Part shown: one piece after another, positions 1-64,000 of the stretch
Layout: each line of letters begins with the position of its first letter
Position numbering within the stretch: the stretch's first letter is position 1
Origin: Candidatus Zipacnadum vermilionense
GTDB taxonomy: Bacteria > Armatimonadota > Zipacnadia > Zipacnadales > Zipacnadaceae
NCBI GenBank assembly: GCA_029821755.1
Contig: JALGSV010000007.1
Coordinates: 186,001 to 250,000 of the forward strand
Direction: 5' to 3'
DNA: 64,000 nucleotides
Translations under genes and position numbers: made by a program
The notes under the pieces: generated by a model
The model's input: the letters and a program-made list of their open reading frames with translations, nothing else
Told to the model about the DNA's origin: nothing
The model's database searches: none

Positions 1-1238
1 GGGGTCTTGACGATCTGGGTCGGGCGCTCTACGGAGCGCTCCCGGCGGGGCTTGGCGAGGCGGTAGGGCTTCTCGGTACCCATCACGCCGGGGGCCGGGC
101 GGTACTGCTCGTACGACACGGTCTTGCCGTCGGGGAGCGTCACCGTCGCCCGCGCCAGCAGGTTCCGAGTCAGCGGAGCATTGGCTACCTCAGCCTCGCT
201 CGCTACCGTCGTAGCCCCCAGCGTCAGTCCGGGGAGATCCTTGGCAAAGAGCTCCTTGCCGGTGTCGTAATCCAGCAATTGCAGCTTGAGCGCCACCGCC
301 CCCGCGACCGGCTGCGGGCCGGGGAAGAGCTGGTTGCTCAGCTTCACGTCGGTATCGCCGGCCTCCATCCTCAAGTAGCCCAGCACCTGCGGGGAAGCAA
401 AGGTCACGCCCTGCATCCCCTGGAAGGGATAGGCGGTCACCGTGGTCTCCCACGATTTGCCCGGCGCCAGGTAGACTTGCTCCATCCACCACTCCACCGA
501 CTGCGACGCGGAGTTGTTGTAGAGGCAGCGCAGGTTGTTGTAGTCCATAAAGAAGACGACGCCCTCGCCGGTGGCGGGGTAGACCTCGGCGCTCCAGCCG
601 GCTACGGGGTCGTAGCAGAAGTCGTCAGTGCGCGCGTTGTAGGTGGGCGGCATGATCACGCCCTTAGAGTCAAACCAGGAGCCGCTGACGAGACCGCGGG
701 TAGTGGGGCGGAAGGTCCAATCGTCATCCCGGGAGCTACCGACGTTGATGACATTCTGCACCCAGGGCCCCGGCGCACGCGGCTCAGTAGTGGGGTTCTC
801 GAAGCGGTAGCGGACCTCGAGGGTCGGGCTGTCGCCGGTGAGGGTCATGGTGCGGGTGAGCTTGACGCCGGCGATGGCTTGATCGCCGCGGCCCTCGATG
901 ATCACACTCGCCGCCACCGCAGCCGCACCCGGCTCGGAGGGGAGAATCTTGACTTCGTAGGGCCGGTCCAGCAGCTCCCCCGGCCAAGACTGCTGCCAGA
1001 CGTGGTCCATGAAGAAACCGGCGTTGCCGGGCAGGACCCAGTCAGTGCCGGTGGCCTTCCAGAGGAAGCTGGACACCCGCCCCCCCGCGGCGGGATCGAC
1101 GGTCAGCTCCAGCGCAGCGTTCTCCATGACCACCACGCGCTTGCCGGCGGCGTTGGTGGACTCCACAGCGGTAGCGGCCAGCAGGGGCAGGGGCAGAAGC
1201 AAGAGGGCCAGTAGGCAAAGCCCGCGGCGGGTATACAC
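1..1238 (-). CDS. Secreted protein with mutarotase-like N-terminus (3' end outside window)
   Basis: The minus-strand frame stays open from a GTG at 1238 to base 1, so 412 codons are visible and the C-terminus is missing. The start has a strong Shine-Dalgarno (GGAGGA, rc of 1245-1250) about 6 nt upstream. Residues 1-22 form a signal peptide (MYTRRG followed by a Leu-rich core ending LLAAT). The next section (VVVMENAALELTVDP, then AAGGRVSSFLWK) resembles the first strands of galactose-mutarotase-like or DUF5107-type domains found in carbohydrate-acting proteins; this is recalled family knowledge, not a search. No catalytic residues can be assigned. It is divergent from the secreted gene at 1454. 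Probable role: periplasmic or extracellular carbohydrate binding or processing. Confidence 0.65.
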   Translation of the reverse strand, partial: MYTRRGLCLLALLLLPLPLLAATAVESTNAAGKRVVVMENAALELTVDPAAGGRVSSFLWKATGTDWVLPGNAGFFMDHVWQQSWPGELLDRPYEVKILPSEPGAAAVAASVIIEGRGDQAIAGVKLTRTMTLTGDSPTLEVRYRFENPTTEPRAPGPWVQNVINVGSSRDDDWTFRPTTRGLVSGSWFDSKGVIMPPTYNARTDDFCYDPVAGWSAEVYPATGEGVVFFMDYNNLRCLYNNSASQSVEWWMEQVYLAPGKSWETTVTAYPFQGMQGVTFASPQVLGYLRMEAGDTDVKLSNQLFPGPQPVAGAVALKLQLLDYDTGKELFAKDLPGLTLGATTVASEAEVANAPLTRNLLARATVTLPDGKTVSYEQYRPAPGVMGTEKPYRLAKPRRERSVERPTQIVKT

Positions 1239-1453
1239 GATTGTTCCTCCAGAGTTGGGCAGGGAGTGACCGAGGAGTCATGACGAGAGTATCCTTCGCG
1301 ACCGGGGCGGATGAGTCCTCCTCGCGCGGCAGGGGAGGAGTGGTCGTGGATCGGCAAGATCAGCGACCGCTGAGCAGGGGAATTCCGGTCTCGCAGCGAA
1401 CACTAACGTGTCTGTCGTATGTGGTGCCATTCTGTCCCTCACCGGAGCCTGCC

Positions 1454-2554
1454 ATGAGCCTACCCTCTCGTGTCACCTTTGCGATTGGCGCCGTTCTCCT
1501 ACTTTCTGCCACTCTCGTCGCCTGGTCTACCGACCAGGAGAGACCCACTAAATACGTCCTAGAGCTGTCCACCGACACCACTGCCTTGCCCTTCGCGCTG
1601 CCCGCCATTCCCGGCATGCCGAATATCCCGGGGCTGGGCGACATGATGAAACCCCGACGGCTGCTCCATGGTGAGGCCGTCTATCCCACCGGGGCCGTGG
1701 CCCCCATCTTCGTGACTGTGCCGGGTGACCTGAAGCTACAGAACAACAAGCTGATCCTGCAGGTCGAGCAGCCGATGGCCGGCGGCGGGCAGACCCCTGG
1801 CAGCCAGGGGCCGGGCACCCAGCCCCAGCCCGGTCAGGTGCAGTTAGTCACCAAGCTGTATTGGCATCCCGACACCGCCGAGGGCCCCATCGCCACCGAT
1901 GAGACCATCGATACCGCCCAACTGCCCCAGAGCGGGCCGGGGCAAATGCAGATCCCTTCCACGCAGTGGCAGCAAATACAGGCCGAGAGGGACCGCACCG
2001 CGACCGGCACCACCGACACGCTTCCCGACAACGTCGTCGGTCAAGGCAACTACACGCTCAACACCGGCGACCTCACCATGCCGCTGGCCGGCTTCCTGCC
2101 GCCTTTGAAGGTCACCTCCCCCGTCGCGCTCAACGAGGTCAACCTCCCTGACGGCATCGAGGTGAAGTGGAACCCGGTCCCCGGCACCCGGGGCTTCATC
2201 CTGCACGGTCTCTCGATGACCCGCGAGGGCAACAAGTCCACCATCATCCGCTGGGTGAGTACGCTCCAGGAGCCGCCGCCGCGGGTGCAGGACGACTACC
2301 AGCAGGAGACGACGATCGCTGATGACTTGGCCAACGGTCTCCTGCTCCCGCCCGAGACGGTATCCTGCCAGGTGCCGGCGGGGATCTTCCCGGAGAAACC
2401 GGACATGTTCATGCTCGATGTCATCGCCGTGGGCCAAGACTATTACGACCACCTCAACGGCGTGACCCTGGTCGGCAAGATCCGCGCCAGGTGGACGGGG
2501 ATGAAGATGGGCATGCTGCAAGGCATGCCGGACATGCCGCTGGGGGAGGACTGA
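1454..2554 (+). CDS. Secreted or membrane-anchored hypothetical protein
   Basis: 366 residues. I place the start at ATG 1454 because it begins directly with a signal sequence or anchor (MSLPSR, then hydrophobic residues about 8-24); an upstream in-frame extension to 1241 would put 70 unlikely residues before it. Residues 109-128 are a Gly/Gln/Pro-rich linker. The later part has beta-rich, fibronectin-like spacing (for example VKWNPVPGTRGFILHG) and a C-terminus rich in Met and Gly. I do not recognise the family. It ends in TGA, 115 nt before the pseudopilin gene on the same strand. Likely exported; function unknown. Confidence 0.6.
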   Translation: MSLPSRVTFAIGAVLLLSATLVAWSTDQERPTKYVLELSTDTTALPFALPAIPGMPNIPGLGDMMKPRRLLHGEAVYPTGAVAPIFVTVPGDLKLQNNKLILQVEQPMAGGGQTPGSQGPGTQPQPGQVQLVTKLYWHPDTAEGPIATDETIDTAQLPQSGPGQMQIPSTQWQQIQAERDRTATGTTDTLPDNVVGQGNYTLNTGDLTMPLAGFLPPLKVTSPVALNEVNLPDGIEVKWNPVPGTRGFILHGLSMTREGNKSTIIRWVSTLQEPPPRVQDDYQQETTIADDLANGLLLPPETVSCQVPAGIFPEKPDMFMLDVIAVGQDYYDHLNGVTLVGKIRARWTGMKMGMLQGMPDMPLGED

Positions 2555-2616
2555 GGAGTAGGCGGTCGGCGGCTCACGAAGGCCGCTATCCGCAAGTAGG
2601 GAACCGGCGTGCGGGG

Positions 2617-2622
2617 TATAAT
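2617..2622 (+). promoter_or_regulatory. Probable -10 element for the pseudopilin gene
   Basis: A perfect TATAAT stands 47 nt upstream of the pseudopilin start codon. No good -35 hexamer lies 17 nt upstream, so this is a partial promoter call. Confidence 0.35.
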
Positions 2623-2669
2623 GTCTATCTAGTAGTAACAACGCTCAGCACCGTGAAGGGGGTAGAGCG

Positions 2670-3263
2670 ATGAGACGCGGATTCACCCTCATCGAACTGC
2701 TTGTTGTCATGGCCATCATCAGCATTTTGGCCTCCATTTTGTTTCCGGTCTTCTCCCGGGCGATAGAAAAGGCCAAGTCGACAGCTTGCTTGTCCAACAT
2801 CAAGCAGATCCAGATGGCCACCATGATGTACTCCCAGGACTATGATGGCTTGTACCCGGGCTTGCCGTACATCCCGGCCGGGGGCACCAGTGTCATCGCC
2901 TGGGACGACATGCTCCTGCCGTATACCGAGAACAAGCAGATCGTGGCCTGCCCGACCCTCCAAGGCGCTCCGGTGGGCTACGCCATCAACTTCTGGATAA
3001 TCGGGACCGGCGGAGCCAATGCGAAGAAGTCGGCGGAGAAGATAACCTTTGCGGATGCCACCGAACCAGTGTCGTGGTACATGTTTCCCGTGGGAGTGGC
3101 GGACCCGGACCCCGATGGCAACGCTGCCACCGCGGGCTCCAATCCGGCCATCCGCCACCGCGAGGGCGCCAACTTCGCCTTCGCCGATGGCCACGCCAAG
3201 TGGGCGCGCCCGGAGCTGCCCGGGATAGCGGACTTCGCCACGGGCTGGGACCCGAGCGTCTAG
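2670..3263 (+). CDS. Prepilin-type N-terminal methylation protein with H-x9-DG tail (type II pseudopilin-like)
   Basis: 197 residues. The N-terminus MRRG|FTLIELLVVMAI is a class III prepilin leader: Gly4 before the cleavage site, Phe5 as the residue to be methylated and Glu9 as mature Glu5, followed by one hydrophobic helix (to about residue 27). The helix continues into the CLSNIKQIQMATMMYSQDY segment seen in DUF1559-like and related pseudopilins. Near the C-terminus His163 and Asp173-Gly174 form the H-x9-DG motif (HREGANFAFADGH). Such proteins are abundant in Planctomycetes and Armatimonadota, where they are thought to be processed by a PilD-type peptidase and assembled with a type II secretion or pilus system. 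The Shine-Dalgarno is AGGGGG just upstream of the ATG. No secretion-machine genes lie nearby. Confidence 0.88.
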   Translation: MRRGFTLIELLVVMAIISILASILFPVFSRAIEKAKSTACLSNIKQIQMATMMYSQDYDGLYPGLPYIPAGGTSVIAWDDMLLPYTENKQIVACPTLQGAPVGYAINFWIIGTGGANAKKSAEKITFADATEPVSWYMFPVGVADPDPDGNAATAGSNPAIRHREGANFAFADGHAKWARPELPGIADFATGWDPSV

Positions 3264-3285
3264 GACGGGTCGGCGGGCTGCTAAA

Positions 3286-3336
3286 CACACAGGGCGGGCT
3301 GCGCAGCGAGATTCGCTGGGCAGTCCGTCCTGTGTG
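3286..3336 (+). terminator. Long imperfect hairpin after the pseudopilin gene
   Basis: Arms 3286-3302 and 3320-3336 match at 15 of 17 positions (cacacagg...cctgtgtg), with a second small stem (cagcga/tcgctg) inside the loop. It begins 23 nt after the stop codon. There is no T-tract, so it may be a processing or repeat element rather than an intrinsic terminator. Confidence 0.45.
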
Positions 3337-3356
3337 ATGTCTGGACGCCGATCCCC

Positions 3357-3404
3357 CGTAGGGGCGGATACTTCGGTTTAGTAGCCGCCACATGCACCCC
3401 TACG
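3357..3404. repeat. Family F hairpin (cgtagggg/cccctacg)
   Basis: Perfect 8-nt arms at 3357-3364 and 3397-3404. The same arms recur at 32553-32598, and the gtaggggcgg half recurs after trpE. It lies between the convergent pseudopilin and FUN14 genes. Confidence 0.5.
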
Positions 3405-3434
3405 ATGGTCAACCTCGATCTACCAGACGTACTC

Positions 3435-3746
3435 CTATCGCCGCCGCAGCGCCAGGACCGCCCCCGCCACAAACCCCCCCGCGAAGGGCAGGTTGTAGGT
3501 CATGATGTGCCAGAGCTTCTGCAGCGCCGTCTCGGCGACCTGCGTCGCCGGTTGAGCATGGTGCATGACCGCCGACCAGTTCACATGCACAATCCCATAG
3601 TACGCTAGGACCTGCAGCAAGATGAACAGCACCCCCAGCAGGCACCCGAGAGTCTTAGCCGCGCTCTTGAAGGCGAGGCCGACGCCGTAACCAAGCAGTC
3701 CTCCCAAGCCCAGAACGCCCAGACCGGGGATCAAGTGTTCCAGCAA
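3435..3746 (-). CDS. FUN14-family small membrane protein
   Basis: 103 residues starting at a TTG (3746) with GGAGG 8 nt upstream. The pattern (GVLGLGGLLGYGVGLAFK, then the helix LGVLFILLQVLAYYGIVHVNW and a final GGFVAGAVLAL) matches the FUN14 family of small two-to-three-helix membrane proteins: a glycine-rich first helix, a Lys-containing turn, the Tyr-x-Gly-Ile-x-x-Val-Asn-Trp signature and a C-terminal Gly-rich helix. Eukaryotic FUNDC proteins act in mitophagy; the bacterial role is not established. It is the second gene of a minus-strand pair after the zinc-ribbon gene at 4116, 16 nt apart. Confidence 0.75.
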   Translation of the reverse strand: MLEHLIPGLGVLGLGGLLGYGVGLAFKSAAKTLGCLLGVLFILLQVLAYYGIVHVNWSAVMHHAQPATQVAETALQKLWHIMTYNLPFAGGFVAGAVLALRRR

Positions 3747-3762
3747 AGTGAGTCCTCCGTTT

Positions 3763-4116
3763 TCAGCAGTGGCAGTCGCGGCGCAGTTGCGCGAAATCCG
3801 CTGCCGTCACTCGGCCCAGCGCCGAGGTGAAACAATCGATTTCCTCCCGGTCAATCGGTCCCGAGACTTCCTCCCGCTGCCAAGGGTCCGGTCGCAACGC
3901 GGCGCTCAGGGGCAGCGGCTCCGCCGGTTCACTCCAGCCCGTCGTCTGCTCCGGGTGCGCGATCAGTTTCTCGCGAATGCGTTGGCAGACCTCACAGCGG
4001 TACCGCAAGTACAGGAAGGTCGGAGTCTGCCCGACCGCGATCACCCCCCGCTCCAACACTTGCCCCGGCAGCACCCAGGCTCCGCAGCGACAGCGGAAAC
4101 TCTCCACAGCAGGCAT
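3763..4116 (-). CDS. Small zinc-ribbon-like hypothetical protein
   Basis: 117 residues. Two cysteine pairs, Cys9-x-Cys11 (CRC) and Cys41-x2-Cys44 (CEVC), probably bind one zinc. The C-terminal part is acidic and mixed, ending in CHC. I do not recognise a named family. The start ATG has AGAGGTG upstream. It directly precedes the FUN14-like gene on the same strand (16 nt gap), so the two are probably co-transcribed. It could be a small nucleic-acid-binding or regulatory protein; this is not supported beyond the cysteines. Confidence 0.6.
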   Translation of the reverse strand: MPAVESFRCRCGAWVLPGQVLERGVIAVGQTPTFLYLRYRCEVCQRIREKLIAHPEQTTGWSEPAEPLPLSAALRPDPWQREEVSGPIDREEIDCFTSALGRVTAADFAQLRRDCHC

Positions 4117-4223
4117 GGCCAGACACCTCTCCCGCGTGGGATAGTCGTTCCGATTGTACCCTATCCACCACTTGATCTAACGCCTGAAGGGTGCCGGGAG
4201 TTCGGTTGCTACCGGCCGTCGCG

Positions 4224-4271
4224 GAGCCTCATCCCCGGCCCCCTCTCCTGGCAGGAGAGCGGAAAGCAGAG
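4224..4271 (+). repeat. Family A palindromic repeat, copy 1
   Basis: gagcctcatccccggccccc, then tctcctggcaggaga, then a degraded G-rich arm. It lies between convergent-side genes, upstream of the TIM-barrel stop. Confidence 0.7.
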
Positions 4272-4349
4272 TAGCCGGGAAAGGGCAGGACCGGCCCGCC
4301 CCGGAGACAACGTGCACTATGCGAAGGGCAAGCGGACGCTAGGCATAGC

Positions 4350-5228
4350 TTAGACACTCCCCCGGGCGCGGCGCTCTCTCTCGATCTCGGACCGGAGGAA
4401 ATCGAGATCCTCGCGCAGCCTTCCCAGGAACCTCGCGGGGTAGTCATGGCGGACGGGGAGGACCTCCGCCGTCAGCCAACCGTCATAATCGGTGGCGGCG
4501 AGTTGCTTGACTAGCTGGGGCCAGTCCATCTCGCCCTCGAAGAGGTTGACGACCGCGTTAATCGGGAAGAGGGCAGGGCGGGCGTCCTTGACGTGGATGC
4601 GGCCCAGCAGATGGCCTATCTCGGGGAGCCAGTGCTCGGGGAAGCCGTAGGTGAGGGCGTTGGCGGGATCGTAGTACGACCGGACCTGCGGGGAGGAGAA
4701 GGACTCGAGGAACTCGCGGTAAGAGATCGGGTCGAAGTGGAGCTTGCCGGCGACGTTCTCCAGGCAGAGGGTGACGCCCGCCTGCTCAGCGCGGGGGAGC
4801 AGGGACTCGATGACCTCGCGGGCGTGGTTTAGCGCCTCGCGATACGGGATAACCTGACGCTGGTCGGGGGCGATGAGGCCGTTGTCCACCCAGCCGGGGA
4901 TAACCAGGATCGCGTCGCACTCCAGCACTTCGGCGGCCTGGATTAGGTCGACGAGGACTTGGCGCCCGGCCTGGCGGGCCTCGGGGTCGGGGTGGGAGAT
5001 GGGGAGGGCCCACTGGGCGCGGCTGTAAACGGAGGCCAGGCGCAGGCCGGCCTCCTTGAGCATGACTCGCACCTGCTTGGCGAGAAGGTCCGCGAGCGGC
5101 AGGTCGAGCTGGTAGGTAGACTCGAGGTTGAGCTCAACCCCGTCAAAGCCGACCGCGGCCAGGGCCTCCAGTTGCGACTCCAGCGGGACCTCCGGCGGGA
5201 AAACGCGGGCAGTAGTGGCCAGCAGCAT
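4350..5228 (-). CDS. Xylose-isomerase-like TIM-barrel protein (sugar phosphate isomerase/epimerase)
   Basis: 292 residues, the usual length of the AP-endonuclease-2 / xylose-isomerase-like TIM-barrel family. Typical features are the opening strand and helix with GFDGVELN (residues about 28-35), a central CLENVAG with the metal-ligand Glu, YYDPANAL, and GRIHVKDA with a His ligand. Members isomerise or epimerise sugars or act on inositol derivatives; the substrate cannot be read from sequence. ATG at 5228 follows GGGAGG. No operon partner is adjacent; the next gene on this strand is over 200 nt away. Several Gfo/Idh/MocA oxidoreductases in the window are the usual functional companions of this family. 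Confidence 0.82.
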   Translation of the reverse strand: MLLATTARVFPPEVPLESQLEALAAVGFDGVELNLESTYQLDLPLADLLAKQVRVMLKEAGLRLASVYSRAQWALPISHPDPEARQAGRQVLVDLIQAAEVLECDAILVIPGWVDNGLIAPDQRQVIPYREALNHAREVIESLLPRAEQAGVTLCLENVAGKLHFDPISYREFLESFSSPQVRSYYDPANALTYGFPEHWLPEIGHLLGRIHVKDARPALFPINAVVNLFEGEMDWPQLVKQLAATDYDGWLTAEVLPVRHDYPARFLGRLREDLDFLRSEIERERRARGSV

Positions 5229-5606
5229 AGGTGGGGCCTCCCGGCATGGGGGTTAGTGACCAAAGGAATTCGCCGGGGGGGAGCCGGAGTCCTGTCGGCG
5301 CGGCGGAAGGAAGGGCGAACTTACGGGGAGCGGCAGGCATCTACACTGGTATCGCAACGTGGAAGTATCGTGGTGATTGCGGGCAGTTCGCGCCGGGCGC
5401 CGAGCCTCACCCCCTGCCCCCTCTCCTTGCAGGAGAGGGGGAATGAAGAAAGGGGGTCTCGGAGAGGGGGAATCGGGCTTCGGGCTCCGTTCCCAAGGGT
5501 TGACGATTAGCGGAGGACTAGCAGAAAGTGCAGGGAACTCGCCAGGGGGCGATGTTGTCCTAGATATTCAGCGTTACCTAATCCCGTACGGGCAGGAGTC
5601 GATGAC
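5229..5606. other. Divergent intergenic region with one family A repeat
   Basis: 378 nt between divergent genes. It holds one family A palindrome (5402-5444). I see no convincing promoter with both hexamers and no coding frame with family support. A weak TTGTCC/CTAATC pair with 17-nt spacing lies at about 5555-5583, near the propeller start. Confidence 0.4.
5402..5444 (+). repeat. Family A palindromic repeat, copy 2
   Basis: Near-consensus copy: gagcctcaccccctgccccc, tctccttgcaggaga, gggggaatgaag. It is not next to a stop codon here. Confidence 0.8.
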
Positions 5607-6818
5607 ATGAAGAAGTGGTTCTGGCCGGGAATAGCTTTCGCGCTGCTGATGGGCGTGGGGGTGGCGGGTTGGGCGGAGGACTGGGCGCAGTGGCGCGGGC
5701 CGAACGCGGACGGCATTGCCCCGGACACCGGGATCAACAAGAACTGGGCCGAGAAACCGCCCCAGACGCTCTGGCAGGTGCCGATGAGCGACGGCGGGTA
5801 CGCCGGGCCCTCGGTGGCGCATGGCAAGGTCTTCATCATCGACCATCAGGGCGACCAGGACATCGTGCGAGCGCTGGCCCTCACCGACGGGCAGGAAGTG
5901 TGGCGGTACGCTTACGCCGATGCCGCCAAGGCCAACTACGGCTTCGCCCGCTCCACACCAGTGATTGACGAGGGCAAGATCTACACGCTAGGCCGGCTGG
6001 GGCAACTCAACTGCCTGGAGGAGAACACCGGCAACTTGCTGTGGGCGCGGAATATCCTGCAGGAGCTCGGCGGGAAGCGCGGGAGTTGGGACTATGCCGC
6101 CTCGCCGCTGATCGACGGCGACCAGCTGATCGTGGTCCCCGGCGGGGATAACCTGGTGGCGGCGCTGGACAAGAACAGCGGGGCGACCCTCTGGGCGGGG
6201 GGCGGGAGCGATACGGCGGGGTATTCTACCCCGGCTATCGCGACGATCCTGGGCGTCAAGCAGTATGTGGTCTTCTCCGCCGCGGGCGTACGAGGCCTGT
6301 CGGCGGAGAACGGTCAGGTGCTGTGGCAGTACCCGTGGAAGACCTCCTACGACGTCAACGCGGCTACGCCGCTGATCGCGGGGAACCAGGTCTTCATCAC
6401 CAGCGGTTACAACAGCGGCTGCGCGATGCTGCAAATCAACGGCGACGCCGACAACCAGACCGCGACGCTGCTGTGGCAGAGCAAGGAGATGAAGGGGAAG
6501 TTCTCCTCACCGGTCTCCTACGGGGGCTACCTGTGGGGTGGCGGAGAGGGGAAGTTCGTAGGCATGGAGCCGGCGACCGGCAACGTGGTCTTCCAGCAAG
6601 GCGGATTCGATCAAGGTAGCGTGCTGGCGGTGGATGGCGTGCTGCTGATCCTCTATGGCGGCAACGGGCAGTTGGTCATGGCCACTCCCGCCGCGCCGCC
6701 GCAGATACTGGGCAAGATCACTCCGCTGGGGGGGCAGTCCTGGACGGCGCCGATCATGGCGGACGGGAAGCTGCTGATCCGGAACACGAAGGCGCTGGCG
6801 TGTGTGGATATGAAGTAG
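5607..6818 (+). CDS. Secreted PQQ-like beta-propeller repeat protein
   Basis: 403 residues. A signal peptide (MKKWFWPGIAFALLMGVG, cleavage near AGWA-ED) is followed by DWAQWRGPNADGI, the opening typical of the outer-membrane-biogenesis/PQQ-like propeller proteins of Planctomycetes-type bacteria. Propeller blades show repeated GKVFIID, GKIYTLG and VVALDKNSGATLW units, with Trp at blade ends. There is no attached kinase, cytochrome or dehydrogenase domain, so a scaffold or binding role is more likely than quinoprotein catalysis. The Shine-Dalgarno AGGAG lies 12 nt before ATG 5607. It is followed by a strong hairpin at 6854. Confidence 0.8.
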   Translation: MKKWFWPGIAFALLMGVGVAGWAEDWAQWRGPNADGIAPDTGINKNWAEKPPQTLWQVPMSDGGYAGPSVAHGKVFIIDHQGDQDIVRALALTDGQEVWRYAYADAAKANYGFARSTPVIDEGKIYTLGRLGQLNCLEENTGNLLWARNILQELGGKRGSWDYAASPLIDGDQLIVVPGGDNLVAALDKNSGATLWAGGGSDTAGYSTPAIATILGVKQYVVFSAAGVRGLSAENGQVLWQYPWKTSYDVNAATPLIAGNQVFITSGYNSGCAMLQINGDADNQTATLLWQSKEMKGKFSSPVSYGGYLWGGGEGKFVGMEPATGNVVFQQGGFDQGSVLAVDGVLLILYGGNGQLVMATPAAPPQILGKITPLGGQSWTAPIMADGKLLIRNTKALACVDMK

Positions 6819-6853
6819 GGGAAGTCGCGAGACTTGAGTAGGGAAAGACGAGT

Positions 6854-6879
6854 AGGGGCGACCCCAGGGGGTCGCCCCT
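6854..6879 (+). terminator. Perfect 12-bp hairpin after the propeller gene
   Basis: aggggcgacccc (6854-6865) and its exact complement (6868-6879) with a 2-nt loop, followed by cttgcttg. It is very stable but has only a weak T-tract. It starts 36 nt after the stop codon. Confidence 0.6.
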
Positions 6880-6888
6880 CTTGCTTGC

Positions 6889-6936
6889 GCCTCACCCCCC
6901 TGCCCCCCTCTCCCTCACGGGAGAGGGGGGGGAGAC
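6889..6936 (+). repeat. Family A palindromic repeat, copy 3
   Basis: gcctcaccccc...ctctccctcacgggagag then a run of G. The loop is variant (ccctcacggg). It is in tandem with copy 4, 8 nt away. Confidence 0.7.
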
Positions 6937-6944
6937 AGGAGTCG

Positions 6945-6990
6945 GAGCCTCATACCGCTGTCCCGCTCTTTGCAGGAGAGGGAGGAGGGA
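6945..6990 (+). repeat. Family A palindromic repeat, copy 4
   Basis: gagcctcataccgctgtccc, then ctctttgcaggagag and a degraded G arm. Second of a tandem pair. Confidence 0.65.
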
Positions 6991-7008
6991 AGGGCGAAAT
7001 GGACCGCA

Positions 7009-7050
7009 GACACAGGCTGGGAAGCCTGGGCTACCGAGAGACATACCGGA
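7009..7050 (+). repeat. Family B short form upstream of an oxidoreductase start
   Basis: cacaggctgggaagcctggg hairpin (7011-7030) then ctaccgagag. It sits directly before the Shine-Dalgarno (ccggaggg) of the gene starting at 7059. Close relatives occur at 15972 and 28803. Confidence 0.6.
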
Positions 7051-7058
7051 GGGCTACT

Positions 7059-8141
7059 ATGGATAAGGTTCGCGTCGGGATCATCGGGATGGGGGCGTTT
7101 GGGACCAATGAGGCGGAGATAGTGCAGGACCTGCCTAATGCCGAGTTTGTCGCCGGGGTGCGGCGGACGCCGGAGGCCCGTATCGCGCTGCAGGAGCGCT
7201 TCGGCGTGCCGGTCTATGCCGACTGGCTGGAGATGCTGGATAAGCACGAGTTCGACCTGGTCGCCATCGCCGCCACCAATGACACCCACCGCTACATGAC
7301 CGAGGAGCTAATCAAGCGCGGCATCGCTGTGCATTGCCAGAAGCCGATGGGGATTACCTTGGAGGATGCCCAGGTCATGCGGGACGCGGCGATCGAGGCC
7401 GGCGTCTACCTGCAGATTGGCTTCGAGTGCCGCTACTCGCTGTTGTACTCGCGGGTCAAGGAGATGATCGACGCCGGGGAGCTGGGGGAGATCGTGCAGA
7501 TCTACTTCAACTACAGCCCGGGCGTGTGGACGCTGGAAAGCGCGGCCTGGAAGGTCAAGGCCTCCTCGGGTGGGTTATTTGCCAACAAGCTCAACCACTA
7601 CGTGGACATCCTGCGCTGGCTGGTCGGCAAGCCGATGACCAGCGTGGCCTGCACCTGCGCACCCAAGATCGTGCCCTACTACGAGTTCACCGACAACGCG
7701 AACTCGACGTACAACTTTGAGGGCGGGGCCATCGCGCATATTCTATTCAACCAGACCTGCACGGCGCACCCAAACGGGACCACCGACGCGGAATGCTACC
7801 GGGCCGGGCACCGGCTGGAGTACACGGTGGTGGGCACGCACGGGTCGGCGTTTGTGGACATCTGGCACCGGAATATCCGGGTGGTGCACAACTACCAGGG
7901 AGAGAAGTACCGCCCCGAGATGGCGCGGTATGAGGACTATGCGGACCTGCCTAGCTGGAAGCTGTACCACAACGTGAACGAGGAGACGGCGGACATCGTC
8001 AACCGAGTGCAGCGAGGGGACAAGGAATACATCACGCCGGGGGATGCCTACCTGTCAACGCTAGCCTGCCTGGCGGCGGACCTGTCGATGGAGCGTAACG
8101 GCCTGCCGATAACGCTGGAGGAGGTCGAGGCGCAGGGGTAG
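7059..8141 (+). CDS. Gfo/Idh/MocA family NAD(P)-dependent oxidoreductase
   Basis: 360 residues. I choose ATG 7059, which has CCGGAGGG 5-8 nt upstream; longer in-frame extensions would translate repeat DNA. The Rossmann fold opens with GIIGMGAFG (Gly10-x-Gly12-x-x-Gly15), the second motif is HCQKPMG with Lys95 as the expected catalytic-loop lysine, and the C-terminal alpha/beta domain has KLNHYVDILRWL, which carries the substrate-contacting His. Family members oxidise or reduce sugars, inositols or related polyols. The substrate is unknown. It lies upstream of rtcB on the same strand but 109 nt away, with a family C hairpin between them. Confidence 0.85.
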   Translation: MDKVRVGIIGMGAFGTNEAEIVQDLPNAEFVAGVRRTPEARIALQERFGVPVYADWLEMLDKHEFDLVAIAATNDTHRYMTEELIKRGIAVHCQKPMGITLEDAQVMRDAAIEAGVYLQIGFECRYSLLYSRVKEMIDAGELGEIVQIYFNYSPGVWTLESAAWKVKASSGGLFANKLNHYVDILRWLVGKPMTSVACTCAPKIVPYYEFTDNANSTYNFEGGAIAHILFNQTCTAHPNGTTDAECYRAGHRLEYTVVGTHGSAFVDIWHRNIRVVHNYQGEKYRPEMARYEDYADLPSWKLYHNVNEETADIVNRVQRGDKEYITPGDAYLSTLACLAADLSMERNGLPITLEEVEAQG

Positions 8142-8212
8142 GTAGGGAGGGTGGAAGTCGATGCGGAGGGTCCGGCGCTGACCCAATGGCGGCGGGCCGT
8201 CTGTTTCTGGGG

Positions 8213-8233
8213 CGACGGGCGAGACGCCCGTCG
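8213..8233 (+). repeat. Family C hairpin upstream of rtcB
   Basis: cgacgggc-gagac-gcccgtcg, an 8-bp perfect stem, followed at once by taccgggaggtaaccc, which provides the rtcB Shine-Dalgarno. Confidence 0.65.
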
Positions 8234-8250
8234 TACCGGGAGGTAACCCG

Positions 8251-9744
8251 ATGGGAGACAGATACACCGGACAGATTGAGCAGATTGATGACTACCGCTG
8301 GCGGCTGCCGGTGGACCGGGAGGCGGGGAGGTGCGTGGAGGGGATTGTCTACGCCGACGAGGTGCTACTGGAGGGAATCAAGCAGGACAATGCGCTGTGG
8401 CAGGTGGCGAATGTGGCCTGTCTGCCGGGGATCGTGGGGCCGTCTCTGGCCATGCCCGACGCGCACTATGGATATGGCTTCCCTATCGGCGGGGTGGCGG
8501 CCTTTGACGTGGAGACAGGGATCATCTCGCCGGGCGGCGTGGGGTATGACATCAACTGCGGCGTGCGGTTGCTGCGCACGGACCTAACCGAGGCGGAGGT
8601 GCGGCCGCGGCTGGAGAAGCTGATCAACCGGCTATTTGCCTTGGTACCCAGCGGAGTGGGATCGGAGAAGGGCGTGGCGAAGCTGAGCTCGGAGGAGCTG
8701 GAGGAGGTGCTGGTCGAGGGCTCCCGCTGGATGCTGAAGAGGGGCATGGCGACGCCGGAAGACCTGGAGTGCACTGAGGAGGGCGGAGAGCTGGCGGGGG
8801 CGGATCCCGGCTGTCTGAGCGAACGGGCGCGGAAACGGGGCCGGCCGCAACTGGCTACCCTGGGGAGCGGCAACCACTTCCTGGAGGTGCAGGTGGTGGA
8901 CGCCATCTACGACCCGGCGGCGGCGCGGGTGATGGGGATTGAGGAGCCGGGGCAGATCACGGTGATGATCCACTGCGGCTCGCGGGGCCTGGGGCACCAG
9001 GTCTGTCAGGATGCGGTGGACGAGATGCAGGTGGTCGCGCGCAAGTACAACATCAGTCTCCCCGACCGGCAGCTGGCCTGCGCGCCGGTGAGTTCCCCGG
9101 AGGGGCAGAGCTACTACGCGCAGATGGCCTGCGCGGCCAACTATGCCTGGGCCAATCGGCAGGGGATCATGTACCGGGTGCGGGAGGTGTTCGAGGAGGT
9201 CTTCGAGCAGTCGTGGGGGCAGATGGGGATGCGGCTGGTGTGGGATGTGGCACATAACATCGCGAAGATGGAGGAGCACGGGGAGAGAGTGGAAGGTGGA
9301 ACGTGGAACGTGGAAGACGGCAAGACGAGAAGGCTCTGCGTGCATCGCAAGGGGGCGACGCGGGCCTTTGCGCCGGGGCATCCGGAAGTGCCGGAGAGGT
9401 ACCGGGCGGTGGGGCAGCCAGTGATCGTGCCGGGGGATATGGGGACCGCCTCCTACTTGCTGGTGGGGACGGAGCGGGCCATGCGGGAGACGTGGGGCTC
9501 GACCTGCCACGGCGCGGGGCGGCAGATGTCACGCCACGCCGCCACCAAGGCCAAGACCGGGGCGGAGGTCGTGCGGGAACTGACGGACAAGGGCATCCTG
9601 CTGCGGGCGCAGAGTAAGCGGACCATCGCGGAGGAGATGCCCGACGCGTACAAGGACGTGGACCGGGTAGTGGAGGTCTGCCACGGGGCGGGGATTTCGA
9701 GCAAGGTGGCGAGGGTGAGGCCACTGGCGGTGATGAAGGGGTAG
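8251..9744 (+). CDS. rtcB: RNA-splicing ligase RtcB
   Basis: 497 residues. RtcB joins 2',3'-cyclic-phosphate or 3'-phosphate RNA ends to 5'-hydroxyl ends using GTP and Mn2+. Conserved motifs are present in order: MPDAHYGYGFPIGG (68-81), GGVGYDINCGVRLL with metal ligands Asp100 and Cys103, GSGNHFLEVQ with His209, IHCGSRGLGH with His241, DVAHNIAKMEEH with His335, VHRKGATRAF, and CHGAGRQMSRHAA with His420 as the expected GMP-accepting histidine, ending in KVARVRPLAVMKG. Residues 344-360 form an extra segment relative to the usual form, encoded by tandem tggaacg-like repeats. Start ATG 8251 has GGGAGGT upstream in the tail of a family C repeat. No archease or rtcA gene is nearby. Confidence 0.95.
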   Translation: MGDRYTGQIEQIDDYRWRLPVDREAGRCVEGIVYADEVLLEGIKQDNALWQVANVACLPGIVGPSLAMPDAHYGYGFPIGGVAAFDVETGIISPGGVGYDINCGVRLLRTDLTEAEVRPRLEKLINRLFALVPSGVGSEKGVAKLSSEELEEVLVEGSRWMLKRGMATPEDLECTEEGGELAGADPGCLSERARKRGRPQLATLGSGNHFLEVQVVDAIYDPAAARVMGIEEPGQITVMIHCGSRGLGHQVCQDAVDEMQVVARKYNISLPDRQLACAPVSSPEGQSYYAQMACAANYAWANRQGIMYRVREVFEEVFEQSWGQMGMRLVWDVAHNIAKMEEHGERVEGGTWNVEDGKTRRLCVHRKGATRAFAPGHPEVPERYRAVGQPVIVPGDMGTASYLLVGTERAMRETWGSTCHGAGRQMSRHAATKAKTGAEVVRELTDKGILLRAQSKRTIAEEMPDAYKDVDRVVEVCHGAGISSKVARVRPLAVMKG

Positions 9745-9768
9745 GGAGAGGGGGCAGGGGGAATGGGG
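9745..9768 (-). repeat. Family A fragment (reverse) after rtcB
   Basis: ggagagggggcagggggaat starts right after the rtcB TAG stop and resembles the reverse complement of the family A C-rich arm. Together with a C-rich fragment at 11216-11242 it brackets the DUF262 gene. Confidence 0.4.
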
Positions 9769-9789
9769 CATGTGTGGGAGGGGGAGCGG

Positions 9790-11124
9790 TCAGCCTCTCG
9801 GCCTCGCGACGTTGCAGTACCTGTGCGTCAGCCGGGCGTTCTCGGGCACCGTCTGGCCGCCGAGGTGCCACTGCTCGATGTGGTCGACATGGGCGTCGTC
9901 GAGCACGAGGATCGTCTGTCGGCAAATCTCACAGATGGGGCTCGCGTCGAAGAGTTGCCTCTTCAGCTCCGGCGGGAACAGGCGTGGGTGGGTTCCGGGG
10001 GCACCGAGGACTGTGTGCAGTTTGGAGCCCCACTTTAGTATTCTCGTACTCAGCCGGGCCTTCTCGCTCGTACCGAGGTTTATGCTATCCACGAATTCTG
10101 CGTCTTCGACCATGAGCTCGATCAAGCCGTCCCTGATTGCGTCCGCCCTGGGCACAACCTGCTGCATCTCGTAGTGGGTGAAGCCGACCATCACCGCGTC
10201 GTATAGGGCCATGTTCAAGCGTTGGGGCTCCCAGCGTCCGCTGTGATCGTCGGCGGTACCCGGGTAGAAGCGCCGGAAGGCGTACCCGCCGAACACCGTC
10301 AGTGTGAGCTTCACCGATTTCGCGAAGAGTTGTGTCAGTTCGCTGGCGGTCGCTTGGTCCACGCTCCTGTACCGCCGCATCTCGCGGTTCAGGAAGCCTT
10401 TCATCGGCGGCTTGTAGGTCGACTGGTTGTGGCAGAGAGCGAAGAACCGCAGAATCTCCTCGCGGTCCCTCATCCTCTTGTCCGGACCCTTGCGCCCGAA
10501 CAGCTTCTGAAAGTCGGAGTCGCCGGCGAGTTTGTTCAGCAAGTCGTTGTAGGGTCCCCGGTAGATGCAGTTGCGGAGTTCCTGGGGGTTCAGGTTTACG
10601 GATCCGGTGTTGAGCCGTTCGAAGATCTCGAAGCGGATGTCGGGATCCGACTCCCGCTTGACGATGATGCAGCGTAGACTACCCTCTCGGAAGCGTCTCT
10701 GAAGGTCCGGCTGCAGGCCCGAGAAGCGCTGTCCGTTCAGTTCGTCGAAGACTTTCAGCCCCCGCAGAATGATGTCGCCGTGGAGGAAGCGGAAGAGAGC
10801 GGTCAGACGCTGCTGCCCATCAATAACGGAGTGCGAATAGTCGTTTTCCTCCGCCAAATAGACGACTGGGATGGGGACGCCCATCAGAACGGACTCGACC
10901 AGGCGGCTGGCCCGGGCGGCGTCGAAGACGTAGTACCGCTGAAACTCAGGATGGACGTTCAGTCGTCCGTCCTCGTAGCGGGTATACAGGTCACCGATAG
11001 CGTAGTCCTTGGGCTCGCTCACCAGCATCCGTTGCTGGGGAGACCAGACCTGGGTCGCCCCCTCGACGTCGTCGTCCGCCTCAAGTTGGACTTCTCCCGC
11101 GGCGGTGGTGTCATCGGTTGCCAT
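9790..11124 (-). CDS. DUF262 domain protein with C-terminal HNH nuclease domain (GmrSD-like defence nuclease)
   Basis: 444 residues from ATG 11124 (AGGTGA about 8 nt upstream). The N-terminal DUF262 domain, a ParB-nuclease-like fold with NTP-sensing roles in GmrSD and related systems, shows PEFQRYYVFD (59-68) and SVIDGQQRLTAL (99-110). The C-terminus is an HNH zinc-finger nuclease: Cys398-x2-Cys401, then HVDH (His412, His415), Asn429 and His434 with a closing Cys437. In GmrSD the partner domain is DUF1524; here a compact HNH replaces it in the same chain. Base composition looks visibly less GC-rich than the neighbours, which suggests transfer. It follows the giant ATPase on the same strand with a 125-nt gap, so a two-gene operon is likely. 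Predicted function: modification- or nucleotide-sensing DNA cleavage in phage defence (inference). Confidence 0.82.
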   Translation of the reverse strand: MATDDTTAAGEVQLEADDDVEGATQVWSPQQRMLVSEPKDYAIGDLYTRYEDGRLNVHPEFQRYYVFDAARASRLVESVLMGVPIPVVYLAEENDYSHSVIDGQQRLTALFRFLHGDIILRGLKVFDELNGQRFSGLQPDLQRRFREGSLRCIIVKRESDPDIRFEIFERLNTGSVNLNPQELRNCIYRGPYNDLLNKLAGDSDFQKLFGRKGPDKRMRDREEILRFFALCHNQSTYKPPMKGFLNREMRRYRSVDQATASELTQLFAKSVKLTLTVFGGYAFRRFYPGTADDHSGRWEPQRLNMALYDAVMVGFTHYEMQQVVPRADAIRDGLIELMVEDAEFVDSINLGTSEKARLSTRILKWGSKLHTVLGAPGTHPRLFPPELKRQLFDASPICEICRQTILVLDDAHVDHIEQWHLGGQTVPENARLTHRYCNVARPRG

Positions 11125-11215
11125 TGCGTTATCACCTGTTGAGATGGTCGGTTCAACTAGATCGACGTCGGTGGCTTTCTCGACACGACGTGACCCCTTT
11201 AGCGCGACCGATCGA

Positions 11216-11242
11216 CCCCTGCCCCCCTGCCCCGTGCCCCCT
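11216..11242 (+). repeat. C-rich family A-like fragment between DUF262 and ATPase genes
   Basis: cccctgcccccctgccccgtgcccc lacks the palindromic loop. It is inverted relative to the fragment at 9745, so the DUF262 gene lies between opposed fragments. Confidence 0.35.
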
Positions 11243-11249
11243 AGCCTCG

Positions 11250-14200
11250 CTACTCCTCGATCCGGAAGATGTCCTCCTCGTCGGTCTCCCCGCCGCCGCT
11301 GATCCACTGGGTGAAGAGATTCTGCGCCTCTTCCTTGGTCAGGGTGCGGCCCTCCAGGGAGCGCTTTAGTTCACCCATGTTCCTGGGGGTCACCGTCTTG
11401 CCGGCCAGAATGCGGTTGAGGTGGGAAAGGACTTCGTCGGTGAAGACCTGCATGACCTCGCGGGGGCTGGGTTCGGGGGAGAGGTCGGCGGCGGCCTCCA
11501 GGCGGGCGGAGAGCTCGCGGCGGTAGGGGAGGGCGGCGGCGTATTCGCGCACCTTCTGGCGGAAGTCGTCGGTGGTGATGGCCTCCAGGTATTCGCGCAG
11601 GCCCTGGTTGATCGCCTCGACGAGGTCATCCACCGGCGGGAGGTTGAGTTCCTCCCCTAGGCGCAGGCCGCACTGAGGGCAGACCGGCTGGCGGGTGAGG
11701 ACGGCGCCCAGGTCGGTCAGCGTGCAGCGGCGGGAGGCGTAGCTCTCGATCATCTCTCCGACCCGCGCCAGGTCGTGGGTGATGCTGACCTCCAGCGGCT
11801 GGAGTTGGGCCAGGGCGCGGTACTCGGGGGTGGACTTGACCGCGCGGAACTGCTCGAAGGCGGTGTTGCGGTGCACGCGGCTGTGCCAGGCGAGGTAGCG
11901 GCGCTGGTAGGTGGTGAGGAAGATCTGCAGGCTGCGGTGGAAGCCGGCCTGGTCTTCGACCAGCGACTCACCGCGGCCGATGGTCTCAGCGAGAGTCTGG
12001 CGGCGGCCCTCCAGCTCAGGCAAGTTGGTGCCGGATAGCTGGGGACTCTCGATGTAGCGCTGGGCGGAGATGACCTCGTCAGCCTCGCGGTCGAGGAAGG
12101 TCTCCAGGCGCTCCAAGCGGCGCAGCAGGCCGCTGAGTATGGCTACCGACTGGCCCTCCTGTAGGTGCGGCTCTAGCCAGGTGACGAATTGGCCGAGGCC
12201 CTCCGCGGCGGGCAGGAGCGGATCGAGATGGCCGAAGAAGTCCGCGGCGGCGGCGAGGTCGGCGTGGGACTCGCGCCAGAGGGTTTCCGGCTGGCCGAGG
12301 GTGGCGCGGACCTCGTCGAGGCGGGTGCGCATCTTCCCCAGTCGGGCCAGTTGCGTCTCGCGCTCCGCCAGCAGGGCCTCCCAGAGGGCGGCTTGCTCGG
12401 TGTGGCTGGGGTTGGTGATGCCCCGGCCCAGGACGACCCGGGAGACCCGACTGAGGACCTGCCAGCCGCTCCAGGGCAGCAGCGCGGGGCGGGCGACGTA
12501 GTGGACCTGGGCGGCGAAGGGGAGGGGCAACTGCCCGCCGGGGAGGGCGCGGCGCTCGGCGTCGAAGGCCTCCAGGTGTCCCAGGCGGACCAGGACGGCG
12601 AGGGTCAGCTCGAACAACTCCGGGGGCAGGCCCAGTGGGGACTTGATCAGATGTTGGGCGAGGTCGGCGCAGGAGAGCAGCCGACCGCGCTCGTGCTCGG
12701 GGGTCTGGTCGCGCTGGCGGATACGGGACATGACCTCCTCCACCGCCCGGCCCCCGGCGCCGACCAGCCAGCGGCTGTCGCGCGCAGAGACGAGACCCAG
12801 CGGCGCCAGGACCCCCTGGGCCAGAGCGTCCAGGTCGTCGTCGGCCCCGCGGGGGACCTCCAGGCGCTGAATGAGCTGCCCCACCAGCAGGTCGATCTGC
12901 TCGCGGGAGGTCAGCGGATAGCGCGGGGCGAGCGCGGGGAAGTCGGGGAAAAGACGAGCGAGCGCGGGCTGGGCCAGACGGGTGAGCGTGGCCGACCAGT
13001 CGCCCTTGACCACGGCGAGGTCCGCCGGCGTGGCCGCCACCTCATCGGCGCAGTAGACGGCGCCCTCGTAATAGGCGGAGGCGGCGATGGCGCGGACGGC
13101 GTTGTCCAGGGCCAGGCGCTCCTCCAACAGCCGTCCTCGCCAAGCGACCTGGACCTCGCCGTCGGGAGCGGGCTGGCGCAGCAACTCGTGACAAGCGGCG
13201 CAGTGCTTGAGCGTGTCCAGCTCCGCCGGGGTCAGGGGGCGGGGAATCCAGGCGAGCAGGGCATGAGCCCAGCGCGTGGTGGGCAGGGCGGGCAGGAGCG
13301 CCTGCCAGGCGGCGTTCTGGCTGCCGGGGGCGGCTAGTTGGCCGAGCAGGAGGTAGACGTCCTCCGGGTTGTTGGGATTGGCGGCCTCCTGGCAGTAGGC
13401 GGCGGCCTCCAGCGCGCGGAGGGTGGAGAAGTTGATTGCCTGGGCCTGTACGACGCGGACGCTGTTCTCCCAGTTGACTTCGTAAGGCTGCGGGCGGAGC
13501 TGCTCCCCCAGGGGAAGGGAGGGGCTGTCGGAGGCGGCCAGGACCCGGCGCCACAGACGCTGGTCGTCGTTGGCCAGGGTCTGCTTGACGGCATTGAGCC
13601 GCTGGCGGACCAGTTCGGTGAGGTTGGTCTGCACGTCCAGCAAGTACAGGGCGCTGTCGGGGTCCGGGCCGCGGCGGACGTCCACGTAGCTGCCCATCAG
13701 GCGGAGGGTCTCCAGCAGGTCGGTGGCCGCGGCAGAGCGCAGACGGGGGGCGTTGGCGGCGTCGGGACCGAGGAGCTCCGAGAGGAGGCTGACCGGAGCG
13801 GTAATCCCAGCCAGGCGCAAGACGAGGAGAGTCTGCACCAGATCCAGCGCGGCCTCGGGGTTCTCGGGGGCTAGCTGGGCGACGTTCTTGCGGTAGAAGT
13901 CTAGGGCCTCGCGGAAGTACGGCGCGGCCTGCGGGTGCGTCCCCGCGAGGGGCTCGAGATAGGCGCAGGTATCGCCGGGGCCGACCAGATGACTGGCGGG
14001 GCGGCTGAGGAGATCGTGCAGTCCGCCGCGCCCGGCCGGGGCCAGGAAGAACTGTAGCACGGTATCGGCCTGCCCCAGGTAGCGCCGGCCGATGGCCTCC
14101 AGGCACTTCTCGGTGAGCGGGTGCAGCGGGTAGGAGCGGTGGGCTTCCTCCTCGGTGAAGCTGGGGGGATTGAAGGCGTTCTGGTAGGCGGCGTAAGACT

Positions 14201-15269
14201 CGGAGGCGGCCTGGCGGCGGCCGCGGTCGCCGTCAGCGAAGCGCAGAGCCAGGTGAGCAACTTTGCGCACCGGCTCGGGGGTCAGCTCCACGCGGGTGAC
14301 GTATAGCGAGCGCAGGTTACCCAGCAGGTAAGGCTCGGCGTCGCCCAGTTCCTCCAGCCCCGCCTCGAGGGCGCCGATAATGCTGACCGGCTCGATGCGG
14401 GCGCGCTGGCCGAGGAACTCCAGGAAGGCGTAGTCGTCGTGGGAGGCTTTCGACCCGGTGGCGGCGAGGAAGCCGGAGAGGTCGTCGAGGAGCCAGATCA
14501 CCCCCGCGGCGCCGGCTTGGGGGAGGATCTGCAGCAGACGCGAGAGCCGCTCCGTGCGGGACTGGCGGAAGTCCAGCGGATAGCCCACCTGGCGGGCGAC
14601 AGTCTGGGCGACCTGGATGGCCTCGCCGGGGCGGCGGACGCGGAGCTGCTCCCAGGAGTTGAAGGGGGCGACGTGCTTGCGGACGTGCTCATTGAGCTCG
14701 TCCCGGTAGCGGGGCAGGGCGTGGCGCTCGATGAGGTCCAGGGCGTGCGATTCGTGGGAGAGGGGGAGGTTGACGTTGTGGCCGGGGCGGTTCAGCTCCC
14801 GCTCGGTGCGGTCGAAGATGATGTTCTCCAGCCGCTCCTCCTGGCCGCGGTGCTCGGCGAGGGGGACGGGGACGACCAGCACACTGCCCTGGGGGCGGAG
14901 GGTCTGGTGGAGGGCGGTGAACTGCGGGTGGGTTTCCAGGAAGAGGGGCCAGACCTGGGGGTACTCGCAGAGCAGGGTCAGGACGGCGAGCAGGTGGGAT
15001 TTGCCGCAGCGGGCCGGTCCCTGTACCAGGGCGGCCATGCCGCTGGGGGCGTCGCCGATCAGCACGGGCAGCAGGCGGCGGAGGGCGGCCTCCACCTCAT
15101 CGTCGCAAGCCACGTAGTCCCCGACCAGCGAGCCCACCTGGTCGCGGGTGACCAGGGACATGGCCTCCACCTCACGGTCCAGGGCCGCACGCAGAGGCTC
15201 CAGGTCAGCGAGACTCACGCTGGAGAGAGCAGTCTGGATCTGCAGGATGTCGGCTAGGGATGGCGGCAA
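11250..15269 (-). CDS. Giant P-loop ATPase, BrxC/PglY-like (DUF6079-type), probable phage defence
   Basis: 1339 residues, read from TTG 15269 with AGGGGGA about 7 nt upstream. Walker A is QGPARCGKSHLL (GPARCGKS at 84-91) and Walker B is GVIWLLDDLSGFL (residues about 256-268). The ATPase core is followed by a long helical region, a CAACH at about residue 700, and a C-terminal segment with CPQCGLRLGEE that could be half a zinc ribbon with the nearby Cys. Length, layout and the sequence around IESPQLSGTNLPELEGR recall the large BREX BrxC/PglY and DUF6079 ATPases; this is memory-based, not a search. No BREX methylase, PglZ or Lon-like gene is present, so it is not a BREX locus. The only partner is the downstream DUF262-HNH nuclease. 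GC content is as high as in housekeeping genes, unlike the nuclease. Confidence 0.75.
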   Translation of the reverse strand: MPPSLADILQIQTALSSVSLADLEPLRAALDREVEAMSLVTRDQVGSLVGDYVACDDEVEAALRRLLPVLIGDAPSGMAALVQGPARCGKSHLLAVLTLLCEYPQVWPLFLETHPQFTALHQTLRPQGSVLVVPVPLAEHRGQEERLENIIFDRTERELNRPGHNVNLPLSHESHALDLIERHALPRYRDELNEHVRKHVAPFNSWEQLRVRRPGEAIQVAQTVARQVGYPLDFRQSRTERLSRLLQILPQAGAAGVIWLLDDLSGFLAATGSKASHDDYAFLEFLGQRARIEPVSIIGALEAGLEELGDAEPYLLGNLRSLYVTRVELTPEPVRKVAHLALRFADGDRGRRQAASESYAAYQNAFNPPSFTEEEAHRSYPLHPLTEKCLEAIGRRYLGQADTVLQFFLAPAGRGGLHDLLSRPASHLVGPGDTCAYLEPLAGTHPQAAPYFREALDFYRKNVAQLAPENPEAALDLVQTLLVLRLAGITAPVSLLSELLGPDAANAPRLRSAAATDLLETLRLMGSYVDVRRGPDPDSALYLLDVQTNLTELVRQRLNAVKQTLANDDQRLWRRVLAASDSPSLPLGEQLRPQPYEVNWENSVRVVQAQAINFSTLRALEAAAYCQEAANPNNPEDVYLLLGQLAAPGSQNAAWQALLPALPTTRWAHALLAWIPRPLTPAELDTLKHCAACHELLRQPAPDGEVQVAWRGRLLEERLALDNAVRAIAASAYYEGAVYCADEVAATPADLAVVKGDWSATLTRLAQPALARLFPDFPALAPRYPLTSREQIDLLVGQLIQRLEVPRGADDDLDALAQGVLAPLGLVSARDSRWLVGAGGRAVEEVMSRIRQRDQTPEHERGRLLSCADLAQHLIKSPLGLPPELFELTLAVLVRLGHLEAFDAERRALPGGQLPLPFAAQVHYVARPALLPWSGWQVLSRVSRVVLGRGITNPSHTEQAALWEALLAERETQLARLGKMRTRLDEVRATLGQPETLWRESHADLAAAADFFGHLDPLLPAAEGLGQFVTWLEPHLQEGQSVAILSGLLRRLERLETFLDREADEVISAQRYIESPQLSGTNLPELEGRRQTLAETIGRGESLVEDQAGFHRSLQIFLTTYQRRYLAWHSRVHRNTAFEQFRAVKSTPEYRALAQLQPLEVSITHDLARVGEMIESYASRRCTLTDLGAVLTRQPVCPQCGLRLGEELNLPPVDDLVEAINQGLREYLEAITTDDFRQKVREYAAALPYRRELSARLEAAADLSPEPSPREVMQVFTDEVLSHLNRILAGKTVTPRNMGELKRSLEGRTLTKEEAQNLFTQWISGGGETDEEDIFRIEE

Positions 15270-15333
15270 GGTCGTTCCCCCTGTGGGAGGGGTAATTGGA
15301 CAGGGGAAGAGGAGATTCCTTCTTGGGTATGTT

Positions 15334-15369
15334 CCGCGGGGCGCGGGCTTTCTAGCCCGCGCCCCGCGG
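15334..15369. repeat. Perfect 16-bp palindrome (family B core) between the ATPase gene and the trp leader
   Basis: ccgcggggcgcgggct at 15334-15349, loop ttct, exact complement at 15354-15369. It lies in the divergent region 25 nt before the trp promoter -35 and could act as a bidirectional terminator or insulator. Confidence 0.7.
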
Positions 15370-15394
15370 GAGGGACCTTTCTTTTGTCAGGTCG

Positions 15395-15423
15395 TTGACA
15401 ACTTCCCCGACACCCGGTATGAT
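15395..15423 (+). promoter_or_regulatory. Promoter of the trp leader transcript
   Basis: TTGACA (15395-15400), exactly 17 nt, TATGAT (15418-15423): a near-consensus sigma-70 promoter. Transcription should start about 15430-15432, only 2-4 nt before the leader-peptide ATG, so the leader message would be leaderless or nearly so. Confidence 0.85.
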
Positions 15424-15433
15424 GGCAGCCAAC

Positions 15434-15481
15434 ATGAGTCAGGCTGTCAGCTATTCCTTTGCTTGGTGGTGGTGCCGCTAA
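15434..15481 (+). CDS. trpL: trp operon leader peptide
   Basis: A 15-codon reading frame: MSQAVSYSFAWWWCR, then TAA at 15479-15481. Three consecutive Trp codons (TGG TGG TGG, 15464-15472) near its end are the hallmark of tryptophan attenuation. It has no Shine-Dalgarno (GGCAGCC only) and sits at the predicted 5' end of the transcript, so leaderless initiation is likely. The frame is followed by competing antiterminator and terminator structures. The next coding gene is 564 nt downstream (a Gfo/Idh/MocA oxidoreductase) and trpE is about 3.4 kb downstream. Confidence 0.85.
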   Translation: MSQAVSYSFAWWWCR

Positions 15482-15578
15482 TCCCTAGTGGGCCTGCTAC
15501 CCTGCCTGACACTTGACTGAAGAGAAGAGAGAAGACACCGGCCGCGAGCAGACCCACCCAGGGTGCTCGCGGTTTTTT
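15438..15578 (+). promoter_or_regulatory. Tryptophan attenuator: antitermination and protector structures
   Basis: Three mutually exclusive pairings are visible. The antiterminator pairs 15488-15498 (gtgggcctgct) with 15547-15557 (agcagacccac), 10 of 11 positions. The terminator pairs 15542-15550 with 15564-15572. The protector pairs 15438-15444 (gtcaggc) with 15504-15510 (gcctgac), with GGUGGU in the Trp codons (for example 15465-15470) able to pair with GCUACC (15496-15501), which hides the antiterminator arm. A ribosome stalled on the Trp codons would free 15488-15498, form the antiterminator and allow readthrough. Confidence 0.8.
15542..15578 (+). terminator. Intrinsic terminator of the trp attenuator
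   Basis: Perfect 9-bp stem ccgcgagca/tgctcgcgg (15542-15550 and 15564-15572), extendable by CCC/GGG inside the loop, followed directly by six T (15573-15578). This is the only textbook hairpin-plus-T-tract terminator I see in the window. Confidence 0.9.
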
Positions 15579-15674
15579 GCGTTGGTGGAATTGACAACAC
15601 GGAGGTGCCCGAAGGCCCGAAGCGGAGTGCCGAGGGTTAGTGGACCGGCGGGAGAGCCGAGTCCCAAAGAGGGT

Positions 15675-15740
15675 GCCTCAGCCCCTTCCCCCCTCTCAGC
15701 GCGTAGACGTGCGCCGGTACGAGAGGGGGGAAGGGGAGCG
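15675..15740 (+). repeat. Family A palindromic repeat, copy 5 (long-loop form)
   Basis: gcctcagccccttccccc, ctctcagcgcgtagacgtgc, gccggtacgagag, ggggggaaggggag. The loop is expanded, as in copies at 30865 and 35438. Confidence 0.65.
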
Positions 15741-15823
15741 GGGAGGGGCCGGAGGTGAGCGTCGGCCGGAGAGGGCGGCGTGGAGCATTCGGCCCCAGAG
15801 GGAAACCAGGGATGGCTACCTCT

Positions 15824-15851
15824 GCACCGGCGAGACGCCGGCGCCACCGGG
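15824..15851 (+). repeat. Family C hairpin
   Basis: gcaccggcgagacgccgg, then cgccaccggg. It matches the copy at 22362 closely. Confidence 0.65.
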
Positions 15852-15971
15852 ACGCGACAGGCTCGGCGGCCGGCGCTACCCGGAAGGAGGGTATCCGCAA
15901 GCGGTAGGGGAAGCAGAGCACTGAACCTTAACGGGGCCGGAGGGCCCCGACCGCCGAGGGCATTGGGGACG

Positions 15972-15991
15972 CACAGGCTGGAAAGCCTGTG
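15972..15991 (+). repeat. Family B short hairpin upstream of oxidoreductase
   Basis: cacaggct-ggaa-agcctgtg, a perfect 8-bp stem, followed by ctacccggagccaggaggg. Confidence 0.65.
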
Positions 15992-16045
15992 CTACCCGGA
16001 GCCAGGAGGGATACCCATGCAAACGTTAGCAGAAAGGAGGGCAGC

Positions 16046-17065
16046 ATGATCAACGTTGCCGTGATCGGAACCGGAGGACTGGGCAGCCGGCAGGTGCGCA
16101 ACTTTGCGGCGGTGCCGGACTGCCGGGTCAAGCGCGTCTTTGACCTGGACCGGGCCGCGGCGGAGAGCGCCGCCGCGCCGGTGGGAGCACAAGTCGCGAC
16201 TTGCCTCGAGCAGTGTCTGACGGACGACCTCGACGCGGTGGTCGTAGTCACCCCGACGCCTGACCATGCCGCCCCCGCCCTGGCCGCGGCCGCCGCGGGC
16301 AAGCACGTCTTCTGCGAGAAGCCGCTGGCGAGGACGCTGGCCGACGGTGAGCGTATAGTGCAGGCCGCCCGCCAGGCTGGAGTCAAACTGATGGTCGGTC
16401 ACGTGCTCCGCTACTTCCCGGCCTACGTCACCGCCCGCGAGTACATCCGGAGCGGGGCACTGGGCGAGGTGGGCATGGCGCGGATGTCACGCGTGAACCT
16501 GCCCCCTCGCAAGCCCTGGTACCGGGACTACAGCCAAAGCGGCGGGGCGCTGCATGACCTGGCTATCCACGACCTCGATTGGTTGACTTGGACCTTCGGC
16601 CCGCCGGTACGCCTTTGGGCACGCAATCTGGCCGACCGGCTACCGGCACTGGACTACGGCCTGGCCTCTCTGCGCTTCGCCGACGGGGAGATCGCGCATG
16701 TCGAGGGGTCCTTCGCCGACGCCGGAGGCTTCCGCACCAGCTTCGACATCGCCGGCAACGGCGGGCTGCTACGACATGACAGCACCACCAGCCCCACGCT
16801 GGTAGTACAGCGGCGCGGCGGCGAGGGGGTGGCCCCGCAGACCATCCCCAGCGCCCCGGCGGTCAAGTCGCCTTGCGTGCTGGAGGCGGAGGCCTTCGTC
16901 AAGGCCATCCGGGAGGACACCATGACGCCCATCACCGGGGAGGAAGCCCTGCTGACGCTGCGGGTGAGCTTGGCTTGCCTGGCGTCGGCGGACACCGGCC
17001 AGGTGATGGTGCTAGACGGGGACAAGTACGTCCCGGCGGCAGGGGGTGAGCAGGATGCCCGTTAA
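16046..17065 (+). CDS. Gfo/Idh/MocA family oxidoreductase
   Basis: 339 residues from ATG 16046, which has AAGGAGG (16034-16040) upstream. The N-terminal Rossmann motif is VIGTGGLGSRQ (GTGGLG, 8-13), followed by HVFCEKPLA (Glu91-Lys92-Pro93) with the conserved lysine. The C-terminal domain includes SGGALHDLAIHDLDWL with the substrate-site His/Asp pair. The family oxidises sugars or inositol-like alcohols with NAD(P); the substrate is unknown. It overlaps the next oxidoreductase gene by 11 nt, so the two are co-translated and may act on linked steps. It is the first gene after the tryptophan attenuator, although it has no evident link to tryptophan. Confidence 0.85.
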   Translation: MINVAVIGTGGLGSRQVRNFAAVPDCRVKRVFDLDRAAAESAAAPVGAQVATCLEQCLTDDLDAVVVVTPTPDHAAPALAAAAAGKHVFCEKPLARTLADGERIVQAARQAGVKLMVGHVLRYFPAYVTAREYIRSGALGEVGMARMSRVNLPPRKPWYRDYSQSGGALHDLAIHDLDWLTWTFGPPVRLWARNLADRLPALDYGLASLRFADGEIAHVEGSFADAGGFRTSFDIAGNGGLLRHDSTTSPTLVVQRRGGEGVAPQTIPSAPAVKSPCVLEAEAFVKAIREDTMTPITGEEALLTLRVSLACLASADTGQVMVLDGDKYVPAAGGEQDAR

Positions 17066-18044
17066 GATTGGCTTGATCAGCGCCGCCCATCTGCACGCGG
17101 AGGCCTATGCCTCAGCACTGCAATCCCTGCCGGCGGCGGAGTTGGTGGGGATCTACGACGACAACGCGGACCGCGGCCGGGCCTTCGCCGAGCGGTACGA
17201 CGTGGGCTTCTTCCCCGACCGCGAGGGCCTGCTAGAGAGGGCGGACGCGGTCGTCGTCACCACGGAGAACGTGGGGCATCGCGAGGCCACGGTCGCTGCG
17301 GCCCAGGCGGGCGTGCATGTCCTGTGCGAGAAGCCCATCGCCATTACCCGCGCCGAGGCGGAGGAGATGATCACCGCCTGCAAACAGGCGCAAGTACAAC
17401 TGATGATCTCCTTCCCCTGCCGCTACTCGCCGGCGTTCTTGGAGGCGCGAAGGGTAGTGGAGAGCGGTGAACTGGGGAAGATCCTGGCCATGACCGGCAC
17501 CAACCGGGGGCGCAATCCCGGCGGCTGGTTCACCGACCCGGCCCTCGCAGGGGGCGGGACGGTAATGGACCACACGGTCCACGTCGCGGATGCCATGCGG
17601 GTGCTCACCGGGGACGAAGTCGTGGGGGTCTTCTGCGAGAAGAGCACGATCTTCAACCCGGACTTGGCCGTGGAGGACTGCGGACTGGTGAGCATGCGTT
17701 TCTTCCAGGGGGCCTTCGCTACGCTCGATTGCAGTTGGTCGCGGCCGCCGCACTATCCCACCTGGGGCGACGTGACGCTCAACGTGATCGCCGAGGGCGG
17801 CAACCTGTTCCTGGACTTGTTTTCGGAGCATGTAGACGCCTACAATAACGGCGAAGCGAGTTACGCGTGGCTCGATTACGGGCACGACATGAACCGGGCC
17901 CTGCTCAGCGACTTCCTGGCGTGTGTACAGGAGGACCGGCCGGTGCCGATCACCGGCGAGGACGGCCTGCGGGCGCTGGAGGTAGCCCTGGCCGCGTATA
18001 AGGCGGCGGAGCAGGGAAGAGAAGTGGGAATCGATAATCGATAA
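17055..18044 (+). CDS. Gfo/Idh/MocA family oxidoreductase (second of an overlapping pair)
   Basis: 329 residues from ATG 17055; a GTG at 17046 is an alternative. The coenzyme loop is unusual: GLISAAHLHAEAY replaces the Gly-x-Gly-x-x-Gly signature, as in some family members with altered dinucleotide binding. HVLCEKPIAIT (Glu92-Lys93-Pro94) and GGGTVMDHTVHVADAMR with the active-site His are intact. The last residues (GIDNR and the TAA stop) are encoded by the first atcgataatcga unit of a palindromic repeat at 18028-18119. Substrate unknown; the overlap with the preceding gene suggests a shared pathway. Confidence 0.83.
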   Translation: MPVKIGLISAAHLHAEAYASALQSLPAAELVGIYDDNADRGRAFAERYDVGFFPDREGLLERADAVVVTTENVGHREATVAAAQAGVHVLCEKPIAITRAEAEEMITACKQAQVQLMISFPCRYSPAFLEARRVVESGELGKILAMTGTNRGRNPGGWFTDPALAGGGTVMDHTVHVADAMRVLTGDEVVGVFCEKSTIFNPDLAVEDCGLVSMRFFQGAFATLDCSWSRPPHYPTWGDVTLNVIAEGGNLFLDLFSEHVDAYNNGEASYAWLDYGHDMNRALLSDFLACVQEDRPVPITGEDGLRALEVALAAYKAAEQGREVGIDNR

Positions 18045-18119
18045 ATGATAATCGATGGTTGGGAGGGGGGAGCCATGCCCAGCACGCTCCTCCCCTCCCC
18101 GATCATCGATCATCGATTC
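18028..18119. repeat. Family D palindrome built on atcgat units
   Basis: gaatcgataatcgat...on the left and atcatcgatcatcgattc on the right surround an inner gggaggggggagc/gctcctcccctccc stem, giving a hairpin of about 90 nt. It carries the stop codon of the upstream gene. A shorter relative lies at 25824-25847. Confidence 0.6.
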
Positions 18120-18140
18120 CTCCCAAGGAGGTTGACGACT

Positions 18141-18782
18141 GTGACCAAGACGGCGGGCATAGTGTTCTTCATCGCGGCGGCGCTGGTGCTGGCGATTGCC
18201 ATCAGCAACTTTGCGGGGCAGTTTAGCGCGGCGGGGGATATCGCGGGCAAGGGCGATCTCAAGACCGTGACCACGACCGACCTGCGCTGGGCAATGGGCG
18301 TGCAGTTCCTGATCGACATGCTGGTGGTGGGGGCGCTAGTGATCGTGGGCTGGTTCCTCTTCGGCTCGGAGACGGAGCAGTGGGCGTACGTGATCGCCAC
18401 CGCCGTGCTGCTGATGGGGGGGCTGACAATTCGGCTCACGCCGTTGGTGCCCATGACCGCGGCGCGCGTGTCTCCTACGGTCTTCTTCTACGGCACGCAG
18501 GTGGAGCTGGAGTTGACCGACGACGACACGGAGTTCTACACGATCCTGCCCCCGAGCGACCGGTTTCGCGTGGGGCGGCTGGGGCAAGGGGCGGGCGAAA
18601 AACAGACGGAGGTCCTGCTGGACTTCCGCGGTGACACCGAGCTCACGCAGGCCTACTGGAAGGGGCCCTGGCCGGTGACAGTAATCGGTTCGGTATCGGG
18701 TACGCGGACCCTCATTCGACCGCAGGAGCGGATCACCTTTCTGGTGCCGCGGGTGCGAGTGTTCAAGGTGGGGGCGGAGTAG
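18141..18782 (+). CDS. Hypothetical membrane protein
   Basis: 213 residues from GTG 18141, chosen because AAGGAGG (18124-18130) precedes it by 10 nt. Three hydrophobic segments are visible: residues about 6-24 (AGIVFFIAAALVLAIAI), about 56-74 (FLIDMLVVGALVIVGWFLF) and about 81-98. The C-terminal half is soluble and beta-rich (VELELTDDDTEFYTILPP onward). I do not recognise the family. It lies between the oxidoreductase pair and trpE, on the same strand. Confidence 0.6.
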   Translation: MTKTAGIVFFIAAALVLAIAISNFAGQFSAAGDIAGKGDLKTVTTTDLRWAMGVQFLIDMLVVGALVIVGWFLFGSETEQWAYVIATAVLLMGGLTIRLTPLVPMTAARVSPTVFFYGTQVELELTDDDTEFYTILPPSDRFRVGRLGQGAGEKQTEVLLDFRGDTELTQAYWKGPWPVTVIGSVSGTRTLIRPQERITFLVPRVRVFKVGAE

Positions 18783-18796
18783 CGGAACGGCAGAGA

Positions 18797-18850
18797 GTCT
18801 CACCCGGCGCACTGTGCTACCCCCCTTCTCCTGCCAGGAGAGGGGGGGGG
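18797..18850 (+). repeat. Family A palindromic repeat, copy 6
   Basis: gtctcacccggcgcactgtg, then ctaccccccttctcctgcca, ggagagggggggggag. It starts 15 nt after a TAG stop and ends 23 nt before trpE. Confidence 0.6.
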
Positions 18851-18872
18851 GAGATCTGTAAACGAGGACGCT

Positions 18873-20372
18873 ATGCATACACCCAACCTGGCGGAATTCA
18901 TGGAACGGGCGGAGCGCGGGAGCCTGATACCCGTATACCGGGAGATCATCGCGGACCTGGAGACGCCGGTGTCGGCCTTCATGAAGCTGCAGGCGGCCGG
19001 GGATGGCTACTGCTTCCTGTTGGAATCGGTGGCCGGCGGGGAACGGATCGCCCGGTATTCGTACCTGGGCACTGCGCCCTACCAGGTCTTCTCCAGTAAG
19101 GGCAACGAGATCACCGTGGCTCATGGGGAACACCGGGAGGTGTTCGCCCTGCCGGAGGGCGAGGACCCGCTGGACGTACTCAAGGGTCTGCTCAAAGAGT
19201 ACCGGTACGTGGCGATGCCGGGCTGGGAGCGGTTCGCGGGCGGGGCGGTGGGGTACTTGGGGTACGACTTGGTGCGCTTCTTCGAGGATCTCCCGGAGAC
19301 GAACCCCGATGACCTGCACCTACCCGACTGCCAGTTCATGTTCACCGACACCCTGGTGATCTTCGACCACGTCATGCATCGGGTGCGGGTACTGAGCCAT
19401 GCGCACGTGACCGATGACCCGCAGGTGGCGTACTGGGAGGCGCTGGAGAAGATCGACAAGGTGGTGGAGCAGCTTCGGCAGCCACTGGCGGCGCCCGAGC
19501 CGCGACCGGCCACGCGCCACGTTCCCGATGACCCCTCGGCCCTGCCCTCGACGATGACCCGCGCCCAGCACCGGAAGGCCGTGGAGAAAGCCAAGGAGTA
19601 CATCCGCGCGGGGGACATCATCCAGGCGGTGCTGGCGCACCGGATGACGGCGCAAGTACAGGTACTCCCGCTGGACATCTACCGGGCGCTGCGGGCGATC
19701 AACCCCTCGCCGTACATGTTTTACCTCTCCTTCGGCGACCTGAAGCTCATCGGGGCCTCGCCGGAGATTCTGGTGACGGAGGATAAGGGCGAGGTGGTGA
19801 CCCGGCCCATCGCCGGGACCCGGCGGCGGGGCAAGACCGAGGAGGAGGACAAGGCGCTGGAGACCGAGTTGCTGGCCGACGTGAAGGAGCGGGCGGAGCA
19901 TATCATGCTGGTGGACCTGCACCGCAACGACCTGGGGCGGGTGTGCGTGCCGGGGTCGGTGACGGTGGACGACCTGATGACGGTAGAGCGCTACAGCCAC
20001 GTCATGCACATCGTGAGCAACATCAAGGGGAAGCTGGACCCCGAGAAGGACCAGTTCGACCTGCTGCGGGCGACCTTCCCGGCGGGGACGCTGTCGGGCG
20101 CGCCCAAGATCCGGGCGATGCAGATCATCGAGGAGCTGGAGCCGGTGCGGCGAGGGCCGTACGGCGGGGCCATAGGCTACTTCGGCTTCGCGGGCGAGAT
20201 GGACACCTGCATCACCCTGCGGACCATCGTGATGAAGGGGCAGACGGCGTACATCCAGGCGGGCGGCGGGATCGTGTACGACTCGGAGCCGGATACGGAG
20301 TACCAGGAGACGATGATGAAAGCCGGGGCGCTGCTGGAGGCGCTCCGACTTGCGGAAGAGGGGCTGTTGTAG
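18873..20372 (+). CDS. trpE: Anthranilate synthase component I
   Basis: 499 residues. With TrpG it converts chorismate and glutamine to anthranilate, the first committed step to tryptophan. The N-terminal regulatory region has IPVYREIIADLETPVSAF and FLLES (48-52), the LLES element that binds feedback-inhibiting Trp. The chorismate-binding domain has IGASPEILV, RPIAGTRRRG, DLHRNDLGRV, FPAGTLSGAPK, GPYGGAIGYFGF and AGGGIVYDSEPDTEYQE. The usual QVVLSQRF reads QAVLAHRM here, a mild variant. ATG 18873 has GAGG 8 nt upstream. The stop TAG is followed by a hairpin and then, instead of trpG, a TIR-like gene. Confidence 0.96.
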   Translation: MHTPNLAEFMERAERGSLIPVYREIIADLETPVSAFMKLQAAGDGYCFLLESVAGGERIARYSYLGTAPYQVFSSKGNEITVAHGEHREVFALPEGEDPLDVLKGLLKEYRYVAMPGWERFAGGAVGYLGYDLVRFFEDLPETNPDDLHLPDCQFMFTDTLVIFDHVMHRVRVLSHAHVTDDPQVAYWEALEKIDKVVEQLRQPLAAPEPRPATRHVPDDPSALPSTMTRAQHRKAVEKAKEYIRAGDIIQAVLAHRMTAQVQVLPLDIYRALRAINPSPYMFYLSFGDLKLIGASPEILVTEDKGEVVTRPIAGTRRRGKTEEEDKALETELLADVKERAEHIMLVDLHRNDLGRVCVPGSVTVDDLMTVERYSHVMHIVSNIKGKLDPEKDQFDLLRATFPAGTLSGAPKIRAMQIIEELEPVRRGPYGGAIGYFGFAGEMDTCITLRTIVMKGQTAYIQAGGGIVYDSEPDTEYQETMMKAGALLEALRLAEEGLL

Positions 20373-20407
20373 GGGCGGACTTTGCGCCGCAGGCGCAATG
20401 TCCGCCC
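20373..20407 (+). terminator. Nested hairpin right after trpE stop
   Basis: gggcggac/gtccgccc outer arms (20373-20380, 20400-20407) and ttgcgcc/ggcgcaa inner arms (20382-20388, 20392-20398). It begins on the base after the trpE TAG. There is no T-tract; it resembles a family F or REP-type element more than a true terminator, but could reduce readthrough into the TIR gene. Confidence 0.55.
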
Positions 20408-20430
20408 GGACGGCTCACTGGAGAGTGAGT

Positions 20431-21609
20431 ATGGACAAGATGGAAAAAGCATCTCCCGACGGTGGTCTCCCGTGGCTAGTGCCTACTCGTGAGGAAGCGC
20501 TGTCGAAGCTGGCGGCGCGAATAGGGGAAGGCCGGAAGCTGGTCGGCCAGCAGTACGTCACGCGAAAGGACTTGGACCGCCTGAGATTCGCTGCCCAGAA
20601 CTGGGAACGGCACAATATCGCGCTGCTAGTCTTCCTGTTCTCTGACGAGCGAATCGCGCGGGCCTATCAGTCTAGGGAGCGCGAGGTGTACCCGATTCCT
20701 GCCGACGCAACCAAGGACCTCATCGCCGACGCAAAGACGGAGATAGAGCATGGCATCGCGGTGTTGGAGGGGATATGCGACGAGATTCAGGAAGGCCTCT
20801 ATCGGTCTGCTAGCCGAATCCCCACGGGCGGTGTAGGGGAGGTAGGCGCGGGCAGGCTGGAAGCGCTCAAAGGTCTGGTCGGTGATGCCACTGGCTTGGT
20901 CGTGCGACGCCGTACGACCCGCGAGCGGGTGGTCAAACTGGCCGATGCACATGCTTGGGGCCTCGCTGTGCAGGTGGAACTCGAGGCGCTCTACGGCCCG
21001 GACGACAAGCGCACCCGTGACTTCGCCAACAGGATGGCGAACTTGCGGGAAGAGGACCAGATCTCGGAGTTCGAGCACGCCTTGGCACTTCTGCGGCAGG
21101 CGGTTTCGTATGCTCAGCAAGGGGAGGACGACCCCATGGCGCAGGTCACGCACAACACCGTGCTGCCCACGGGCAATGAGGTCTTCATCGTCCACGGCCA
21201 CGACAGGGGACTGCTGCTCGAGTGCCAGAGCATGCTCAAGGAAGAGTTCGGTCTCCGACCGATCGTCCTCAATGACAAGGCGTCCCTCGGCGATACCTTG
21301 ATCGAGAAGGTGGAACGCTATGGAGAGCCGTGCCGGTATGCCGTGGTTCTTTTCACCCCGGACGACCTGGTGACGTCCGGCGGCAAGGAATACCATCAGC
21401 CTCGGCCCAATGTCCTGCTCGAGCTCGGATGGTTCTGGGGAAGGCTAGGCAGAAAGGGAAGCACGCTCACGATATATAGGGGCGATCCGACTCTCCCTAG
21501 TGACATCGCCGGCGTTGTAAACATCACCCTGGCCGGCAACGAGCCTCTTACGAACAGATACGTTGAGATTCGGCGGGAGCTTCAAGAAGCCCATGTCATT
21601 GCCTCATAG
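20431..21609 (+). CDS. TIR-like (PF10137/CAP12-type) nucleotide-binding defence effector
   Basis: 392 residues from ATG 20431 (GGAGAGTGA upstream). An N-terminal helical region (about 1-240) includes the coiled LVGQQYVTRKDLDRLRFAA. The C-terminal TIR-like domain (about 249-370) has EVFIVHGHDRGLLLECQ (251-258 VFIVHGHD), DTLIEKVERY with Glu292 as the candidate catalytic residue, YAVVLFTPDD, and NVLLELGWFWGRLGR (327-341). In this family, related to CBASS Cap12 and Pycsar TIR effectors, the domain cleaves NAD+ on activation and causes abortive infection; no cyclase gene is adjacent, so the trigger is unknown. The gene is plainly less GC-rich than trpE and trpG, which flank it. It ends 16 nt before trpG. 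Confidence 0.85.
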   Translation: MDKMEKASPDGGLPWLVPTREEALSKLAARIGEGRKLVGQQYVTRKDLDRLRFAAQNWERHNIALLVFLFSDERIARAYQSREREVYPIPADATKDLIADAKTEIEHGIAVLEGICDEIQEGLYRSASRIPTGGVGEVGAGRLEALKGLVGDATGLVVRRRTTRERVVKLADAHAWGLAVQVELEALYGPDDKRTRDFANRMANLREEDQISEFEHALALLRQAVSYAQQGEDDPMAQVTHNTVLPTGNEVFIVHGHDRGLLLECQSMLKEEFGLRPIVLNDKASLGDTLIEKVERYGEPCRYAVVLFTPDDLVTSGGKEYHQPRPNVLLELGWFWGRLGRKGSTLTIYRGDPTLPSDIAGVVNITLAGNEPLTNRYVEIRRELQEAHVIAS

Positions 21610-21625
21610 GGGCTGATTAAGACAC

Positions 21626-22198
21626 ATGATTCTAGTAATCGACAACTACGATTCCTTCACTTACAACCTCGTGCAGTACCTGGCCGAGATGGGGGAGGAG
21701 GTGGAGGTTTACCGGAATGACCGGATCACCGTGGAGGAGGCGCTGGGGAAGGGGCCGGGGTCTATTGTGATCTCGCCGGGGCCTTGTACGCCTATCGAGG
21801 CGGGGATTTCTTGCGACTTGATTCTGGCCGCGGCGGGTAGGGTGCCGGTGCTGGGGGTGTGTCTGGGGCATCAGGCGCTGGGGCAGGTGTTTGGGGGGAA
21901 CGTCGTGCGGGCCGGGCGGGTCATGCATGGGAAGACCTCCATGATCCACCACGACGAGCGCACCATCTTTGTGGGGCTGCCCAATCCCTTCGAGGCGGTG
22001 CGGTATCACTCGCTGCTGGTGGAGCGGGAGAGCCTGCCGGCGTGCCTGGAGATCTCGGCGGAGACTGAGGAAGGCGAGATCATGGGGCTGCGGCACCGGG
22101 AGATGCTGGTGGAGGGGGTGCAGTTTCATCCCGAGTCGATCATGACCGCGGTGGGGAAGGACCTGCTGAGGAACTTCCTGAGGATGGCGGAAGGGTAG
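21626..22198 (+). CDS. trpG: Anthranilate synthase component II (glutamine amidotransferase)
   Basis: 190 residues, the normal length of a stand-alone TrpG/PabA. It supplies ammonia from glutamine to TrpE. It opens [19 protein letters not shown]; the oxyanion segment is SPGPCTP; the nucleophile is Cys79 in GVCLGHQ, completed by His168 and Glu170 in QFHPES. It may also serve folate synthesis as PabA. The Shine-Dalgarno is weak (AGGGGCTGAT further upstream). It is normally joined to trpE by overlap or a short gap; here a TIR-like gene separates them by 1253 nt. Confidence 0.94.
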
Positions 22199-22361
22199 AG
22201 GAGGGGGAGACGGGGACCTTGACAATCGAGAAGGCGAGGCGGGGATTGCGCCGGTTTCACAGCGCCAGCCACCTCCGGGCGGTGCTGAAAGTGCCGCCCC
22301 TGCCGAGGCGTGCGGCGGGAGGTAATCGGCCAGGCGATGAAGAAGTGCCGGGCGTGGAAGT

Positions 22362-22391
22362 ACCGGCGAGACGCCGGTGCCACCGGAGGGG
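22362..22391 (+). repeat. Family C hairpin upstream of OPT-like gene
   Basis: accggc-gagac-gccggt stem, then gccaccggagggg, whose ggagggg is the Shine-Dalgarno of the TTG start at 22397. Confidence 0.65.
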
Positions 22392-22396
22392 ACACC

Positions 22397-24400
22397 TTGA
22401 GTCAGGTCGTGGAACCAACCAGCGGGAGTCGAGCGGAGCGGCATCCGGTCACCGGCGAACACCGGCGCGGGAGCATCACCGTGCGGTCGCTGGTCATCGG
22501 CGCCTTCGGCGCTACCGTGATCGGGTACCTGGCGCCGTATTCGGTGCACGTCATCAAGGGCTCGTGGATGGAGCTGGACTTCTCCACGCCGATGGCGCTG
22601 TTCTTCTTCTTCGTGCTGGCGGCGGGGCCGAACCTGTTGGTGATGCGGCTGCGCAAGAGCCTGGCGCTGACCCCGGCGGAGCTGGTGGCGATCTACGGGA
22701 TGATGATCATGGCCTCGGCCCTGGTCACCATGGGGCTGACCTCACAGATCATCCCGGTGGTCAGCGGACCGGCGTACTACGCCAACCCGCAGAACAAGTA
22801 CGCCACTGACATCTTGCCCTTCATCAAGCCGTGGCTGATGCCGAGCGGGGCCGGGCCTGGGGCGCCGGTGGTGAAGTACCTGTACGAGGGGCTGCCGCCG
22901 GGGCAAGGGGTGCCGTGGGGGGCGTGGATGCCGTGCCTGGCGGGTTGGGCGCCGATGCTGGGGGCGCTGTACGTGGCGATGATCTCCGCCATGGTGCTGC
23001 TGCGCAAGCAATGGGTGGAGAACGAGCGGTTGGCCTACCCGCTCACCTTCTTGCCCTTGGAACTGGCCGGAGCGCGTAGCAGCGGCTGGCCGGTCATCCT
23101 CAAGCAGCCGATGTTCTGGGCGGGGCTCGCCCTGGCGGGAGGGCTGGCAGCGATGGTGGGGCTGCACGCCTACTTCCCGGCCATTCCCGCGCCCGATCTC
23201 GCCCCCCGGGCGGAGGTGGTCAAGAACATCTGGTGGCTGTGGTTCCGCATGTCCATGCCCATGATCGGGTTCTTCTACCTGGTCAACCTGGATGTGAGCT
23301 TCAGCCTGTGGTTCTTCAACCTGATCTTCCAGGCGCTGAGTGCCGGGATCACGGTGTTGAAGCTGATGCCGCATGAGAACGTGGGGCCTTTCGGGGCCAC
23401 TGTGGACCTGTTCAAGTACAGCGGCACGGGGGCGTGGATTGCGCTGGTAGCCTCGGGGCTGTGGGTGGCCCGGCCGCACCTGCTGATGATCTGGCGGCGG
23501 GTGAAGGGGGAACTGGGGCCGGAGGTGGACAAGGACGAGATCCTGGCCTACCCCACGGCCTTCTGGCTGCTGGTGATAAGCCTGGTGGTGATGGCGGTGT
23601 GGCTGGGGGCGACGGGGCTGCCCTGGGTGGTTATCCCCGTCTTCCTGCTGCTGGCCATGGTGATCTTCATCGGCCTGACCCGGGTAGTGGTGGAGTCGGG
23701 AATGGCGGAGGCGGTGGCGCCTTCGATCGCGCCGGGGATGACAGCGGCGCTGATGGGGACGCCGGTCTTCGGTCAGGCGGGAATGATCGCGCTGGTGCTC
23801 AACTACGTGTGGGCTAGCGACATCCGCACCTTCGTGATGGCCTCGGCGGCCAACAGTCTGCGGATGACCACGGTGGTGGAAAAGGGGCACCGGAGGCTGT
23901 TCTGGGGATTCTTGATCGCCATCGTGCTGGCTTTCGCCGCCTCCTTCTACATTACGTTATCGGCGGGCTACCGCGACGGGGCGGCGGGGATGTCTGCGTG
24001 GTTCTTCGGCCCCACCGGCGTGCCCACCATCGGCTACAAGTGGGCGCTGGAGCGGGCGGCCGCCGACGCCGGGCCCAGTAAGCTGGGGTGGATCACCACC
24101 CTGATGGGCGGGGGTCTGTACCTGCTGCTGGCGGCGGCGCGGTTCCGATTCATGAACTGGCCCTTCCACCCGGTCGGGTTTGCCATGGCCCAGACCTGGA
24201 TCATGGACGCGATCTGGTTCAGTCCCTTCGTGACGTGGCTGATCAAGAGCGTGCTGTTGCGCTATGGCGGGATGCGGGCGTACCTGTTCATGCGGCCCTT
24301 CTTCGTGGGGCTAATCATGGGGCAGTTTGCCCTGAACGTCCTGTGGGTAGGGATAGACAAGGTGACGGGGCATGCGGGGACGAGTCTGTTCTGGATTTAG
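22397..24400 (+). CDS. OPT-like multi-pass membrane transporter (DUF6785/DUF6784 type)
   Basis: 667 residues from TTG 22397, chosen because GGAGGGG lies 5 nt upstream; upstream in-frame starts would translate a family C repeat. About 14 hydrophobic helices are visible, with signature-like segments GPNLLVMRLRKSLALTP, the cytosolic LRKQWVENERLAYPLTFLPLE (charged Glu-Arg-Leu-Ala-Tyr-Pro) and RVVVESGMAEAVAPSIAPG. These match my memory of the DUF6785/DUF6784 proteins common in Planctomycetes and Armatimonadota, distant relatives of oligopeptide transporters. Substrate unknown. It is the gene after trpG and precedes a hydrolase that begins 164 nt later. Confidence 0.75.
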   Translation: MSQVVEPTSGSRAERHPVTGEHRRGSITVRSLVIGAFGATVIGYLAPYSVHVIKGSWMELDFSTPMALFFFFVLAAGPNLLVMRLRKSLALTPAELVAIYGMMIMASALVTMGLTSQIIPVVSGPAYYANPQNKYATDILPFIKPWLMPSGAGPGAPVVKYLYEGLPPGQGVPWGAWMPCLAGWAPMLGALYVAMISAMVLLRKQWVENERLAYPLTFLPLELAGARSSGWPVILKQPMFWAGLALAGGLAAMVGLHAYFPAIPAPDLAPRAEVVKNIWWLWFRMSMPMIGFFYLVNLDVSFSLWFFNLIFQALSAGITVLKLMPHENVGPFGATVDLFKYSGTGAWIALVASGLWVARPHLLMIWRRVKGELGPEVDKDEILAYPTAFWLLVISLVVMAVWLGATGLPWVVIPVFLLLAMVIFIGLTRVVVESGMAEAVAPSIAPGMTAALMGTPVFGQAGMIALVLNYVWASDIRTFVMASAANSLRMTTVVEKGHRRLFWGFLIAIVLAFAASFYITLSAGYRDGAAGMSAWFFGPTGVPTIGYKWALERAAADAGPSKLGWITTLMGGGLYLLLAAARFRFMNWPFHPVGFAMAQTWIMDAIWFSPFVTWLIKSVLLRYGGMRAYLFMRPFFVGLIMGQFALNVLWVGIDKVTGHAGTSLFWI

Positions 24401-24428
24401 AGGCGGGGACGAGAGGAAGGCACGCACG

Positions 24429-24451
24429 ACGCGGGCTTCCGAAGCCCGCGT
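24429..24451 (+). repeat. Family B hairpin
   Basis: acgcgggcttc-cga-agcccgcgt; a 10-bp stem 29 nt after the transporter stop codon. Confidence 0.6.
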
Positions 24452-24564
24452 TTGGTGTTTGTGGAGATAGACAGGAGGGGAGCTGGGTCCCACCCTCCGA
24501 ACAGCAAGGACGGAACGGCGGGAAGCCTAGCTCCCGCCCCACATTATGGGGAGGATTACACGAA

Positions 24565-25647
24565 GTGGAATACCAAGTACCCAAGCTACAGTTCGACTAC
24601 CAGATGCGAGAGGAGCTGCACGAACGCGCCTACCAGAGCTTCGACCGGTACTATACGCGGCGGTGTGAGCAGTCGGACGAGGAGATCGCCCGGCGCTGGC
24701 ACCGGGACTTCTCCAGCCTGGAGGCCTACGAGGCCTCCGTCGCGCCCAATCGCGAGCATCTGCGGGCGCTGCTGGGTGGCTGGCCTGACCGTTGGTCTAG
24801 GGAGCGTGGGGACCTGGCGCCGGAGGGGATGGTCATCGACAGGTGCGGCCCCTACACCGTCAGCCGCATCTTCATCACCCTCTTCGAGGACGTCCGCATC
24901 GACTTCCTGCTGCTGGTGCCCAACGGCCTGACGGGGCCGACGCCGGTGGTCATGGCGATGCACGGCCTGGGCTCCACCCCGGAGGACGCCTGCGGGTTCG
25001 TGCCCGATCCCGGCTGCTACAACGCGTTCGGCTCGCAGTTGGCGGAGGCGGGCTATGTCGTAGTCGCTCCGCGGATGATGGGCCCCGCCAACAAGCGCAA
25101 CTGGCTGTACCGCAAGGCCATGCTGATGGGCGAGAACCTGTTCGGCGCGGAGATGTTTGGCCTGTCGCGAGTGGTGGATTACCTGCAGGGGCCGGACTGC
25201 GCGGAGTTCGCCGACCCGGAGCGGATCGGCTTCTACGGTCTGTCGCAGGGCGGGATGGCGGCGCTGTACTTCCCGGCGTTGGATCAGCGGATCAAGCTAT
25301 CGGTGGCGTCCGGGCACTTCTACTGGATGAAGGTGAAGATGGTGGTGCCGGGGGAGAAGTACTTGGCCTACATCGTCACCAGCGAGGAGGACAAGTTCAT
25401 CCAGGGGGAGCTCTTGGAGTTCTCCGAGGCGGACATCGCTTCGCTGATCTGCCCGCGACATTTGTGCATCGAGTACGGTCTGCAGGATCCGGTGCTCACC
25501 CAGGAGGAACCGGAGGAAGAGTATCCGAAGATCCGGCAGGTATATGACCAGTTGGGGATCGGGGAGAGGCTGGTCCTGGCGACGCACCCGGGCGGGCATG
25601 AGGTAGTGATGGGGGAGTCGCTGGAGTTTATCGAGAAGCACCTGTAG
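24565..25647 (+). CDS. Alpha/beta hydrolase (dienelactone hydrolase / acetyl xylan esterase-like)
   Basis: 360 residues from GTG 24565, with GGGGAGGA 9 nt upstream; longer frames would run back into the transporter gene. An N-terminal helical region of about 110 residues precedes the hydrolase core: DFLLLVPNG, MAMHGLGSTPED (oxyanion region), the nucleophile elbow GFYGLSQGG with Ser227, and THPGGHEV with His345; the acid is probably Asp in EYGLQDPVL. It resembles secreted-type esterases but has no signal peptide, so it is probably cytosolic. It follows the transporter on the same strand and may process what the transporter brings in (inference). Confidence 0.8.
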   Translation: MEYQVPKLQFDYQMREELHERAYQSFDRYYTRRCEQSDEEIARRWHRDFSSLEAYEASVAPNREHLRALLGGWPDRWSRERGDLAPEGMVIDRCGPYTVSRIFITLFEDVRIDFLLLVPNGLTGPTPVVMAMHGLGSTPEDACGFVPDPGCYNAFGSQLAEAGYVVVAPRMMGPANKRNWLYRKAMLMGENLFGAEMFGLSRVVDYLQGPDCAEFADPERIGFYGLSQGGMAALYFPALDQRIKLSVASGHFYWMKVKMVVPGEKYLAYIVTSEEDKFIQGELLEFSEADIASLICPRHLCIEYGLQDPVLTQEEPEEEYPKIRQVYDQLGIGERLVLATHPGGHEVVMGESLEFIEKHL

Positions 25648-25652
25648 GGAGA

Positions 25653-25704
25653 GGCCTCACCCCCTGCCCCCCGTCTATACACAGGGGAGGGGGGAGCAGA
25701 GCAG
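25653..25704 (+). repeat. Family A palindromic repeat, copy 7
   Basis: ggcctcaccccctgcccccc, gtctatacacagggga, ggggggagcagagcag. Begins 6 nt after the hydrolase stop. Confidence 0.75.
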
Positions 25705-25823
25705 CCTGAGAGCGGCGAGAACGGCCGTGAGCCGAGCGCACTTCGTACTTCGCAGAGATCAACTGTCCATCACCCTACGGGCCACGGGAGAGTGGCGCAC
25801 TGGTGAGGAAGATCACCGGAGGG

Positions 25824-25847
25824 GAATCGATCATCAATCATCGATTC
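25824..25847 (+). repeat. Family D palindrome (short)
   Basis: gaatcgat, catcaatc, atcgattc: perfect 8-nt arms directly before the trpD Shine-Dalgarno (aaggagg). Confidence 0.6.
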
Positions 25848-25863
25848 AAGGAGGCCCAAGGGT

Positions 25864-26877
25864 ATGATCAAGGACGCGATACAACAGGTCGCGGACGGCA
25901 AGCACCTAACGCCGGAGCAGGCCTATGCTGCCCTGACGGAGATCATGGAGGGTGAGGCGACTGAGGCGCAGATTGGCGCCTTCCTGACGGCCCTGCGCAT
26001 GAAGGGGGAACAGCCGGTGGAGGTGGCCGGATTCGCCCAGGCCATGCGCGACCACGCCCTGCGGGTGCCGGTGGAGGCGGAGGGGCTCGTGGATACTTGC
26101 GGCACCGGCGGGGACGCCCTCGACACCTTCAACATCTCCACGCTTGCCGCCTTCGTGGCCGCCGGGGCTGGGGTGATGGTGGCCAAGCACGGCAACCGGG
26201 CCGTCTCCAGCAAATGCGGCAGCGCCGACGTGCTCCGCGAACTAGGCGTTAACGTCGAGCTGGGCCCCGAGCAAGTGGCGCGCTGCCTGCGGGAGGTCGG
26301 CATCGGTTTCCTCTTCGCCCCCACCTTGCATCCCGCCATGCGCTACGCCGCGGGCCCCCGCCGGGAGCTGGGGATGCGCACCGTCTTCAATATCCTGGGC
26401 CCGCTCACCAACCCCGCCGGGGCGCGGCGACAACTGCTGGGGGCCTTCTCCCTGGAGGCCTCCCGGCTGATGGCGGAGGCCCTGTGTGCGTTGGGGGTGG
26501 AGCATGCACTGGTGGTGCATGGCCTGGAGGGCCTCGACGAGATCTCTACCTGCGGTCCGACGCAGGTCCTGGAGGTGCGGGAGGGGGAGGTGCGGGAGTA
26601 TTACCTCACGCCGGGGGAACTGGGCGTGCCCAAGGCATGCCCGGAGGACCTGGCTGGCGGGGAACCGGAGCAGTGCGCGGCGCTGTTCCTCCAGGTGCTG
26701 GAGGGACAGGAGGGCGCGGCGCGGGATATCGTCCTAGTTAACGCGGGAGCGGCGATCTACGTGAGCGGCCAGGCGGAGAACCTGGGGAGCGGAGTCGAAC
26801 GAGCGAAAGAGGCGCTAGACACGGGGATGGCAAGGGAGAAGTTGGAGGAGTTGGTGAAGGCGTCACACGAGGCCTAG
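25864..26877 (+). CDS. trpD: Anthranilate phosphoribosyltransferase
   Basis: 337 residues, full length. It transfers phosphoribose from PRPP to anthranilate. Motifs: DTCGTGGD (PRPP/Mg loop, about 77-84), NISTLAAFVAA, AKHGNRAVSSKCGSADVL, ELGVNVE, FAPTLHPAMRYAAGPRRELG, and NILGPLTNPA. AAGGAGG precedes ATG 25864 by 10 nt and follows a family D palindrome. The stop codon is followed within 1 nt by a family A repeat, which fills the whole 44-nt gap to trpC. A stand-alone form, not fused to trpG. Confidence 0.96.
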   Translation: MIKDAIQQVADGKHLTPEQAYAALTEIMEGEATEAQIGAFLTALRMKGEQPVEVAGFAQAMRDHALRVPVEAEGLVDTCGTGGDALDTFNISTLAAFVAAGAGVMVAKHGNRAVSSKCGSADVLRELGVNVELGPEQVARCLREVGIGFLFAPTLHPAMRYAAGPRRELGMRTVFNILGPLTNPAGARRQLLGAFSLEASRLMAEALCALGVEHALVVHGLEGLDEISTCGPTQVLEVREGEVREYYLTPGELGVPKACPEDLAGGEPEQCAALFLQVLEGQEGAARDIVLVNAGAAIYVSGQAENLGSGVERAKEALDTGMAREKLEELVKASHEA

Positions 26878-26878
26878 G

Positions 26879-26919
26879 GAGCCTCACCCCCTTTCCTTGC
26901 AGGCGCGGGGGGAGCAGAA
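26879..26919 (+). repeat. Family A palindromic repeat, copy 8, filling the trpD-trpC gap
   Basis: gagcctcaccccctttcctt, gcaggcgcggggggagcaga. It starts 1 nt after trpD and ends 2 nt before the trpC ATG, so its ggggggag is the only Shine-Dalgarno available to trpC. Confidence 0.75.
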
Positions 26920-26921
26920 CC

Positions 26922-27749
26922 ATGTCCGTACTCGACCAGATAATCGAACGCCGGCGGGAGCGGCTGGAGGAGGAAAAGGCGGCACTGCCACTGGTGGAGG
27001 TCAAGGCGCGGCTGGAGAAAATGACGGGGCTGAAGCAGCGGCCGCGCAGCTTCGCGCAGATGCTGCGCGGCGAGCGGGTGCGGGTGATCGCGGAAATCAA
27101 GCGGCGCAGCCCCAGCGAGGGGGAGCTGGCGGAGATGATGGACCCGCGCAGCCGGGCGCAGGACTATTCCGGCTCCGGGGCGGCGGCGATCAGTGTCATC
27201 ACCGAGCAGGATTACTTCGACGGCGATCCGCTGTACCTGCGGCGGGCGCGGGCGGGGATGCCGCTGCCGGTGCTGCGCAAGGACTTCATCGTGGACGAGT
27301 ACCAAGTCTGCGAGGCGCGTATGCTGCTGGCCGATGCGGTGCTGTTGATTGCGGACGTGTTGAGCGAGGGGGAGCTGCGGGCGCTGCTGATGGCCACGCG
27401 AGAGCTGGGGATGGAGGCGCTGGTGGAGACGCACGACGAGGCGGCCATCGAGAAGGCGCTGTTCGCGGGGGCGAAGGTAGTCGGGATTAACAATCGGGAC
27501 CTGGCGACGATGCAGGTGGACTTGGCGACCACCGAGCGGCTAGCGCGGCGGGTGCCGCTGGAGAACGTCCTGGTGAGTGAGAGCGGGATTCGAGTGCCGG
27601 AGGACGTCGAGAGGTTGGCACGGGCGGGGGTGGATGCGGTGCTGGTGGGGACGAGCCTGATGCGGGCGGAGGACCCGGTGTGGTTGCTGCGCGCGCTGAC
27701 GCAGGTGGGGAGTAGACGCGAGACGCGAGACGCGAGAGAACGACAATGA
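26922..27749 (+). CDS. trpC: Indole-3-glycerol phosphate synthase
   Basis: 275 residues. It closes the ring of CdRP to indole-3-glycerol phosphate. The N-terminal helix (MSVLDQIIERRRERLEEEK) and the TIM-barrel motifs are in order: VIAEIKRRSPSEG with the catalytic Lys, ISVITEQDYFDGD, VLRKDFIVDEYQVCEAR with catalytic Lys and Glu, LVETHDE, VVGINNRDLATMQVD, SESGIRVPEDV, and DAVLVGTSLMRAEDP. A TrpF domain is not fused. The last dozen residues ([12 protein letters not shown]) are encoded by a tandem agacgcg repeat and look like an appended tail. The stop TGA overlaps the ATG of the SIR2-like gene (ATGA). Confidence 0.95.
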   Translation: MSVLDQIIERRRERLEEEKAALPLVEVKARLEKMTGLKQRPRSFAQMLRGERVRVIAEIKRRSPSEGELAEMMDPRSRAQDYSGSGAAAISVITEQDYFDGDPLYLRRARAGMPLPVLRKDFIVDEYQVCEARMLLADAVLLIADVLSEGELRALLMATRELGMEALVETHDEAAIEKALFAGAKVVGINNRDLATMQVDLATTERLARRVPLENVLVSESGIRVPEDVERLARAGVDAVLVGTSLMRAEDPVWLLRALTQVGSRRETRDARERQ

Positions 27750-28765
27750 GCATGTCATTCTTGCCCCCGGACTTCGGTCGTCCTCACATGGTGCTCCTTG
27801 GTGCTGGGGCAAGCCGCGCGGCACTGCCGAAGGGCGACCAGTACGGGCGCGTCGTGCCCCTCATGAACGATCTTGTTGACATTCTTGGCCTGCGCCCCCT
27901 TCTTCGAGACTACGGGCTTGATTCAGGCAACAGCGACTTCGAGGCTCTGTACTCGTCTCTGGCCGACAGCGGGAATAACCCCGATCTGCTGGAGCGTCTG
28001 GAACGCGAGGTGTTCCAGTACTTCGCGGCACTTGAGCTTCCTGACCGTCCCACACTGTATGACAGGCTGGTACTGTCTCTCCGGCCCAAGGACGTGATCG
28101 CAAGCTTCAACTGGGATCCCCTCCTCTGGCAGTCCATGTGCCGTATCGCTGGACGATTTGACAAGGACATTCTCCCGACGCCCGTCTTCCTTCACGGAAA
28201 CGTGGCGGTGGGCTACTGCATGCGGCATGACCCTCCCTCTGCAGGGCATCCGGGAGCCGCGTGCAGGAGATGCGGCCATCATCTGGTGAGTAGCCGTCTG
28301 TTGTACCCGGTAAGGCAGAAAGACTACAGCAAGGACCCCGCTATCGCGAGCTCGTGGGAAGCCGCGAGAAGGACTCTGGAAAGCGCTTACCTCTTCACGG
28401 TGTTCGGGTATAGGGCTCCCGCGACCGACAGAGAGGCCATGAGACTTATGGTCGAGGCGTGGGGAAACTCGGAGATTCACGAGCTTGGGCGGACCGAGAT
28501 CATCGACATCCGGCCTCAGAGGGAGCTTAAGGAGAACTGGAAGGACTTCATCTGCCGGAACCATTACCAGATGGCCCATACCTTGCACCACAGTTGGCTC
28601 ACGATACAGCCGCGGCGGTCGTGCGAAGACTACTGGCAGAGGACGATGATGCTCCAGCTCCCCCCCGAGCACCCCCTGCCGATCAATGCGGGTTGGGGGA
28701 CCCTGGAGGCGCATGTTGCGCCGCTCATCGAGCAGGAGCGGCGCCACGAGGACGGGCGAGAGTAG
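27746..28765 (+). CDS. SIR2-like NAD-consuming domain protein, probable defence effector
   Basis: 339 residues. [16 protein letters not shown] (GAGAS at 19-23) looks like the NAD-binding loop of SIR2 folds; [11 protein letters not shown] supplies Asn122 and Asp124, and FLHGN supplies His150 in the position of the catalytic histidine. Cys158 and the CRRC at 173-176 may form part of the zinc module that follows this His in sirtuins. The tail [12 protein letters not shown]...[13 protein letters not shown] resembles SIR2 proteins of bacterial defence systems that hydrolyse NAD+. It starts by ATGA overlap with trpC, so it is translationally coupled, and ends before a repeat block and trpB. Base composition is visibly lower in GC than trpC and trpB. 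The substrate and trigger are unknown. Confidence 0.75.
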
Positions 28766-28766
28766 A

Positions 28767-28864
28767 GCGCGGGCTAGAAAGCCCACGCCACGCGGAGGGG
28801 AACACGGGCTGGAAAGCCTGTGGTCCTGGGAGGAGACGCAGGCTTGGAAGCCTGCGCTACCCGG
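28767..28864 (+). repeat. Three-hairpin family B block between SIR2-like gene and trpB
   Basis: Hairpins gcgggctagaaagcccac... (28767-28795), cacgggctggaaagcctgtg (28803-28822) and cgcaggcttggaagcctgcg (28837-28856), then ctacccggag. It starts 2 nt after the SIR2-like stop and ends 17 nt before the trpB start. Confidence 0.7.
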
Positions 28865-28881
28865 AGAGAAGGAGTCGTAAC

Positions 28882-30081
28882 ATGGAGACAACCCAAGGCC
28901 GGTTCGGCCGATTTGGCGGGCAGTATGTTCCGGAAACGCTGATGGCGACGCTGCGGGAGCTGGAAGAGGCCTATGAGCAGTACCGCGACGATCCGCAGTT
29001 CCGCGCGGACCTGGAGTACTACTTCCGGGACTACGCGGGGCGGCCCTCGGCGCTGTATTGGGCCGAACGGCTCAGCGAGCGGGTGGGCTGCCGCGTGTAC
29101 CTCAAGCGCGAGGACCTCAACCACACCGGGGCGCACAAGATCAACAACTGCCTGGGGCAGGCGCTGCTGGCCCTGCGCATGGGAAAGAAGCGGCTCATCG
29201 CCGAGACCGGCGCGGGGCAACATGGGGTGGCGATGGCGACGGTCGCGGCGCTGTTTGGGATGACCGGCGTGGTCTACATGGGCGAGGAAGACATTCGGCG
29301 GCAGGAACTGAACTGCTACCGGATGCAACTGCTGGGGACGGAGGTGGTGCCCGTCACCAGCGGCTCGCGGACGCTCAAGGATGCGATTAACGCGGCCATC
29401 CGCGACTGGATGACCAACGTGGAGAGCACCTTCTACCTCTTCGGCACCGTCGCCGGGCCGCACCCGTACCCCACGATCGTCCGCGACTTCCAGTCGGTCA
29501 TCGGGCGCGAGACGCGGGAGCAGATCTTGGAGAAGGAGGGGCGGCTGCCGACGCATATCTTCGCCTGCGTGGGCGGTGGCTCCAATGCGATTGGGATATT
29601 CGCGGCCTTCCTGGAGGATGAGGGCGTGGAGCTGCACGGCGTGGAGGCGGGGGGGCTGGGGCTGGCGACGGGCAAGCACGCGGCGCCGCTGAACGCGGGG
29701 AGCTTCGGAATTCTCCACGGCGGGGCGCAGTACATGATGCAGGACGCGGACGGGCAGGTCATGGAGACGCACTCCATCTCGGCGGGGCTGGACTATCCCG
29801 GCGTGGGGCCGGAGCACTGCTTGTTGCGGGACACGGGGCGGGCGGTGTACCACGTCGCCACCGATGCGGAGGCCCTGGAGGCCTTCCGGATGCTGGCGGA
29901 ACTGGAGGGGATCATCCCAGCGTTGGAGACCGCGCACGCGGTGGCGGGGGTCCTGCGTATGGCGGGGGAGTTCCCGCCGGAGAGCCTGGTGGTCATCAAC
30001 ATCTCCGGCCGGGGCGACAAGGACGTGATGGAGGTGCGGAGGCTCCTGGAGCAGCTGCGCCTCGCGGAGGTGACAGCCTAA
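28882..30081 (+). CDS. trpB: Tryptophan synthase beta chain
   Basis: 399 residues from ATG 28882 (AGGAG 9 nt upstream). It joins indole and serine with [17 protein letters not shown] is the usual TrpB1 opening; Lys86 in HTGAHKINN binds [45 protein letters not shown] (phosphate loop) and [13 protein letters not shown] follow. It is the canonical alpha-dependent type. The TAA stop overlaps the trpA ATG (TAATG). It is separated from trpC by the SIR2-like gene and a repeat block. Confidence 0.97.
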
Positions 30082-30866
30082 TGGCCATCCCCGAGATATT
30101 CCAGAAGACAGCAGAGGACGGTCGGGCGGCGATGATCATCTACGTCACCGCGGGGGACCCCAGCCTGGCGGCGACGGTAGACATGACGGCGGCGTTGGCC
30201 GAGGCGGGCGCGGACATCGTGGAGCTGGGCATCCCCTACTCCGACCCGATTGCGGATGGGCCGATTATCCAGGCGGCGGGGCAGCGGGCGCTGCGGGCGG
30301 GGACAACGGTAGCGGGGGTGCTGGAGGCAGCGCGGCAGATCAAAGAGAACACGGGCCTGCCGCTGGTGGTGATGACGTGCTACAATCCCATCCTGCAGTT
30401 CGGCCCGGAGAAGTTTGCGACGCGAGCCGCCGAGGTGGGCATATCGGGGGTGCTGGTTTCCGACCTGCCGCCGGAGGAGTCCGAGGAGTGGTGCGCCCTG
30501 GCCGCGCGGGAGGGCCTGGAAACGATCTTCTTGGTCGCGCCGACCACCGAACCGGAGCGGATGGCGCTGGCCTGCCGGCTAAGCACCGGGTTCGTCTACG
30601 TGGTCTCGCGACCGGGGACCACCGGGGTGCGGGAGGACCTCCCGGAGGACCTGACCAGCCTGGTCGAGCGATTGCGAGGCCTGACCGACAAGCCCCTGGC
30701 GGTAGGGTTTGGCCTGTCGAACCCGGAGCAGGTGGCGGTGGTGGCGCGGGTGGCAGACGGAGCAATCGTGGGCAGCGCGGTGGTACGGATGATCGGGGAG
30801 AAGTGCGCCGACCGGGCGGAGGTGGCGGGGTTCGTACAGGCCCTGGCGGAGGCGACACGGAGGTGA
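30081..30866 (+). CDS. trpA: Tryptophan synthase alpha chain
   Basis: 261 residues. It cleaves indole-3-glycerol phosphate and channels indole to TrpB. Motifs: YVTAGDPSL, ADIVELGIPYSDPIADGP with catalytic Glu and Asp, LVVMTCYNPI, GVLVSDLPPEE, FLVAPTTEPERM, FVYVVSRPGTTGVRE, VGFGLSNPEQV and GAIVGSAVVRMI-like phosphate loop. The start overlaps the trpB stop by one base and uses GGAGGTGA inside trpB. The TGA stop shares two bases with a family A repeat. It is the last trp gene of the series. Confidence 0.97.
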   Translation: MAIPEIFQKTAEDGRAAMIIYVTAGDPSLAATVDMTAALAEAGADIVELGIPYSDPIADGPIIQAAGQRALRAGTTVAGVLEAARQIKENTGLPLVVMTCYNPILQFGPEKFATRAAEVGISGVLVSDLPPEESEEWCALAAREGLETIFLVAPTTEPERMALACRLSTGFVYVVSRPGTTGVREDLPEDLTSLVERLRGLTDKPLAVGFGLSNPEQVAVVARVADGAIVGSAVVRMIGEKCADRAEVAGFVQALAEATRR

Positions 30867-30930
30867 GCCTCACCCGCTACCCCCTCTTGGGCGCGGACGC
30901 CCTTAGCAGGAGAGGGGGTAGCAGAGCAGC
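30865..30930 (+). repeat. Family A palindromic repeat, copy 9 (long loop), overlapping trpA stop
   Basis: gagcctcacccgctacccc, ctcttgggcgcggacgccct, tagcaggagag, ggggtagcagagcag. Its first two bases are the last two of the trpA TGA. Confidence 0.75.
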
Positions 30931-31054
30931 CAGGAGGGAATGGGCCGGATATTTCGCGCGCTGACGCGTGCTCGTATTAGGCACGGTGGAGAGGAATAGC
31001 GCTTCCGCCGAGTCAGGGGTCAGTGCCAGCGCTGTTCCGGGGAGGGTGTTGCTT

Positions 31055-31741
31055 GTGGCTGACCGTGAGATACTCCAACTGATCGACCATGCCGTGATCT
31101 CCCCCACCTGCACGGAGGCCGAGGTGCTGGCGGGGTTGGAGGTGGCCCTGCACTACCGGACCGCAGCCTTCGTGGCGCCGCCGGTGTGGCTACCGCTGGC
31201 CGTGGCAAGCCTGCGGGGGACGGGAATCGCGGCGGTGACAACCTGCGGCTTTCCCCTGGGGGCCAACGCCACCGCTACCAAGACGGTGGAGGCCTATGAC
31301 GCGGTGGTGGCCGGGGCGGACGAACTGGATATGGTGATGAACTACTCGGCGCTGCGCTCGGGGCTGCTGGGCCTGGTGGAGGCCGACATCCGGGCGGTGG
31401 TGGGGGCCTGCGGGTATGCCGCCCAGCGCCTGGGACAGCAGCCGATCGTGGTCAAGGTTATCCTGGAGATGTGCTACCTGACCGAGGGGGAGAAGCGGCA
31501 GGCGGTGGAGTTCGCGGTGGCGGCGGGGGCCGACTATGTGAAGACCTCCACCGGCCTAGGCCCCGCCGGGGCGACGGTGGAGGACGTGGAGTTCCTGCGG
31601 GAGCTGGCCCCGCCGGAGGTGAAGGTCAAGGCGGCGGGAGGGATTCGGACAGTGGAAGACTGCCGCCGGATGATCGAGGCGGGGGCGGACCGGATCGGGA
31701 CCAGCGCGACGGAGAGGATTGCGGAGGAGTTGGACGAGTGA
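31055..31741 (+). CDS. deoC: Deoxyribose-phosphate aldolase
   Basis: 228 residues from GTG 31055, with GGGGAGGG 8 nt upstream; a longer in-frame extension to 30968 has no support. It splits 2-deoxyribose-5-phosphate to acetaldehyde and glyceraldehyde-3-phosphate through a lysine Schiff base. Motifs: LIDHAVISPTCT, VTTCGFPLGANATATK, ADELDMVMNYSALRSG, VVKVILEMCYL (second Lys), and ADYVKTSTGLGPAGAT with the Schiff-base Lys, then KVKAAGGIRT. It follows trpA and the repeat, ahead of recO. Confidence 0.93.
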   Translation: MADREILQLIDHAVISPTCTEAEVLAGLEVALHYRTAAFVAPPVWLPLAVASLRGTGIAAVTTCGFPLGANATATKTVEAYDAVVAGADELDMVMNYSALRSGLLGLVEADIRAVVGACGYAAQRLGQQPIVVKVILEMCYLTEGEKRQAVEFAVAAGADYVKTSTGLGPAGATVEDVEFLRELAPPEVKVKAAGGIRTVEDCRRMIEAGADRIGTSATERIAEELDE

Positions 31742-31816
31742 AGATGGCCCCCCCTGAACGAAACGGCGGGCGGCGCCGGCGCCACCCCTACGTGTAGCTG
31801 CGACACCCCCTCAGAT

Positions 31817-32557
31817 ATGCCCACCTACACCGCTACCGGCCTGACGCTCCTCGCCCGCAAGTTCAAGGGCAGCCAGCGGGTGGTTACCTTCTACACCCGC
31901 GAGCGGGGGAAGGTGGAGGCCGTAGCCTCGGGGATCGGCAAGCCGGGGAGCAGCCTGGCCGGAGTGGTGGAGCCCTTTGCCCTCTCGCGACTCTTCCTCG
32001 TCCAGGGCCGGGATCTGGATCGCCTGACCCAGGCCCAGGCGCTGGAGGCCTTTCCCCAGATACCCGCGTCCCTGGAGACCTATGGCTATGCCTCGTGGAT
32101 CGCCGAGTTGACCTCGGGAGCGACCGAGCCGGGGCAGGCTTCGCCGGACCTGTTCGATTTCCTCCTGGCCAGTGTGCGGGCGCTGGCGGCGGGTGAGGAG
32201 GGGCCACTGGTGGCAGCCGCGTATGCGCTGGCCCTGCTTGAACTACTCGGGGTCGCGCCCGTCTTAGAGGAGTGCGCCGTGTGTAGGGAAGCGCTGGCAG
32301 GACCGGCCTTCTACCAGGCGGCGGCAGGGGGGCTGATCTGCGCCGAGTGCCGCGCGACCGGCGGCGGCATCGCGGTGGGCGGCGGGGCGCGAGGGCTGCT
32401 GCACGGTCTGCGGCGGGTGCCTCCGGAGAGGCTGCGGGGGCTCAAGGTGCGGCCGGAGGAGGCGCGGGAGGCGCTGGAGCTGGTGCGGAGGCACCTGGGG
32501 TACCACCTGGGGTTGACGTTGAGGAGTGAGGAGTTCCTGAGGCAGTTGTCCCCGTAG
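31817..32557 (+). CDS. recO: DNA repair protein RecO
   Basis: 246 residues. RecO loads RecA on SSB-coated single strands with RecF and RecR. The N-terminal OB fold (YTATGLTLLARKFKGSQRVV, then GKVEAVASGIGKPGSSL) and helical middle are typical. A zinc knot is built from CAVC (about 154-157) and CAEC (about 175-178). The C-terminal helix ends LGLTLRSEEFLRQLSP. The start has no strong Shine-Dalgarno. The stop TAG is inside the family F hairpin at 32553-32598. Confidence 0.9.
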   Translation: MPTYTATGLTLLARKFKGSQRVVTFYTRERGKVEAVASGIGKPGSSLAGVVEPFALSRLFLVQGRDLDRLTQAQALEAFPQIPASLETYGYASWIAELTSGATEPGQASPDLFDFLLASVRALAAGEEGPLVAAAYALALLELLGVAPVLEECAVCREALAGPAFYQAAAGGLICAECRATGGGIAVGGGARGLLHGLRRVPPERLRGLKVRPEEAREALELVRRHLGYHLGLTLRSEEFLRQLSP

Positions 32558-32598
32558 GGGCAGCTTTCGCGCGGCCGCCCGCGACAGCCGCCCCTACG
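32553..32598 (+). repeat. Family F hairpin carrying the recO stop codon
   Basis: cgtaggggc (32553-32561) and gcccctacg (32590-32598) are exact complements around a GC-rich loop. The TAG inside the left arm ends recO. Confidence 0.65.
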
Positions 32599-32658
32599 AA
32601 GAACGCGCCCCACGCGGAGGGTGGTTCTACAAATAGAGCACGCCAAGGAGGCACGACC

Positions 32659-33489
32659 GTGACCAGACTCGGACACCTAACGATGGCGGCGGCAGTTTGT
32701 ATGGCGCTGTTGCCGCTCTGTGGGAGCGCGACGAAGGCCGATGACACTGCTGATCTGCACATGAGAGCGGTGTTCCAAGCGAAGTACCAAGAATGGATGA
32801 AGATTCGCGACAGGGTGACCCGTGCCTCCGGTCCATCCAGCAAGCTTGACCTTGGGGCGATATTCAATAACGATGCCGTTCGCGCGATCGTTGCCTTGGG
32901 TCCGGGAGCCATCCCCTGTATCATGGATGCCCTCCCTGGCGACCACTTCCTCGGGTATTGCCTGTTTCTGATAAGCAAGTGGCGCTATCACAAGGTGAGA
33001 ATCGAGCAAAATGGCGTAAGTACGTGGACAGTGGAGGAATACCCCGACATACGGCAGAGCCGCGTGCCTGATGCAGTGATGATATGGCAGCGCTGGTGGA
33101 GGGAGGGACAGAAGGGAGTTGACGACCGCTTCGCGGGTCTAAAGACAAAGTGGGCCCTGCTCACGACCGCGGAGAAAATGGCGCTGTGGACCACAGAGAC
33201 ATTCTACAGCAAGCAGGACCGGGCAGTGCAGGTGCAGCGCACGGATGTGACCGAGGCGGGCAAGGTTTACCTGGCGGTACAGGATCTGGGCATTGCCGTC
33301 TTGCCTGAGTTGGTGCCGGATCTCAAGCAAGGGCATTACGAATTCCTGGACATTGCGCTCACCCTGACCGGCGAGCAAGCGGTGTTGCCGGACCTGGGGC
33401 TGAGCACGACGGAGAGGGCACATGCTTTTCTCGTGTGGTGGGAAGCGAATAAGGAGAAATGGACGATTCCGTGGCCGACGAAGAACTAG
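32659..33489 (+). CDS. Secreted hypothetical protein
   Basis: 276 residues from GTG 32659 (AAGGAGG upstream). A signal peptide (MTRLGHLTMAAAVCMALLPLCGSA) is followed by an alpha-helical domain with HEAT-like elements (AVRAIVALGPGAIPCIMDAL; GIAVLPELVPDL) and many Trp residues. No catalytic motif is visible. GC content is lower than in recO and polX on either side, which suggests recent acquisition or a less expressed gene. Function unknown; probably periplasmic. Confidence 0.65.
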   Translation: MTRLGHLTMAAAVCMALLPLCGSATKADDTADLHMRAVFQAKYQEWMKIRDRVTRASGPSSKLDLGAIFNNDAVRAIVALGPGAIPCIMDALPGDHFLGYCLFLISKWRYHKVRIEQNGVSTWTVEEYPDIRQSRVPDAVMIWQRWWREGQKGVDDRFAGLKTKWALLTTAEKMALWTTETFYSKQDRAVQVQRTDVTEAGKVYLAVQDLGIAVLPELVPDLKQGHYEFLDIALTLTGEQAVLPDLGLSTTERAHAFLVWWEANKEKWTIPWPTKN

Positions 33490-33684
33490 GCGCCGGCCCC
33501 CCCGGCGGCGGCTCCCGGGGGCGGGAGGGTGCAGAAACCATACCACGACAGAAGGGGGCGGCGTTAGGGCTGGAGGCGCTGCCCGCTATCGCCGGCAGCA
33601 CTGCCGACCGGGCGGCTGGCGCGGCTCGAAAGCCACGCAAGCCGCCCCTACTCGCCACTCGCGACTCGCCACTCGCGACTAACT

Positions 33685-35436
33685 ATGACCAACGCCGAGA
33701 TCGCGCGGATTCTGGAGGAGATCGCCGACCTGCTCGACATCGAGGAGGCCGATCGGTTCCGTATCCTCAGTTACCGACGGGGAGCCGAGGTGGTGCAGAA
33801 TCAGAGCCGGGAGCTGGCCTCAGTGGTGGCCGAGGGCGGGGCCAAGGCGTTGCAGACCATCCCCGGCATCGGCGAGAGCCTGGCGAAGAAGATTGTGGAG
33901 ATGGTGGAGACGGGCAAGCTGGGCTACCACGACGAGCTGCTGAGTAAGTACCCGCCGACGCTGCTGGACCTGCTGCACGTGCCGGGGCTGGGGCCGCGGA
34001 AGGTGGCGGAGATCTACCGGGAGCTGGGCGTGGCCTCGCTCGAGGACCTGGCCGAGGCCGCCCAGGAGCGCCGGTTGCGCGATTTGCCGGGCATGGGGGC
34101 GAAGACCGAGGAGAACATCCTGCACAACCTGCAGGTGTACCAGGAGAGCGGCAAGCGCTCGCGGCTGGGGGATATCCTGCCTGTGGCGGAGCGCCTGCGA
34201 GACTGGTTGCGGCAGCAGCCGGGGGTGATCGCCGCCGACTACGCGGGCAGCGCCCGGCGGGGGCGAGAGACGGTGGGGGACCTGGACCTGCTGGCCAGTT
34301 CGGAGACGCCGGCGGAGGTCTGCCAGGCCTTCGCGCAGAGCGACGACCTGGCCGAGGTGATGCTGGCCGGCGGTACCAAGGTAAGCGGCCGCCTGCCCGG
34401 GGGGCGGCAGGTGGACCTGCGGGTGGTGGCACCGGAGAGTTGGGGCGCGGCACTGCAGTACTTCACCGGCTCTCAGGCGCACAACGTGGCCCTGCGGGCG
34501 CGGGCGCAGAAGCAAGGCCTGACCATCAACGAGTACGGCGTCTTCCAGTTGGAGGGCGAGGAGGCCGGACCGCGAGTGGCGGGAGAGACGGAGGAGAGCG
34601 TGTACGCCGCGGTGGGACTGCCCTGGATCACGCCGGAATTGCGGGAGGATCGCGGGGAGATACAGGCCGCCGAACAGGACAAGCTGCCGAAGCTGATCGA
34701 GGAGACGGACCTGCGCGGAGACCTACACGTGCATACCCTGGCCTCCGACGGGCATAATTCGCTGAAGGAGATGGTGGAGGCGGCGATCGCCTGCCGCTAT
34801 GAGTACCTGGGGATCAGCGAGCACTCGCCCTCGCTATACGTCGCGCACGGGGTGGACGGGGAGCGTCTGCGGGAACACCGGGTGGCGGTGGATGAGATCA
34901 ACGCCGACCTGGCGAAGCGCAAGCGCAAGTTCACGGTGCTGCTGGGGACCGAAGCGGACATCATGACCGACGGCAGCCTGGACCTGGCGGAGGGGACCTG
35001 GGAACTGCTCGACTATGTGCTCGCGTCGGTGCACCAGGGCTTCTCCAATGACGCCGACAAGATCACCCACCGGGTGCTGACGGCGCTGGAGAGCGGGAAG
35101 GTGGATGTGCTGTGCCACCCGACCGGGCGGCTGCTGGGCGAGCGCGAGCCGTACGGCCTGCACCTGGAGGAAGTCCTCAAGGCCGCGACGAAACTGGGCG
35201 TGGCGCTGGAGATCAACGCCGCCCCCCAGCGGCTGGACCTGAACGACGTGCACGCCCGGCTGGTCCAGGAGCAGGGCGGCCTGCTGTGCATAAACACTGA
35301 CGCGCACTCCGTGGACTCGCTGCAGCACCTGCGCTACGGGGTAATCGTAGCGAGGCGCGGCTGGATCAAGGCGCCGACGGTCATCAACACGTGGCCGCTG
35401 GGGAAGCTGAGGAAGTGGTTGGGGAGGAGGAGATAG
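33685..35436 (+). CDS. polX: DNA polymerase/3'-5' exonuclease PolX
   Basis: 583 residues. Family X polymerase used in base-excision and gap repair, with a PHP-domain exonuclease. An 8-kDa-like domain with helix-hairpin-helix motifs (IPGIGESLAKKI, VPGLGPRKVAEIY, LPGMGAKTEENI) is followed by the palm with Asp199 and Asp201 in GDLDLL and Asp244 in QVDLRVV. The C-terminal PHP domain has DLHVHTLASDGHNS (His348, His350), GISEHSP, GTEADIM, ASVHQGF, DVLCHPTGR and NTDAHS, so all metal ligands are present. The ATG has no Shine-Dalgarno because a tandem cactcgcga-like repeat runs up to within 7 nt of it. Confidence 0.95.
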   Translation: MTNAEIARILEEIADLLDIEEADRFRILSYRRGAEVVQNQSRELASVVAEGGAKALQTIPGIGESLAKKIVEMVETGKLGYHDELLSKYPPTLLDLLHVPGLGPRKVAEIYRELGVASLEDLAEAAQERRLRDLPGMGAKTEENILHNLQVYQESGKRSRLGDILPVAERLRDWLRQQPGVIAADYAGSARRGRETVGDLDLLASSETPAEVCQAFAQSDDLAEVMLAGGTKVSGRLPGGRQVDLRVVAPESWGAALQYFTGSQAHNVALRARAQKQGLTINEYGVFQLEGEEAGPRVAGETEESVYAAVGLPWITPELREDRGEIQAAEQDKLPKLIEETDLRGDLHVHTLASDGHNSLKEMVEAAIACRYEYLGISEHSPSLYVAHGVDGERLREHRVAVDEINADLAKRKRKFTVLLGTEADIMTDGSLDLAEGTWELLDYVLASVHQGFSNDADKITHRVLTALESGKVDVLCHPTGRLLGEREPYGLHLEEVLKAATKLGVALEINAAPQRLDLNDVHARLVQEQGGLLCINTDAHSVDSLQHLRYGVIVARRGWIKAPTVINTWPLGKLRKWLGRRR

Positions 35437-35437
35437 G

Positions 35438-35499
35438 GAGCCTCACCCCCCTTCCCCTGGGCGCAGAGGCCGTCAGCGGGAGAGGGGGAACCAGAGCGG
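35438..35499 (+). repeat. Family A palindromic repeat, copy 10 (long loop)
   Basis: gagcctcaccccccttcccc, tgggcgcagaggccgtcagc, gggagagggggaaccagagc. Begins 1 nt after the polX stop. Confidence 0.75.
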
Positions 35500-35552
35500 C
35501 CGCTGGACCCACACATCTGCCTTCCCATATACATCTTCCAGGAGGAACCGTA

Positions 35553-37463
35553 TTGTCCATTCTCCGTTGTCTGTCCGCCATCGTCTTACTCTCAGTCCTG
35601 TCCACCCTCCTTCTCGCAGCTCAGGCGCCGGCGTTGAAGAACCCCGGTTTTGAGGGCGGCATGGATGGCTGGCATCCCATGCCCGAGACCCCTGGAGCCG
35701 CGGTGGCGGCGGTGAAGGTGAACACGCACGACGGGGAGCTGTCCCTGGAGTTGAAGGCCGAGGAGGGCAAGAACCCGTGGGTGGCCCAGGGCCTACCGGA
35801 CATCATACCCCATGCCACCTATCTGCTGACCGTCTACGTCCAGCACGACGAGGGGGTCGGGCGGGGAGCGGTCAAGCTAGAGTTCTACGACGCCCAGGAC
35901 AAGTACCTGGGCGGCCACTACGGCCTGGAGCCGGAGACGCCGACCGGCGACTGGACGTCGGTGCAGGTCAGGGCCGGGGCGCCGGACAACGCGGCCAAGG
36001 CGGCGGTGATCCTGCGAATGCTGGGGGCAGGGGCGGTCTACTATGACGACGTTTCGTTCTCCTTGGTGGCCCCGCCGCCCGCCTTCCGCCTGTCTCCGGC
36101 GCGCCTGACGGCACCGGTGGAGGCGGGGGCCAAAGTCAGCCTCACCGCTGACCTGGCGCCCACCACCCAGCTCAAGGGCGATCCCCAGGCGTTCGTGGTC
36201 GGCGGCGGAGCCGAGACGCCGAAGAGGGCCGCCGTGGCCTCCGCCCCCGGCGCGACCCGTCGCAGCCTGAAGCTGGAGGTCACCCTCCCGCAGCTCGCCC
36301 CGGGCTTCTACCGGCTGCAGATCGGCTGGCCCCAGGTCATCCCCGCGACGGTGGACCTGGTCCTGCTCCCCAGCGGCCAGCGTCCGGCGGAGATGGACGA
36401 CCAGGCCCGGTTCGTGCAGGGCGGGGAGGTCTTCGTCCCGGTGGGGGTATACCATGTAAGGCCGGAGGACTTCCCGGCGCTGGCCCAGGCCGGGTTCACC
36501 GTGGCGCAGATCGGCCCGCCGGCTCAGGCAGGCGAACTCCAGACGGCGGTCGTCGCGGCGCGGGAGGCGAAGCTGCGGCTGCTGGTGCCACTGTACCCGG
36601 GCCTGGCCAATCGCGCGGCGGCGGAGGCGGCGGCCGGGCTGGTCAAGCACTTCAGCGGCGAGGAGACCATCTTCGGTTGGCTGCTGGCCGATCAGCCCGA
36701 GGTGCGCGCCGACCTGAGCGGGCCGCTCACCGACCTGTACATTCGGGTGCGGCAAGCGGACGCCACCCACCCGTGCTTCCTCACTGCCGGGCCGGAGGCG
36801 GATCTGTCGGCCTGGGCGCCGCTGTGCGACGCGCTGCTGGTGCAGGCCTTCCCCCGGGCGGGGGAGGCGGGAGCCGTGACCAAGCGCCTGGATGAGGCGG
36901 GAGACGCGGTGCGCGCGACCCAGCCCTGGGCGGCGGTCCTGGCCGCCGGCTGGCCAGGGCAGGGGTCGCCGGAGGTGGAGGAGGCGCGGGCTTGGCTCTA
37001 CCGGGCGATGGTGGACGGTTCCACCGGGGCGCTGTGGTTCTCCCTGCGCGAAGGCGATTGGGACTTGACCGCCTCGCCGCTCTGGGAGGAGCTGCCCCGG
37101 CTCAACGCCGAAGCCGTCCAGCTAGGTCGGGCCTTCCAGCAAGGGGAGTCACTGGGCCAGTTGGAGCTCTCCGTTGAGCAGGTCAGCGCGCAGGCGGTGA
37201 AGCTGGGTGAGGAGGTGTTCCTGGTGCTGTTCAACGAGTCGACCCATCCGCTGCAGGGCGCCGTGCGCCTGCCGATGGTCGTCACCCACGGCACCTACCT
37301 GGACGGTGCCGGCGAGGCCAACGTCCGGAGCCGGACGGTACGTTTCGACCTGCCCCCGGGCGGAGCGCGAGCGATTCGCCTGACGCTCGCCCCGGCCGGT
37401 GAACAGCCAGCCCCCGCTCCCGAGCCGCCGCCGGCGGAGCCTTCGGATGAGGCGGGGCCGTAG
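35553..37463 (+). CDS. Secreted protein with CBM-like N-terminus and glycosidase-like TIM barrel
   Basis: 636 residues from TTG 35553, with AGGAGGA 6 nt upstream. A signal peptide (to about AAQA) leads into a galactose-binding jelly-roll of about 150 residues: LKNPGFEGGMDGWHPMPE and YYDDVSFSLVAPPP are the opening and closing strands of CBM4/9-type modules. A beta domain follows, then a TIM-barrel-like region beginning FVPVGVYHVRPEDFPALAQ, with FGWLLADQPEV in the position where glycoside hydrolase-like barrels carry an acid, and a last beta domain. A Pro/Ala-rich tail ends the protein. Probable surface or periplasmic carbohydrate-binding protein; catalysis is unproven. Confidence 0.7.
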   Translation: MSILRCLSAIVLLSVLSTLLLAAQAPALKNPGFEGGMDGWHPMPETPGAAVAAVKVNTHDGELSLELKAEEGKNPWVAQGLPDIIPHATYLLTVYVQHDEGVGRGAVKLEFYDAQDKYLGGHYGLEPETPTGDWTSVQVRAGAPDNAAKAAVILRMLGAGAVYYDDVSFSLVAPPPAFRLSPARLTAPVEAGAKVSLTADLAPTTQLKGDPQAFVVGGGAETPKRAAVASAPGATRRSLKLEVTLPQLAPGFYRLQIGWPQVIPATVDLVLLPSGQRPAEMDDQARFVQGGEVFVPVGVYHVRPEDFPALAQAGFTVAQIGPPAQAGELQTAVVAAREAKLRLLVPLYPGLANRAAAEAAAGLVKHFSGEETIFGWLLADQPEVRADLSGPLTDLYIRVRQADATHPCFLTAGPEADLSAWAPLCDALLVQAFPRAGEAGAVTKRLDEAGDAVRATQPWAAVLAAGWPGQGSPEVEEARAWLYRAMVDGSTGALWFSLREGDWDLTASPLWEELPRLNAEAVQLGRAFQQGESLGQLELSVEQVSAQAVKLGEEVFLVLFNESTHPLQGAVRLPMVVTHGTYLDGAGEANVRSRTVRFDLPPGGARAIRLTLAPAGEQPAPAPEPPPAEPSDEAGP

Positions 37464-37467
37464 GGGG

Positions 37468-37512
37468 AAGTCTCACCCCCCTCCCCCTCTCCTGGCAGGA
37501 GAGGAGGAGCTA
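37468..37512 (+). repeat. Family A palindromic repeat, copy 11
   Basis: gaagtctcacccccctcccc, ctctcctggcaggagag, gaggagc. Begins 4 nt after the preceding stop codon. Confidence 0.75.
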
Positions 37513-37580
37513 GGAGGGTGGGGCCGGGCTGGCCGCGCGAACCTAATCTGACTCCCATCACCTGAAGGAGGAATCCCACC

Positions 37581-40100
37581 ATGTCCTCACGCCTCACGCC
37601 CCTGTCCCTGACCCGCTACTTCAACTCCCCCGCCTGCCTGCCCACCAAGCGCCGTAAGGGAGAGACAACTTGGGACCCGCGCGTCGCGGAGGTGCTCCCC
37701 CATCTCCCGCGCGGACAGCAGACCTTCTGGGGCCTCCCCTTCCGGCTGGGGCCGGCGGAGCTGGACCAGCCGGGCCTGGTGCTGCTGGCGCCGGGCCGGA
37801 AGGAGGTCCGCGTGCCGGTCAAGCAGACCGCCACCCACGTCTGCCTCCTGCACTTCTGCGACGTGACCAACGACGACGCTCAGCGTTCCGCCGGCGGGGA
37901 GGTGCTGGCGGAGTACGTCCTGGAGTACGCCGACGGTGAGACGCACACGGTCCCCATCCGGCGCCGCTTTGAGGTCAACCCCTTCACCGGCGAGTGGGGC
38001 ACCTACGCCTTCGCCGCGGCGAAGGCCCCCGAGCCGCGAGTACTAACCGAGGCGGATGCGACCTCGTTCAGCTGGGGCTGGCGGCAGACCGGAGCCACCA
38101 GCGGCGGCGGGCGCTTCCTGACCTGGGTCTACGCTCTGGAGAACCCGCGGCCGGAAGTGGCGATCGCTCGCGTGGTCCTGCGCGGCGCCGCGGCCGGCCC
38201 GGTCGCGGTGCTGGGCGTGACGCTGTATGAGGGACCGGGGCATCCGCTGCGCCATGTGCCGCGCAAGGTCTACCGGCTGGTCCTCCCCGCCGCGGAGAAG
38301 GCGACCGCCGACCAGGTGCAGGCGGAGCTGGACATGGGTGTGGTCACGCGGCTGTACGCGGCTCCCGCCCAGGTGGACGAGACCTGGCTCAAGGCGCCCG
38401 ACCGGGGTCTGGGGGAGAAGCGCGTGTCCAAGGCGGGGCGCGAGTTCCTCCTGGACGCCACTGGCGCCGAGGGGGCCACACTCAACGTGCAGGTGGCAGG
38501 CAAAGGCAAGCACGCGCTGGACTTCGGCGAGGCATACTCACGCGGCAAGACCACTGACGGCAAAGCGCGGATTGAGTTAGTCAACCCGCGCACCTCCTGG
38601 GTGCATGTTACGGTGGTGGATAAGTCCACGGGCCAGCCGACGGCGACGCGGGCGCACTTCCGGGGCAAGTTCGGCGACTACCTCGCCCCCTACGGCCACC
38701 ACTGGGAGGTCAACGACCAGTGGTTTGAGGATTACGCCGGCGATCTGCAACTGGGCGGGCAGCCGTTTGCCTACGTGCCCGGGTCGTTCCAGATCGAACT
38801 GCCGGTGGGCGAATGCTACGTCGAACTTAACAAGGGCTTCGAGTACAAGCCGGTGCGGCGGAAGCTGGTGATCAAGCCGGGGCAGCGGGAGCTACGGCTG
38901 ACGGTCGATCGGGGCGCGGACTGGCGCCAGGAGGGCTGGGTCACCGCCGACACCCACGTCCACTTCATCAGCCCCCAGACCGCGGCGCTGGAGGGGAAGG
39001 CCGAGGGGCTCAACCTGATTAACTTGCTCGCCTCCCAGTGGGGGCGGCTCTACACCAATGTGGCCGACATCACGGGGGAGGCTTCGGGTTGCTCGGACGA
39101 GGAGACTCTGGTCTGGGTGGGCACCGAGAACCGTCACCACCTACTGGGGCATATCTCCATGCTGGGTACCCACGGCGACCCGGTGTTCCCCATGTGTTCT
39201 GGCGGGGTCGATGAGGCCTATATCGGCGACCCGGAGCTCCGGGCGCTGACGGAATGGGCCCGCGAGTGCAAAGCGAAGGACGGCGTGGTCATCCGGCCGC
39301 ATTTCCCCTCGCCGATCTGCGAGGAGCCAGCCTACTTCATGTTGGGGCAGCTAGATGGGGCGGAGTTGCGCCAGTTCGCCGATCCCGCGGCCGGCCCGCT
39401 GGAGGTCTTTCAGTTCTCCGAGTGGTACCGCTACCTCAACTGCGGCTGCAGGGTGGCGGCGGTCGGCGGCACGGATAAGATGAGCGCGGGGATGCCGGTG
39501 GGCGGCGTGCGCACTTATGCCCGGCTGGGAAAGAACGAGCCCTTCAGCTTCGAGAACTGGGGCCAGGCGGTCCGCGCCGGGCGCACTTTCACCACCTCCG
39601 GCCCGCTGATTGACCTGACCGTGGACGGCAAGCCGATTGGATCCGAGATCAAGATGAAGGCTAGGGGGGGGGAGGTGGAGATCGCGGCGAGCGCGCAGTG
39701 CCAGTGGCCGATCCACGCGCTGGAGGTAGTCGTCAACGGACAAGTTGTCGCGGATACTCGCAAGGCTAAGGGCGCACACAGCCTAAGTCTGCGGCAGAAG
39801 GTGCGCCTAGAGGGCAGCGCTTGGATCGCCGCCCGCTGCGGGAGCAGGCTGCAGGTGAATCACTGCTGGCCGATGCACCTGGGCGCGCACACCTCTCCGG
39901 TCTATGTCGTCGCTGGCGGCCAGGAGTTGTGGAGTCCCAGCGACGCGACCTACATGCTCACGCTGCTCGACGGCGGGATGACGTATCTGGATACGCTGTC
40001 GGTACGCTACAGCGAGAAGCGGCACCAGGCGATCAAGAAGGTGTACGAGGAGGCGAAGGGGGAGATACGGCGGAGAGGGCAGGGGAGCCTCACCCCCTAG
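37581..40100 (+). CDS. CehA/McbA-family metallohydrolase (PHP domain)
   Basis: 839 residues, without a signal peptide, from ATG 37581 (AAGGAGG upstream). N-terminal beta domains of about 450 residues (PWGV-like strands, then a carboxypeptidase-regulatory-like fold with TVVDKSTGQPTATRAHF) precede the PHP metal-hydrolase core: GWVTADTHVHFI with His at about 458 and 460, NRHHLLGHISMLG, VIRPHFPSP and VAAVGGTDKMSAG with the final Asp. CehA and McbA hydrolyse carbaryl-type esters, but most family members have unknown substrates. The final residues GSLTP and the TAG stop are encoded by the first part of a family A repeat, so the ancestral C-terminus was probably a little shorter or different. Confidence 0.82.
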   Translation: MSSRLTPLSLTRYFNSPACLPTKRRKGETTWDPRVAEVLPHLPRGQQTFWGLPFRLGPAELDQPGLVLLAPGRKEVRVPVKQTATHVCLLHFCDVTNDDAQRSAGGEVLAEYVLEYADGETHTVPIRRRFEVNPFTGEWGTYAFAAAKAPEPRVLTEADATSFSWGWRQTGATSGGGRFLTWVYALENPRPEVAIARVVLRGAAAGPVAVLGVTLYEGPGHPLRHVPRKVYRLVLPAAEKATADQVQAELDMGVVTRLYAAPAQVDETWLKAPDRGLGEKRVSKAGREFLLDATGAEGATLNVQVAGKGKHALDFGEAYSRGKTTDGKARIELVNPRTSWVHVTVVDKSTGQPTATRAHFRGKFGDYLAPYGHHWEVNDQWFEDYAGDLQLGGQPFAYVPGSFQIELPVGECYVELNKGFEYKPVRRKLVIKPGQRELRLTVDRGADWRQEGWVTADTHVHFISPQTAALEGKAEGLNLINLLASQWGRLYTNVADITGEASGCSDEETLVWVGTENRHHLLGHISMLGTHGDPVFPMCSGGVDEAYIGDPELRALTEWARECKAKDGVVIRPHFPSPICEEPAYFMLGQLDGAELRQFADPAAGPLEVFQFSEWYRYLNCGCRVAAVGGTDKMSAGMPVGGVRTYARLGKNEPFSFENWGQAVRAGRTFTTSGPLIDLTVDGKPIGSEIKMKARGGEVEIAASAQCQWPIHALEVVVNGQVVADTRKAKGAHSLSLRQKVRLEGSAWIAARCGSRLQVNHCWPMHLGAHTSPVYVVAGGQELWSPSDATYMLTLLDGGMTYLDTLSVRYSEKRHQAIKKVYEEAKGEIRRRGQGSLTP

Positions 40101-40130
40101 TCCCCTCTCCTGGCAGGAGAGGGGGAATTG
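40085..40130 (+). repeat. Family A palindromic repeat, copy 12, containing a stop codon
   Basis: gagcctcaccccctagtccc, ctctcctggcaggagag, ggggaattgg. It overlaps the last 16 nt of the metallohydrolase gene and supplies its TAG. Confidence 0.8.
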
Positions 40131-40146
40131 GGAGGAATCTCTCGGC

Positions 40147-40217
40147 GTGGGGCGGGCTTTCTATCCCGCCCTTCCCGTCGGTCGCCGAGCGCGGGCTAGA
40201 AAGCCCGCGCCACGCGG
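40147..40217 (+). repeat. Family B composite element
   Basis: Two palindromes in inverted array: ggcgggctttctatcccgcc (40151-40170) and gcgcgggctagaaagcccgc (from 40189), ending gccacgcgg. It sits upstream of the gene at 40295. Confidence 0.7.
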
Positions 40218-40294
40218 ACGGGTGCCTGCGGTGGCAGGAATCCACCCTTCCGCAGCGAATACCTTAGCAACGAACGCATCGGGAGGCATAAACC

Positions 40295-40813
40295 ATGTCC
40301 GATCTGCGTGCCCGTATCGTGAGCGATGAGGGGACCTTCCAGCGCTTGGCCGCCAGCATCCCGGGCTTCGCCGGCTACCGAGAGATGGGTATCCGGCGCA
40401 AGGCCGACGAGCTGGTGCGTATGCACCTGGTGGGCCTGCTGGACGACATCCTGAACCGGACCAAGCAGATCGTCAGCCGATGGGCGGACGCCGGAAAGCT
40501 CGAGGTGTTGGACAAGCTGGACCGGTTGGCCGGGAAGCTGCGCAAGGTCCGCGACAACCTGCGCTACGCCGATTACGGCTACACCGGCTGGTGGGACGCG
40601 GTGAAGATCAAAGAAGACGAGCTGGACGCCATGTACGCCTACGATCTGAAGATGCGCGAGGAGGTCGTGGCAATAGACGCCGCGGTCACCGACCTGGCCG
40701 CGGCAACGGAGGAAGACTTGGCGGCGAAGATGGCCGCGGTGCAGGAGCAAGTCGAGCGCTTGCAGAGCGCGGTGGATCACCGCGGGGAGATCACGGCCAG
40801 TCTGGTTCCCTGA
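40295..40813 (+). CDS. Hypothetical alpha-helical protein paired with an SPFH gene
   Basis: 172 residues from ATG 40295 with GGGAGG 9 nt upstream. The middle and end are predicted coiled coil (IDAAVTDLAAATEEDLAAKM; VQEQVERLQSAV), and the start is a charged helical bundle with a WWDAVKIKEDELDAMY motif. No enzymatic residues or membrane segment. It precedes the SPFH/zinc-ribbon gene by 108 nt across a family B element, so the two are probably partners: a cytosolic helical protein and its membrane-scaffold-type neighbour. I do not recognise a named family. Confidence 0.65.
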   Translation: MSDLRARIVSDEGTFQRLAASIPGFAGYREMGIRRKADELVRMHLVGLLDDILNRTKQIVSRWADAGKLEVLDKLDRLAGKLRKVRDNLRYADYGYTGWWDAVKIKEDELDAMYAYDLKMREEVVAIDAAVTDLAAATEEDLAAKMAAVQEQVERLQSAVDHRGEITASLVP

Positions 40814-40819
40814 CCCCTC

Positions 40820-40896
40820 CGTGTGGCGCGGGCTTTCTATCCCGCGGCTCCCCTGGGGTGCCGCGGAAGGGTGGCCATAGATCCCGCCCCACGCAG
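40820..40896 (+). repeat. Family B composite element
   Basis: cgtgtggcgcgggctttctatcccgcgg on the left and atcccgccccacgcag on the right. It fills the gap between the helical-protein and SPFH genes. Confidence 0.65.
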
Positions 40897-40921
40897 AGCA
40901 AGCCGATTGGGAGGTTAACCC

Positions 40922-42001
40922 ATGGAAGCAATCAATGTTGTGGAATGGCGCGACGTAACCGGGCAGGAGATTGTGCACCGCTGGCCCGAGGAGGGGCCGG
41001 GGGATATCACTCTGGGCTCGCAGCTCGTGGTGCGGGAGAGCCAGGCGGCGGTTTTCTACCGCGACGGACAGGCGCTGGATGTGTTCGGCTCGGGGCGGCA
41101 CACCCTGACCGCGCTCAATCTGCCGCTGGTGCAGAGCATCATTAACGTGCCCTTCGGTGGCAATACCCCCTTCCAGACGGAGGTCTACTTCGTCAACATG
41201 CGGGTCTTCACCGACCTGAAATGGGGTACGCCCGAGCCGATCATCTACCGCGACAAGGAGCTGGACTTCGTGCGCCTGCGCTCCTTCGGAGCCTACACCA
41301 TGCGGGTAGCCGACCCGCAGCTCTTCGTCAACATGGTGGTAGGCACCGAACATGTCTACACCCAGGACCAGGTGCAGGAGTGGTTGCGCAACTTCATCGT
41401 CACCCGCCTGACCTCGACGCTGGGGCAGACGCTGGACAGCATCCTCGACTTGGCCGAGCACTACAACGACCTGGGCGTGGCAATAAAGGCGCGGGTGGGC
41501 GAGGACTTCACCCGCTATGGGCTGGAGTTGATCGACTTCCTGATCGCGGCCATCACCCCGCCAGAGGAAGTCGCGGAGATGATCGACCAGCGTGCGTCGA
41601 TGCGGGGCGTGGGCGATATGCGGCAGTTCCTGCAGTTCCGCACCGCCCAGGCCATCGGCGACATGCCCCAATCGGAGGGTGGCGGCGGCGCCGGGGGCAC
41701 CGCGGCCATCGGCGCTGGCCTGGGTGCGGGCGTGGCCATGGGCGGGGCGATGATGGAGGCGATGCGCGACGCCTCCCGCAGCGACGAGCAGCAGGCCCCT
41801 CCGGCAGCGGGCGCGCAACCTCCCGCTCCCCAGCCTGCTGTCGGTCCGCAGCCGACCTGTCCCTCCTGTCACCAGCCGGTTCCCGGAGGGGCGAGATTCT
41901 GCCCCAACTGCGGCGCGAGCCTGGCGCCGGCGCAGTGCGAATGTGGGGAGGCGCTGCCGGCGGGGGCGAAGTTCTGTCCGGGGTGTGGGAAGCAAGTGTA
42001 G
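40922..42001 (+). CDS. SPFH-domain protein with C-terminal double zinc ribbon (virion core protein-like)
   Basis: 359 residues. The SPFH (band-7) core runs to about residue 240: LVVRESQAAVFYRDGQALDVFGSGRH is the opening of the YdjI/virion-core-type SPFH family, with TEVYFVNMRVF and GAYTMRVADPQLF inside. A Gly/Ala-rich linker and an Ala/Pro-rich stretch then lead to two zinc ribbons: CPSC...CPNCG and CECG...CPGCG, the final residues being KQV. There is no transmembrane helix. Such proteins assemble into rings or scaffold membranes; a specific role cannot be read. The start has GGGAGGT upstream. Confidence 0.83.
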   Translation: MEAINVVEWRDVTGQEIVHRWPEEGPGDITLGSQLVVRESQAAVFYRDGQALDVFGSGRHTLTALNLPLVQSIINVPFGGNTPFQTEVYFVNMRVFTDLKWGTPEPIIYRDKELDFVRLRSFGAYTMRVADPQLFVNMVVGTEHVYTQDQVQEWLRNFIVTRLTSTLGQTLDSILDLAEHYNDLGVAIKARVGEDFTRYGLELIDFLIAAITPPEEVAEMIDQRASMRGVGDMRQFLQFRTAQAIGDMPQSEGGGGAGGTAAIGAGLGAGVAMGGAMMEAMRDASRSDEQQAPPAAGAQPPAPQPAVGPQPTCPSCHQPVPGGARFCPNCGASLAPAQCECGEALPAGAKFCPGCGKQV

Positions 42002-42008
42002 GGGGCAC

Positions 42009-42037
42009 TTGACGCTCCGGGGAGAGTGGGATATAGT
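42009..42037 (+). promoter_or_regulatory. Toxin-antitoxin promoter
   Basis: TTGACG (42009-42014), 17 nt, TATAGT (42032-42037). The -10 overlaps the operator-like palindrome that follows, which fits autorepression. Confidence 0.75.
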
Positions 42038-42059
42038 TGGAAAGTCGTATTTTCCAACT
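42035..42059 (+). promoter_or_regulatory. Operator-like palindrome of the toxin-antitoxin operon
   Basis: agttggaaa (42035-42043), gtcgtat, tttccaact (42051-42059): perfect 9-nt arms. It overlaps the last three bases of the -10 and the start point, and is AT-richer than its surroundings. Likely bound by the AbrB-type antitoxin. Confidence 0.7.
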
Positions 42060-42105
42060 TCCAGGTCGGGGTTGCTCTCGGCAGGACCCAGAGGAGCGGT
42101 GCACT

Positions 42106-42534
42106 ATGCCCCTAGTCAGAGTGAAATCCAAGGCCCAGATCACCCTCCCGGCGCAGGTGCGCCGCGCACTGAACATCAAGGAGGGTGACTACCTGCGGGT
42201 GGAGATCGAGGATGGGGTCATCTTGATGGCCGCCCAGAACATAGCCGATCGTCCGCCGGTGACGCTTTCGGCTGAAGGTGAACGCATGCTGGAGGAGGCG
42301 CTGGAAGACGTGAAGGCAGGGCGCGTGACCGAATACGCCACGATGCAAGACCTGATAGAGGCACTGCACAATGAGAGTCTTGAAGACGAAGCGGTTCCTG
42401 AAGGACTACCGCAACCTGCCACCCCCTCTGCAGGCACGCGTGGACGCGAAACTGGCCCTTCTGGCGAACGACATCAGCTATCCGTCCCTGCGCGTAAAGC
42501 ATCTGCGGAGCGCGCCGGGCGTGCACGAGGGTAG
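42106..42534 (+). CDS. AbrB/MazE/SpoVT-type antitoxin
   Basis: 142 residues from ATG 42106, preceded by AGGAGCGG. The N-terminal swapped-hairpin DNA-binding domain has RVKSKAQITLPAQVRRALNI and KEGDYLRVEIEDG, both characteristic. Residues about 52-85 are the linker and toxin-binding helix (TEYATMQDLIEALH). The frame continues for another 55 residues across the toxin gene to 42534, a very long overlap (164 nt), and the tail (PSAGTRGRETGPSGE...) has low-complexity character. The original stop near residue 88 may have been lost. It would repress its own promoter through the palindrome at 42035. Confidence 0.78.
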   Translation: MPLVRVKSKAQITLPAQVRRALNIKEGDYLRVEIEDGVILMAAQNIADRPPVTLSAEGERMLEEALEDVKAGRVTEYATMQDLIEALHNESLEDEAVPEGLPQPATPSAGTRGRETGPSGERHQLSVPARKASAERAGRARG

Positions 42535-42628
42535 AGTCAACGACTCTTGCCGATTCCTGTTCAGCATCACCGCGGACGCCTACGTGCTGCTACGCGTCGG
42601 TCCTCACGACATTCTCGACACACTCTGA
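42371..42628 (+). CDS. RelE/ParE-type toxin
   Basis: 85 residues, the usual toxin length. The pattern MRVLKTKRFLKDYRNLPPPLQARVDAKL, LRVKHLRSAPGVHEGRV and SCRFLFSITADAYVLLRVGPHDILDTL matches the RelE superfamily: basic strands, Arg residues at positions that contact RNA in RelE, and a C-terminal His-Asp pair. It could be an mRNA interferase or a ParE-like gyrase poison; RelE is more likely from the final GPHD. It starts inside the antitoxin frame, so translation is coupled. Confidence 0.75.
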   Translation: MRVLKTKRFLKDYRNLPPPLQARVDAKLALLANDISYPSLRVKHLRSAPGVHEGRVNDSCRFLFSITADAYVLLRVGPHDILDTL

Positions 42629-42836
42629 ATCGCTAGTGGATAGGCATTGACTCGAGGGAAGAAGCGGTGCACGACGCTGCCGAGAGCTCCCGAAGAGACC
42701 TTGCCGGCGAATGAGGTTTGGCGGCGGGCTGCGGGCCTCGTTGCGGTGCTGAAGCGGACTCAGCCTTTGCGGTCGCCCCCTCGTCCTTGCGGCCATCTAT
42801 GACCAACATTCTGATAATACAGGAGCCTCCCAACCC

Positions 42837-43685
42837 ATGAAGATCGCCCTCAACGGTTCCCTGCTCTCCGCCCCCCTCGACTTCGAGCCCTTCCTCGCCA
42901 AAGCGGCGCAGTATGGCTACGAGGGGGCGGATATTGGGCTGGAGCAGATCGTGGCGCTGGACTCCGGCGACTCCGTCGCGGCGGGGCTGGCGCTATTTGA
43001 GAAGTATGGAGTGCAGCCCTCGGCGTGGGGGTTGCCGCTGGACTTTCGGGAGGTGGAGTCGGACGAGGGGTACGAGGCGTCTATCGCTGAATTTCCGAGC
43101 ATGGCCAAGCTGGCCGCCGATCTCGGTTGCCCGCGGATGTGTACCTGGTTCATGCCGGCGCTGCCCGACCCGGACCTGTTCCGGCGCGTGGCGGGGGAGC
43201 GGATCAAGCGGGCGGCGGGGATCGCCGGGGAGTATGGGGTGCGCATGGGGCTGGAGTGGGTGGCGCCGTTTACCGCGCGGCAGGGGGAGGGGCTGCGGCC
43301 CTTCATCTGGCGCATGGACCAGATGCTGGAGTGGATTGAGGAGATGGGGGAGAGCAACCTGGGGCTGTTGGTGGATAGCTGGCACTGGTATCATCAGGAC
43401 GGGACGGTGGCGGAGTTGGAGGCGCTCTCGGCGGCGCAGGTGGTGCACGTGCACATCAACGACGCGCCGGACCGGCCTAAGGCGACGCTGGGGGATGGGA
43501 CCGATCGAGTGCTGCCGGGCGAGGGAGTCATTGACCTGGCCGGATTCCTCGGGGCGCTGGCGAAGATCGGGTATGCGGACCATGTCTCGCCCGAGGTGCT
43601 CAGCCCGGCGCTGAAGGAGATGCCCGGCGACGAGGCGGTCACGCGGGCGGTGGCCGGGGTGCGGAGGTTACTCGCGGCGGTATAG
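42837..43685 (+). CDS. Xylose-isomerase-like TIM-barrel protein (sugar phosphate isomerase/epimerase)
   Basis: 282 residues. The barrel has GYEGADIGLEQI (start), CTWFMPALPDPDL, GLEWVAPFTARQG (metal-site Glu), LVDSWHWYHQDG (Asp/His), VHVHINDAP (His) and DHVSPEVLSPAL (Glu), so the likely divalent-metal ligands are all there. The substrate may be a hexose, tagatose or psicose, or inosose. It is followed convergently by a class II aldolase on the other strand, 18 nt away. Shine-Dalgarno AGGAG 13 nt before ATG. Confidence 0.8.
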   Translation: MKIALNGSLLSAPLDFEPFLAKAAQYGYEGADIGLEQIVALDSGDSVAAGLALFEKYGVQPSAWGLPLDFREVESDEGYEASIAEFPSMAKLAADLGCPRMCTWFMPALPDPDLFRRVAGERIKRAAGIAGEYGVRMGLEWVAPFTARQGEGLRPFIWRMDQMLEWIEEMGESNLGLLVDSWHWYHQDGTVAELEALSAAQVVHVHINDAPDRPKATLGDGTDRVLPGEGVIDLAGFLGALAKIGYADHVSPEVLSPALKEMPGDEAVTRAVAGVRRLLAAV

Positions 43686-43703
43686 CGAGGGGCGGAGGGG
43701 GCC

Positions 43704-44579
43704 CTACCCGTACAGCCCCGCCTTGCCCACGGCGCCCAGGACCTGGATATGCCCCTGCACCACCGGCTGCAGCCGCTCCTTCATCTTGCCCAGAGCGACG
43801 CTGTGCCAGAAGGAGCCCTGCCCTTCCCGCAACGCCTCCGCCATCGTATTGACAAAGACGCGATTCAGATCGCTCGCGATGTTGACCTTGCGGATGCCGA
43901 GCGAGATGGCCTGCCGCACCTGGTCGGCGCCGCGGCCGGTCCCCCCGTGCAGGACCAGGGGCACGGGCACCCGCCCGTGGATCTCGCCCAGCCGGTCGAA
44001 GTCCAGCACCGGTAGGCCGGGGGCCAGCCCGTGCGCGGTGCCGACGCTGATGGCCAGGGCGTCCACGCCGGTCGCCGCGGCGAACTGCTCGGCCTCGGCC
44101 GGGTCGGTGAGGGTGCTCTCGGCGGTGATGACCTCGCTGCTGAAGCCGTCGGCCATCCCCACGTGCCCGATCTCCGCCTCCACGCTCGCCCCGGTCTGCC
44201 GCGCCGCCTCCACTAGCCGGCAGGTCGCAGCGGTGTTCTCCTCTGTGGGATAGTCCGAGTAGTCCAGCATCACGGAACTGAAGCCCGCCGCCAGCGCCTC
44301 CTCCGCCATCTCGATTTGCACCGCGTGGTCCAGGTGCAGGCAGACAGGAACGTCGGCCTGCGCGGCGAACAGCCGCACCAGCCGCGCGTAGTTGTCGCCC
44401 CCCAGCAGCGGCATCTCCATCGGCCCGACCATCAGGATAACCGGCGCCGACTCGGCCTGCGCCGCGGCCAGTACCGCGTCCATCGACTCGGCATTCCACA
44501 CGGTAAAGGCGCCGACCGCAAAGCCCTGGGCCTCGGCGGGGGCGAGGATTTCGGCGAGGGTGTGCAGTCCGTCAATCAT
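43704..44579 (-). CDS. Class II ketose-bisphosphate aldolase (fructose- or tagatose-bisphosphate)
   Basis: 291 residues from ATG 44579 with GGAG upstream; an extension to 45059 would run through another gene. The zinc-dependent aldolase pattern is complete: AFTVWNAESMDAVL, HLDHA with Asp84 and the zinc ligand His85, SVMLDYSDYPTEEN, EAEIGHVG (Glu), ISVGTAHGLAPG (His) and VLHGGTGRGADQVRQAISLGIRKVNI. The substrate (fructose- versus tagatose-1,6-bisphosphate or a related ketose) cannot be told. It is opposite in direction to the isomerase gene with which it converges. Confidence 0.9.
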   Translation of the reverse strand: MIDGLHTLAEILAPAEAQGFAVGAFTVWNAESMDAVLAAAQAESAPVILMVGPMEMPLLGGDNYARLVRLFAAQADVPVCLHLDHAVQIEMAEEALAAGFSSVMLDYSDYPTEENTAATCRLVEAARQTGASVEAEIGHVGMADGFSSEVITAESTLTDPAEAEQFAAATGVDALAISVGTAHGLAPGLPVLDFDRLGEIHGRVPVPLVLHGGTGRGADQVRQAISLGIRKVNIASDLNRVFVNTMAEALREGQGSFWHSVALGKMKERLQPVVQGHIQVLGAVGKAGLYG

Positions 44580-44722
44580 GGGTGATACTCCAGAAGGGAA
44601 GAAGATTGGGCAACGCCGGCCATTTCCCCGGCGCTCGTGTGCATACCTGCCGCAGGCACAGTAGGAGGTGCGCGGCGGCTGTAGCGGGAAGGAGTCTTCA
44701 GCAACCGAGGGGAGTGAAGACC

Positions 44723-45055
44723 ATGCCGGATACGGCCCCCCAGCCGCAGGAAGGTCGCGTGAAGGTCTACGGCACCAATGACCCCGTAGCTGCGTCGTTC
44801 CTGGTAGCGCTCCTGGAGGACCAGGGGATCCCCGCTCTGCAGTTGACCCGTCCCGACGTCTACTTTGGCGCCGGGGGGATGTGGTATCCCGAGGCCTACC
44901 AGGTACTAGTCCGCGAAAGCGAAGCCGAGAGCCGACGGGAGGATATCGAGGCGGCGATAGCGGAGGTGGAGGGTGCCGAGCCTCACCCCCTGGCCCCTCC
45001 CTGTGCACGCGGGCGTGCGCAAGCAGGGGAGGAGGAATCAGAGGAGCGACCATAG
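44723..45055 (+). CDS. DUF2007-like putative signal-transducing protein
   Basis: 110 residues from ATG 44723. The core (residues about 11-80: VKVYGTNDPVAASFLVALLEDQGIP, then YQVLVRESEAESRREDIEAAI) matches the small DUF2007 ferredoxin-like domain found alone or as a fusion in many bacteria. The final 26 residues (AEPHPLAPPCARGRAQAGEE onward) are translated from a family A repeat that begins at 44978, so the natural end is probably near residue 85. Function unknown. GGGGAG precedes the start. Confidence 0.6.
   Translation: MPDTAPQPQEGRVKVYGTNDPVAASFLVALLEDQGIPALQLTRPDVYFGAGGMWYPEAYQVLVRESEAESRREDIEAAIAEVEGAEPHPLAPPCARGRAQAGEEESEERP
44978..45044 (+). repeat. Family A palindromic repeat, copy 13, inside a coding 3' end
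   Basis: gagcctcaccccctggcccc, tccctgtgcacgcgggcgtg, cgcaagcaggggagg, aggaatcagagg. It is translated as the C-terminal tail of the DUF2007-like protein. Confidence 0.75.
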
Positions 45056-45062
45056 GCAAACT

Positions 45063-45141
45063 CCGCGTGGCGCGGGCTTTCTAGCCCGCGTCGGATAAAC
45101 TGGCGGCTCGGAGGGCGGGCTAGAAAGCCCGCCCCACGCGG
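45063..45141. repeat. Family B composite element, full-length form
   Basis: Left unit ccgcgtggcgcgggctttct (45063 on) and right unit ending cgccccacgcgg (45141) are inverted copies matching at 25 of 26 positions; each half is itself a hairpin. It lies between convergent genes. Confidence 0.8.
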
Positions 45142-45176
45142 ACAAGGCCTGCTTGCACACAACCCAAAGGGACGCC

Positions 45177-46169
45177 CTACCCCGCGTTTCCGATCAACCC
45201 CTCCACCTCCACCACTTCCCCTCCGCTCTGCCCCGACACGTTCGCCGCCTCGGTCACGGCCAGCGTCCGGTAGGCGTCGGCGTAGTCTGAGTAGATTCCC
45301 GAGCGGTCCCCGGTCTGCACGGCGGTTAGGAAGGCCTCCACCTCACCGACGTAGCCATCGGCCTCGTTCTCTATCTCCCCCGCGCCGTCCTCGCCCCACC
45401 AGCGCAGCGTACCGCCCTCCACCATCAGGCGGAATTGGTGCCCCAGTATATTCAGTCCGCTGGTGCCGCCCGCACCGATCATGAAGGTGTTGTTGATGTT
45501 GCCTACCGCGCCGGAGGCGAAGCGCAGGTTGGCGGTGGCCGCGTCGGCGGCGGTGGCATCCGGCGCTACCTGGTGCATGGCCTGGTGTCCCTCGAAAGCC
45601 TGCACGTGAGTGATCTCCCCGCATAGATACCGCGCCATGTCCACGATGTGCGTGGTCTGCTCCACCATCTGCCCGCCGCTCTGCTCCTGCACCCGCCACC
45701 ACAGCGCGCCGGGCATGCCGGTCCAGAAGTGCCCGATGACCAGTCCCAGCGTCCGCTGGGCCAGCATCCCCTTCGCTTGCCGCACATGGTCATCCCACCG
45801 GTACTTGTAGGCCACGGTGGTGGTCAGGTCCGCCTCCTGGATCGCGCGCAGAATCGGCGCGGCCATGGCTAGGTTGAGCGCGACCGGCTTCTCGACGAAC
45901 AGCGGCAGACCCCGGGCGAGGGCGGCCAGCTCCATCTCCCCATGCGCGAAGGGCGGTACGCAAATGAACAGCGCGTCCAGTTCCTCCTGCTCCAGCAGGG
46001 GCGCCCATGCGGTGTAGACGCGGCCGCCGTACTGCTCCGCCTTGGCCTGGGCGGTGGCCTCCACTACGTCGCACAGCGCGACGATCTGCACGTCCGCGCG
46101 CCGGCTCAGGGTCTTGAGGTGCGTTGCAGCGATGCCGCCGGCGCCGATGAAGCCGACCTTGGTGGACAT
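45177..46169 (-). CDS. Gfo/Idh/MocA family oxidoreductase
   Basis: 330 residues from ATG 46169 (AGGAG 9 nt upstream); a TTG at 46178 is possible but lacks that spacing. The Rossmann motif is VGFIGAGGIAATH (GAGGIA, 9-14) and the second is LPLFVEKPVALN with Lys after Glu. GQMVEQTTHIVDMARYL gives the active-site His. The function is NAD(P)-dependent oxidation of a sugar-like substrate, unknown in detail. The gene is divergent from the anchored protein at 46297, so a promoter for each should lie in the 127-nt gap. Confidence 0.84.
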   Translation of the reverse strand: MSTKVGFIGAGGIAATHLKTLSRRADVQIVALCDVVEATAQAKAEQYGGRVYTAWAPLLEQEELDALFICVPPFAHGEMELAALARGLPLFVEKPVALNLAMAAPILRAIQEADLTTTVAYKYRWDDHVRQAKGMLAQRTLGLVIGHFWTGMPGALWWRVQEQSGGQMVEQTTHIVDMARYLCGEITHVQAFEGHQAMHQVAPDATAADAATANLRFASGAVGNINNTFMIGAGGTSGLNILGHQFRLMVEGGTLRWWGEDGAGEIENEADGYVGEVEAFLTAVQTGDRSGIYSDYADAYRTLAVTEAANVSGQSGGEVVEVEGLIGNAG

Positions 46170-46247
46170 GTGGACCAACTCCTATTGCTGGGCTTCTCTG
46201 ATGGGCGGATTCGCTGAGAGCGAGGGGCATTCCTCCGTGCGCGTGCT

Positions 46248-46276
46248 TTGACCCGCCCTCTGCGGATCGCTATACT
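46248..46276 (+). promoter_or_regulatory. Promoter of the anchored protein gene at 46297
   Basis: TTGACC (46248-46253), 17 nt, TATACT (46271-46276). The start of transcription would be about 46283, near the ATG. Confidence 0.75.
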
Positions 46277-46296
46277 GGTGCGCGGAGTTGACCCAA

Positions 46297-46863
46297 ATGA
46301 TGAAACGCAAGCGCAGAGCCTGGTTGGTGGCCCTGGTGGCCGTGATGGTGATAGCGGGGGTGGGCATCGGCGCCTACTTCTCCCTGCGGCCCCCGCCCGC
46401 GCAGAGGTTGGCGGCGACTCTGGCCGAATCGATGCCCCCCGCTCCGCCAGCCCCCCAGTCGGACCCGGTTCCAGCTCCTGCGCCCGAGCCGGCTGCCTCC
46501 CCTGCGACTGGTCCCGCGTCCTCCCTGGCCCCGCCCGCCTCGTCCGGGTCGCTGGAGGAGAAACAGTTCATCGAGATCTCCGCCACCGTGCTCATCCGCG
46601 TCGCGCAGATTCAGGACCGGCCCGACGCCAAGGACCTCATCCCGGCGATCATGGAGAAGAGCCTGAGCGAGGCGGGGGTGGGGGAGGAGGAGTTCGAGGC
46701 ACTGGGCCAGAAGGTGTACGCCGACCCCGCGCGCAGCCAGCGGGTGGCCGATGCGATCCTCAAGCGCGTGGACGAGCGAGCCACCCCGGAGATGCGCATG
46801 AGGGTTGTCGACCTGGCGGAGACCATGGCGCAGATGCAGAAGGCCAAGCCACCGCAAAGGTAG
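46297..46863 (+). CDS. Membrane-anchored or secreted hypothetical protein
   Basis: 188 residues from ATG 46297. Basic N-terminus MMKRKRRAW and one hydrophobic helix (about 8-29) act as a signal anchor. Residues about 44-85 are an Ala/Pro/Ser linker. The C-terminal helical domain (about 86-180) is charged and amphipathic (EEEFEALGQKVYADPARSQR). No known family. It ends before the convergent MFS gene, 19 nt apart. Confidence 0.6.
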   Translation: MMKRKRRAWLVALVAVMVIAGVGIGAYFSLRPPPAQRLAATLAESMPPAPPAPQSDPVPAPAPEPAASPATGPASSLAPPASSGSLEEKQFIEISATVLIRVAQIQDRPDAKDLIPAIMEKSLSEAGVGEEEFEALGQKVYADPARSQRVADAILKRVDERATPEMRMRVVDLAETMAQMQKAKPPQR

Positions 46864-46882
46864 GCCACTCCAGCGCTGCAGA

Positions 46883-48313
46883 TTATCCGTTCTCCCCTCG
46901 CACTTCTCCCAGCCGCACCACGTTGTACAGGCACACCCCGGCGGCCACCAGGCTGAGCGCGAAGCCCAAAGCGTAGCGGTCGGCCTGTCCGATGAGTAGT
47001 GCTCCGGCCAACGGCGCCCAGGCGAGTACCAGGTTCAGCGTGGACAGGAAGCCGATGTAGGTGGAGCGCTTGCGGGGCGGGGCCACCTCCAACAGGTAGT
47101 TGTTGTAGCCCAACTCCAGGCCGCCGGTGGCCAGGCCCAGCAGGACGAAGACCATCGCCAGGTACGCTACGGGCGCACTAGTCGTTAGCCCGAGCAGCGA
47201 CACCTGCGAGCCGGTCGGCACCAGCGGTGCGGCCAGCATAGCCAGCGGCACCAGCAAGGCCAGGGAGGAGGTGATGATCATCAGCAGGCGGTTGCCGCGG
47301 GTGTCGGAGAGGTAGCTCCATAGGGACGAGGAAAGGCTGAAGGCAAGCTGTCGGCAGATGAGAAAGATACCCACCGCCCCGACGTCGGTGTGCAGATGCT
47401 TGAGGCCGTAGGGAACGATGAACGGCACCACCAGGGCCATGGTGAGACCGTAGCCGATGATGGCACGCAGCAAACGGCGGTAGTTGGTGTCGCGCCGCCA
47501 GGCCCGCGGGCCGCGCCGCAACTGGAAGCCCAGCGGCACCAGCCGCTTCTGCGTTACCGCCGGTCGGTCCTCGCTGGCAGCGAAGGCGGAGACGCCTAGG
47601 GCCAAGGCGACCGTAGCCCACAGGGCCAGTACCCCGTAATTGCGCGGGAAGGGCAGGTCGCTCTCCGGCCCCAGTATGCGGTGCACATAGAGGCCGGCGC
47701 CTATGCACAGCAGTCCCCCGGCGAACTGGCGAATGCCGAAAAAGCGTCCCCTCAAGTTGGGCGGGATGCTGTTGCTGACGATGCTCCAGAAGGGGATAAC
47801 GCCCACGCCCAAGCCCAGTCCCCACAGCAGGAAGGACGCACAGACGATCACGAAGAGCGTCAAGTGCGACAGCCCGTGCGAAAAGACCAGCACCAGGCCC
47901 AGGGCCAGCCAACTGAGGGAGCGGACCGTGGCCGACAACCAGTAGTAGGGCATCCGGTGGCGGACGGTCTCCAGGCGGTTGGCGAGAAGGGTCATGGGCA
48001 ACTGCGTGGCGCAGGCGAAGATGGATATGATCAAGCCTACCCAGATGACGTTGCCGCCCATGAGCTGCACGACGAAGGCGGCTAGGACAGTACTGGGGTC
48101 CAGCAAGGCTCCACCCAGCATGGTGACCGAGCCGTTGAACAGGCCCAGGTAGAAGTTGCGGCGAGAGAGTGTGATGGGTGCGGCGGCCATGGTTGGGAAT
48201 TGCAGGGGCGGGTATGGTGCTGACGGGGACGTGCGCTGGGGCAAAGCCGCAACATCCACCCCGGCGGGCTTACCCCCTTGCGGGTCTCCGGAAGGCGCAG
48301 ATTCTGCCGTCAT
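46883..48313 (-). CDS. Major facilitator superfamily transporter
   Basis: 476 residues as drawn from ATG 48313; an alternative start at 48190 (MAAAPITLSRRN) would drop a Pro-rich 41-residue extension and remove the 44-nt overlap with the propeller gene. Twelve hydrophobic helices are visible, with the MFS loop patterns RLETVRHRMPYYW between helices 2 and 3, SIPPNLRGRFFGIRQFAGG and YLSDTRGNRLLM at the second-half repeat, and SNSIP. No substrate signature. It is the downstream gene of a minus-strand pair with the beta-propeller. Confidence 0.8.
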   Translation of the reverse strand: MTAESAPSGDPQGGKPAGVDVAALPQRTSPSAPYPPLQFPTMAAAPITLSRRNFYLGLFNGSVTMLGGALLDPSTVLAAFVVQLMGGNVIWVGLIISIFACATQLPMTLLANRLETVRHRMPYYWLSATVRSLSWLALGLVLVFSHGLSHLTLFVIVCASFLLWGLGLGVGVIPFWSIVSNSIPPNLRGRFFGIRQFAGGLLCIGAGLYVHRILGPESDLPFPRNYGVLALWATVALALGVSAFAASEDRPAVTQKRLVPLGFQLRRGPRAWRRDTNYRRLLRAIIGYGLTMALVVPFIVPYGLKHLHTDVGAVGIFLICRQLAFSLSSSLWSYLSDTRGNRLLMIITSSLALLVPLAMLAAPLVPTGSQVSLLGLTTSAPVAYLAMVFVLLGLATGGLELGYNNYLLEVAPPRKRSTYIGFLSTLNLVLAWAPLAGALLIGQADRYALGFALSLVAAGVCLYNVVRLGEVRGENG

Positions 48314-49454
48314 CCAGGCCCACCAGCACCAGATCGCCAGTCACGGCCAGCGACCCGGCGGCCGGGGCGGGCAAGTCGCGCCGCCACAGGAGGCGGCCGT
48401 CGCTGGCGCGCAGGGCCACCACCTCACCGCCGGTGGTGCCCAGGTACACGGCGGCGTCGGTGGACACCGGCCCGACCACGGGGTTGTCCGGCAGGCGCCG
48501 GGACCACTGTACCTGCCCGTCCGGTGACACTGCCCGGACCGCGCCCGAGGAGTCGGCTACTACTAGACGGCCGGCGACCAAGGCCGGGGCAGCGCGCACC
48601 AGACCGGGCATCTCCAGACGCGTCAGGACCTTACCGGTCCCCGCGTCCAGCAGGTACAGCGCGCCCTCGTCAGTACCCGCCGCCACCTTGTCATCGGCAT
48701 AGACCACCGGTGCTCCCAGCACCGCTGCCGGCACCGCGATTCCCCACAGCCAGCGCTCCGGGGCGGAGAGGCCAGCCGTAGGCTGGCCTGAGGCGGGCTT
48801 CGGGGAGGTCTCAGGGGGAGCGGCGGAAGAAGAGGCTCCCTCGGGGGCGGCCAGGTTGACGCAGCCGATGCCGTAGCCGAGGGTGCCCACCACGGCCCGA
48901 TCTCCGGTCACCGCGGGGGCAGTCCCCACCGGGCCACCGCAGTAGGTGCGCCACCGACGGGCGCCAGTGCCCAGCTGCACGCAGTACAAGAACCCATCAT
49001 CCGAGCCAAACAAGACCTGATCGCCTGCGATCACGGGGAGGGTACGTAACGCGCCACCGGTGCGTTGCTCCCATAAGGCCTGGCCAGTGGCCAGGTCCAG
49101 GCAGCGCAGGCGCCCGTCTTCCGAGCCCACCAGCGCCCGTCCCTTGATCAGTAAGGGCGGAGCCAGGAAAGGGAAGGCACGGCGGAACTCGCTGTTGGGG
49201 CGCTCGGCCCCGGAGGCGACCTCCAGGGCCACCACCCGTCCGGTGTCCCAAACCGCGCACAAGTCGGGGCCGTCCACGGCGAAGTGCACCATGCCCGGGC
49301 GAGGCGGGGTGTAGACCCACGCCGCTGCGCCCCGGTGGGCATAGTGCACCAGCAGCAGGATCAGGGCTAGCACTAGCAGGGCGCCCAGTGCTATCCCCAG
49401 CCGCTGTCGCATCCGGCGCAGTCGGGTTTGTTGCCAGCGACGCCGATAGTCCAA
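48270..49454 (-). CDS. Membrane-anchored PQQ-like beta-propeller protein
   Basis: 394 residues from TTG 49454 (no clear Shine-Dalgarno; the extended -10 lies about 32 nt upstream). Residues about 17-40 form a signal anchor (LGIALGALLVLALILLLVHYA) after a basic stretch. Seven or so propeller blades show repeats of GRALVGSEDGRLRCLDLATGQ, DQVLFGSDDGFLYC and VYLGTTGGEVVALRASDGRLLW. It resembles PQQ-like/BamB-type propellers rather than enzymes. The Ala/Pro-rich loop around 210-230 is an insertion. It overlaps the MFS gene by 44 nt, so they are probably co-transcribed. Confidence 0.78.
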   Translation of the reverse strand: MDYRRRWQQTRLRRMRQRLGIALGALLVLALILLLVHYAHRGAAAWVYTPPRPGMVHFAVDGPDLCAVWDTGRVVALEVASGAERPNSEFRRAFPFLAPPLLIKGRALVGSEDGRLRCLDLATGQALWEQRTGGALRTLPVIAGDQVLFGSDDGFLYCVQLGTGARRWRTYCGGPVGTAPAVTGDRAVVGTLGYGIGCVNLAAPEGASSSAAPPETSPKPASGQPTAGLSAPERWLWGIAVPAAVLGAPVVYADDKVAAGTDEGALYLLDAGTGKVLTRLEMPGLVRAAPALVAGRLVVADSSGAVRAVSPDGQVQWSRRLPDNPVVGPVSTDAAVYLGTTGGEVVALRASDGRLLWRRDLPAPAAGSLAVTGDLVLVGLDDGRICAFRRPARG

Positions 49455-49485
49455 AGGGGGTCAGTCTCTCCGTGGTATGGGCGGG

Positions 49486-49494
49486 ATTATAGCA
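49486..49494 (-). promoter_or_regulatory. Extended -10 promoter for the propeller/MFS operon
   Basis: On the minus strand TGC-TATAAT, an extended -10 element, with no good -35. Transcription would start near 49479, about 25 nt before the TTG. Confidence 0.55.
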
Positions 49495-49534
49495 TGAACG
49501 GAAGCGCAACGACAGGCTGAACGGCTGCGGGGTA

Positions 49535-49620
49535 CCCCTCTGTTCCCCCGCCCTCGCGGGAGAAGGCGACCAGGGGCCAGACTCCTCGACCGGCCCCTCC
49601 TCGCGGAGAGGGAGGATACT
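49535..49620 (-). repeat. Degenerate reverse family A-like copies upstream of nadA
   Basis: Reading the minus strand, ccttctcccgcgagggcggg followed by ggaacagagg resembles the G-rich half of family A; a further ccctctccgcgagg lies beside it. Both are degraded. Confidence 0.4.
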
Positions 49621-49675
49621 GCCCTCCACTTGCCGAATCCATCCTTGCCCGGCCGTGTGGGCAGAGGTGAGTTTG

Positions 49676-50587
49676 ATGAACGAGAACGCAGAACTCTTGG
49701 CGGAGCTGGAGACCCTCTGCCGCGAACGCCAGGCCGTCATCCTGGTCCATCACTACCAACCCCCGGAGATTCAGGACCTGGCTGACTTCCTGGGTGATTC
49801 GCTGGGTCTGAGTCGTCAGGCGGCCGCCACCGACGCTGAGGTCATCGTCTTCTGCGGGGTGCACTTCATGGCCGAGACGGCCAAGCTGCTCTCCCCGGAC
49901 AAGACGGTGCTCATGCCCGAACCCCGCGCGGGCTGCCCCATGGCCGACATGGTCACGCCGGAGCGGCTGCGGGAGTTCCAGGCCCAGTATCCCGACGCGC
50001 CGGTGGTGGCTTACGTCAACACCACCGCGGCGGTCAAGGCGGAGTCGGACATTTGCTGCACCTCCGCCAACGCCCCGGCCGTGGTGCGCTCCCTCCCCGA
50101 GGACCAAGTAATCTTCGTCCCCGACCAGTACCTAGCCGACTGGGTGGCGAAGCAGGTGCCGGTGAAGGAGATCGTCCGCTATCCCGGCTTCTGCCCCACG
50201 CACATCGCCATCAAGCCGGAGGAGATCATCCAGCTCAAGCAGGAGCACCCGCGGGCGGCGGTGGTAGCCCACCCGGAATGCCCGCCGGACCTTCTGGCCC
50301 TGGCTGACGCGGTGCGCTCCACCAGCGGCATGGTCAAGTTCGCGGGGGAGACCGAGGCTGACGAGATCATCGTCGTTACCGAGGTGGGGATGCTGCACCA
50401 GCTCAAGGAGAAGTACCCGGCCAAGACCTTCTACGGGATCGGCACCGCTGTCTGTCGCAACATGAAGATGACCACGCTGCCCAAGCTAGTCGCCTGCCTG
50501 CGGGAGATGACGGGCGAGATCACCGTACCGGAGGAGATGGCGGTGCGGGCGCGCCGGGCGGTGCAGAGGATGGTGGAGATCGGGTAG
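49676..50587 (+). CDS. nadA: Quinolinate synthase A
   Basis: 303 residues from ATG 49676 (AGAGGTGA 5 nt upstream). It condenses iminoaspartate and DHAP to quinolinate in NAD synthesis, using a [4Fe-4S] cluster. VILVHHYQPPEIQDLADFLGDS is the canonical opening. Cluster ligands are Cys87 (AGCPMADMVTPE), Cys173 (GFCPTH) and Cys260 (AVCRNMK), at the places known in the Thermotoga enzyme. CTSANA and HPECPPDLL are conserved substrate-site segments. NadB and NadC are not in the window. An NAD-synthesis gene in the same region as two predicted NAD-degrading effectors is noted but the genes are 22 kb apart. Confidence 0.95.
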   Translation: MNENAELLAELETLCRERQAVILVHHYQPPEIQDLADFLGDSLGLSRQAAATDAEVIVFCGVHFMAETAKLLSPDKTVLMPEPRAGCPMADMVTPERLREFQAQYPDAPVVAYVNTTAAVKAESDICCTSANAPAVVRSLPEDQVIFVPDQYLADWVAKQVPVKEIVRYPGFCPTHIAIKPEEIIQLKQEHPRAAVVAHPECPPDLLALADAVRSTSGMVKFAGETEADEIIVVTEVGMLHQLKEKYPAKTFYGIGTAVCRNMKMTTLPKLVACLREMTGEITVPEEMAVRARRAVQRMVEIG

Positions 50588-50607
50588 ACTCCGCCCCGCG
50601 CGCTTTT

Positions 50608-50636
50608 TTGACTTCGCCCTTACCCCCCGCTATAAT
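50608..50636 (+). promoter_or_regulatory. Promoter of purH
   Basis: TTGACT (50608-50613), 17 nt, TATAAT (50631-50636). The best -10 in the window. The T-run before it (50604-50609) may also end the nadA transcript, though no stem precedes it. Confidence 0.85.
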
Positions 50637-50685
50637 CCCCTCGCCGTTCCTCACCACGCTGCTTTCTCACCCGGAGGATCTCACC

Positions 50686-52326
50686 ATGCCTCAGATCAAG
50701 CTCGCCTTGCTCAGTGTCTCCGATAAGACCGGTCTCGTCGGTTTTGCCCGCGGCTTGCGGGAGAGGGGGGTGAGGATACTCTCCACCGGCGGCACCAAGC
50801 GCGCCCTGGAGGAGGCCGGGATCGAGGTAACCGCTGTCGAAGACTACACCGGCTTCCCCGAGATGATGGAGGGCCGCGTCAAGACCCTGCACCCCAAGGT
50901 CCACGGTGGCCTGCTGGCGCGGCGGGACATCCCCGAGCACCAGGCCCAGGCGGCGGCCCATGGGATCGAGATGATTGACCTGGTCTGCGTCAACCTCTAC
51001 CCCTTCCGCCAGACCGTCGCCAAGCCCGACGTCACCTTGGAGGAAGCGGTGGAGAATATCGACATCGGCGGGCCGACCATGCTGCGCTCGGCGGCCAAGA
51101 ACTTCGCCGCCGTCGCCGTCATCTGCAATCCGGCGCGGTACGACACCATCCTGGAGGAGATGCGCGCCTCGGGCGGGGAGGTCTCCGCGGAGACCCGGCG
51201 GCAACTGGCCCTGGAGGTCTTCGCCCATACCGGGCAGTATGACGCGGCCATCGCCATGTGGCTGTCGCAGGCGTTCGCCGCTGAGGAGAGTCAGTTCCCC
51301 GGCTACTTCGCGCCGTGGTACGTCAAGCAGGGCAGCGACCTGCGGTACGGGGAGAACCCGCACCAGTCGGCGGTGCTGTATGCGCAGGTGGACGCGCCGG
51401 AGCCGGGGCTGGCCCAGGCGGTCAAGCTGCACGGCGAGCGGGAGCTGTCCTTCAACAACTACCTGGACCTGACGGCGGCACTGGAGACCGCCCGGGACTT
51501 CGCCGAGCCTACGGCGATCGTCATCAAACACCTCACCCCCTGTGGCGCGGCCACCGCGGCGACGCTGCAGGAGGCCTTCGTGGACGCCTGGTCGGTCGAC
51601 CCCATCTCCGCCTTCGGTGGAGTCATCGGCCTCAACCGCGTGGTGGACGCCGAGACCGCGCGGATACTGGGCAGCGGCAACTTCCTCAAGGAAACCATCA
51701 TCCCGCGCTACCGCGAGGAGTCTGGGGATACCGAGACCAACATCATCAGCGCCTTCGTCGAGGCGATCATCGCCCCCGGCTACGAGCCGGAGGCCCTGGA
51801 GTTGCTCAAGCGGCGCAAGAACCTGCGAGTGATGCTGCTGGAGGATTTCTGCCCGGAGGGCCGCCGGCGAGACCTGGACCTGAAGAAGATCCCTGGCGGC
51901 CTGGTGGTGCAGAGCCCGGACCTGGACTTCGTGACGGAGGCGGACCTGCAGGTAGTGACGAAGAAGGCGCCCACCCCGGACCAGATCGCCTCGCTGCTCT
52001 TCGCCGACCGTATCGCCAAGCACGTGAAGAGCAACGCCATCGTGCTGGTGCAGGGCACGCGGCTGGTAGGCTGCGGGGCGGGGCAGATGAGCCGCTTCGA
52101 CTCCTGCGTCATCGCCGCCCGCAAGGCCGGCCGGCGCGCGCTGGGCGCTTGCCTGGCTTCGGACGCCATGTTCCCGGCCCGCGACGGCCTCGACGCGGCG
52201 GCGGCTACCGGGGCGGTGGCGATCCTGCAACCGGGCGGGTCCAAGGCCGACGAGGAGGTCATCGCGGCGGCGGATGAGCACGGCATCGCGATGGTGTTCA
52301 GCGGGATGCGGCACTTCTGGCACTGA
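50686..52326 (+). CDS. purH: Bifunctional phosphoribosylaminoimidazolecarboxamide formyltransferase/IMP cyclohydrolase
   Basis: 546 residues from ATG 50686 (GGAGGA 7 nt upstream). It performs the last two steps of IMP synthesis. The IMP cyclohydrolase domain comes first: LLSVSDKTGLVGFARGL, GGTKRALEEAGI, TLHPKVHGGLLARRD and VNLYPF. The AICAR transformylase domain has Lys281-His282 in KHLTPCG (KHxNPCG in most homologues), ISAFGGVIGLNR, SNAIVL, GAGQMSRFDS and SDAMFPARDGLD. It ends with a TGA, then family A repeat copy 14. Confidence 0.96.
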   Translation: MPQIKLALLSVSDKTGLVGFARGLRERGVRILSTGGTKRALEEAGIEVTAVEDYTGFPEMMEGRVKTLHPKVHGGLLARRDIPEHQAQAAAHGIEMIDLVCVNLYPFRQTVAKPDVTLEEAVENIDIGGPTMLRSAAKNFAAVAVICNPARYDTILEEMRASGGEVSAETRRQLALEVFAHTGQYDAAIAMWLSQAFAAEESQFPGYFAPWYVKQGSDLRYGENPHQSAVLYAQVDAPEPGLAQAVKLHGERELSFNNYLDLTAALETARDFAEPTAIVIKHLTPCGAATAATLQEAFVDAWSVDPISAFGGVIGLNRVVDAETARILGSGNFLKETIIPRYREESGDTETNIISAFVEAIIAPGYEPEALELLKRRKNLRVMLLEDFCPEGRRRDLDLKKIPGGLVVQSPDLDFVTEADLQVVTKKAPTPDQIASLLFADRIAKHVKSNAIVLVQGTRLVGCGAGQMSRFDSCVIAARKAGRRALGACLASDAMFPARDGLDAAAATGAVAILQPGGSKADEEVIAAADEHGIAMVFSGMRHFWH

Positions 52327-52329
52327 GGG

Positions 52330-52371
52330 GAGCCTCACCCCCTGCCCCCTCCCCTGGCAGGGGAGGGGGAA
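52330..52371 (+). repeat. Family A palindromic repeat, copy 14 (left arm of DUF559 unit)
   Basis: gagcctcaccccctgccccc, tcccctggcagggga, gggggaa. It begins 4 nt after purH and is 2 nt before the DUF559 ATG. It matches the reverse complement of copy 15 at 41 of 42 positions. Confidence 0.9.
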
Positions 52372-52373
52372 CA

Positions 52374-52838
52374 ATGAAAGGGAGAACGAGGAGGAAAAGG
52401 ATGTCCGGCAGTGCGCGGTCGGGCGACGAACGGGAGGGGGAGAGAGTCTACCGGTCTCAACCATTGGAGCGCCTGGTGGAGGGTGTCGCGACGGATGACA
52501 AGATCACGTTCGCGCGCGAGCAACGGCGCGAGGGCAGCGATCCGGAGAAGACGCTTTGGGAATGCCTGCGAGGCAAGAAACAGGGCTTCAAGTTTCGACG
52601 GCAGCACCCGCTCGACGATTTCGTCCTGGACTTCTTCTGCCATGAGGTGAGGTTGGCGATAGAGGTAGATGGCGGGCACCACGCGGACCAGGAGACATAT
52701 GATCAGTGGCGTGACGAGAGATTGGCGGCGATGGGCATCGCTACGTTGAGGATTCCTGCGCACGAGGTTGAGTCAGATCTCTTCGGTGTGCTCAGGGCCA
52801 TCCGCGCGGCCTGCCAAGCCCGCATGGAAAGGCAGTAG
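52374..52838 (+). CDS. DUF559 restriction-endonuclease-like protein (Vsr superfamily)
   Basis: 154 residues. The first 50 are charged and unusual. The nuclease core (about 55-150) has LWECLRGKKQGFKFRRQHPL with Glu63, then FVLDFFCHEVRLAIEVDGGHH: Asp86, Glu97 and Asp99 fit the D...E-x-D/K-type active site of the DUF559 (PF04480) family, which belongs to the Vsr/very-short-patch-repair-like endonucleases. ATLRIPAHEVESDLFGVL closes the fold. It lies between two inverted family A copies (41 of 42 positions identical), directly between purH and glyA. Its Shine-Dalgarno is the G-rich end of the left copy. Role unknown; a repeat-mobilising nuclease is a plausible inference. Confidence 0.85.
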   Translation: MKGRTRRKRMSGSARSGDEREGERVYRSQPLERLVEGVATDDKITFAREQRREGSDPEKTLWECLRGKKQGFKFRRQHPLDDFVLDFFCHEVRLAIEVDGGHHADQETYDQWRDERLAAMGIATLRIPAHEVESDLFGVLRAIRAACQARMERQ

Positions 52839-52878
52839 TCGGGTTTGCCAGGCCCGTATTCCTCCTTCTCTCTGTTTG

Positions 52879-52922
52879 TTCCCCCTCCCCTGCCAGGGGA
52901 GGGGGCAGGGGGTGGGGCTCGG
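52879..52922 (-). repeat. Family A palindromic repeat, copy 15, inverted (right arm of DUF559 unit)
   Basis: ttccccctcccctgccaggg, gagggggcagggggtggggc, tcgg: the reverse complement of copy 14 at 41 of 42 positions. It lies 40 nt after the DUF559 stop and is the only well-conserved reverse copy. Confidence 0.9.
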
Positions 52923-53033
52923 AGGGCGCGGGAGGTTTTCGTTCTCATCTCGGGGAAGGGGAATAAGTTACCGATGGTCCGGCGCGGGCCTCGACGCGCG
53001 GTTCGTCGTTCATTGAGAAAGGTCTGACTCCCT

Positions 53034-54284
53034 ATGGTAAATCGCACTCTCGCGCAAGCTGATTCGCAGATTGCGCAGATCCTGGCCAAGGAAACCGAGC
53101 GCCAGGAGAAGACGCTGATGCTGATTCCCTCGGAGAACTACGCTAGCCGCGCCGTCATGGCGGCTTGCGGCTCCGTGTTCACCAACAAGTACGCTGAGGG
53201 CTACCCCGGCAAGCGCTACTACAATGGGTGCCAGTACTACGACGAGCTGGAGCAGGTCGCCATCGACCGCGCCAAGGCTCTGTTCAAGTGCGACCACGCC
53301 AACGTGCAACTGCACACGGGCTCGCAGGCGAACATGGCGGCGTACTATGCGATGCTCAAACCCGGTGACAAGATCATGGCCATGAGCGTCGCCCAGGGGG
53401 GGCATCTGACCCATGGGGCGTCGGTCAACTTCTCCGGGCAGATGTACGAGTCGCATTTCTACGGCCTGGACCCGGACACCGATCAACTCAATTACGAGCA
53501 GATCCGGCAGATGGCCATGGAGGTGCGGCCGCGGCTGGTTATCTGCGGCGCGAGCGCCTATCCGCGCGTCATCGACTTCCGCATCTTCAAGGACATTGCC
53601 GACGAGTGCGGGGCCTACCTGATGGCCGACATCGCCCACATCTGCGGGCTGGTGGCGGCGGAGGTGCACCCTACCCCGGTGCCCTTCAGCGACATCGTGA
53701 CCTCGACGACGCACAAGACCCTGCGCGGGCCGCGCGGAGCGCTGATGCTGTGCAAGGAGCAATGGGCGGGGAAGGTGGACCGGGCGGTGTTCCCCGGCGT
53801 GCAGGCCGGGCCGCTGATGCACATCGTGGCGGGCAAGGCGGTGGCCTTCAAGGAAGCTGGCGAGTTCGGCTTCCGCGAGTACCAGCGCCAGATCGTCCGC
53901 AACGCCCACGCCCTGGCCAAGACGCTGCTGGACGAGGGGTTCACTCTGGTGACGGGAGGGACGGACAACCACCTGCTGCTGGTGGACCTGCGCAATAAGG
54001 GCATCACCGGCGCGGAGGCGGCGGACAGGATGGAAGTGGCGGGGATGGTGGTTAACAAGAACCTCATCCCCAACGACCCGACGCCCCCGGCGGTGACCAG
54101 CGGCATTCGCCCCGGCACCCCCGGGCTGACTACGCGGGGCATGAAGGAACCGGAGATGGCCCTGGTCGGCAGGTGGATCGCGCGGGTCATCCACGAGGGG
54201 AAGAGCAATCCGCAGGTGCTAGACAAAGTGCGGGGCGAGGTAGAGGAGCTCTGCGCGGCGTTCCCGATCTATCTGGACCTGTAG
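53034..54284 (+). CDS. glyA: Serine hydroxymethyltransferase
   Basis: 416 residues, full length. It interconverts serine and glycine with tetrahydrofolate, supplying one-carbon units (to purH among others). Motifs: LMLIPSENYASRAVMAA, NKYAEGYPGKRYYNGC, NVQLHTGSQANMAAY, GGHLTHG, ICGASAYPRVIDF, DIAHICGLVA and TSTTHKTLRGPRG with Lys228 as the PLP lysine, then RIVSNHLLLVDL-type C-domain NHLLLVDLRNKGITG and RPGTPGLTTRGM. Start ATG 53034 with AAAGG 11 nt upstream. No glycine riboswitch is visible upstream. Confidence 0.97.
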   Translation: MVNRTLAQADSQIAQILAKETERQEKTLMLIPSENYASRAVMAACGSVFTNKYAEGYPGKRYYNGCQYYDELEQVAIDRAKALFKCDHANVQLHTGSQANMAAYYAMLKPGDKIMAMSVAQGGHLTHGASVNFSGQMYESHFYGLDPDTDQLNYEQIRQMAMEVRPRLVICGASAYPRVIDFRIFKDIADECGAYLMADIAHICGLVAAEVHPTPVPFSDIVTSTTHKTLRGPRGALMLCKEQWAGKVDRAVFPGVQAGPLMHIVAGKAVAFKEAGEFGFREYQRQIVRNAHALAKTLLDEGFTLVTGGTDNHLLLVDLRNKGITGAEAADRMEVAGMVVNKNLIPNDPTPPAVTSGIRPGTPGLTTRGMKEPEMALVGRWIARVIHEGKSNPQVLDKVRGEVEELCAAFPIYLDL

Positions 54285-54326
54285 CCCTCAAGGGGACGGA
54301 CACCTCTTCGGTGGACCGAAGAAGCA

Positions 54327-55178
54327 TCAGCCCCCAGGGAGCCTCCACGTCACCATCTCTGCCTTCCCTCGCGCCAGCGGGGAGGCGTCGGCTTTCTCCA
54401 CGTGGCCATCGGCGTAGACCACGTTGAATTTCCCGCGGTGGGGGCCCTTACCGTTGAGGAGAGGCGCGTCGGCGGCTACCGCCAGGCTTTGGTTGCCGTC
54501 CTGGAGACGCTGGAAGTCCATCTGCCGCGCGGTGGGGTAGGGCATGCCGTCGTGGCGGGCGGGGCAAACCCAGGTGGCGTGGGGAATGCCGCGCGATTCG
54601 AGCGCCGCCGACCAGTCCCCGCGAGGCGGCGGCGCGCCGTAGTCCATCGCGTACATCCGCATCCCCAGGGCGATCACCTTCAACTGTCCGCCGCAGCGCT
54701 CCCGGTCGGCCGTCTCCCGCACTAACCCCAGCCCCTGTCGCGCCAGCAGCCCTCCCACTACGGTTCCCGCCAGGAATATCACCACTGCCAGCAGTGGTCC
54801 CAGCCATAGCGAGCGACTCGAGCGGCCCCGGGGCGCGGGCTGAACGGGAGCCGCGGCAGGCTGAACCGGCGCCGCTTGCGGAGTCGGAGGCGGTCCCACC
54901 GGTCGCGGCGGCGAAACCGGGGGTGGGGGGGCGGGGAGAGTTGGGGTGGAGAAGACCTCGGTGGGCACGAGCCAGTTGCCCTGCGGGTCCCAGGTCACCC
55001 GGTCTTCGGGCCGCAGCTGGCCCTGGAAGTAGAGCAACTCCAGCGTCTCCCAGTCGTACGGCCCATGCACCTGGCCCTCGCGCGCCAGCCAGGCGGGTAC
55101 ATAGGTGCCGCACTGCGGGCAGGTCGTACCGCTGTGTGGCAGCGGGCCTTGGCACTGGGAGCAGGTGGGTAGTGGCAT
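54327..55178 (-). CDS. Zinc ribbon/GYF-like/pseudopilin-like fusion protein
   Basis: 283 residues. An N-terminal zinc ribbon (Cys6-x2-Cys9, Cys20-x2-Cys23) is followed by a GYF_2-like segment with GPYDWETLELLYFQGQL (39-55) and a PQGNWL turn. A Pro-rich linker (about 79-117) precedes a transmembrane helix (about 126-146). After it, CGGQLKVIALGMRMYAMDYGA and a final NVVYADGHVEK resemble the soluble part and H-x9-DG-type tail of DUF1559 pseudopilins, but the prepilin leader is absent. It is probably a membrane protein with a cytosolic sensor-like N-terminus. It is the last gene of the minus-strand cluster that begins at 59744. Confidence 0.65.
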   Translation of the reverse strand: MPLPTCSQCQGPLPHSGTTCPQCGTYVPAWLAREGQVHGPYDWETLELLYFQGQLRPEDRVTWDPQGNWLVPTEVFSTPTLPAPPPPVSPPRPVGPPPTPQAAPVQPAAAPVQPAPRGRSSRSLWLGPLLAVVIFLAGTVVGGLLARQGLGLVRETADRERCGGQLKVIALGMRMYAMDYGAPPPRGDWSAALESRGIPHATWVCPARHDGMPYPTARQMDFQRLQDGNQSLAVAADAPLLNGKGPHRGKFNVVYADGHVEKADASPLARGKAEMVTWRLPGG

Positions 55179-55236
55179 ATTTTGTCTCTGTCCCGGCAGG
55201 CGGCGCGGGCCTCCCGGAGGCTCTCTTCCCCCGCCC

Positions 55237-56211
55237 CTACACCTCGTCCGGCGTGTACTCTTCCCCGCTGCGGCGCAGACAGTTGACGGCCTCGGCGTCC
55301 AGCTCGGCTATCTGCTCCAGGCGCTCGTAGTGCTCGGCGCGCCACTCTGGATGAGCCCAGAGAATCTCCCCTTCCGGTGCGGCCAAGGCCACGCTCAGCG
55401 GCTCCAGCAAGTCGAGGAGATGATCGTACAGGGCGGCGGCTCGCGCGACCCAGGCTGCCGCCGGTTGCGGGAGCTGCTCCCGTTGCGCCTCGAGGAAGTC
55501 GCGCGCCGCGGTCCGGGCCCCCACCAACGCCGTCAGGGCCGCCGCGGCCTCCCCCGCCACCGGTGCCGTCGGCTCGACCTGGTCCGACAAGAGATGCAGC
55601 CAGGTCCGGTACGCGCCGGCGCAGCCCGGCCGGTCCTGCTCCCAGCAGGCGCGCGCCGCGGCGGCGGCGGCGGCCCGCAGCGTCTCAGCATGCGCCGGCT
55701 CGCCGGGGCCGAGGGCGAGAAGCAGGTTGCCCTGGGCGGGAGCGGCGATATACGGGTCTCCGGGCGCGTTGTGCGGCCCATACCCGCAGATCAGGCCCCC
55801 GGTCGGACAACCCGCCAGTAGCGCCCAGCTCGGCTCCGCCGGCGGCCAGCCGCCTAGCACTACGGGGCGATCCGCGGCCGTCTCCTGCGCCACGAGTTGG
55901 AGTATCCTCTCCGGCGCGATACCCTCTGAGGCGGTCAGAACCTCGGCCCGGCGGTAGCCCAGCGCGGCCAAGACGGAGCTCAAGTCCAGCGCCGGCGCCC
56001 GTGGAGTGTACGCACAAACGGGCCCTCGCAGCCGGAAGGCCTCGCCGCTCACCGCCGCTAAGGCAGGGAAAGCGCCGGGGAAGCCCGCATACGCTAGAGC
56101 CTGCCCGAGCACTGGCAACAAGTCCGCTGCTCCCGTCATCGAGGGGCAGGGCAGGCCAGGGAGCAGCCGGCTATCGGGTCCCCTGGCGCTCAGGTTCAGG
56201 CGCGAGAGCAT
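55237..56211 (-). CDS. Hypothetical protein, possible BtrH/C39-like fold
   Basis: 324 residues from ATG 56211 (no Shine-Dalgarno; MTGAADLLP at 56139 is an alternative). The segment LLPVLGQALAYAGFPGAFPALAAVSGEAFRL looks like the helical opening of BtrH-N or C39-like papain-fold proteins, in which a Cys would be expected at GQAL; here that position is Gln, so activity is doubtful. VVLGGWPP and GLICGYGPHN follow in the expected order. The C-terminus is helical. Function unknown. It lies 21 nt after the stalk-domain gene, same strand. Confidence 0.5.
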   Translation of the reverse strand: MLSRLNLSARGPDSRLLPGLPCPSMTGAADLLPVLGQALAYAGFPGAFPALAAVSGEAFRLRGPVCAYTPRAPALDLSSVLAALGYRRAEVLTASEGIAPERILQLVAQETAADRPVVLGGWPPAEPSWALLAGCPTGGLICGYGPHNAPGDPYIAAPAQGNLLLALGPGEPAHAETLRAAAAAAARACWEQDRPGCAGAYRTWLHLLSDQVEPTAPVAGEAAAALTALVGARTAARDFLEAQREQLPQPAAAWVARAAALYDHLLDLLEPLSVALAAPEGEILWAHPEWRAEHYERLEQIAELDAEAVNCLRRSGEEYTPDEV

Positions 56212-56232
56212 GAGGTGCGGGATGCCGCCATT

Positions 56233-58380
56233 TCACTCGCCCTTGATGTTGATGGTCTGCGTCTCCACCACCGTCCCATCTGCGTCCAGTAATTCGGCGA
56301 CCACTTGGTACTTGTCGGCTACGCCCAGCAGCGGCAGCTTCAGGTCGATCGCCTCGGTCTGCCACTGGCCGTCCTCATTCGCGGTGCAGGTCACCTGCGC
56401 CACCTGGCCACTGAGTTCTACCAGGATGCGGGTGTTGTAGGTGAGGGTGATCCGCACCTCGGAGGCAGGCGGCGCCAGCCCGGCGATGGTCAGATCGCGC
56501 GGGGCCACGTCGCCCTCGGTCGGTTGGTTCACCTTGAGCGACTTGGGCAGGCCCATCCGGATCGCGAAGGGCGTGGTAGCGGCCAGTTGGAGGTCCTGGT
56601 CGGCGTCATCCTTGGCGCGGACAGTAACCGGGGCGGGCACCGCCCGGTCGCCGGGGACCACCTGGTAAGTCGCTCGGTAGGTGATTAGCCCCGCCTGGTC
56701 AGAGACCTCCACCATCGGCAGGTCGGTCTTGAAGGTTCCCAGATCGGCCACCGGGTTAGTCAAGGGGGCCACGGCGTAAGCCTGCACCGTGAGGGTGTCG
56801 CCCTCGGTCAGCGCCTGCAGCCCGTCCTGGCTCACACCAATCAGCGGCATATCCGGAGCGAGGGTCACGGTGAAGTTCCAGCGCCGCGTCTTTTCGTTGC
56901 CCGCCTTGTCCTTGACGGTGAAGTCCGCTTGGTGCAGGCCTGCCGTCAACGCCGGGGCCTGGACTGCCGCCCGTGTGCGCAAGACCACCAGGCCCTCGGT
57001 CAGCGTCTGGCCGTCCAGGGCGAAGCGGACGCTGGTCAGGTCTGGACCGCTGCCCTGGTCGGAGAACAGCACTGCCAGCGCTGGGGTCGCGTTGGACAAC
57101 TGCGAGTTGGGTGCCGGCACGGGCCTGGTGATAGCCGGGGGGATGGTGTCAAAGGTGATCCTCTGCTCAGCGGTGAGAGGCTCCGCCTGTTGAGCACCTT
57201 TGGTCAGGCTGGCGGTGAGGTCGGCACTGGTAAGGTCGGCGTTGGCCGGCACCACGAATTCGCCGGCATACCGTCCCGCCGGCTCTTCCCCGGTGGCCAT
57301 GTGCGGGTACTCGTCGCCGAGGGAGAACGTGACCGTCGCCCCCGCCGTGCCCTGGATCAGCACCTGCAGCGTCTCGCCCGCGCGCAGAGGGCGAGAGTAG
57401 TTGGCCGGCGCCACTGACAGGAGTTGGACAGCTGCCTGCTGCGGCCCGACGGGATGCGAGGCGGTGATGTCCCACACCTGGTTGAAGGTCGGGTTGTAGC
57501 GCACCGTCAGGTCCGCTCCCGGCGTCAGGGAGGCCAGGTCCACGTCTTCGCCGGCGGCAGTGTGTACCTGCACTCCCGCGCCCAGGTCGAGAGTGGTGCC
57601 GTCAGCGAGAATCAGCCGGTTCTGGCCTACGGCGTGCAGCTTGCCGGTTCGTTCTCGGTAGGTCGCGGCCAGGCGGGTCACCCGGTCCTGCGCGTTGAGG
57701 GTCAGATGTACCTGATCACCCGGGTGCAGGTCGTTCAGAGTAGCGGGCTTGGTCGGCTGCCCTTCCTCGGCGCGAGTGTAGGTAATACCCGCGGCGGCCA
57801 CGTAGGCCTGGGCCGCGATGCCCGCTCCGGCCTGTACCAGGAAGGCGGGCGGCGGGCCGGGGTAGGCCTGCAGCAACATGCCGGTGGTCCCGTCGGTGGT
57901 GGTGGCGGGGGGCGGCGTCCCGGTGAAGACCAGGGCCGCCGTCTGCTGGGCGGCGTCCCAAGTGTACTGTGCTCCCCAGGCATGAGCCAGAACGGCAAGC
58001 GGCACTTGGGGGACGCCATTAGCCAGCGTGGGCGCCACCGCGGTGGCCTCGGGCACCTCGTGGTCTACCTGGACCAGAGCCTGCCCTACCCACATCTGCA
58101 CCGTCACCTCGCCCCGGACCAGGCGGATGAAGCCGGGGTCGGGGTCAAAAAGCCACTCGGCGCCTAGCGCCTCGGCAAGGGCTTGCAGCGGCGCGAACAC
58201 CTCACCACCATCCCCCACGCGCGTGAGAGGCGCACCCAACGTTACCGGCTGGCCGTCCACCGTCAACTGGAGGGCGGCGGGCGCGGCGGAAGAAAGACTC
58301 GGCGCAATCGCCAGGGCGATCAGTACGGCGGCCGCTGTCCAGAGAAGTGACGACCAGGGATAGGGCGAGAATTTGCGCAT
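56233..58380 (-). CDS. Secreted copper-amine-oxidase-N (stalk) domain protein with Ig-like repeats
   Basis: 715 residues from ATG 58380; AGGAG lies 8 nt upstream, so a GTG at 58389 is less likely. The signal peptide ends near SSAAPA. Two stalk-type segments (VFAPLQALAEALGAEW; VPLAVLAHAWGAQYTWDAAQQ) match copper amine oxidase N-terminal domains, common in Armatimonadota and Firmicutes envelope proteins. The rest consists of beta domains with Ig-like or invasin-like character, for example VKDKAGNEKTRRWNFTVTLAPD. No anchor or catalytic motif is seen. It lies 16 nt after lpxC on the same strand, so an envelope role is likely. Confidence 0.75.
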   Translation of the reverse strand: MRKFSPYPWSSLLWTAAAVLIALAIAPSLSSAAPAALQLTVDGQPVTLGAPLTRVGDGGEVFAPLQALAEALGAEWLFDPDPGFIRLVRGEVTVQMWVGQALVQVDHEVPEATAVAPTLANGVPQVPLAVLAHAWGAQYTWDAAQQTAALVFTGTPPPATTTDGTTGMLLQAYPGPPPAFLVQAGAGIAAQAYVAAAGITYTRAEEGQPTKPATLNDLHPGDQVHLTLNAQDRVTRLAATYRERTGKLHAVGQNRLILADGTTLDLGAGVQVHTAAGEDVDLASLTPGADLTVRYNPTFNQVWDITASHPVGPQQAAVQLLSVAPANYSRPLRAGETLQVLIQGTAGATVTFSLGDEYPHMATGEEPAGRYAGEFVVPANADLTSADLTASLTKGAQQAEPLTAEQRITFDTIPPAITRPVPAPNSQLSNATPALAVLFSDQGSGPDLTSVRFALDGQTLTEGLVVLRTRAAVQAPALTAGLHQADFTVKDKAGNEKTRRWNFTVTLAPDMPLIGVSQDGLQALTEGDTLTVQAYAVAPLTNPVADLGTFKTDLPMVEVSDQAGLITYRATYQVVPGDRAVPAPVTVRAKDDADQDLQLAATTPFAIRMGLPKSLKVNQPTEGDVAPRDLTIAGLAPPASEVRITLTYNTRILVELSGQVAQVTCTANEDGQWQTEAIDLKLPLLGVADKYQVVAELLDADGTVVETQTINIKGE

Positions 58381-58396
58381 GGAACTCACTCCTTGC

Positions 58397-59215
58397 CTAG
58401 AGGATAGGGGCCAGAGCTTGGCCCAGACGATGGTTCAGTTGGTGCCCCGACTGGTAGGCGACGACTCTCCCCTGCAGCGGGCGTCCCAGCAGGTAGAGGT
58501 CGCCGATCAGGTCCAGGAGCTTGTGCCTGGCAAAGGCGTAGGGCAGCACCGGATCGGCAGAGAAGTGGTCGGCATACAGCACAATCGCGTTCTCCTCCGA
58601 CCCGCCCCGCAGCAGCCCCTGCTCCTGGGCATAGCGTGCTTCCGCCTCGGTAGTGAAGGTGCGCGCGGGGGCGATTTCGGCGGCGAAGTCGTCAGTCTCC
58701 GGCCGATAGCGGGCCCACTGGCGACCCACCAGCGGGTGCGGGTGATCCAATACGTACACGTACTCGGTCTCCTGCGCCGGGGTCGCGGAGACGAAGGACT
58801 CACCTTCGCACGCCACATGGGGCTGCGTCACCACCACGGGGAGTATTTCGCCCCCCATCTCCCTGACGCCTGCCGCGACCAGCAGTTCCGTCCAAGGCCG
58901 GGCGCTGCCGTCTAGAAGGGGAATTTCCGGGCCATCCACCTCGACGAGGGCGTCGGTTATCCGCTCGGCACACAGAGCGGCCAGCAGGTGCTCGATGTAG
59001 ATGACGTTGCTGTCCGGCGTGCCCACGGCGCTGCAACCAGGCGCGGCGAAGGCGGCGGACAAGTCCAGCGGCCAGGCCTGGCCAGTGTCGAGACGCGCCA
59101 GACGCAGGCCCGTCCCCTCCGCCGCCGGATGGAAAGTGACGCGGAGGGTCTGCCCGCTCCGGACGCCGATGCCCGCTAGCTCTCGGGAATGCGCCAGAGT
59201 GCGCCGACTAGCCAT
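58397..59215 (-). CDS. lpxC: UDP-3-O-acyl-N-acetylglucosamine deacetylase
   Basis: 272 residues, a short LpxC. It performs the committed step of lipid A synthesis, so the organism should have an outer membrane with lipid A. Zinc ligands and catalytic residues fall at family positions: His76 (YIEHLLAAL), His231 and Asp235 (RHKLLDLIGDL) and His258 (SGHQLNH). The ATG overlaps the end of the upstream gene by 8 nt and uses GGAGG inside it, so the two are translationally coupled. No other lpx gene is visible. Confidence 0.94.
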   Translation of the reverse strand: MASRRTLAHSRELAGIGVRSGQTLRVTFHPAAEGTGLRLARLDTGQAWPLDLSAAFAAPGCSAVGTPDSNVIYIEHLLAALCAERITDALVEVDGPEIPLLDGSARPWTELLVAAGVREMGGEILPVVVTQPHVACEGESFVSATPAQETEYVYVLDHPHPLVGRQWARYRPETDDFAAEIAPARTFTTEAEARYAQEQGLLRGGSEENAIVLYADHFSADPVLPYAFARHKLLDLIGDLYLLGRPLQGRVVAYQSGHQLNHRLGQALAPIL

Positions 59216-59744
59216 TCAGTTCCTCCGGGAGGTTGCGCAGCAGTTCGCGTAGGAAGTCCGGGCAGGCCGGGTGGGTGAGCAAGTCAGACAGAGGGTGGGC
59301 GGTCAGGCCGCCGCCACCCAGGCCCCACCAGCCCAGCACGCCCCCACCGAAGGCGACCATGCCCACGGCCGTGCCGCCGATCGCCACGAGCCCCACGGCC
59401 ATGCCGCCCAGGGCCAGCCCCAACCCCACCGCCGCCCCGCCTATCGCCACTACCCCCAGCGAGAAGCCCCCCAGCGCGATCCCGCCAAAGGCCGCACCTC
59501 CCAGCGCCAGGACGCCCACGGCGACGTTGCCGATAGCGATGATCCCCTTGGCGACCAGCGGCTTGCCGGTAGCCGGGTCAAAGCCATTGGCGATGTGCAC
59601 CAGGGGCCAGCCCCAGACGGTGGTCGGGCTTTTGTACTCGCGGCTCCAGCGCGCACCCGACCCGCCCTGGACGGCCAACTGGGCCTCCAGCCGCGCCAGG
59701 CGCTGCTCCAACTGCTCCCGATCACCGGACCTGCGGTCTGCCAT
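59208..59744 (-). CDS. Decapeptide-repeat membrane or solenoid protein
   Basis: 178 residues from ATG 59744, with GGGGTGAT upstream; an extension to 60224 would translate antisense to secG. A short coiled coil (DREQLEQRLARLEAQL) and SPTTVWGWPLVHIANGFDP come first. Residues about 60-138 are six near-repeats of ten residues of the form A-x-G-x-x-A-I/L-G-G-x (AVGVLALGGA, AFGGIALGGF, SLGVVAIGGA and so on), rich in Gly and Ala and hydrophobic. The unit suggests a beta solenoid or a tightly packed membrane domain. The stop overlaps the lpxC start by 8 nt. Confidence 0.65.
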   Translation of the reverse strand: MADRRSGDREQLEQRLARLEAQLAVQGGSGARWSREYKSPTTVWGWPLVHIANGFDPATGKPLVAKGIIAIGNVAVGVLALGGAAFGGIALGGFSLGVVAIGGAAVGLGLALGGMAVGLVAIGGTAVGMVAFGGGVLGWWGLGGGGLTAHPLSDLLTHPACPDFLRELLRNLPEELNG

Positions 59745-59762
59745 GCCAATCACCCCGCCCGC

Positions 59763-59792
59763 AGTATAGGAAGGGCGGTATGGTGGTGTCAA
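59763..59792 (-). promoter_or_regulatory. Promoter of the decapeptide-repeat/lpxC operon
   Basis: On the minus strand TTGACA (59792-59787), 18 nt, TATACT (59768-59763). Perfect -35 and good -10. The start of transcription would be about 59756, 12 nt before the ATG. Confidence 0.85.
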
Positions 59793-59905
59793 ATCGCGAG
59801 ATCGGCCGGGGATCGTGGACCGTAGAACGGCGAGGCATGCCCGGATCTCGCCCAGCCCAATACCCTCGGCGCTGGACCGCGCCCCACGATCACGGCCGGT
59901 TCCCC

Positions 59906-59934
59906 TTGCCAGTTGCTTCCCGATTTGATAGAAT
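59906..59934 (+). promoter_or_regulatory. Promoter of secG
   Basis: TTGCCA (59906-59911), 17 nt, TAGAAT (59929-59934). Leader of about 65 nt to the secG ATG. Confidence 0.6.
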
Positions 59935-60003
59935 ACACGAGTACGATTCGTATGCCGTCCTCCTCCGGGAGGGGGCGCGGCTAATGGAGGCTGCTTAGTC
60001 AGG

Positions 60004-60249
60004 ATGATCATGTTTTTTGCTGTATTGGCTAGTCTGTCCGGCATCGCCATCATTGCTTGCATCTGCCTGCAGACCGCTAGCCCTGACGCCGGGTTCTCGG
60101 CGGCCATGGGGGGTGGTGGGGGTGGCGACTCCAGCTCACGCAAGAGCGGCCAGGACCTGGTCCTTGAGCGTGTGCTGAAGGCCAGCGCCGTCATCTGGGT
60201 TATCTCCTGCCTGATCCTCGCCATACTGCGGCCGGGTGCCGGGCTCTAG
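60004..60249 (+). CDS. secG: Preprotein translocase subunit SecG
   Basis: 81 residues with two transmembrane helices (about 3-22 and 61-77) and a Gly-rich loop (AAMGGGGGGDSSSRKSG), then DLVLERVLKASAVIW before the second helix. Length and topology match SecG, the small partner of SecYE. The first helix includes ACICLQTASPDAGFSAAMG, the usual LLQ(x)gkG...GG pattern in diverged form. It is 2 nt upstream of the HIT gene, so they form an operon. Confidence 0.85.
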   Translation: MIMFFAVLASLSGIAIIACICLQTASPDAGFSAAMGGGGGGDSSSRKSGQDLVLERVLKASAVIWVISCLILAILRPGAGL

Positions 60250-60251
60250 CC

Positions 60252-60758
60252 ATGGATCACCTGTGGGCCCCGTGGCGCATGCAGTATGTGACCGGCGAGA
60301 AGGCGGAAGGCTGCGTTTTCTGCGCCGCGCCGGGAATGCCGGAGGACGCCGGCGCCCACGTGCTGTACCGGGGCGAACACAATTACGTCATACTAAACAG
60401 GTTTCCGTACAACAGCGGCCACCTGATGGTGGTCCCCTATGAGCATATGCGCGATTTTGCCGCGCTCTCGCCCGCCCAACTGGCAGAGATGATGGACCTG
60501 GCTCAGGCGGTCATCGAGGCCTACAAAGTCTGCCTGCGGCCGGAGGGGGTTAACCTGGGGATGAACCTGGGGCAGGCGGCCGGGGCGGGCATCGACGACC
60601 ATGTGCACCTGCACCTGGTCCCGCGCTGGTGCGGTGATACGAACTTCACTACCACGGTGGGCGACACTCGCGTGGTGCCGCAAAGCCTGGAGGACTGCGC
60701 AGCGCTAGTCGGCTCGGCACTGCGTGAAGTCATGGCCCGGCGCCGCGCCGGCGCTTAA
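60252..60758 (+). CDS. HIT-family nucleotide hydrolase/phosphorylase (Ap4A-type)
   Basis: 168 residues. WAPWRMQYV is the opening of the bacterial Ap4A-phosphorylase-like HIT branch; Cys21-x2-Cys24 (CVFC) with His residues form its zinc site; LNRFPYNSGHLMVVPYEH follows; the histidine triad is His117-Val-His119-Leu-His121 in DDHVHLHLVPRW. It cleaves dinucleoside polyphosphates or nucleotide conjugates. It starts 2 nt after secG. Confidence 0.88.
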   Translation: MDHLWAPWRMQYVTGEKAEGCVFCAAPGMPEDAGAHVLYRGEHNYVILNRFPYNSGHLMVVPYEHMRDFAALSPAQLAEMMDLAQAVIEAYKVCLRPEGVNLGMNLGQAAGAGIDDHVHLHLVPRWCGDTNFTTTVGDTRVVPQSLEDCAALVGSALREVMARRRAGA

Positions 60759-60837
60759 TCGGATACCGGGAACTGGAACTAATCATCGTCTGTCGGGCGG
60801 CATATTAGATGGCCGTACCGCAAAGGGGCGTAAGCAG

Positions 60838-62676
60838 ATGAGATACCGCGTCATACTCAGCCCGGCCCTGGTTCTGTTCGCATTCTTCGCCTCGCTTGTT
60901 CTGGGGACAGGCCAAGTCTGCGCTCAGGTCAAGATTGAGGCCCCCAAGGACGGGGGCACCGTCTTCGGGGTGGTGACCGTGCAGGCCTCCAAGGCTGACC
61001 CCAACGACGGCTGGGTTGCCTTCCGCGTTACCCCCGCCGACCAGAAGTTCCTGGTGGCGGTCACCACTCCCTTCGCCTTCGAGTGGAACACCGCGGCCCG
61101 CGACGACAAGGCCAAGCAATTGTACGCCGACGGTGACTATACCCTGGAGGCGGCGGCTTACGACGGCTCCGGTAAGCAGCAGGGCATCAGCACGATCACG
61201 GTCCACGTCAAGAACGCCATCGAGTCGAGCGCCTTCGGCCAGAAGGTCCTCCTGAGGACCAGTTACAGCCGCGCCGACGTCTTCCTCTACCAACTGGAGG
61301 GCAGTCAGGTGGTGGACGTGCCCGACCCCGCCGGCGACAAGTTGCGCAACCCGCCGGAGATGGATGCCGCCGCCGGTCCCATGGGTGGCATGATGCCGCC
61401 GATGGGCGGCATGGGCGGCATGGGCATGGGTCAGAGCACCGTGGGTGTCCCCTCCACCGTACGCATCAAGAGCGACGCGACCTGGACCCTGGAGGTGCTG
61501 ACCCCCAGCGCCACCGGTCGCGCGATCGTCGACCAGGACCTGAAGCTCGGGTACTTCCTGTGTACCTGGGTCTGGCCGAAGAAGATGAATGAGAAGACGT
61601 ACAAGATGGACCGGAACGTCCCGGACAAGTTCTCCGGCTGGTTGCCCGGCAACAAGACCGAGGCGCCGACGGAGGGACGCTTCTACCGCTTCAAAGTCAT
61701 GGCCAACGGCAAGTTTGAGGAGATGCATAGGAACGACCCCGCCTTCCCCATGGGCCAGTTCTACACCGAGCTACCCACGGACCCGGTCAGCCCCGGCTCG
61801 ACCTGGAACGGGAAGATGGCGATGATTACGGGACTGACCGACTCCGATACCAGCTTCGTGCCCGCCACCTTCCGCCTGGAAGGCTTTGAGTACCGCGGCA
61901 AGTACCGCTGCGCGCGCATCAGTGCGACCCACACCGAGACCGACGTCCAGATCCCCTGGGATCTGCCCGGCGCGCCCGCCTCTTCCTCCATCGGCGGGCT
62001 CGGCGGCACCGCAGGGCCACCCGGCGCCGCGCCGGGTGGCATGCCTGGCATGAGTCCCATGATGGGGCCGGGCGGCGGCGCCATAGGCGGCGGGGCGATG
62101 GGCGGCATGGGTGGCATGGGTGGCATGGGCCAGACCGGCCCGGACGGTGAGCCCGCCGGTACGCTCAAGGGAAACGTCACCATCAAGCGCGTGGCCTACT
62201 TCGCCATCGACGAGGGCCGCTTCGTCGCTTTCGAGGATACCGTCAACAAGAAGGTCAGCCAGATCCTACTTCCTGACCCGATGGAGATGGGGGGCGGCAT
62301 GATGGGTGGTGGGATGATGGGGGGCGGCATGATGGGCATGAAGCCGCTGGACTATCGCGGTCTCAACCACCTGGATGCCACCGAGAAGATGGGCTCCCTG
62401 GTGGGCGCCGGCGGCGGCCTGGGGGGCGGCATGGGCGGTATGATGGGCGGTCCTGGCGGGATGATGGGCGGGATGATGGGCGGGATGGCCCCTCCGCCGA
62501 TGCCCGGGATGCCGGGGATGATGCCCCCCGGCGGCGGGCCTCCGGGCGGCATGATGGGCGGCATGATGCAGATGGAGCCGCCGGTGCCGGCCGTCATCAA
62601 CATTGACACCACGCTCAAGGTGGAGGAGGTCCGGCAGGTCGCCGGCCACGCCGTGGCCGCCCGTACCAGTCTCTAG
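60838..62676 (+). CDS. Secreted Met/Gly-rich protein
   Basis: 612 residues from ATG 60838 (AAGGGG upstream). A signal peptide (MRYRVILSPALVLFAFFASL, cleavage near CAQ) is followed by an Ig-like domain: VKIEAPKDGGTVFGVVTVQA and DYTLEAAAYDGSG match the Big_9-type fold. A second structured domain spans about 215-400. Three low-complexity stretches are rich in Gly and Met (GGMGGMGMGQ near 180-200; 400-430; 480-580 with PGGMMGGMMGGM-type units). Met-rich repeats can bind Cu(I) or form flexible surfaces; neither is shown. Function unknown. It ends before a strong hairpin. Confidence 0.65.
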   Translation: MRYRVILSPALVLFAFFASLVLGTGQVCAQVKIEAPKDGGTVFGVVTVQASKADPNDGWVAFRVTPADQKFLVAVTTPFAFEWNTAARDDKAKQLYADGDYTLEAAAYDGSGKQQGISTITVHVKNAIESSAFGQKVLLRTSYSRADVFLYQLEGSQVVDVPDPAGDKLRNPPEMDAAAGPMGGMMPPMGGMGGMGMGQSTVGVPSTVRIKSDATWTLEVLTPSATGRAIVDQDLKLGYFLCTWVWPKKMNEKTYKMDRNVPDKFSGWLPGNKTEAPTEGRFYRFKVMANGKFEEMHRNDPAFPMGQFYTELPTDPVSPGSTWNGKMAMITGLTDSDTSFVPATFRLEGFEYRGKYRCARISATHTETDVQIPWDLPGAPASSSIGGLGGTAGPPGAAPGGMPGMSPMMGPGGGAIGGGAMGGMGGMGGMGQTGPDGEPAGTLKGNVTIKRVAYFAIDEGRFVAFEDTVNKKVSQILLPDPMEMGGGMMGGGMMGGGMMGMKPLDYRGLNHLDATEKMGSLVGAGGGLGGGMGGMMGGPGGMMGGMMGGMAPPPMPGMPGMMPPGGGPPGGMMGGMMQMEPPVPAVINIDTTLKVEEVRQVAGHAVAARTSL

Positions 62677-62722
62677 CCTCCCAGTATGCCACAGGGGCGG
62701 ATGACTCCCCTGATCACACGAG

Positions 62723-62784
62723 GAGGGGCCGGATAGGTGGCTCGCCCCGCTAGGGGGCGCGTCACGGAACCTATCCGGCCCCTC
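62723..62784 (+). terminator. Strong 16-bp hairpin after the Met/Gly-rich gene
   Basis: gaggggccggataggt (62723-62738) and its exact complement (62769-62784), with a second cgcccc/ggggcg stem inside the loop, then ttgtgttgtg. It starts 46 nt after the stop. Terminator or structured RNA. Confidence 0.65.
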
Positions 62785-62829
62785 TTGTGTTGTGAGGGGT
62801 GCCTACTCATCCCCCGCCGGAGGTCCAAG

Positions 62830-64000
62830 GTGCGCACACTCCTGCTGATCTGCTGCCTCGGTACGCTCGGCGCTTTGAGCGCCCCCGTACGGGCCGACGA
62901 TACCCCCGCCAGTCTTACCCATCACCTGGAGATCGCCGTCTGGTACGACGGTGGCAGCGGCAGCCTCGGTCCCCTGGGCGATCTCTGCTGGCTCTTCCAG
63001 CAGCGCCACAAGGAGGTGATGGTCAACCTCCGCCGGTACCCCACCCTGACCGCCTACGGGCTCCTGACGCGCTGGACCACGATCGACCCCGGCGGCGCCC
63101 CCGACCTGCTGGTAATCAGCAGCTCCTGGATCACCCAGTTCAAAGACTCCCTGGTGACGCTGGACGAACTCGCCACCGGCCCTGCCGCCAAGAAGTTCGT
63201 CCCCGGCGCGCTGGAGTTGTTCACCGTCGACGGACACCTGCGGGCGGTGCCGTGGAGCCTGGCCGCGCGCGTGCTGGTGGTGCGTAGCGACCTGCTGGAG
63301 GAGAAGAAGCTCCAGGCGCCGGGGGACTGGAAACAGGTGGCGGAGGTAGCCGCGGCGCTGCATGACCCGCCGCAACTCTACGGTCTTGGCCTGCCCGGCC
63401 GCGAGAACGGGGGCGGAGCGGCACTGCTGCAGGAGATGATGTGGGCGGAGGAGGACGCGCTGCTAGGGCCCACCGGCGAGACCGACTTCACCAGTGAGGG
63501 CAAGGTCCGCGCCCTGGAGCGCTACGCGGAGTTGACCAAGTCCGCCCAGCCGGAAATCCTCACCTGGACCCAGAGCGATCTGGAGGGTCTCTTTGCCGCC
63601 GGGCGTCTGGGGATGGTGGTCACCGACACTTGGGCGGCGCGGTCCTGGCGCGGAGCGCAGGGGATGCCCGCCTTTCAGGTCCTGCCGCTGCCGGGTGGGC
63701 GTCGGCCGGTGGGGCACCTGCTCGGGGATGGCCTGGCAGTCTTTGGCAAGAGCCCGGAGCGGGAGCTGGCCCTGCAATTCGTACAGACCGTACTGCAGCC
63801 GCAGGCGCAGCGCAAACTGGTGGAGTGGGGCGGGCTGCCGGTACACCAGAACCTGCTGAACGAGGCGGCTAAAGGCCCCTTCCTCAGTGCGGTGTTGCCT
63901 ACGGTGCCGCAGGCGCGCATCGTCCCTCCCTTCCAGCCTCGAGCCCTCAACCAGGCGCTGGACTATGCCCTGCACTTGGCCCTGAGCGGGCGCGCCTCCC
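62830..64000 (+). CDS. Extracellular solute-binding protein of ABC importer (3' end outside window)
   Basis: 390 codons visible from GTG 62830 (GGAGGT 6 nt upstream), running off the window. A signal peptide (MRTLLLICCLGTLGALSAPVRA) precedes a family 1 solute-binding fold: LEIAVWYDGGSG, PDLLVISSSWITQF, VDGHLRAVPWSLAARVLVVRSDLL, LFAAGRLGMVVTDTW, LPLPGGRRPVGHLLGDGLAVF and RKLVEWGGLPVHQNL, in the order usual for sugar-binding proteins (UgpB/MalE-like). The hallmark VPW...VLVVRSDLL region is close to that of other carbohydrate binders. The transporter permeases would lie beyond the right edge. Confidence 0.82.
   Translation, partial: MRTLLLICCLGTLGALSAPVRADDTPASLTHHLEIAVWYDGGSGSLGPLGDLCWLFQQRHKEVMVNLRRYPTLTAYGLLTRWTTIDPGGAPDLLVISSSWITQFKDSLVTLDELATGPAAKKFVPGALELFTVDGHLRAVPWSLAARVLVVRSDLLEEKKLQAPGDWKQVAEVAAALHDPPQLYGLGLPGRENGGGAALLQEMMWAEEDALLGPTGETDFTSEGKVRALERYAELTKSAQPEILTWTQSDLEGLFAAGRLGMVVTDTWAARSWRGAQGMPAFQVLPLPGGRRPVGHLLGDGLAVFGKSPERELALQFVQTVLQPQAQRKLVEWGGLPVHQNLLNEAAKGPFLSAVLPTVPQARIVPPFQPRALNQALDYALHLALSGRAS

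Follow-up and report, generated by a model that had tools for sequence, protein, structure and literature searches.

A DUF559 gene between inverted copies of a repeat

The window analysed here, a stretch of 64,000 nucleotides from the 4.39-Mb draft genome of Candidatus Zipacnadum vermilionense, contains a DUF559 nuclease gene between purH, which ends with the stop codon TGA at 52324-52326, and glyA, which starts at 53034. The gene is enclosed by inverted copies of a repeat, family A, that occurs elsewhere in the same DNA, raising the question of whether the nuclease spreads the repeat or settled among copies that were spread otherwise. To our knowledge, DUF559 is a very widespread family with no agreed function. 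A preliminary description of the window proposed a repeat mobiliser with the layout of RAYTs and their REPs and an endonuclease from another superfamily. Our computational tests support that proposal through repeat-flanked stand-alone genes, cross-phyla controls, gene-less copies, empty sites, and the abundance of the repeat in 41 relatives.

In the best explanation, the whole unit is an autonomous miniature element of 591 bp at 52330-52920. Its left terminal inverted repeat (TIR; 52330..52392, plus strand, ~63 bp) starts 3 nt past the purH stop codon, and its right TIR occupies 52860..52920 on the minus strand (~61 bp). Without gaps, the inverted pair comprises 52330-52383 and 52867-52920, 54 nt with 91% complementarity, which gapped alignment lengthens to the full TIRs (locus L004). 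The near-perfect inverted family A pair that had been described around the gene is real, with a 42-nt core that is identical at 41 of its positions, the single difference being CCTCACC versus CCCCACC, and an enclosed ORF of family PF04480. At ≤3 mismatches the core 40-mer is found at only these two places in the window, with 0 expected from 100 shuffles; chance pairing of the repeats is excluded by these shuffles, by shifted intervals, and by other genes in the same loci. The DUF559 gene (52374..52838, plus strand, 154 amino acids) has its ATG inside the left TIR and an alternative in-frame start at 52401. Two further readings were rejected: no Rfam family came close to its gathering score, as a structured RNA would require, and PADLOC gave only weak matches to defence systems.

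The encoded protein resembles Vsr-like nucleases

The ORF matches DUF559 (PF04480) with an E-value of 2e-27 and 95.4 bits, against a curated cut-off of 20.6, and thus qualifies for membership of the Pfam family. Residues D86, E97, D99, H103, and R75-R76-Q77 are invariant in the alignments. An AlphaFold model of the protein (pLDDT 83.5) matches best to 3hrl and to 3r3p, the catalytic domain of I-Bth0305I, and more weakly to Vsr (1vsr), and profile searches agree with the fold (3hrl, E 1e-32; I-Bth0305I, E 5e-5). The modelled Vsr-like α/β core, with its conserved acidic and histidine residues, meets the definition of a YcjD/Vsr-like nuclease of the PD-(D/E)XK or EDxHD type, with catalysis inferred. 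YcjD was earlier assigned to the PD-(D/E)XK superfamily, with a YcjD profile that detected Vsr at an e-value of 1e-5 (PMC1189080), and a DUF559 gene was previously placed in the EDxHD family (PMC9403480).

Among characterised nucleases, I-Bth0305I (EDxHD; PDB 3r3p; PMC3943268) is the closest by both profile and fold. It is tied to a group I intron, whereas the DUF559 units are small, have inverted repeats at their boundaries, and lack both an intron and extended DNA-binding arms. The structure 3hrl, NGO0050 of Neisseria gonorrhoeae, is a solved DUF559-type structure that was deposited as putative endonuclease-like with unknown function. The Vsr mismatch endonuclease shares its fold superfamily with YcjD/DUF559, but DUF559 genes are instead flanked by repeats, and no cytosine methyltransferase partner of the Vsr type was present among the annotated neighbours examined, without a systematic neighbourhood scan. 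In Caulobacter, an SOS response of a methyltransferase mutant depends entirely on the DUF559 protein VsrA, for which a role as mismatch-repair endonuclease was proposed (PMC12907096). These data are compatible with a nuclease that is active in vivo, yet would give it a different role.

The repeat matches the BoxC/PIT triplex motif

Judged by motif, and with folding not shown for the copies in the window, both ends of the unit carry the class-I intrastrand-triplex motif known under the names BoxC, PIT, and TM. This motif is defined by a pyrimidine arm (Y), a purine arm (R), and a third strand that mirrors R with A or T opposite A, present in many copies, and both ends fit the definition. The right copy (52881..52917, plus strand) reads CCCCCTCCCC (Y) TGCCA GGGGAGGGGG (R) CA GGGGGTGGGG (third strand). 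Its pyrimidine arm is followed by the complementary purines and then by another run of purines, which mirrors R with T replacing A. The left copy (52333..52369, minus strand) has Y at 52360-52369, a loop at 52355-52359, R at 52345-52354, a spacer at 52343-52344, and the third strand at 52333-52342; a strict scan with a 7-nt core places it at 52336-52369. The preliminary description had recognised the repeat but neither its identity as a BoxC/PIT intrastrand-triplex motif nor its generality.

Solo family A copies on the plus strand of the window include one at 5405..5441 with the typical form CCTCACCCCCTG CCCCCTCTCC TTGCA GGAGAGGGGG, others at 4227..4263, 25655..25693, and 37471..37508, two with a longer loop at 30868..30917 and 44981..45032, and a diverged copy at 35441..35486. 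Two solo triplex motifs related to family A lie on the minus strand, at 6890..6926 and 40088..40122. Although the single orientation previously noted for family A holds inside the window, it does not hold genome-wide, where the family A tag at ≤2 mismatches occurs 136 times, 71 forward and 65 reverse, and a reversed-pattern control only twice (1 and 1). The stems of family A carry compensatory changes between T-A and C-G (p = 1e-5) while the tag remains constant; variant copies were too few to assess covariation of the third strand with the stem.

The E. coli motif has been shown to fold as a triplex in vitro, in a study that found BoxC/PIT/TM repeats associated with neither transposons nor phages nor plasmids (Holder et al, 2015; PMC4666352). 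That paper mentions neither DUF559 nor YcjD. The published repeats and those in the window share the order Y-loop-R-spacer-third strand, a G/C-rich composition, multiple copies, and inverted dimers (PMC4666352). The difference is that the DUF559 loci tie the repeats to a nuclease gene, as the ends of an element.

Gene and repeat are associated in the genome, the order, and across phyla

DUF559 matches number seven in this genome, and three of them are intact stand-alone genes, the one in the window and two others (C1 and C21). All three are flanked by inverted copies of a repeat whose sequence variant is particular to each gene; the inverted repeats measure 63 nt (92%) at C1 and 45 nt (84%) at C21. 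Therefore, the inverted pair in the window is not the only one, as had been supposed, while the suggested search for other DUF559 genes near the repeat succeeded for every intact stand-alone gene. The exceptions are degenerate or fused: on C61, a 367-aa ORF contains two domains and a long ORF contains another, and C62 has a 102-aa fragment.

On the 20-kb contig C61 (loci L003, L005, and L007), the several degenerate DUF559 domains within longer ORFs have family A copies nearby. The catalytic ExDG motif is apparently gone from these domains, and the elements have possibly decayed or been absorbed.

Most stand-alone DUF559 genes in the window's order are repeat-flanked. Across 41 relatives, the repeat is commoner where a stand-alone DUF559 gene is present (median 8 versus 0 copies, p = 9e-4, not corrected for phylogeny). 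Abundant family A in relatives without DUF559 had been named as a finding that would refute the mobiliser, and it was met in part: G036 has 43 copies and no DUF559 gene was found in it, although this draft is 87% complete and DUF559 is present in its congeners. A second exception to the correlation, G010, has 10 copies. Three genomes with DUF559 (G018, G030, and G035) lack the tag variant that was searched, and other variants flank at least some of their genes.

DUF559 loci were taken from the 41 relatives, and 80 loci were taken from genomes of many phyla, among them Alphaproteobacteria, Chloroflexi, Cyanobacteria, Bacteroidota, Cloacimonadota, and Acidobacteria. Because these 80 loci are the best matches to a single query alignment, the frequencies given here are not a census, and some of the control genes may be mispredicted ORFs. 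Matching upstream and downstream flanks were found for 43/72 testable DUF559 genes compared with 6/222 neighbouring genes in these loci (OR 53, p = 9e-26), and for 1.6% of 1234 shifted intervals. A strict triplex scan, which demanded 7 nt in all three strands with zero mismatches at ≤350 bp from the gene, detected the motif on at least one side of the gene in 63/80 DUF559 loci and 17/214 control genes (OR 43, p = 2e-32). The motif was present on both sides in 36/80 DUF559 loci, and 17/80 had none within this distance. Its density is 1.9-2.2 per kb near the DUF559 gene and 0.00-0.10 per kb far from it. By set, the strict scan was positive for 20/24 loci in the window's order and 8/10 in a plasmid and E. 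coli set.

The flanks of many DUF559 genes are direct or composite instead of simple inverted pairs. A universal geometry in which the tag always faces outward was rejected, because a regular-expression count across all loci showed no clear bias and the alphaproteobacterial type is oriented opposite to the type in the window; tag orientation is uniform only within one repeat type. Two Sinorhizobium loci (L199 and L200) have composite inverted pairs of BoxC-like repeats, similar to REPINs, on both sides of DUF559, with an inverted score of 104 for L200. In Neisseria gonorrhoeae (L203:2811-3537), two direct copies of ~113 bp, which include a G/C hairpin, enclose the DUF559 gene, and recombination between these copies could delete it.

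Ends are matched to each gene and occur in gene-less units

Within one DUF559 locus the two flanks have a median similarity of 46.5, compared with 14.4 between DUF559 loci of the same genome (p = 7e-5). Between genomes, repeat similarity follows protein similarity (Mantel rho 0.28, p = 0.003), in part confounded by kinship. As far as sequence comparison can tell, flanks matched per gene are the pattern expected for a gene with its own ends.

The alphaproteobacterial end core GAGGGGGACC-N-GGTGGAGGGG occurs in 2-147 copies in each of 15 genomes with a DUF559 locus, and its reversed control never occurs; five other genomes contain zero copies of this core. In four Brevundimonas genomes, neighbouring end copies <700 bp apart form 31 inward-facing pairs, compared with one outward-facing and three direct pairs. 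The gap between inward-facing ends is 24-71 nt in 26/31 pairs, mostly 29-34 nt, and 384-465 nt in the remaining 5/31, all five of which contain a DUF559 ORF. The 15 short units that were retrieved have the same ends as the long units, typically ATCCTCCCC...GGGGAGGAT, and nine gene-less units measured in B. huaxiensis are 128-163 bp long. Judged from these shared ends, the long form resembles an autonomous element, and the short form the corresponding MITE. Like MITEs and insertion sequences, the DUF559 units have autonomous and gene-less forms bounded by TIRs, and the requirement of defined TIRs is met by the unit in the window and by the gene-bearing and gene-less Brevundimonas units. In the DUF559 units, by contrast, neither a recombinase of the DDE, HUH, serine, or tyrosine type nor a clear target duplication was seen; no duplication was evident at the boundaries inspected in Brevundimonas. 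Certain mobile elements have no target-site duplications. One gene-less B. huaxiensis unit (G046:C3:128000-129080, L225) apparently lies within an rsmB-like coding region, in its 3′ part.

Related genomes contain empty sites

An insertion should leave relatives in which the flanks are joined without the unit, and such empty sites were found for Brevundimonas, Sphingomonas, and Sphingobium. The MITE at the hisF/hisI junction of B. huaxiensis is absent from five relatives that align over the joined flanks at 73-77%, and the 3.3 kb examined in the same five contain zero triplex motifs. In S. parapaucimobilis and Sphingomonas GM_Shp_1, pntAA is separated from pntAB by a DUF559 unit of ~450 bp, and a third genome has no DUF559 unit at this site and only 36 nt between the aligned flank blocks. 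A Sphingobium unit in an mcc operon is missing, along with its repeats, in two relatives, at a site with a duplicated flank. In Sphingobium RAC03 (L197:2722-3565), the DUF559 unit lies between two diverged copies of the end of the neighbouring carboxyltransferase gene, which suggests that the flank was duplicated at or after insertion.

For the purH-glyA site, where empty sites in relatives had been proposed as a check, 12 syntenic relatives from other genera have neither gene nor repeat; their intergenic regions are too diverged to be aligned, so insertion at this site remains unproven. At the queF flank of the B. huaxiensis module the right flank alone aligns, with no motif in the 3.3 kb examined in 5/6 relatives. 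Azospirillum plasmids were rejected as a source of empty sites because the same site is occupied in all strains found. Insertion directly 3′ of stop codons, as at purH, pntAA, and hisF, may reflect either target choice or selection.

A leader-like sequence, GGGCGGTTGCGGTACGCGCCCC, is conserved upstream of glyA in several families of the window's order (loci L124, L128, L129, L133, L136, L141, and L143), and is absent from the window. Within the loci searched, no Rfam family matches it at the gathering threshold, and it is a candidate for an unlisted leader RNA.

The main rival to a mobile unit is homing into pre-existing repeats, in which the repeats spread by other means and serve as landing pads: a free-standing DUF559 nuclease cuts within them and its gene is copied in by repair. 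The nearest characterised relative is indeed a homing endonuclease, I-Bth0305I, many loci are composite arrays with direct copies, and repeats far exceed genes, with 136 copies and three intact stand-alone genes in this genome. However, the empty sites, albeit from few genera only, are free of both gene and repeats, which argues against the repeats being a homing target. Homing also does not account for the two flanks of one gene matching each other far better than they match the flanks of DUF559 genes elsewhere in that genome, for TIR similarity that runs inward past the common repeat, or for gene-less dimers that share ends at a mostly fixed spacing of ~30 nt. We therefore regard homing as a doubtful explanation.

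A proposed miniature mobile element

We consider it likely that 52330-52920 is an autonomous, IS-like miniature mobile element whose sole protein, a Vsr/EDxHD-type nuclease, acts on triplex or hairpin ends, with cutting, binding, and joining all inferred. The observations beneath this proposal are the association across phyla, the ends matched per gene, the gene-bearing and gene-less units that share ends, and the empty sites; in this purely computational analysis no transposition, cutting, or binding was observed. In this process, the ends would become single-stranded or be extruded, at replication forks or by supercoiling, and fold as a hairpin or triplex. The nuclease could then recognise the folded shape together with its own sequence variant and make its cut in the ends or next to them. 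Once freed or copied, the unit would be joined to a new site, often directly after a stop codon. Joining would probably depend on host repair, because the enzyme lacks tyrosine/HUH or DDE chemistry and the unit encodes no strand-transfer chemistry. Solo and paired copies elsewhere would be non-autonomous derivatives, related to the element as REPs and REPINs are to RAYTs or MITEs to IS elements.

The unit works like a RAYT/REP system but is not a member of that group. RAYT/REP (REPtron) and TIRYT/TIR systems are also small single-gene units between palindromic repeats, and the repeats next to RAYTs likewise occur as monomers, dimers, or TIRs (PMC3733652; PMC2817692). In both cases the gene has its own repeat variant and there are abundant solo or paired gene-less copies, the features on which the comparison rests. 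RAYTs, though, are HUH tyrosine transposases of the IS200/IS605 type, in contrast to the PD-(D/E)XK/EDxHD nuclease of the DUF559 family found here. Instead of a GTAG tag 5′ of the hairpin, the DUF559 units have the tag CCTCACCCC or GGTGGAGGGG, with no GTAG/CGTC, and this tag is the third strand of the triplex motif.

The ends might also be moved in trans by an unlinked HUH, DDE, or other transposase, with DUF559 as a carried gene for a function such as repair or stability. This would fit the fact that neither a target-site duplication nor a known transposase chemistry was identified for the unit, and the proposed mismatch-repair role of the Caulobacter protein (PMC12907096). It seems improbable to us, as it would need the same passenger family in many phyla, the repeat sequence follows the DUF559 sequence, and RAYTs are reported with GTAG repeats or unrelated TIRs and not with the BoxC/PIT type (Di Nocera et al, 2013; PMC3733652). 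We give very little credence to the absence of any mobility link, with gene and repeat both gathering in tolerant intergenic sites or the nuclease maintaining triplex-forming sites, for instance at stalled forks, so that adjoining genes are retained: in E. coli the repeats are tied to genome instability (Holder et al, 2015; PMC4666352) and Vsr-like nucleases have repair roles, but the pattern is rare for other genes in the same loci, the matched ends, fixed-spacing inward pairs, and shared termini of gene-bearing and gene-less units are left unexplained, and the element/MITE structure weighs heavily against it.

Since the pairing recurs in many phyla beside BoxC/PIT repeats, which have long lacked an explanation, gene and repeats together have the appearance of a new type of very small mobile element. 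No published link between DUF559 and triplex repeats was found in the open-access literature, a search that left out preprints and most subscription journals. Therefore, the element is categorically new only in the sense that no known kind of mobile element pairing a DUF559-type nuclease with triplex-motif ends was found in that literature. Beyond the single unit, we lean somewhat towards DUF559 being a new class of transposition nuclease with triplex-folded ends as its substrate, and towards DUF559 proteins, with ancestors such as YcjD, having created the BoxC/PIT repeats and spread them across bacterial phyla. With such a link, the repeats and the protein family would each gain an explanation that can be tested, and the list of enzymes behind mobile DNA would gain a nuclease in which no transposase chemistry is known. 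Were the enzyme to recognise DNA in its triplex-folded form, it would count among the rare biological readers of this structure.

The repeat beside ycjD in Escherichia coli

The DUF559 gene of E. coli, ycjD, adjoins a published BoxC copy, entry 9 of Table 1 in Holder et al (1 351 239-1 351 204), and has the repeat on a single side only. In approximately 3334/5426 E. coli genomes, ≥80% of the fabI-ycjD region (fabI-ycjD-sapF in MG1655, L146; also L209, L210, and L281) is matched. No clean empty site for ycjD was obtained in E. coli, where strains without ycjD, such as A24, have an efflux operon instead; in A24 this operon lies between fabI and sapF, and ycjD is unannotated there. A length difference at L212 was rejected as an empty site because it looks like a deletion between repeat halves. 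The E. coli repeat 42-mer is present in 5377/5426 E. coli genomes, at a median of 13 places, and agrees with the Holder consensus CCCTCNCCC-N-GGGNGAGGG-N-GGGNGAGGG.
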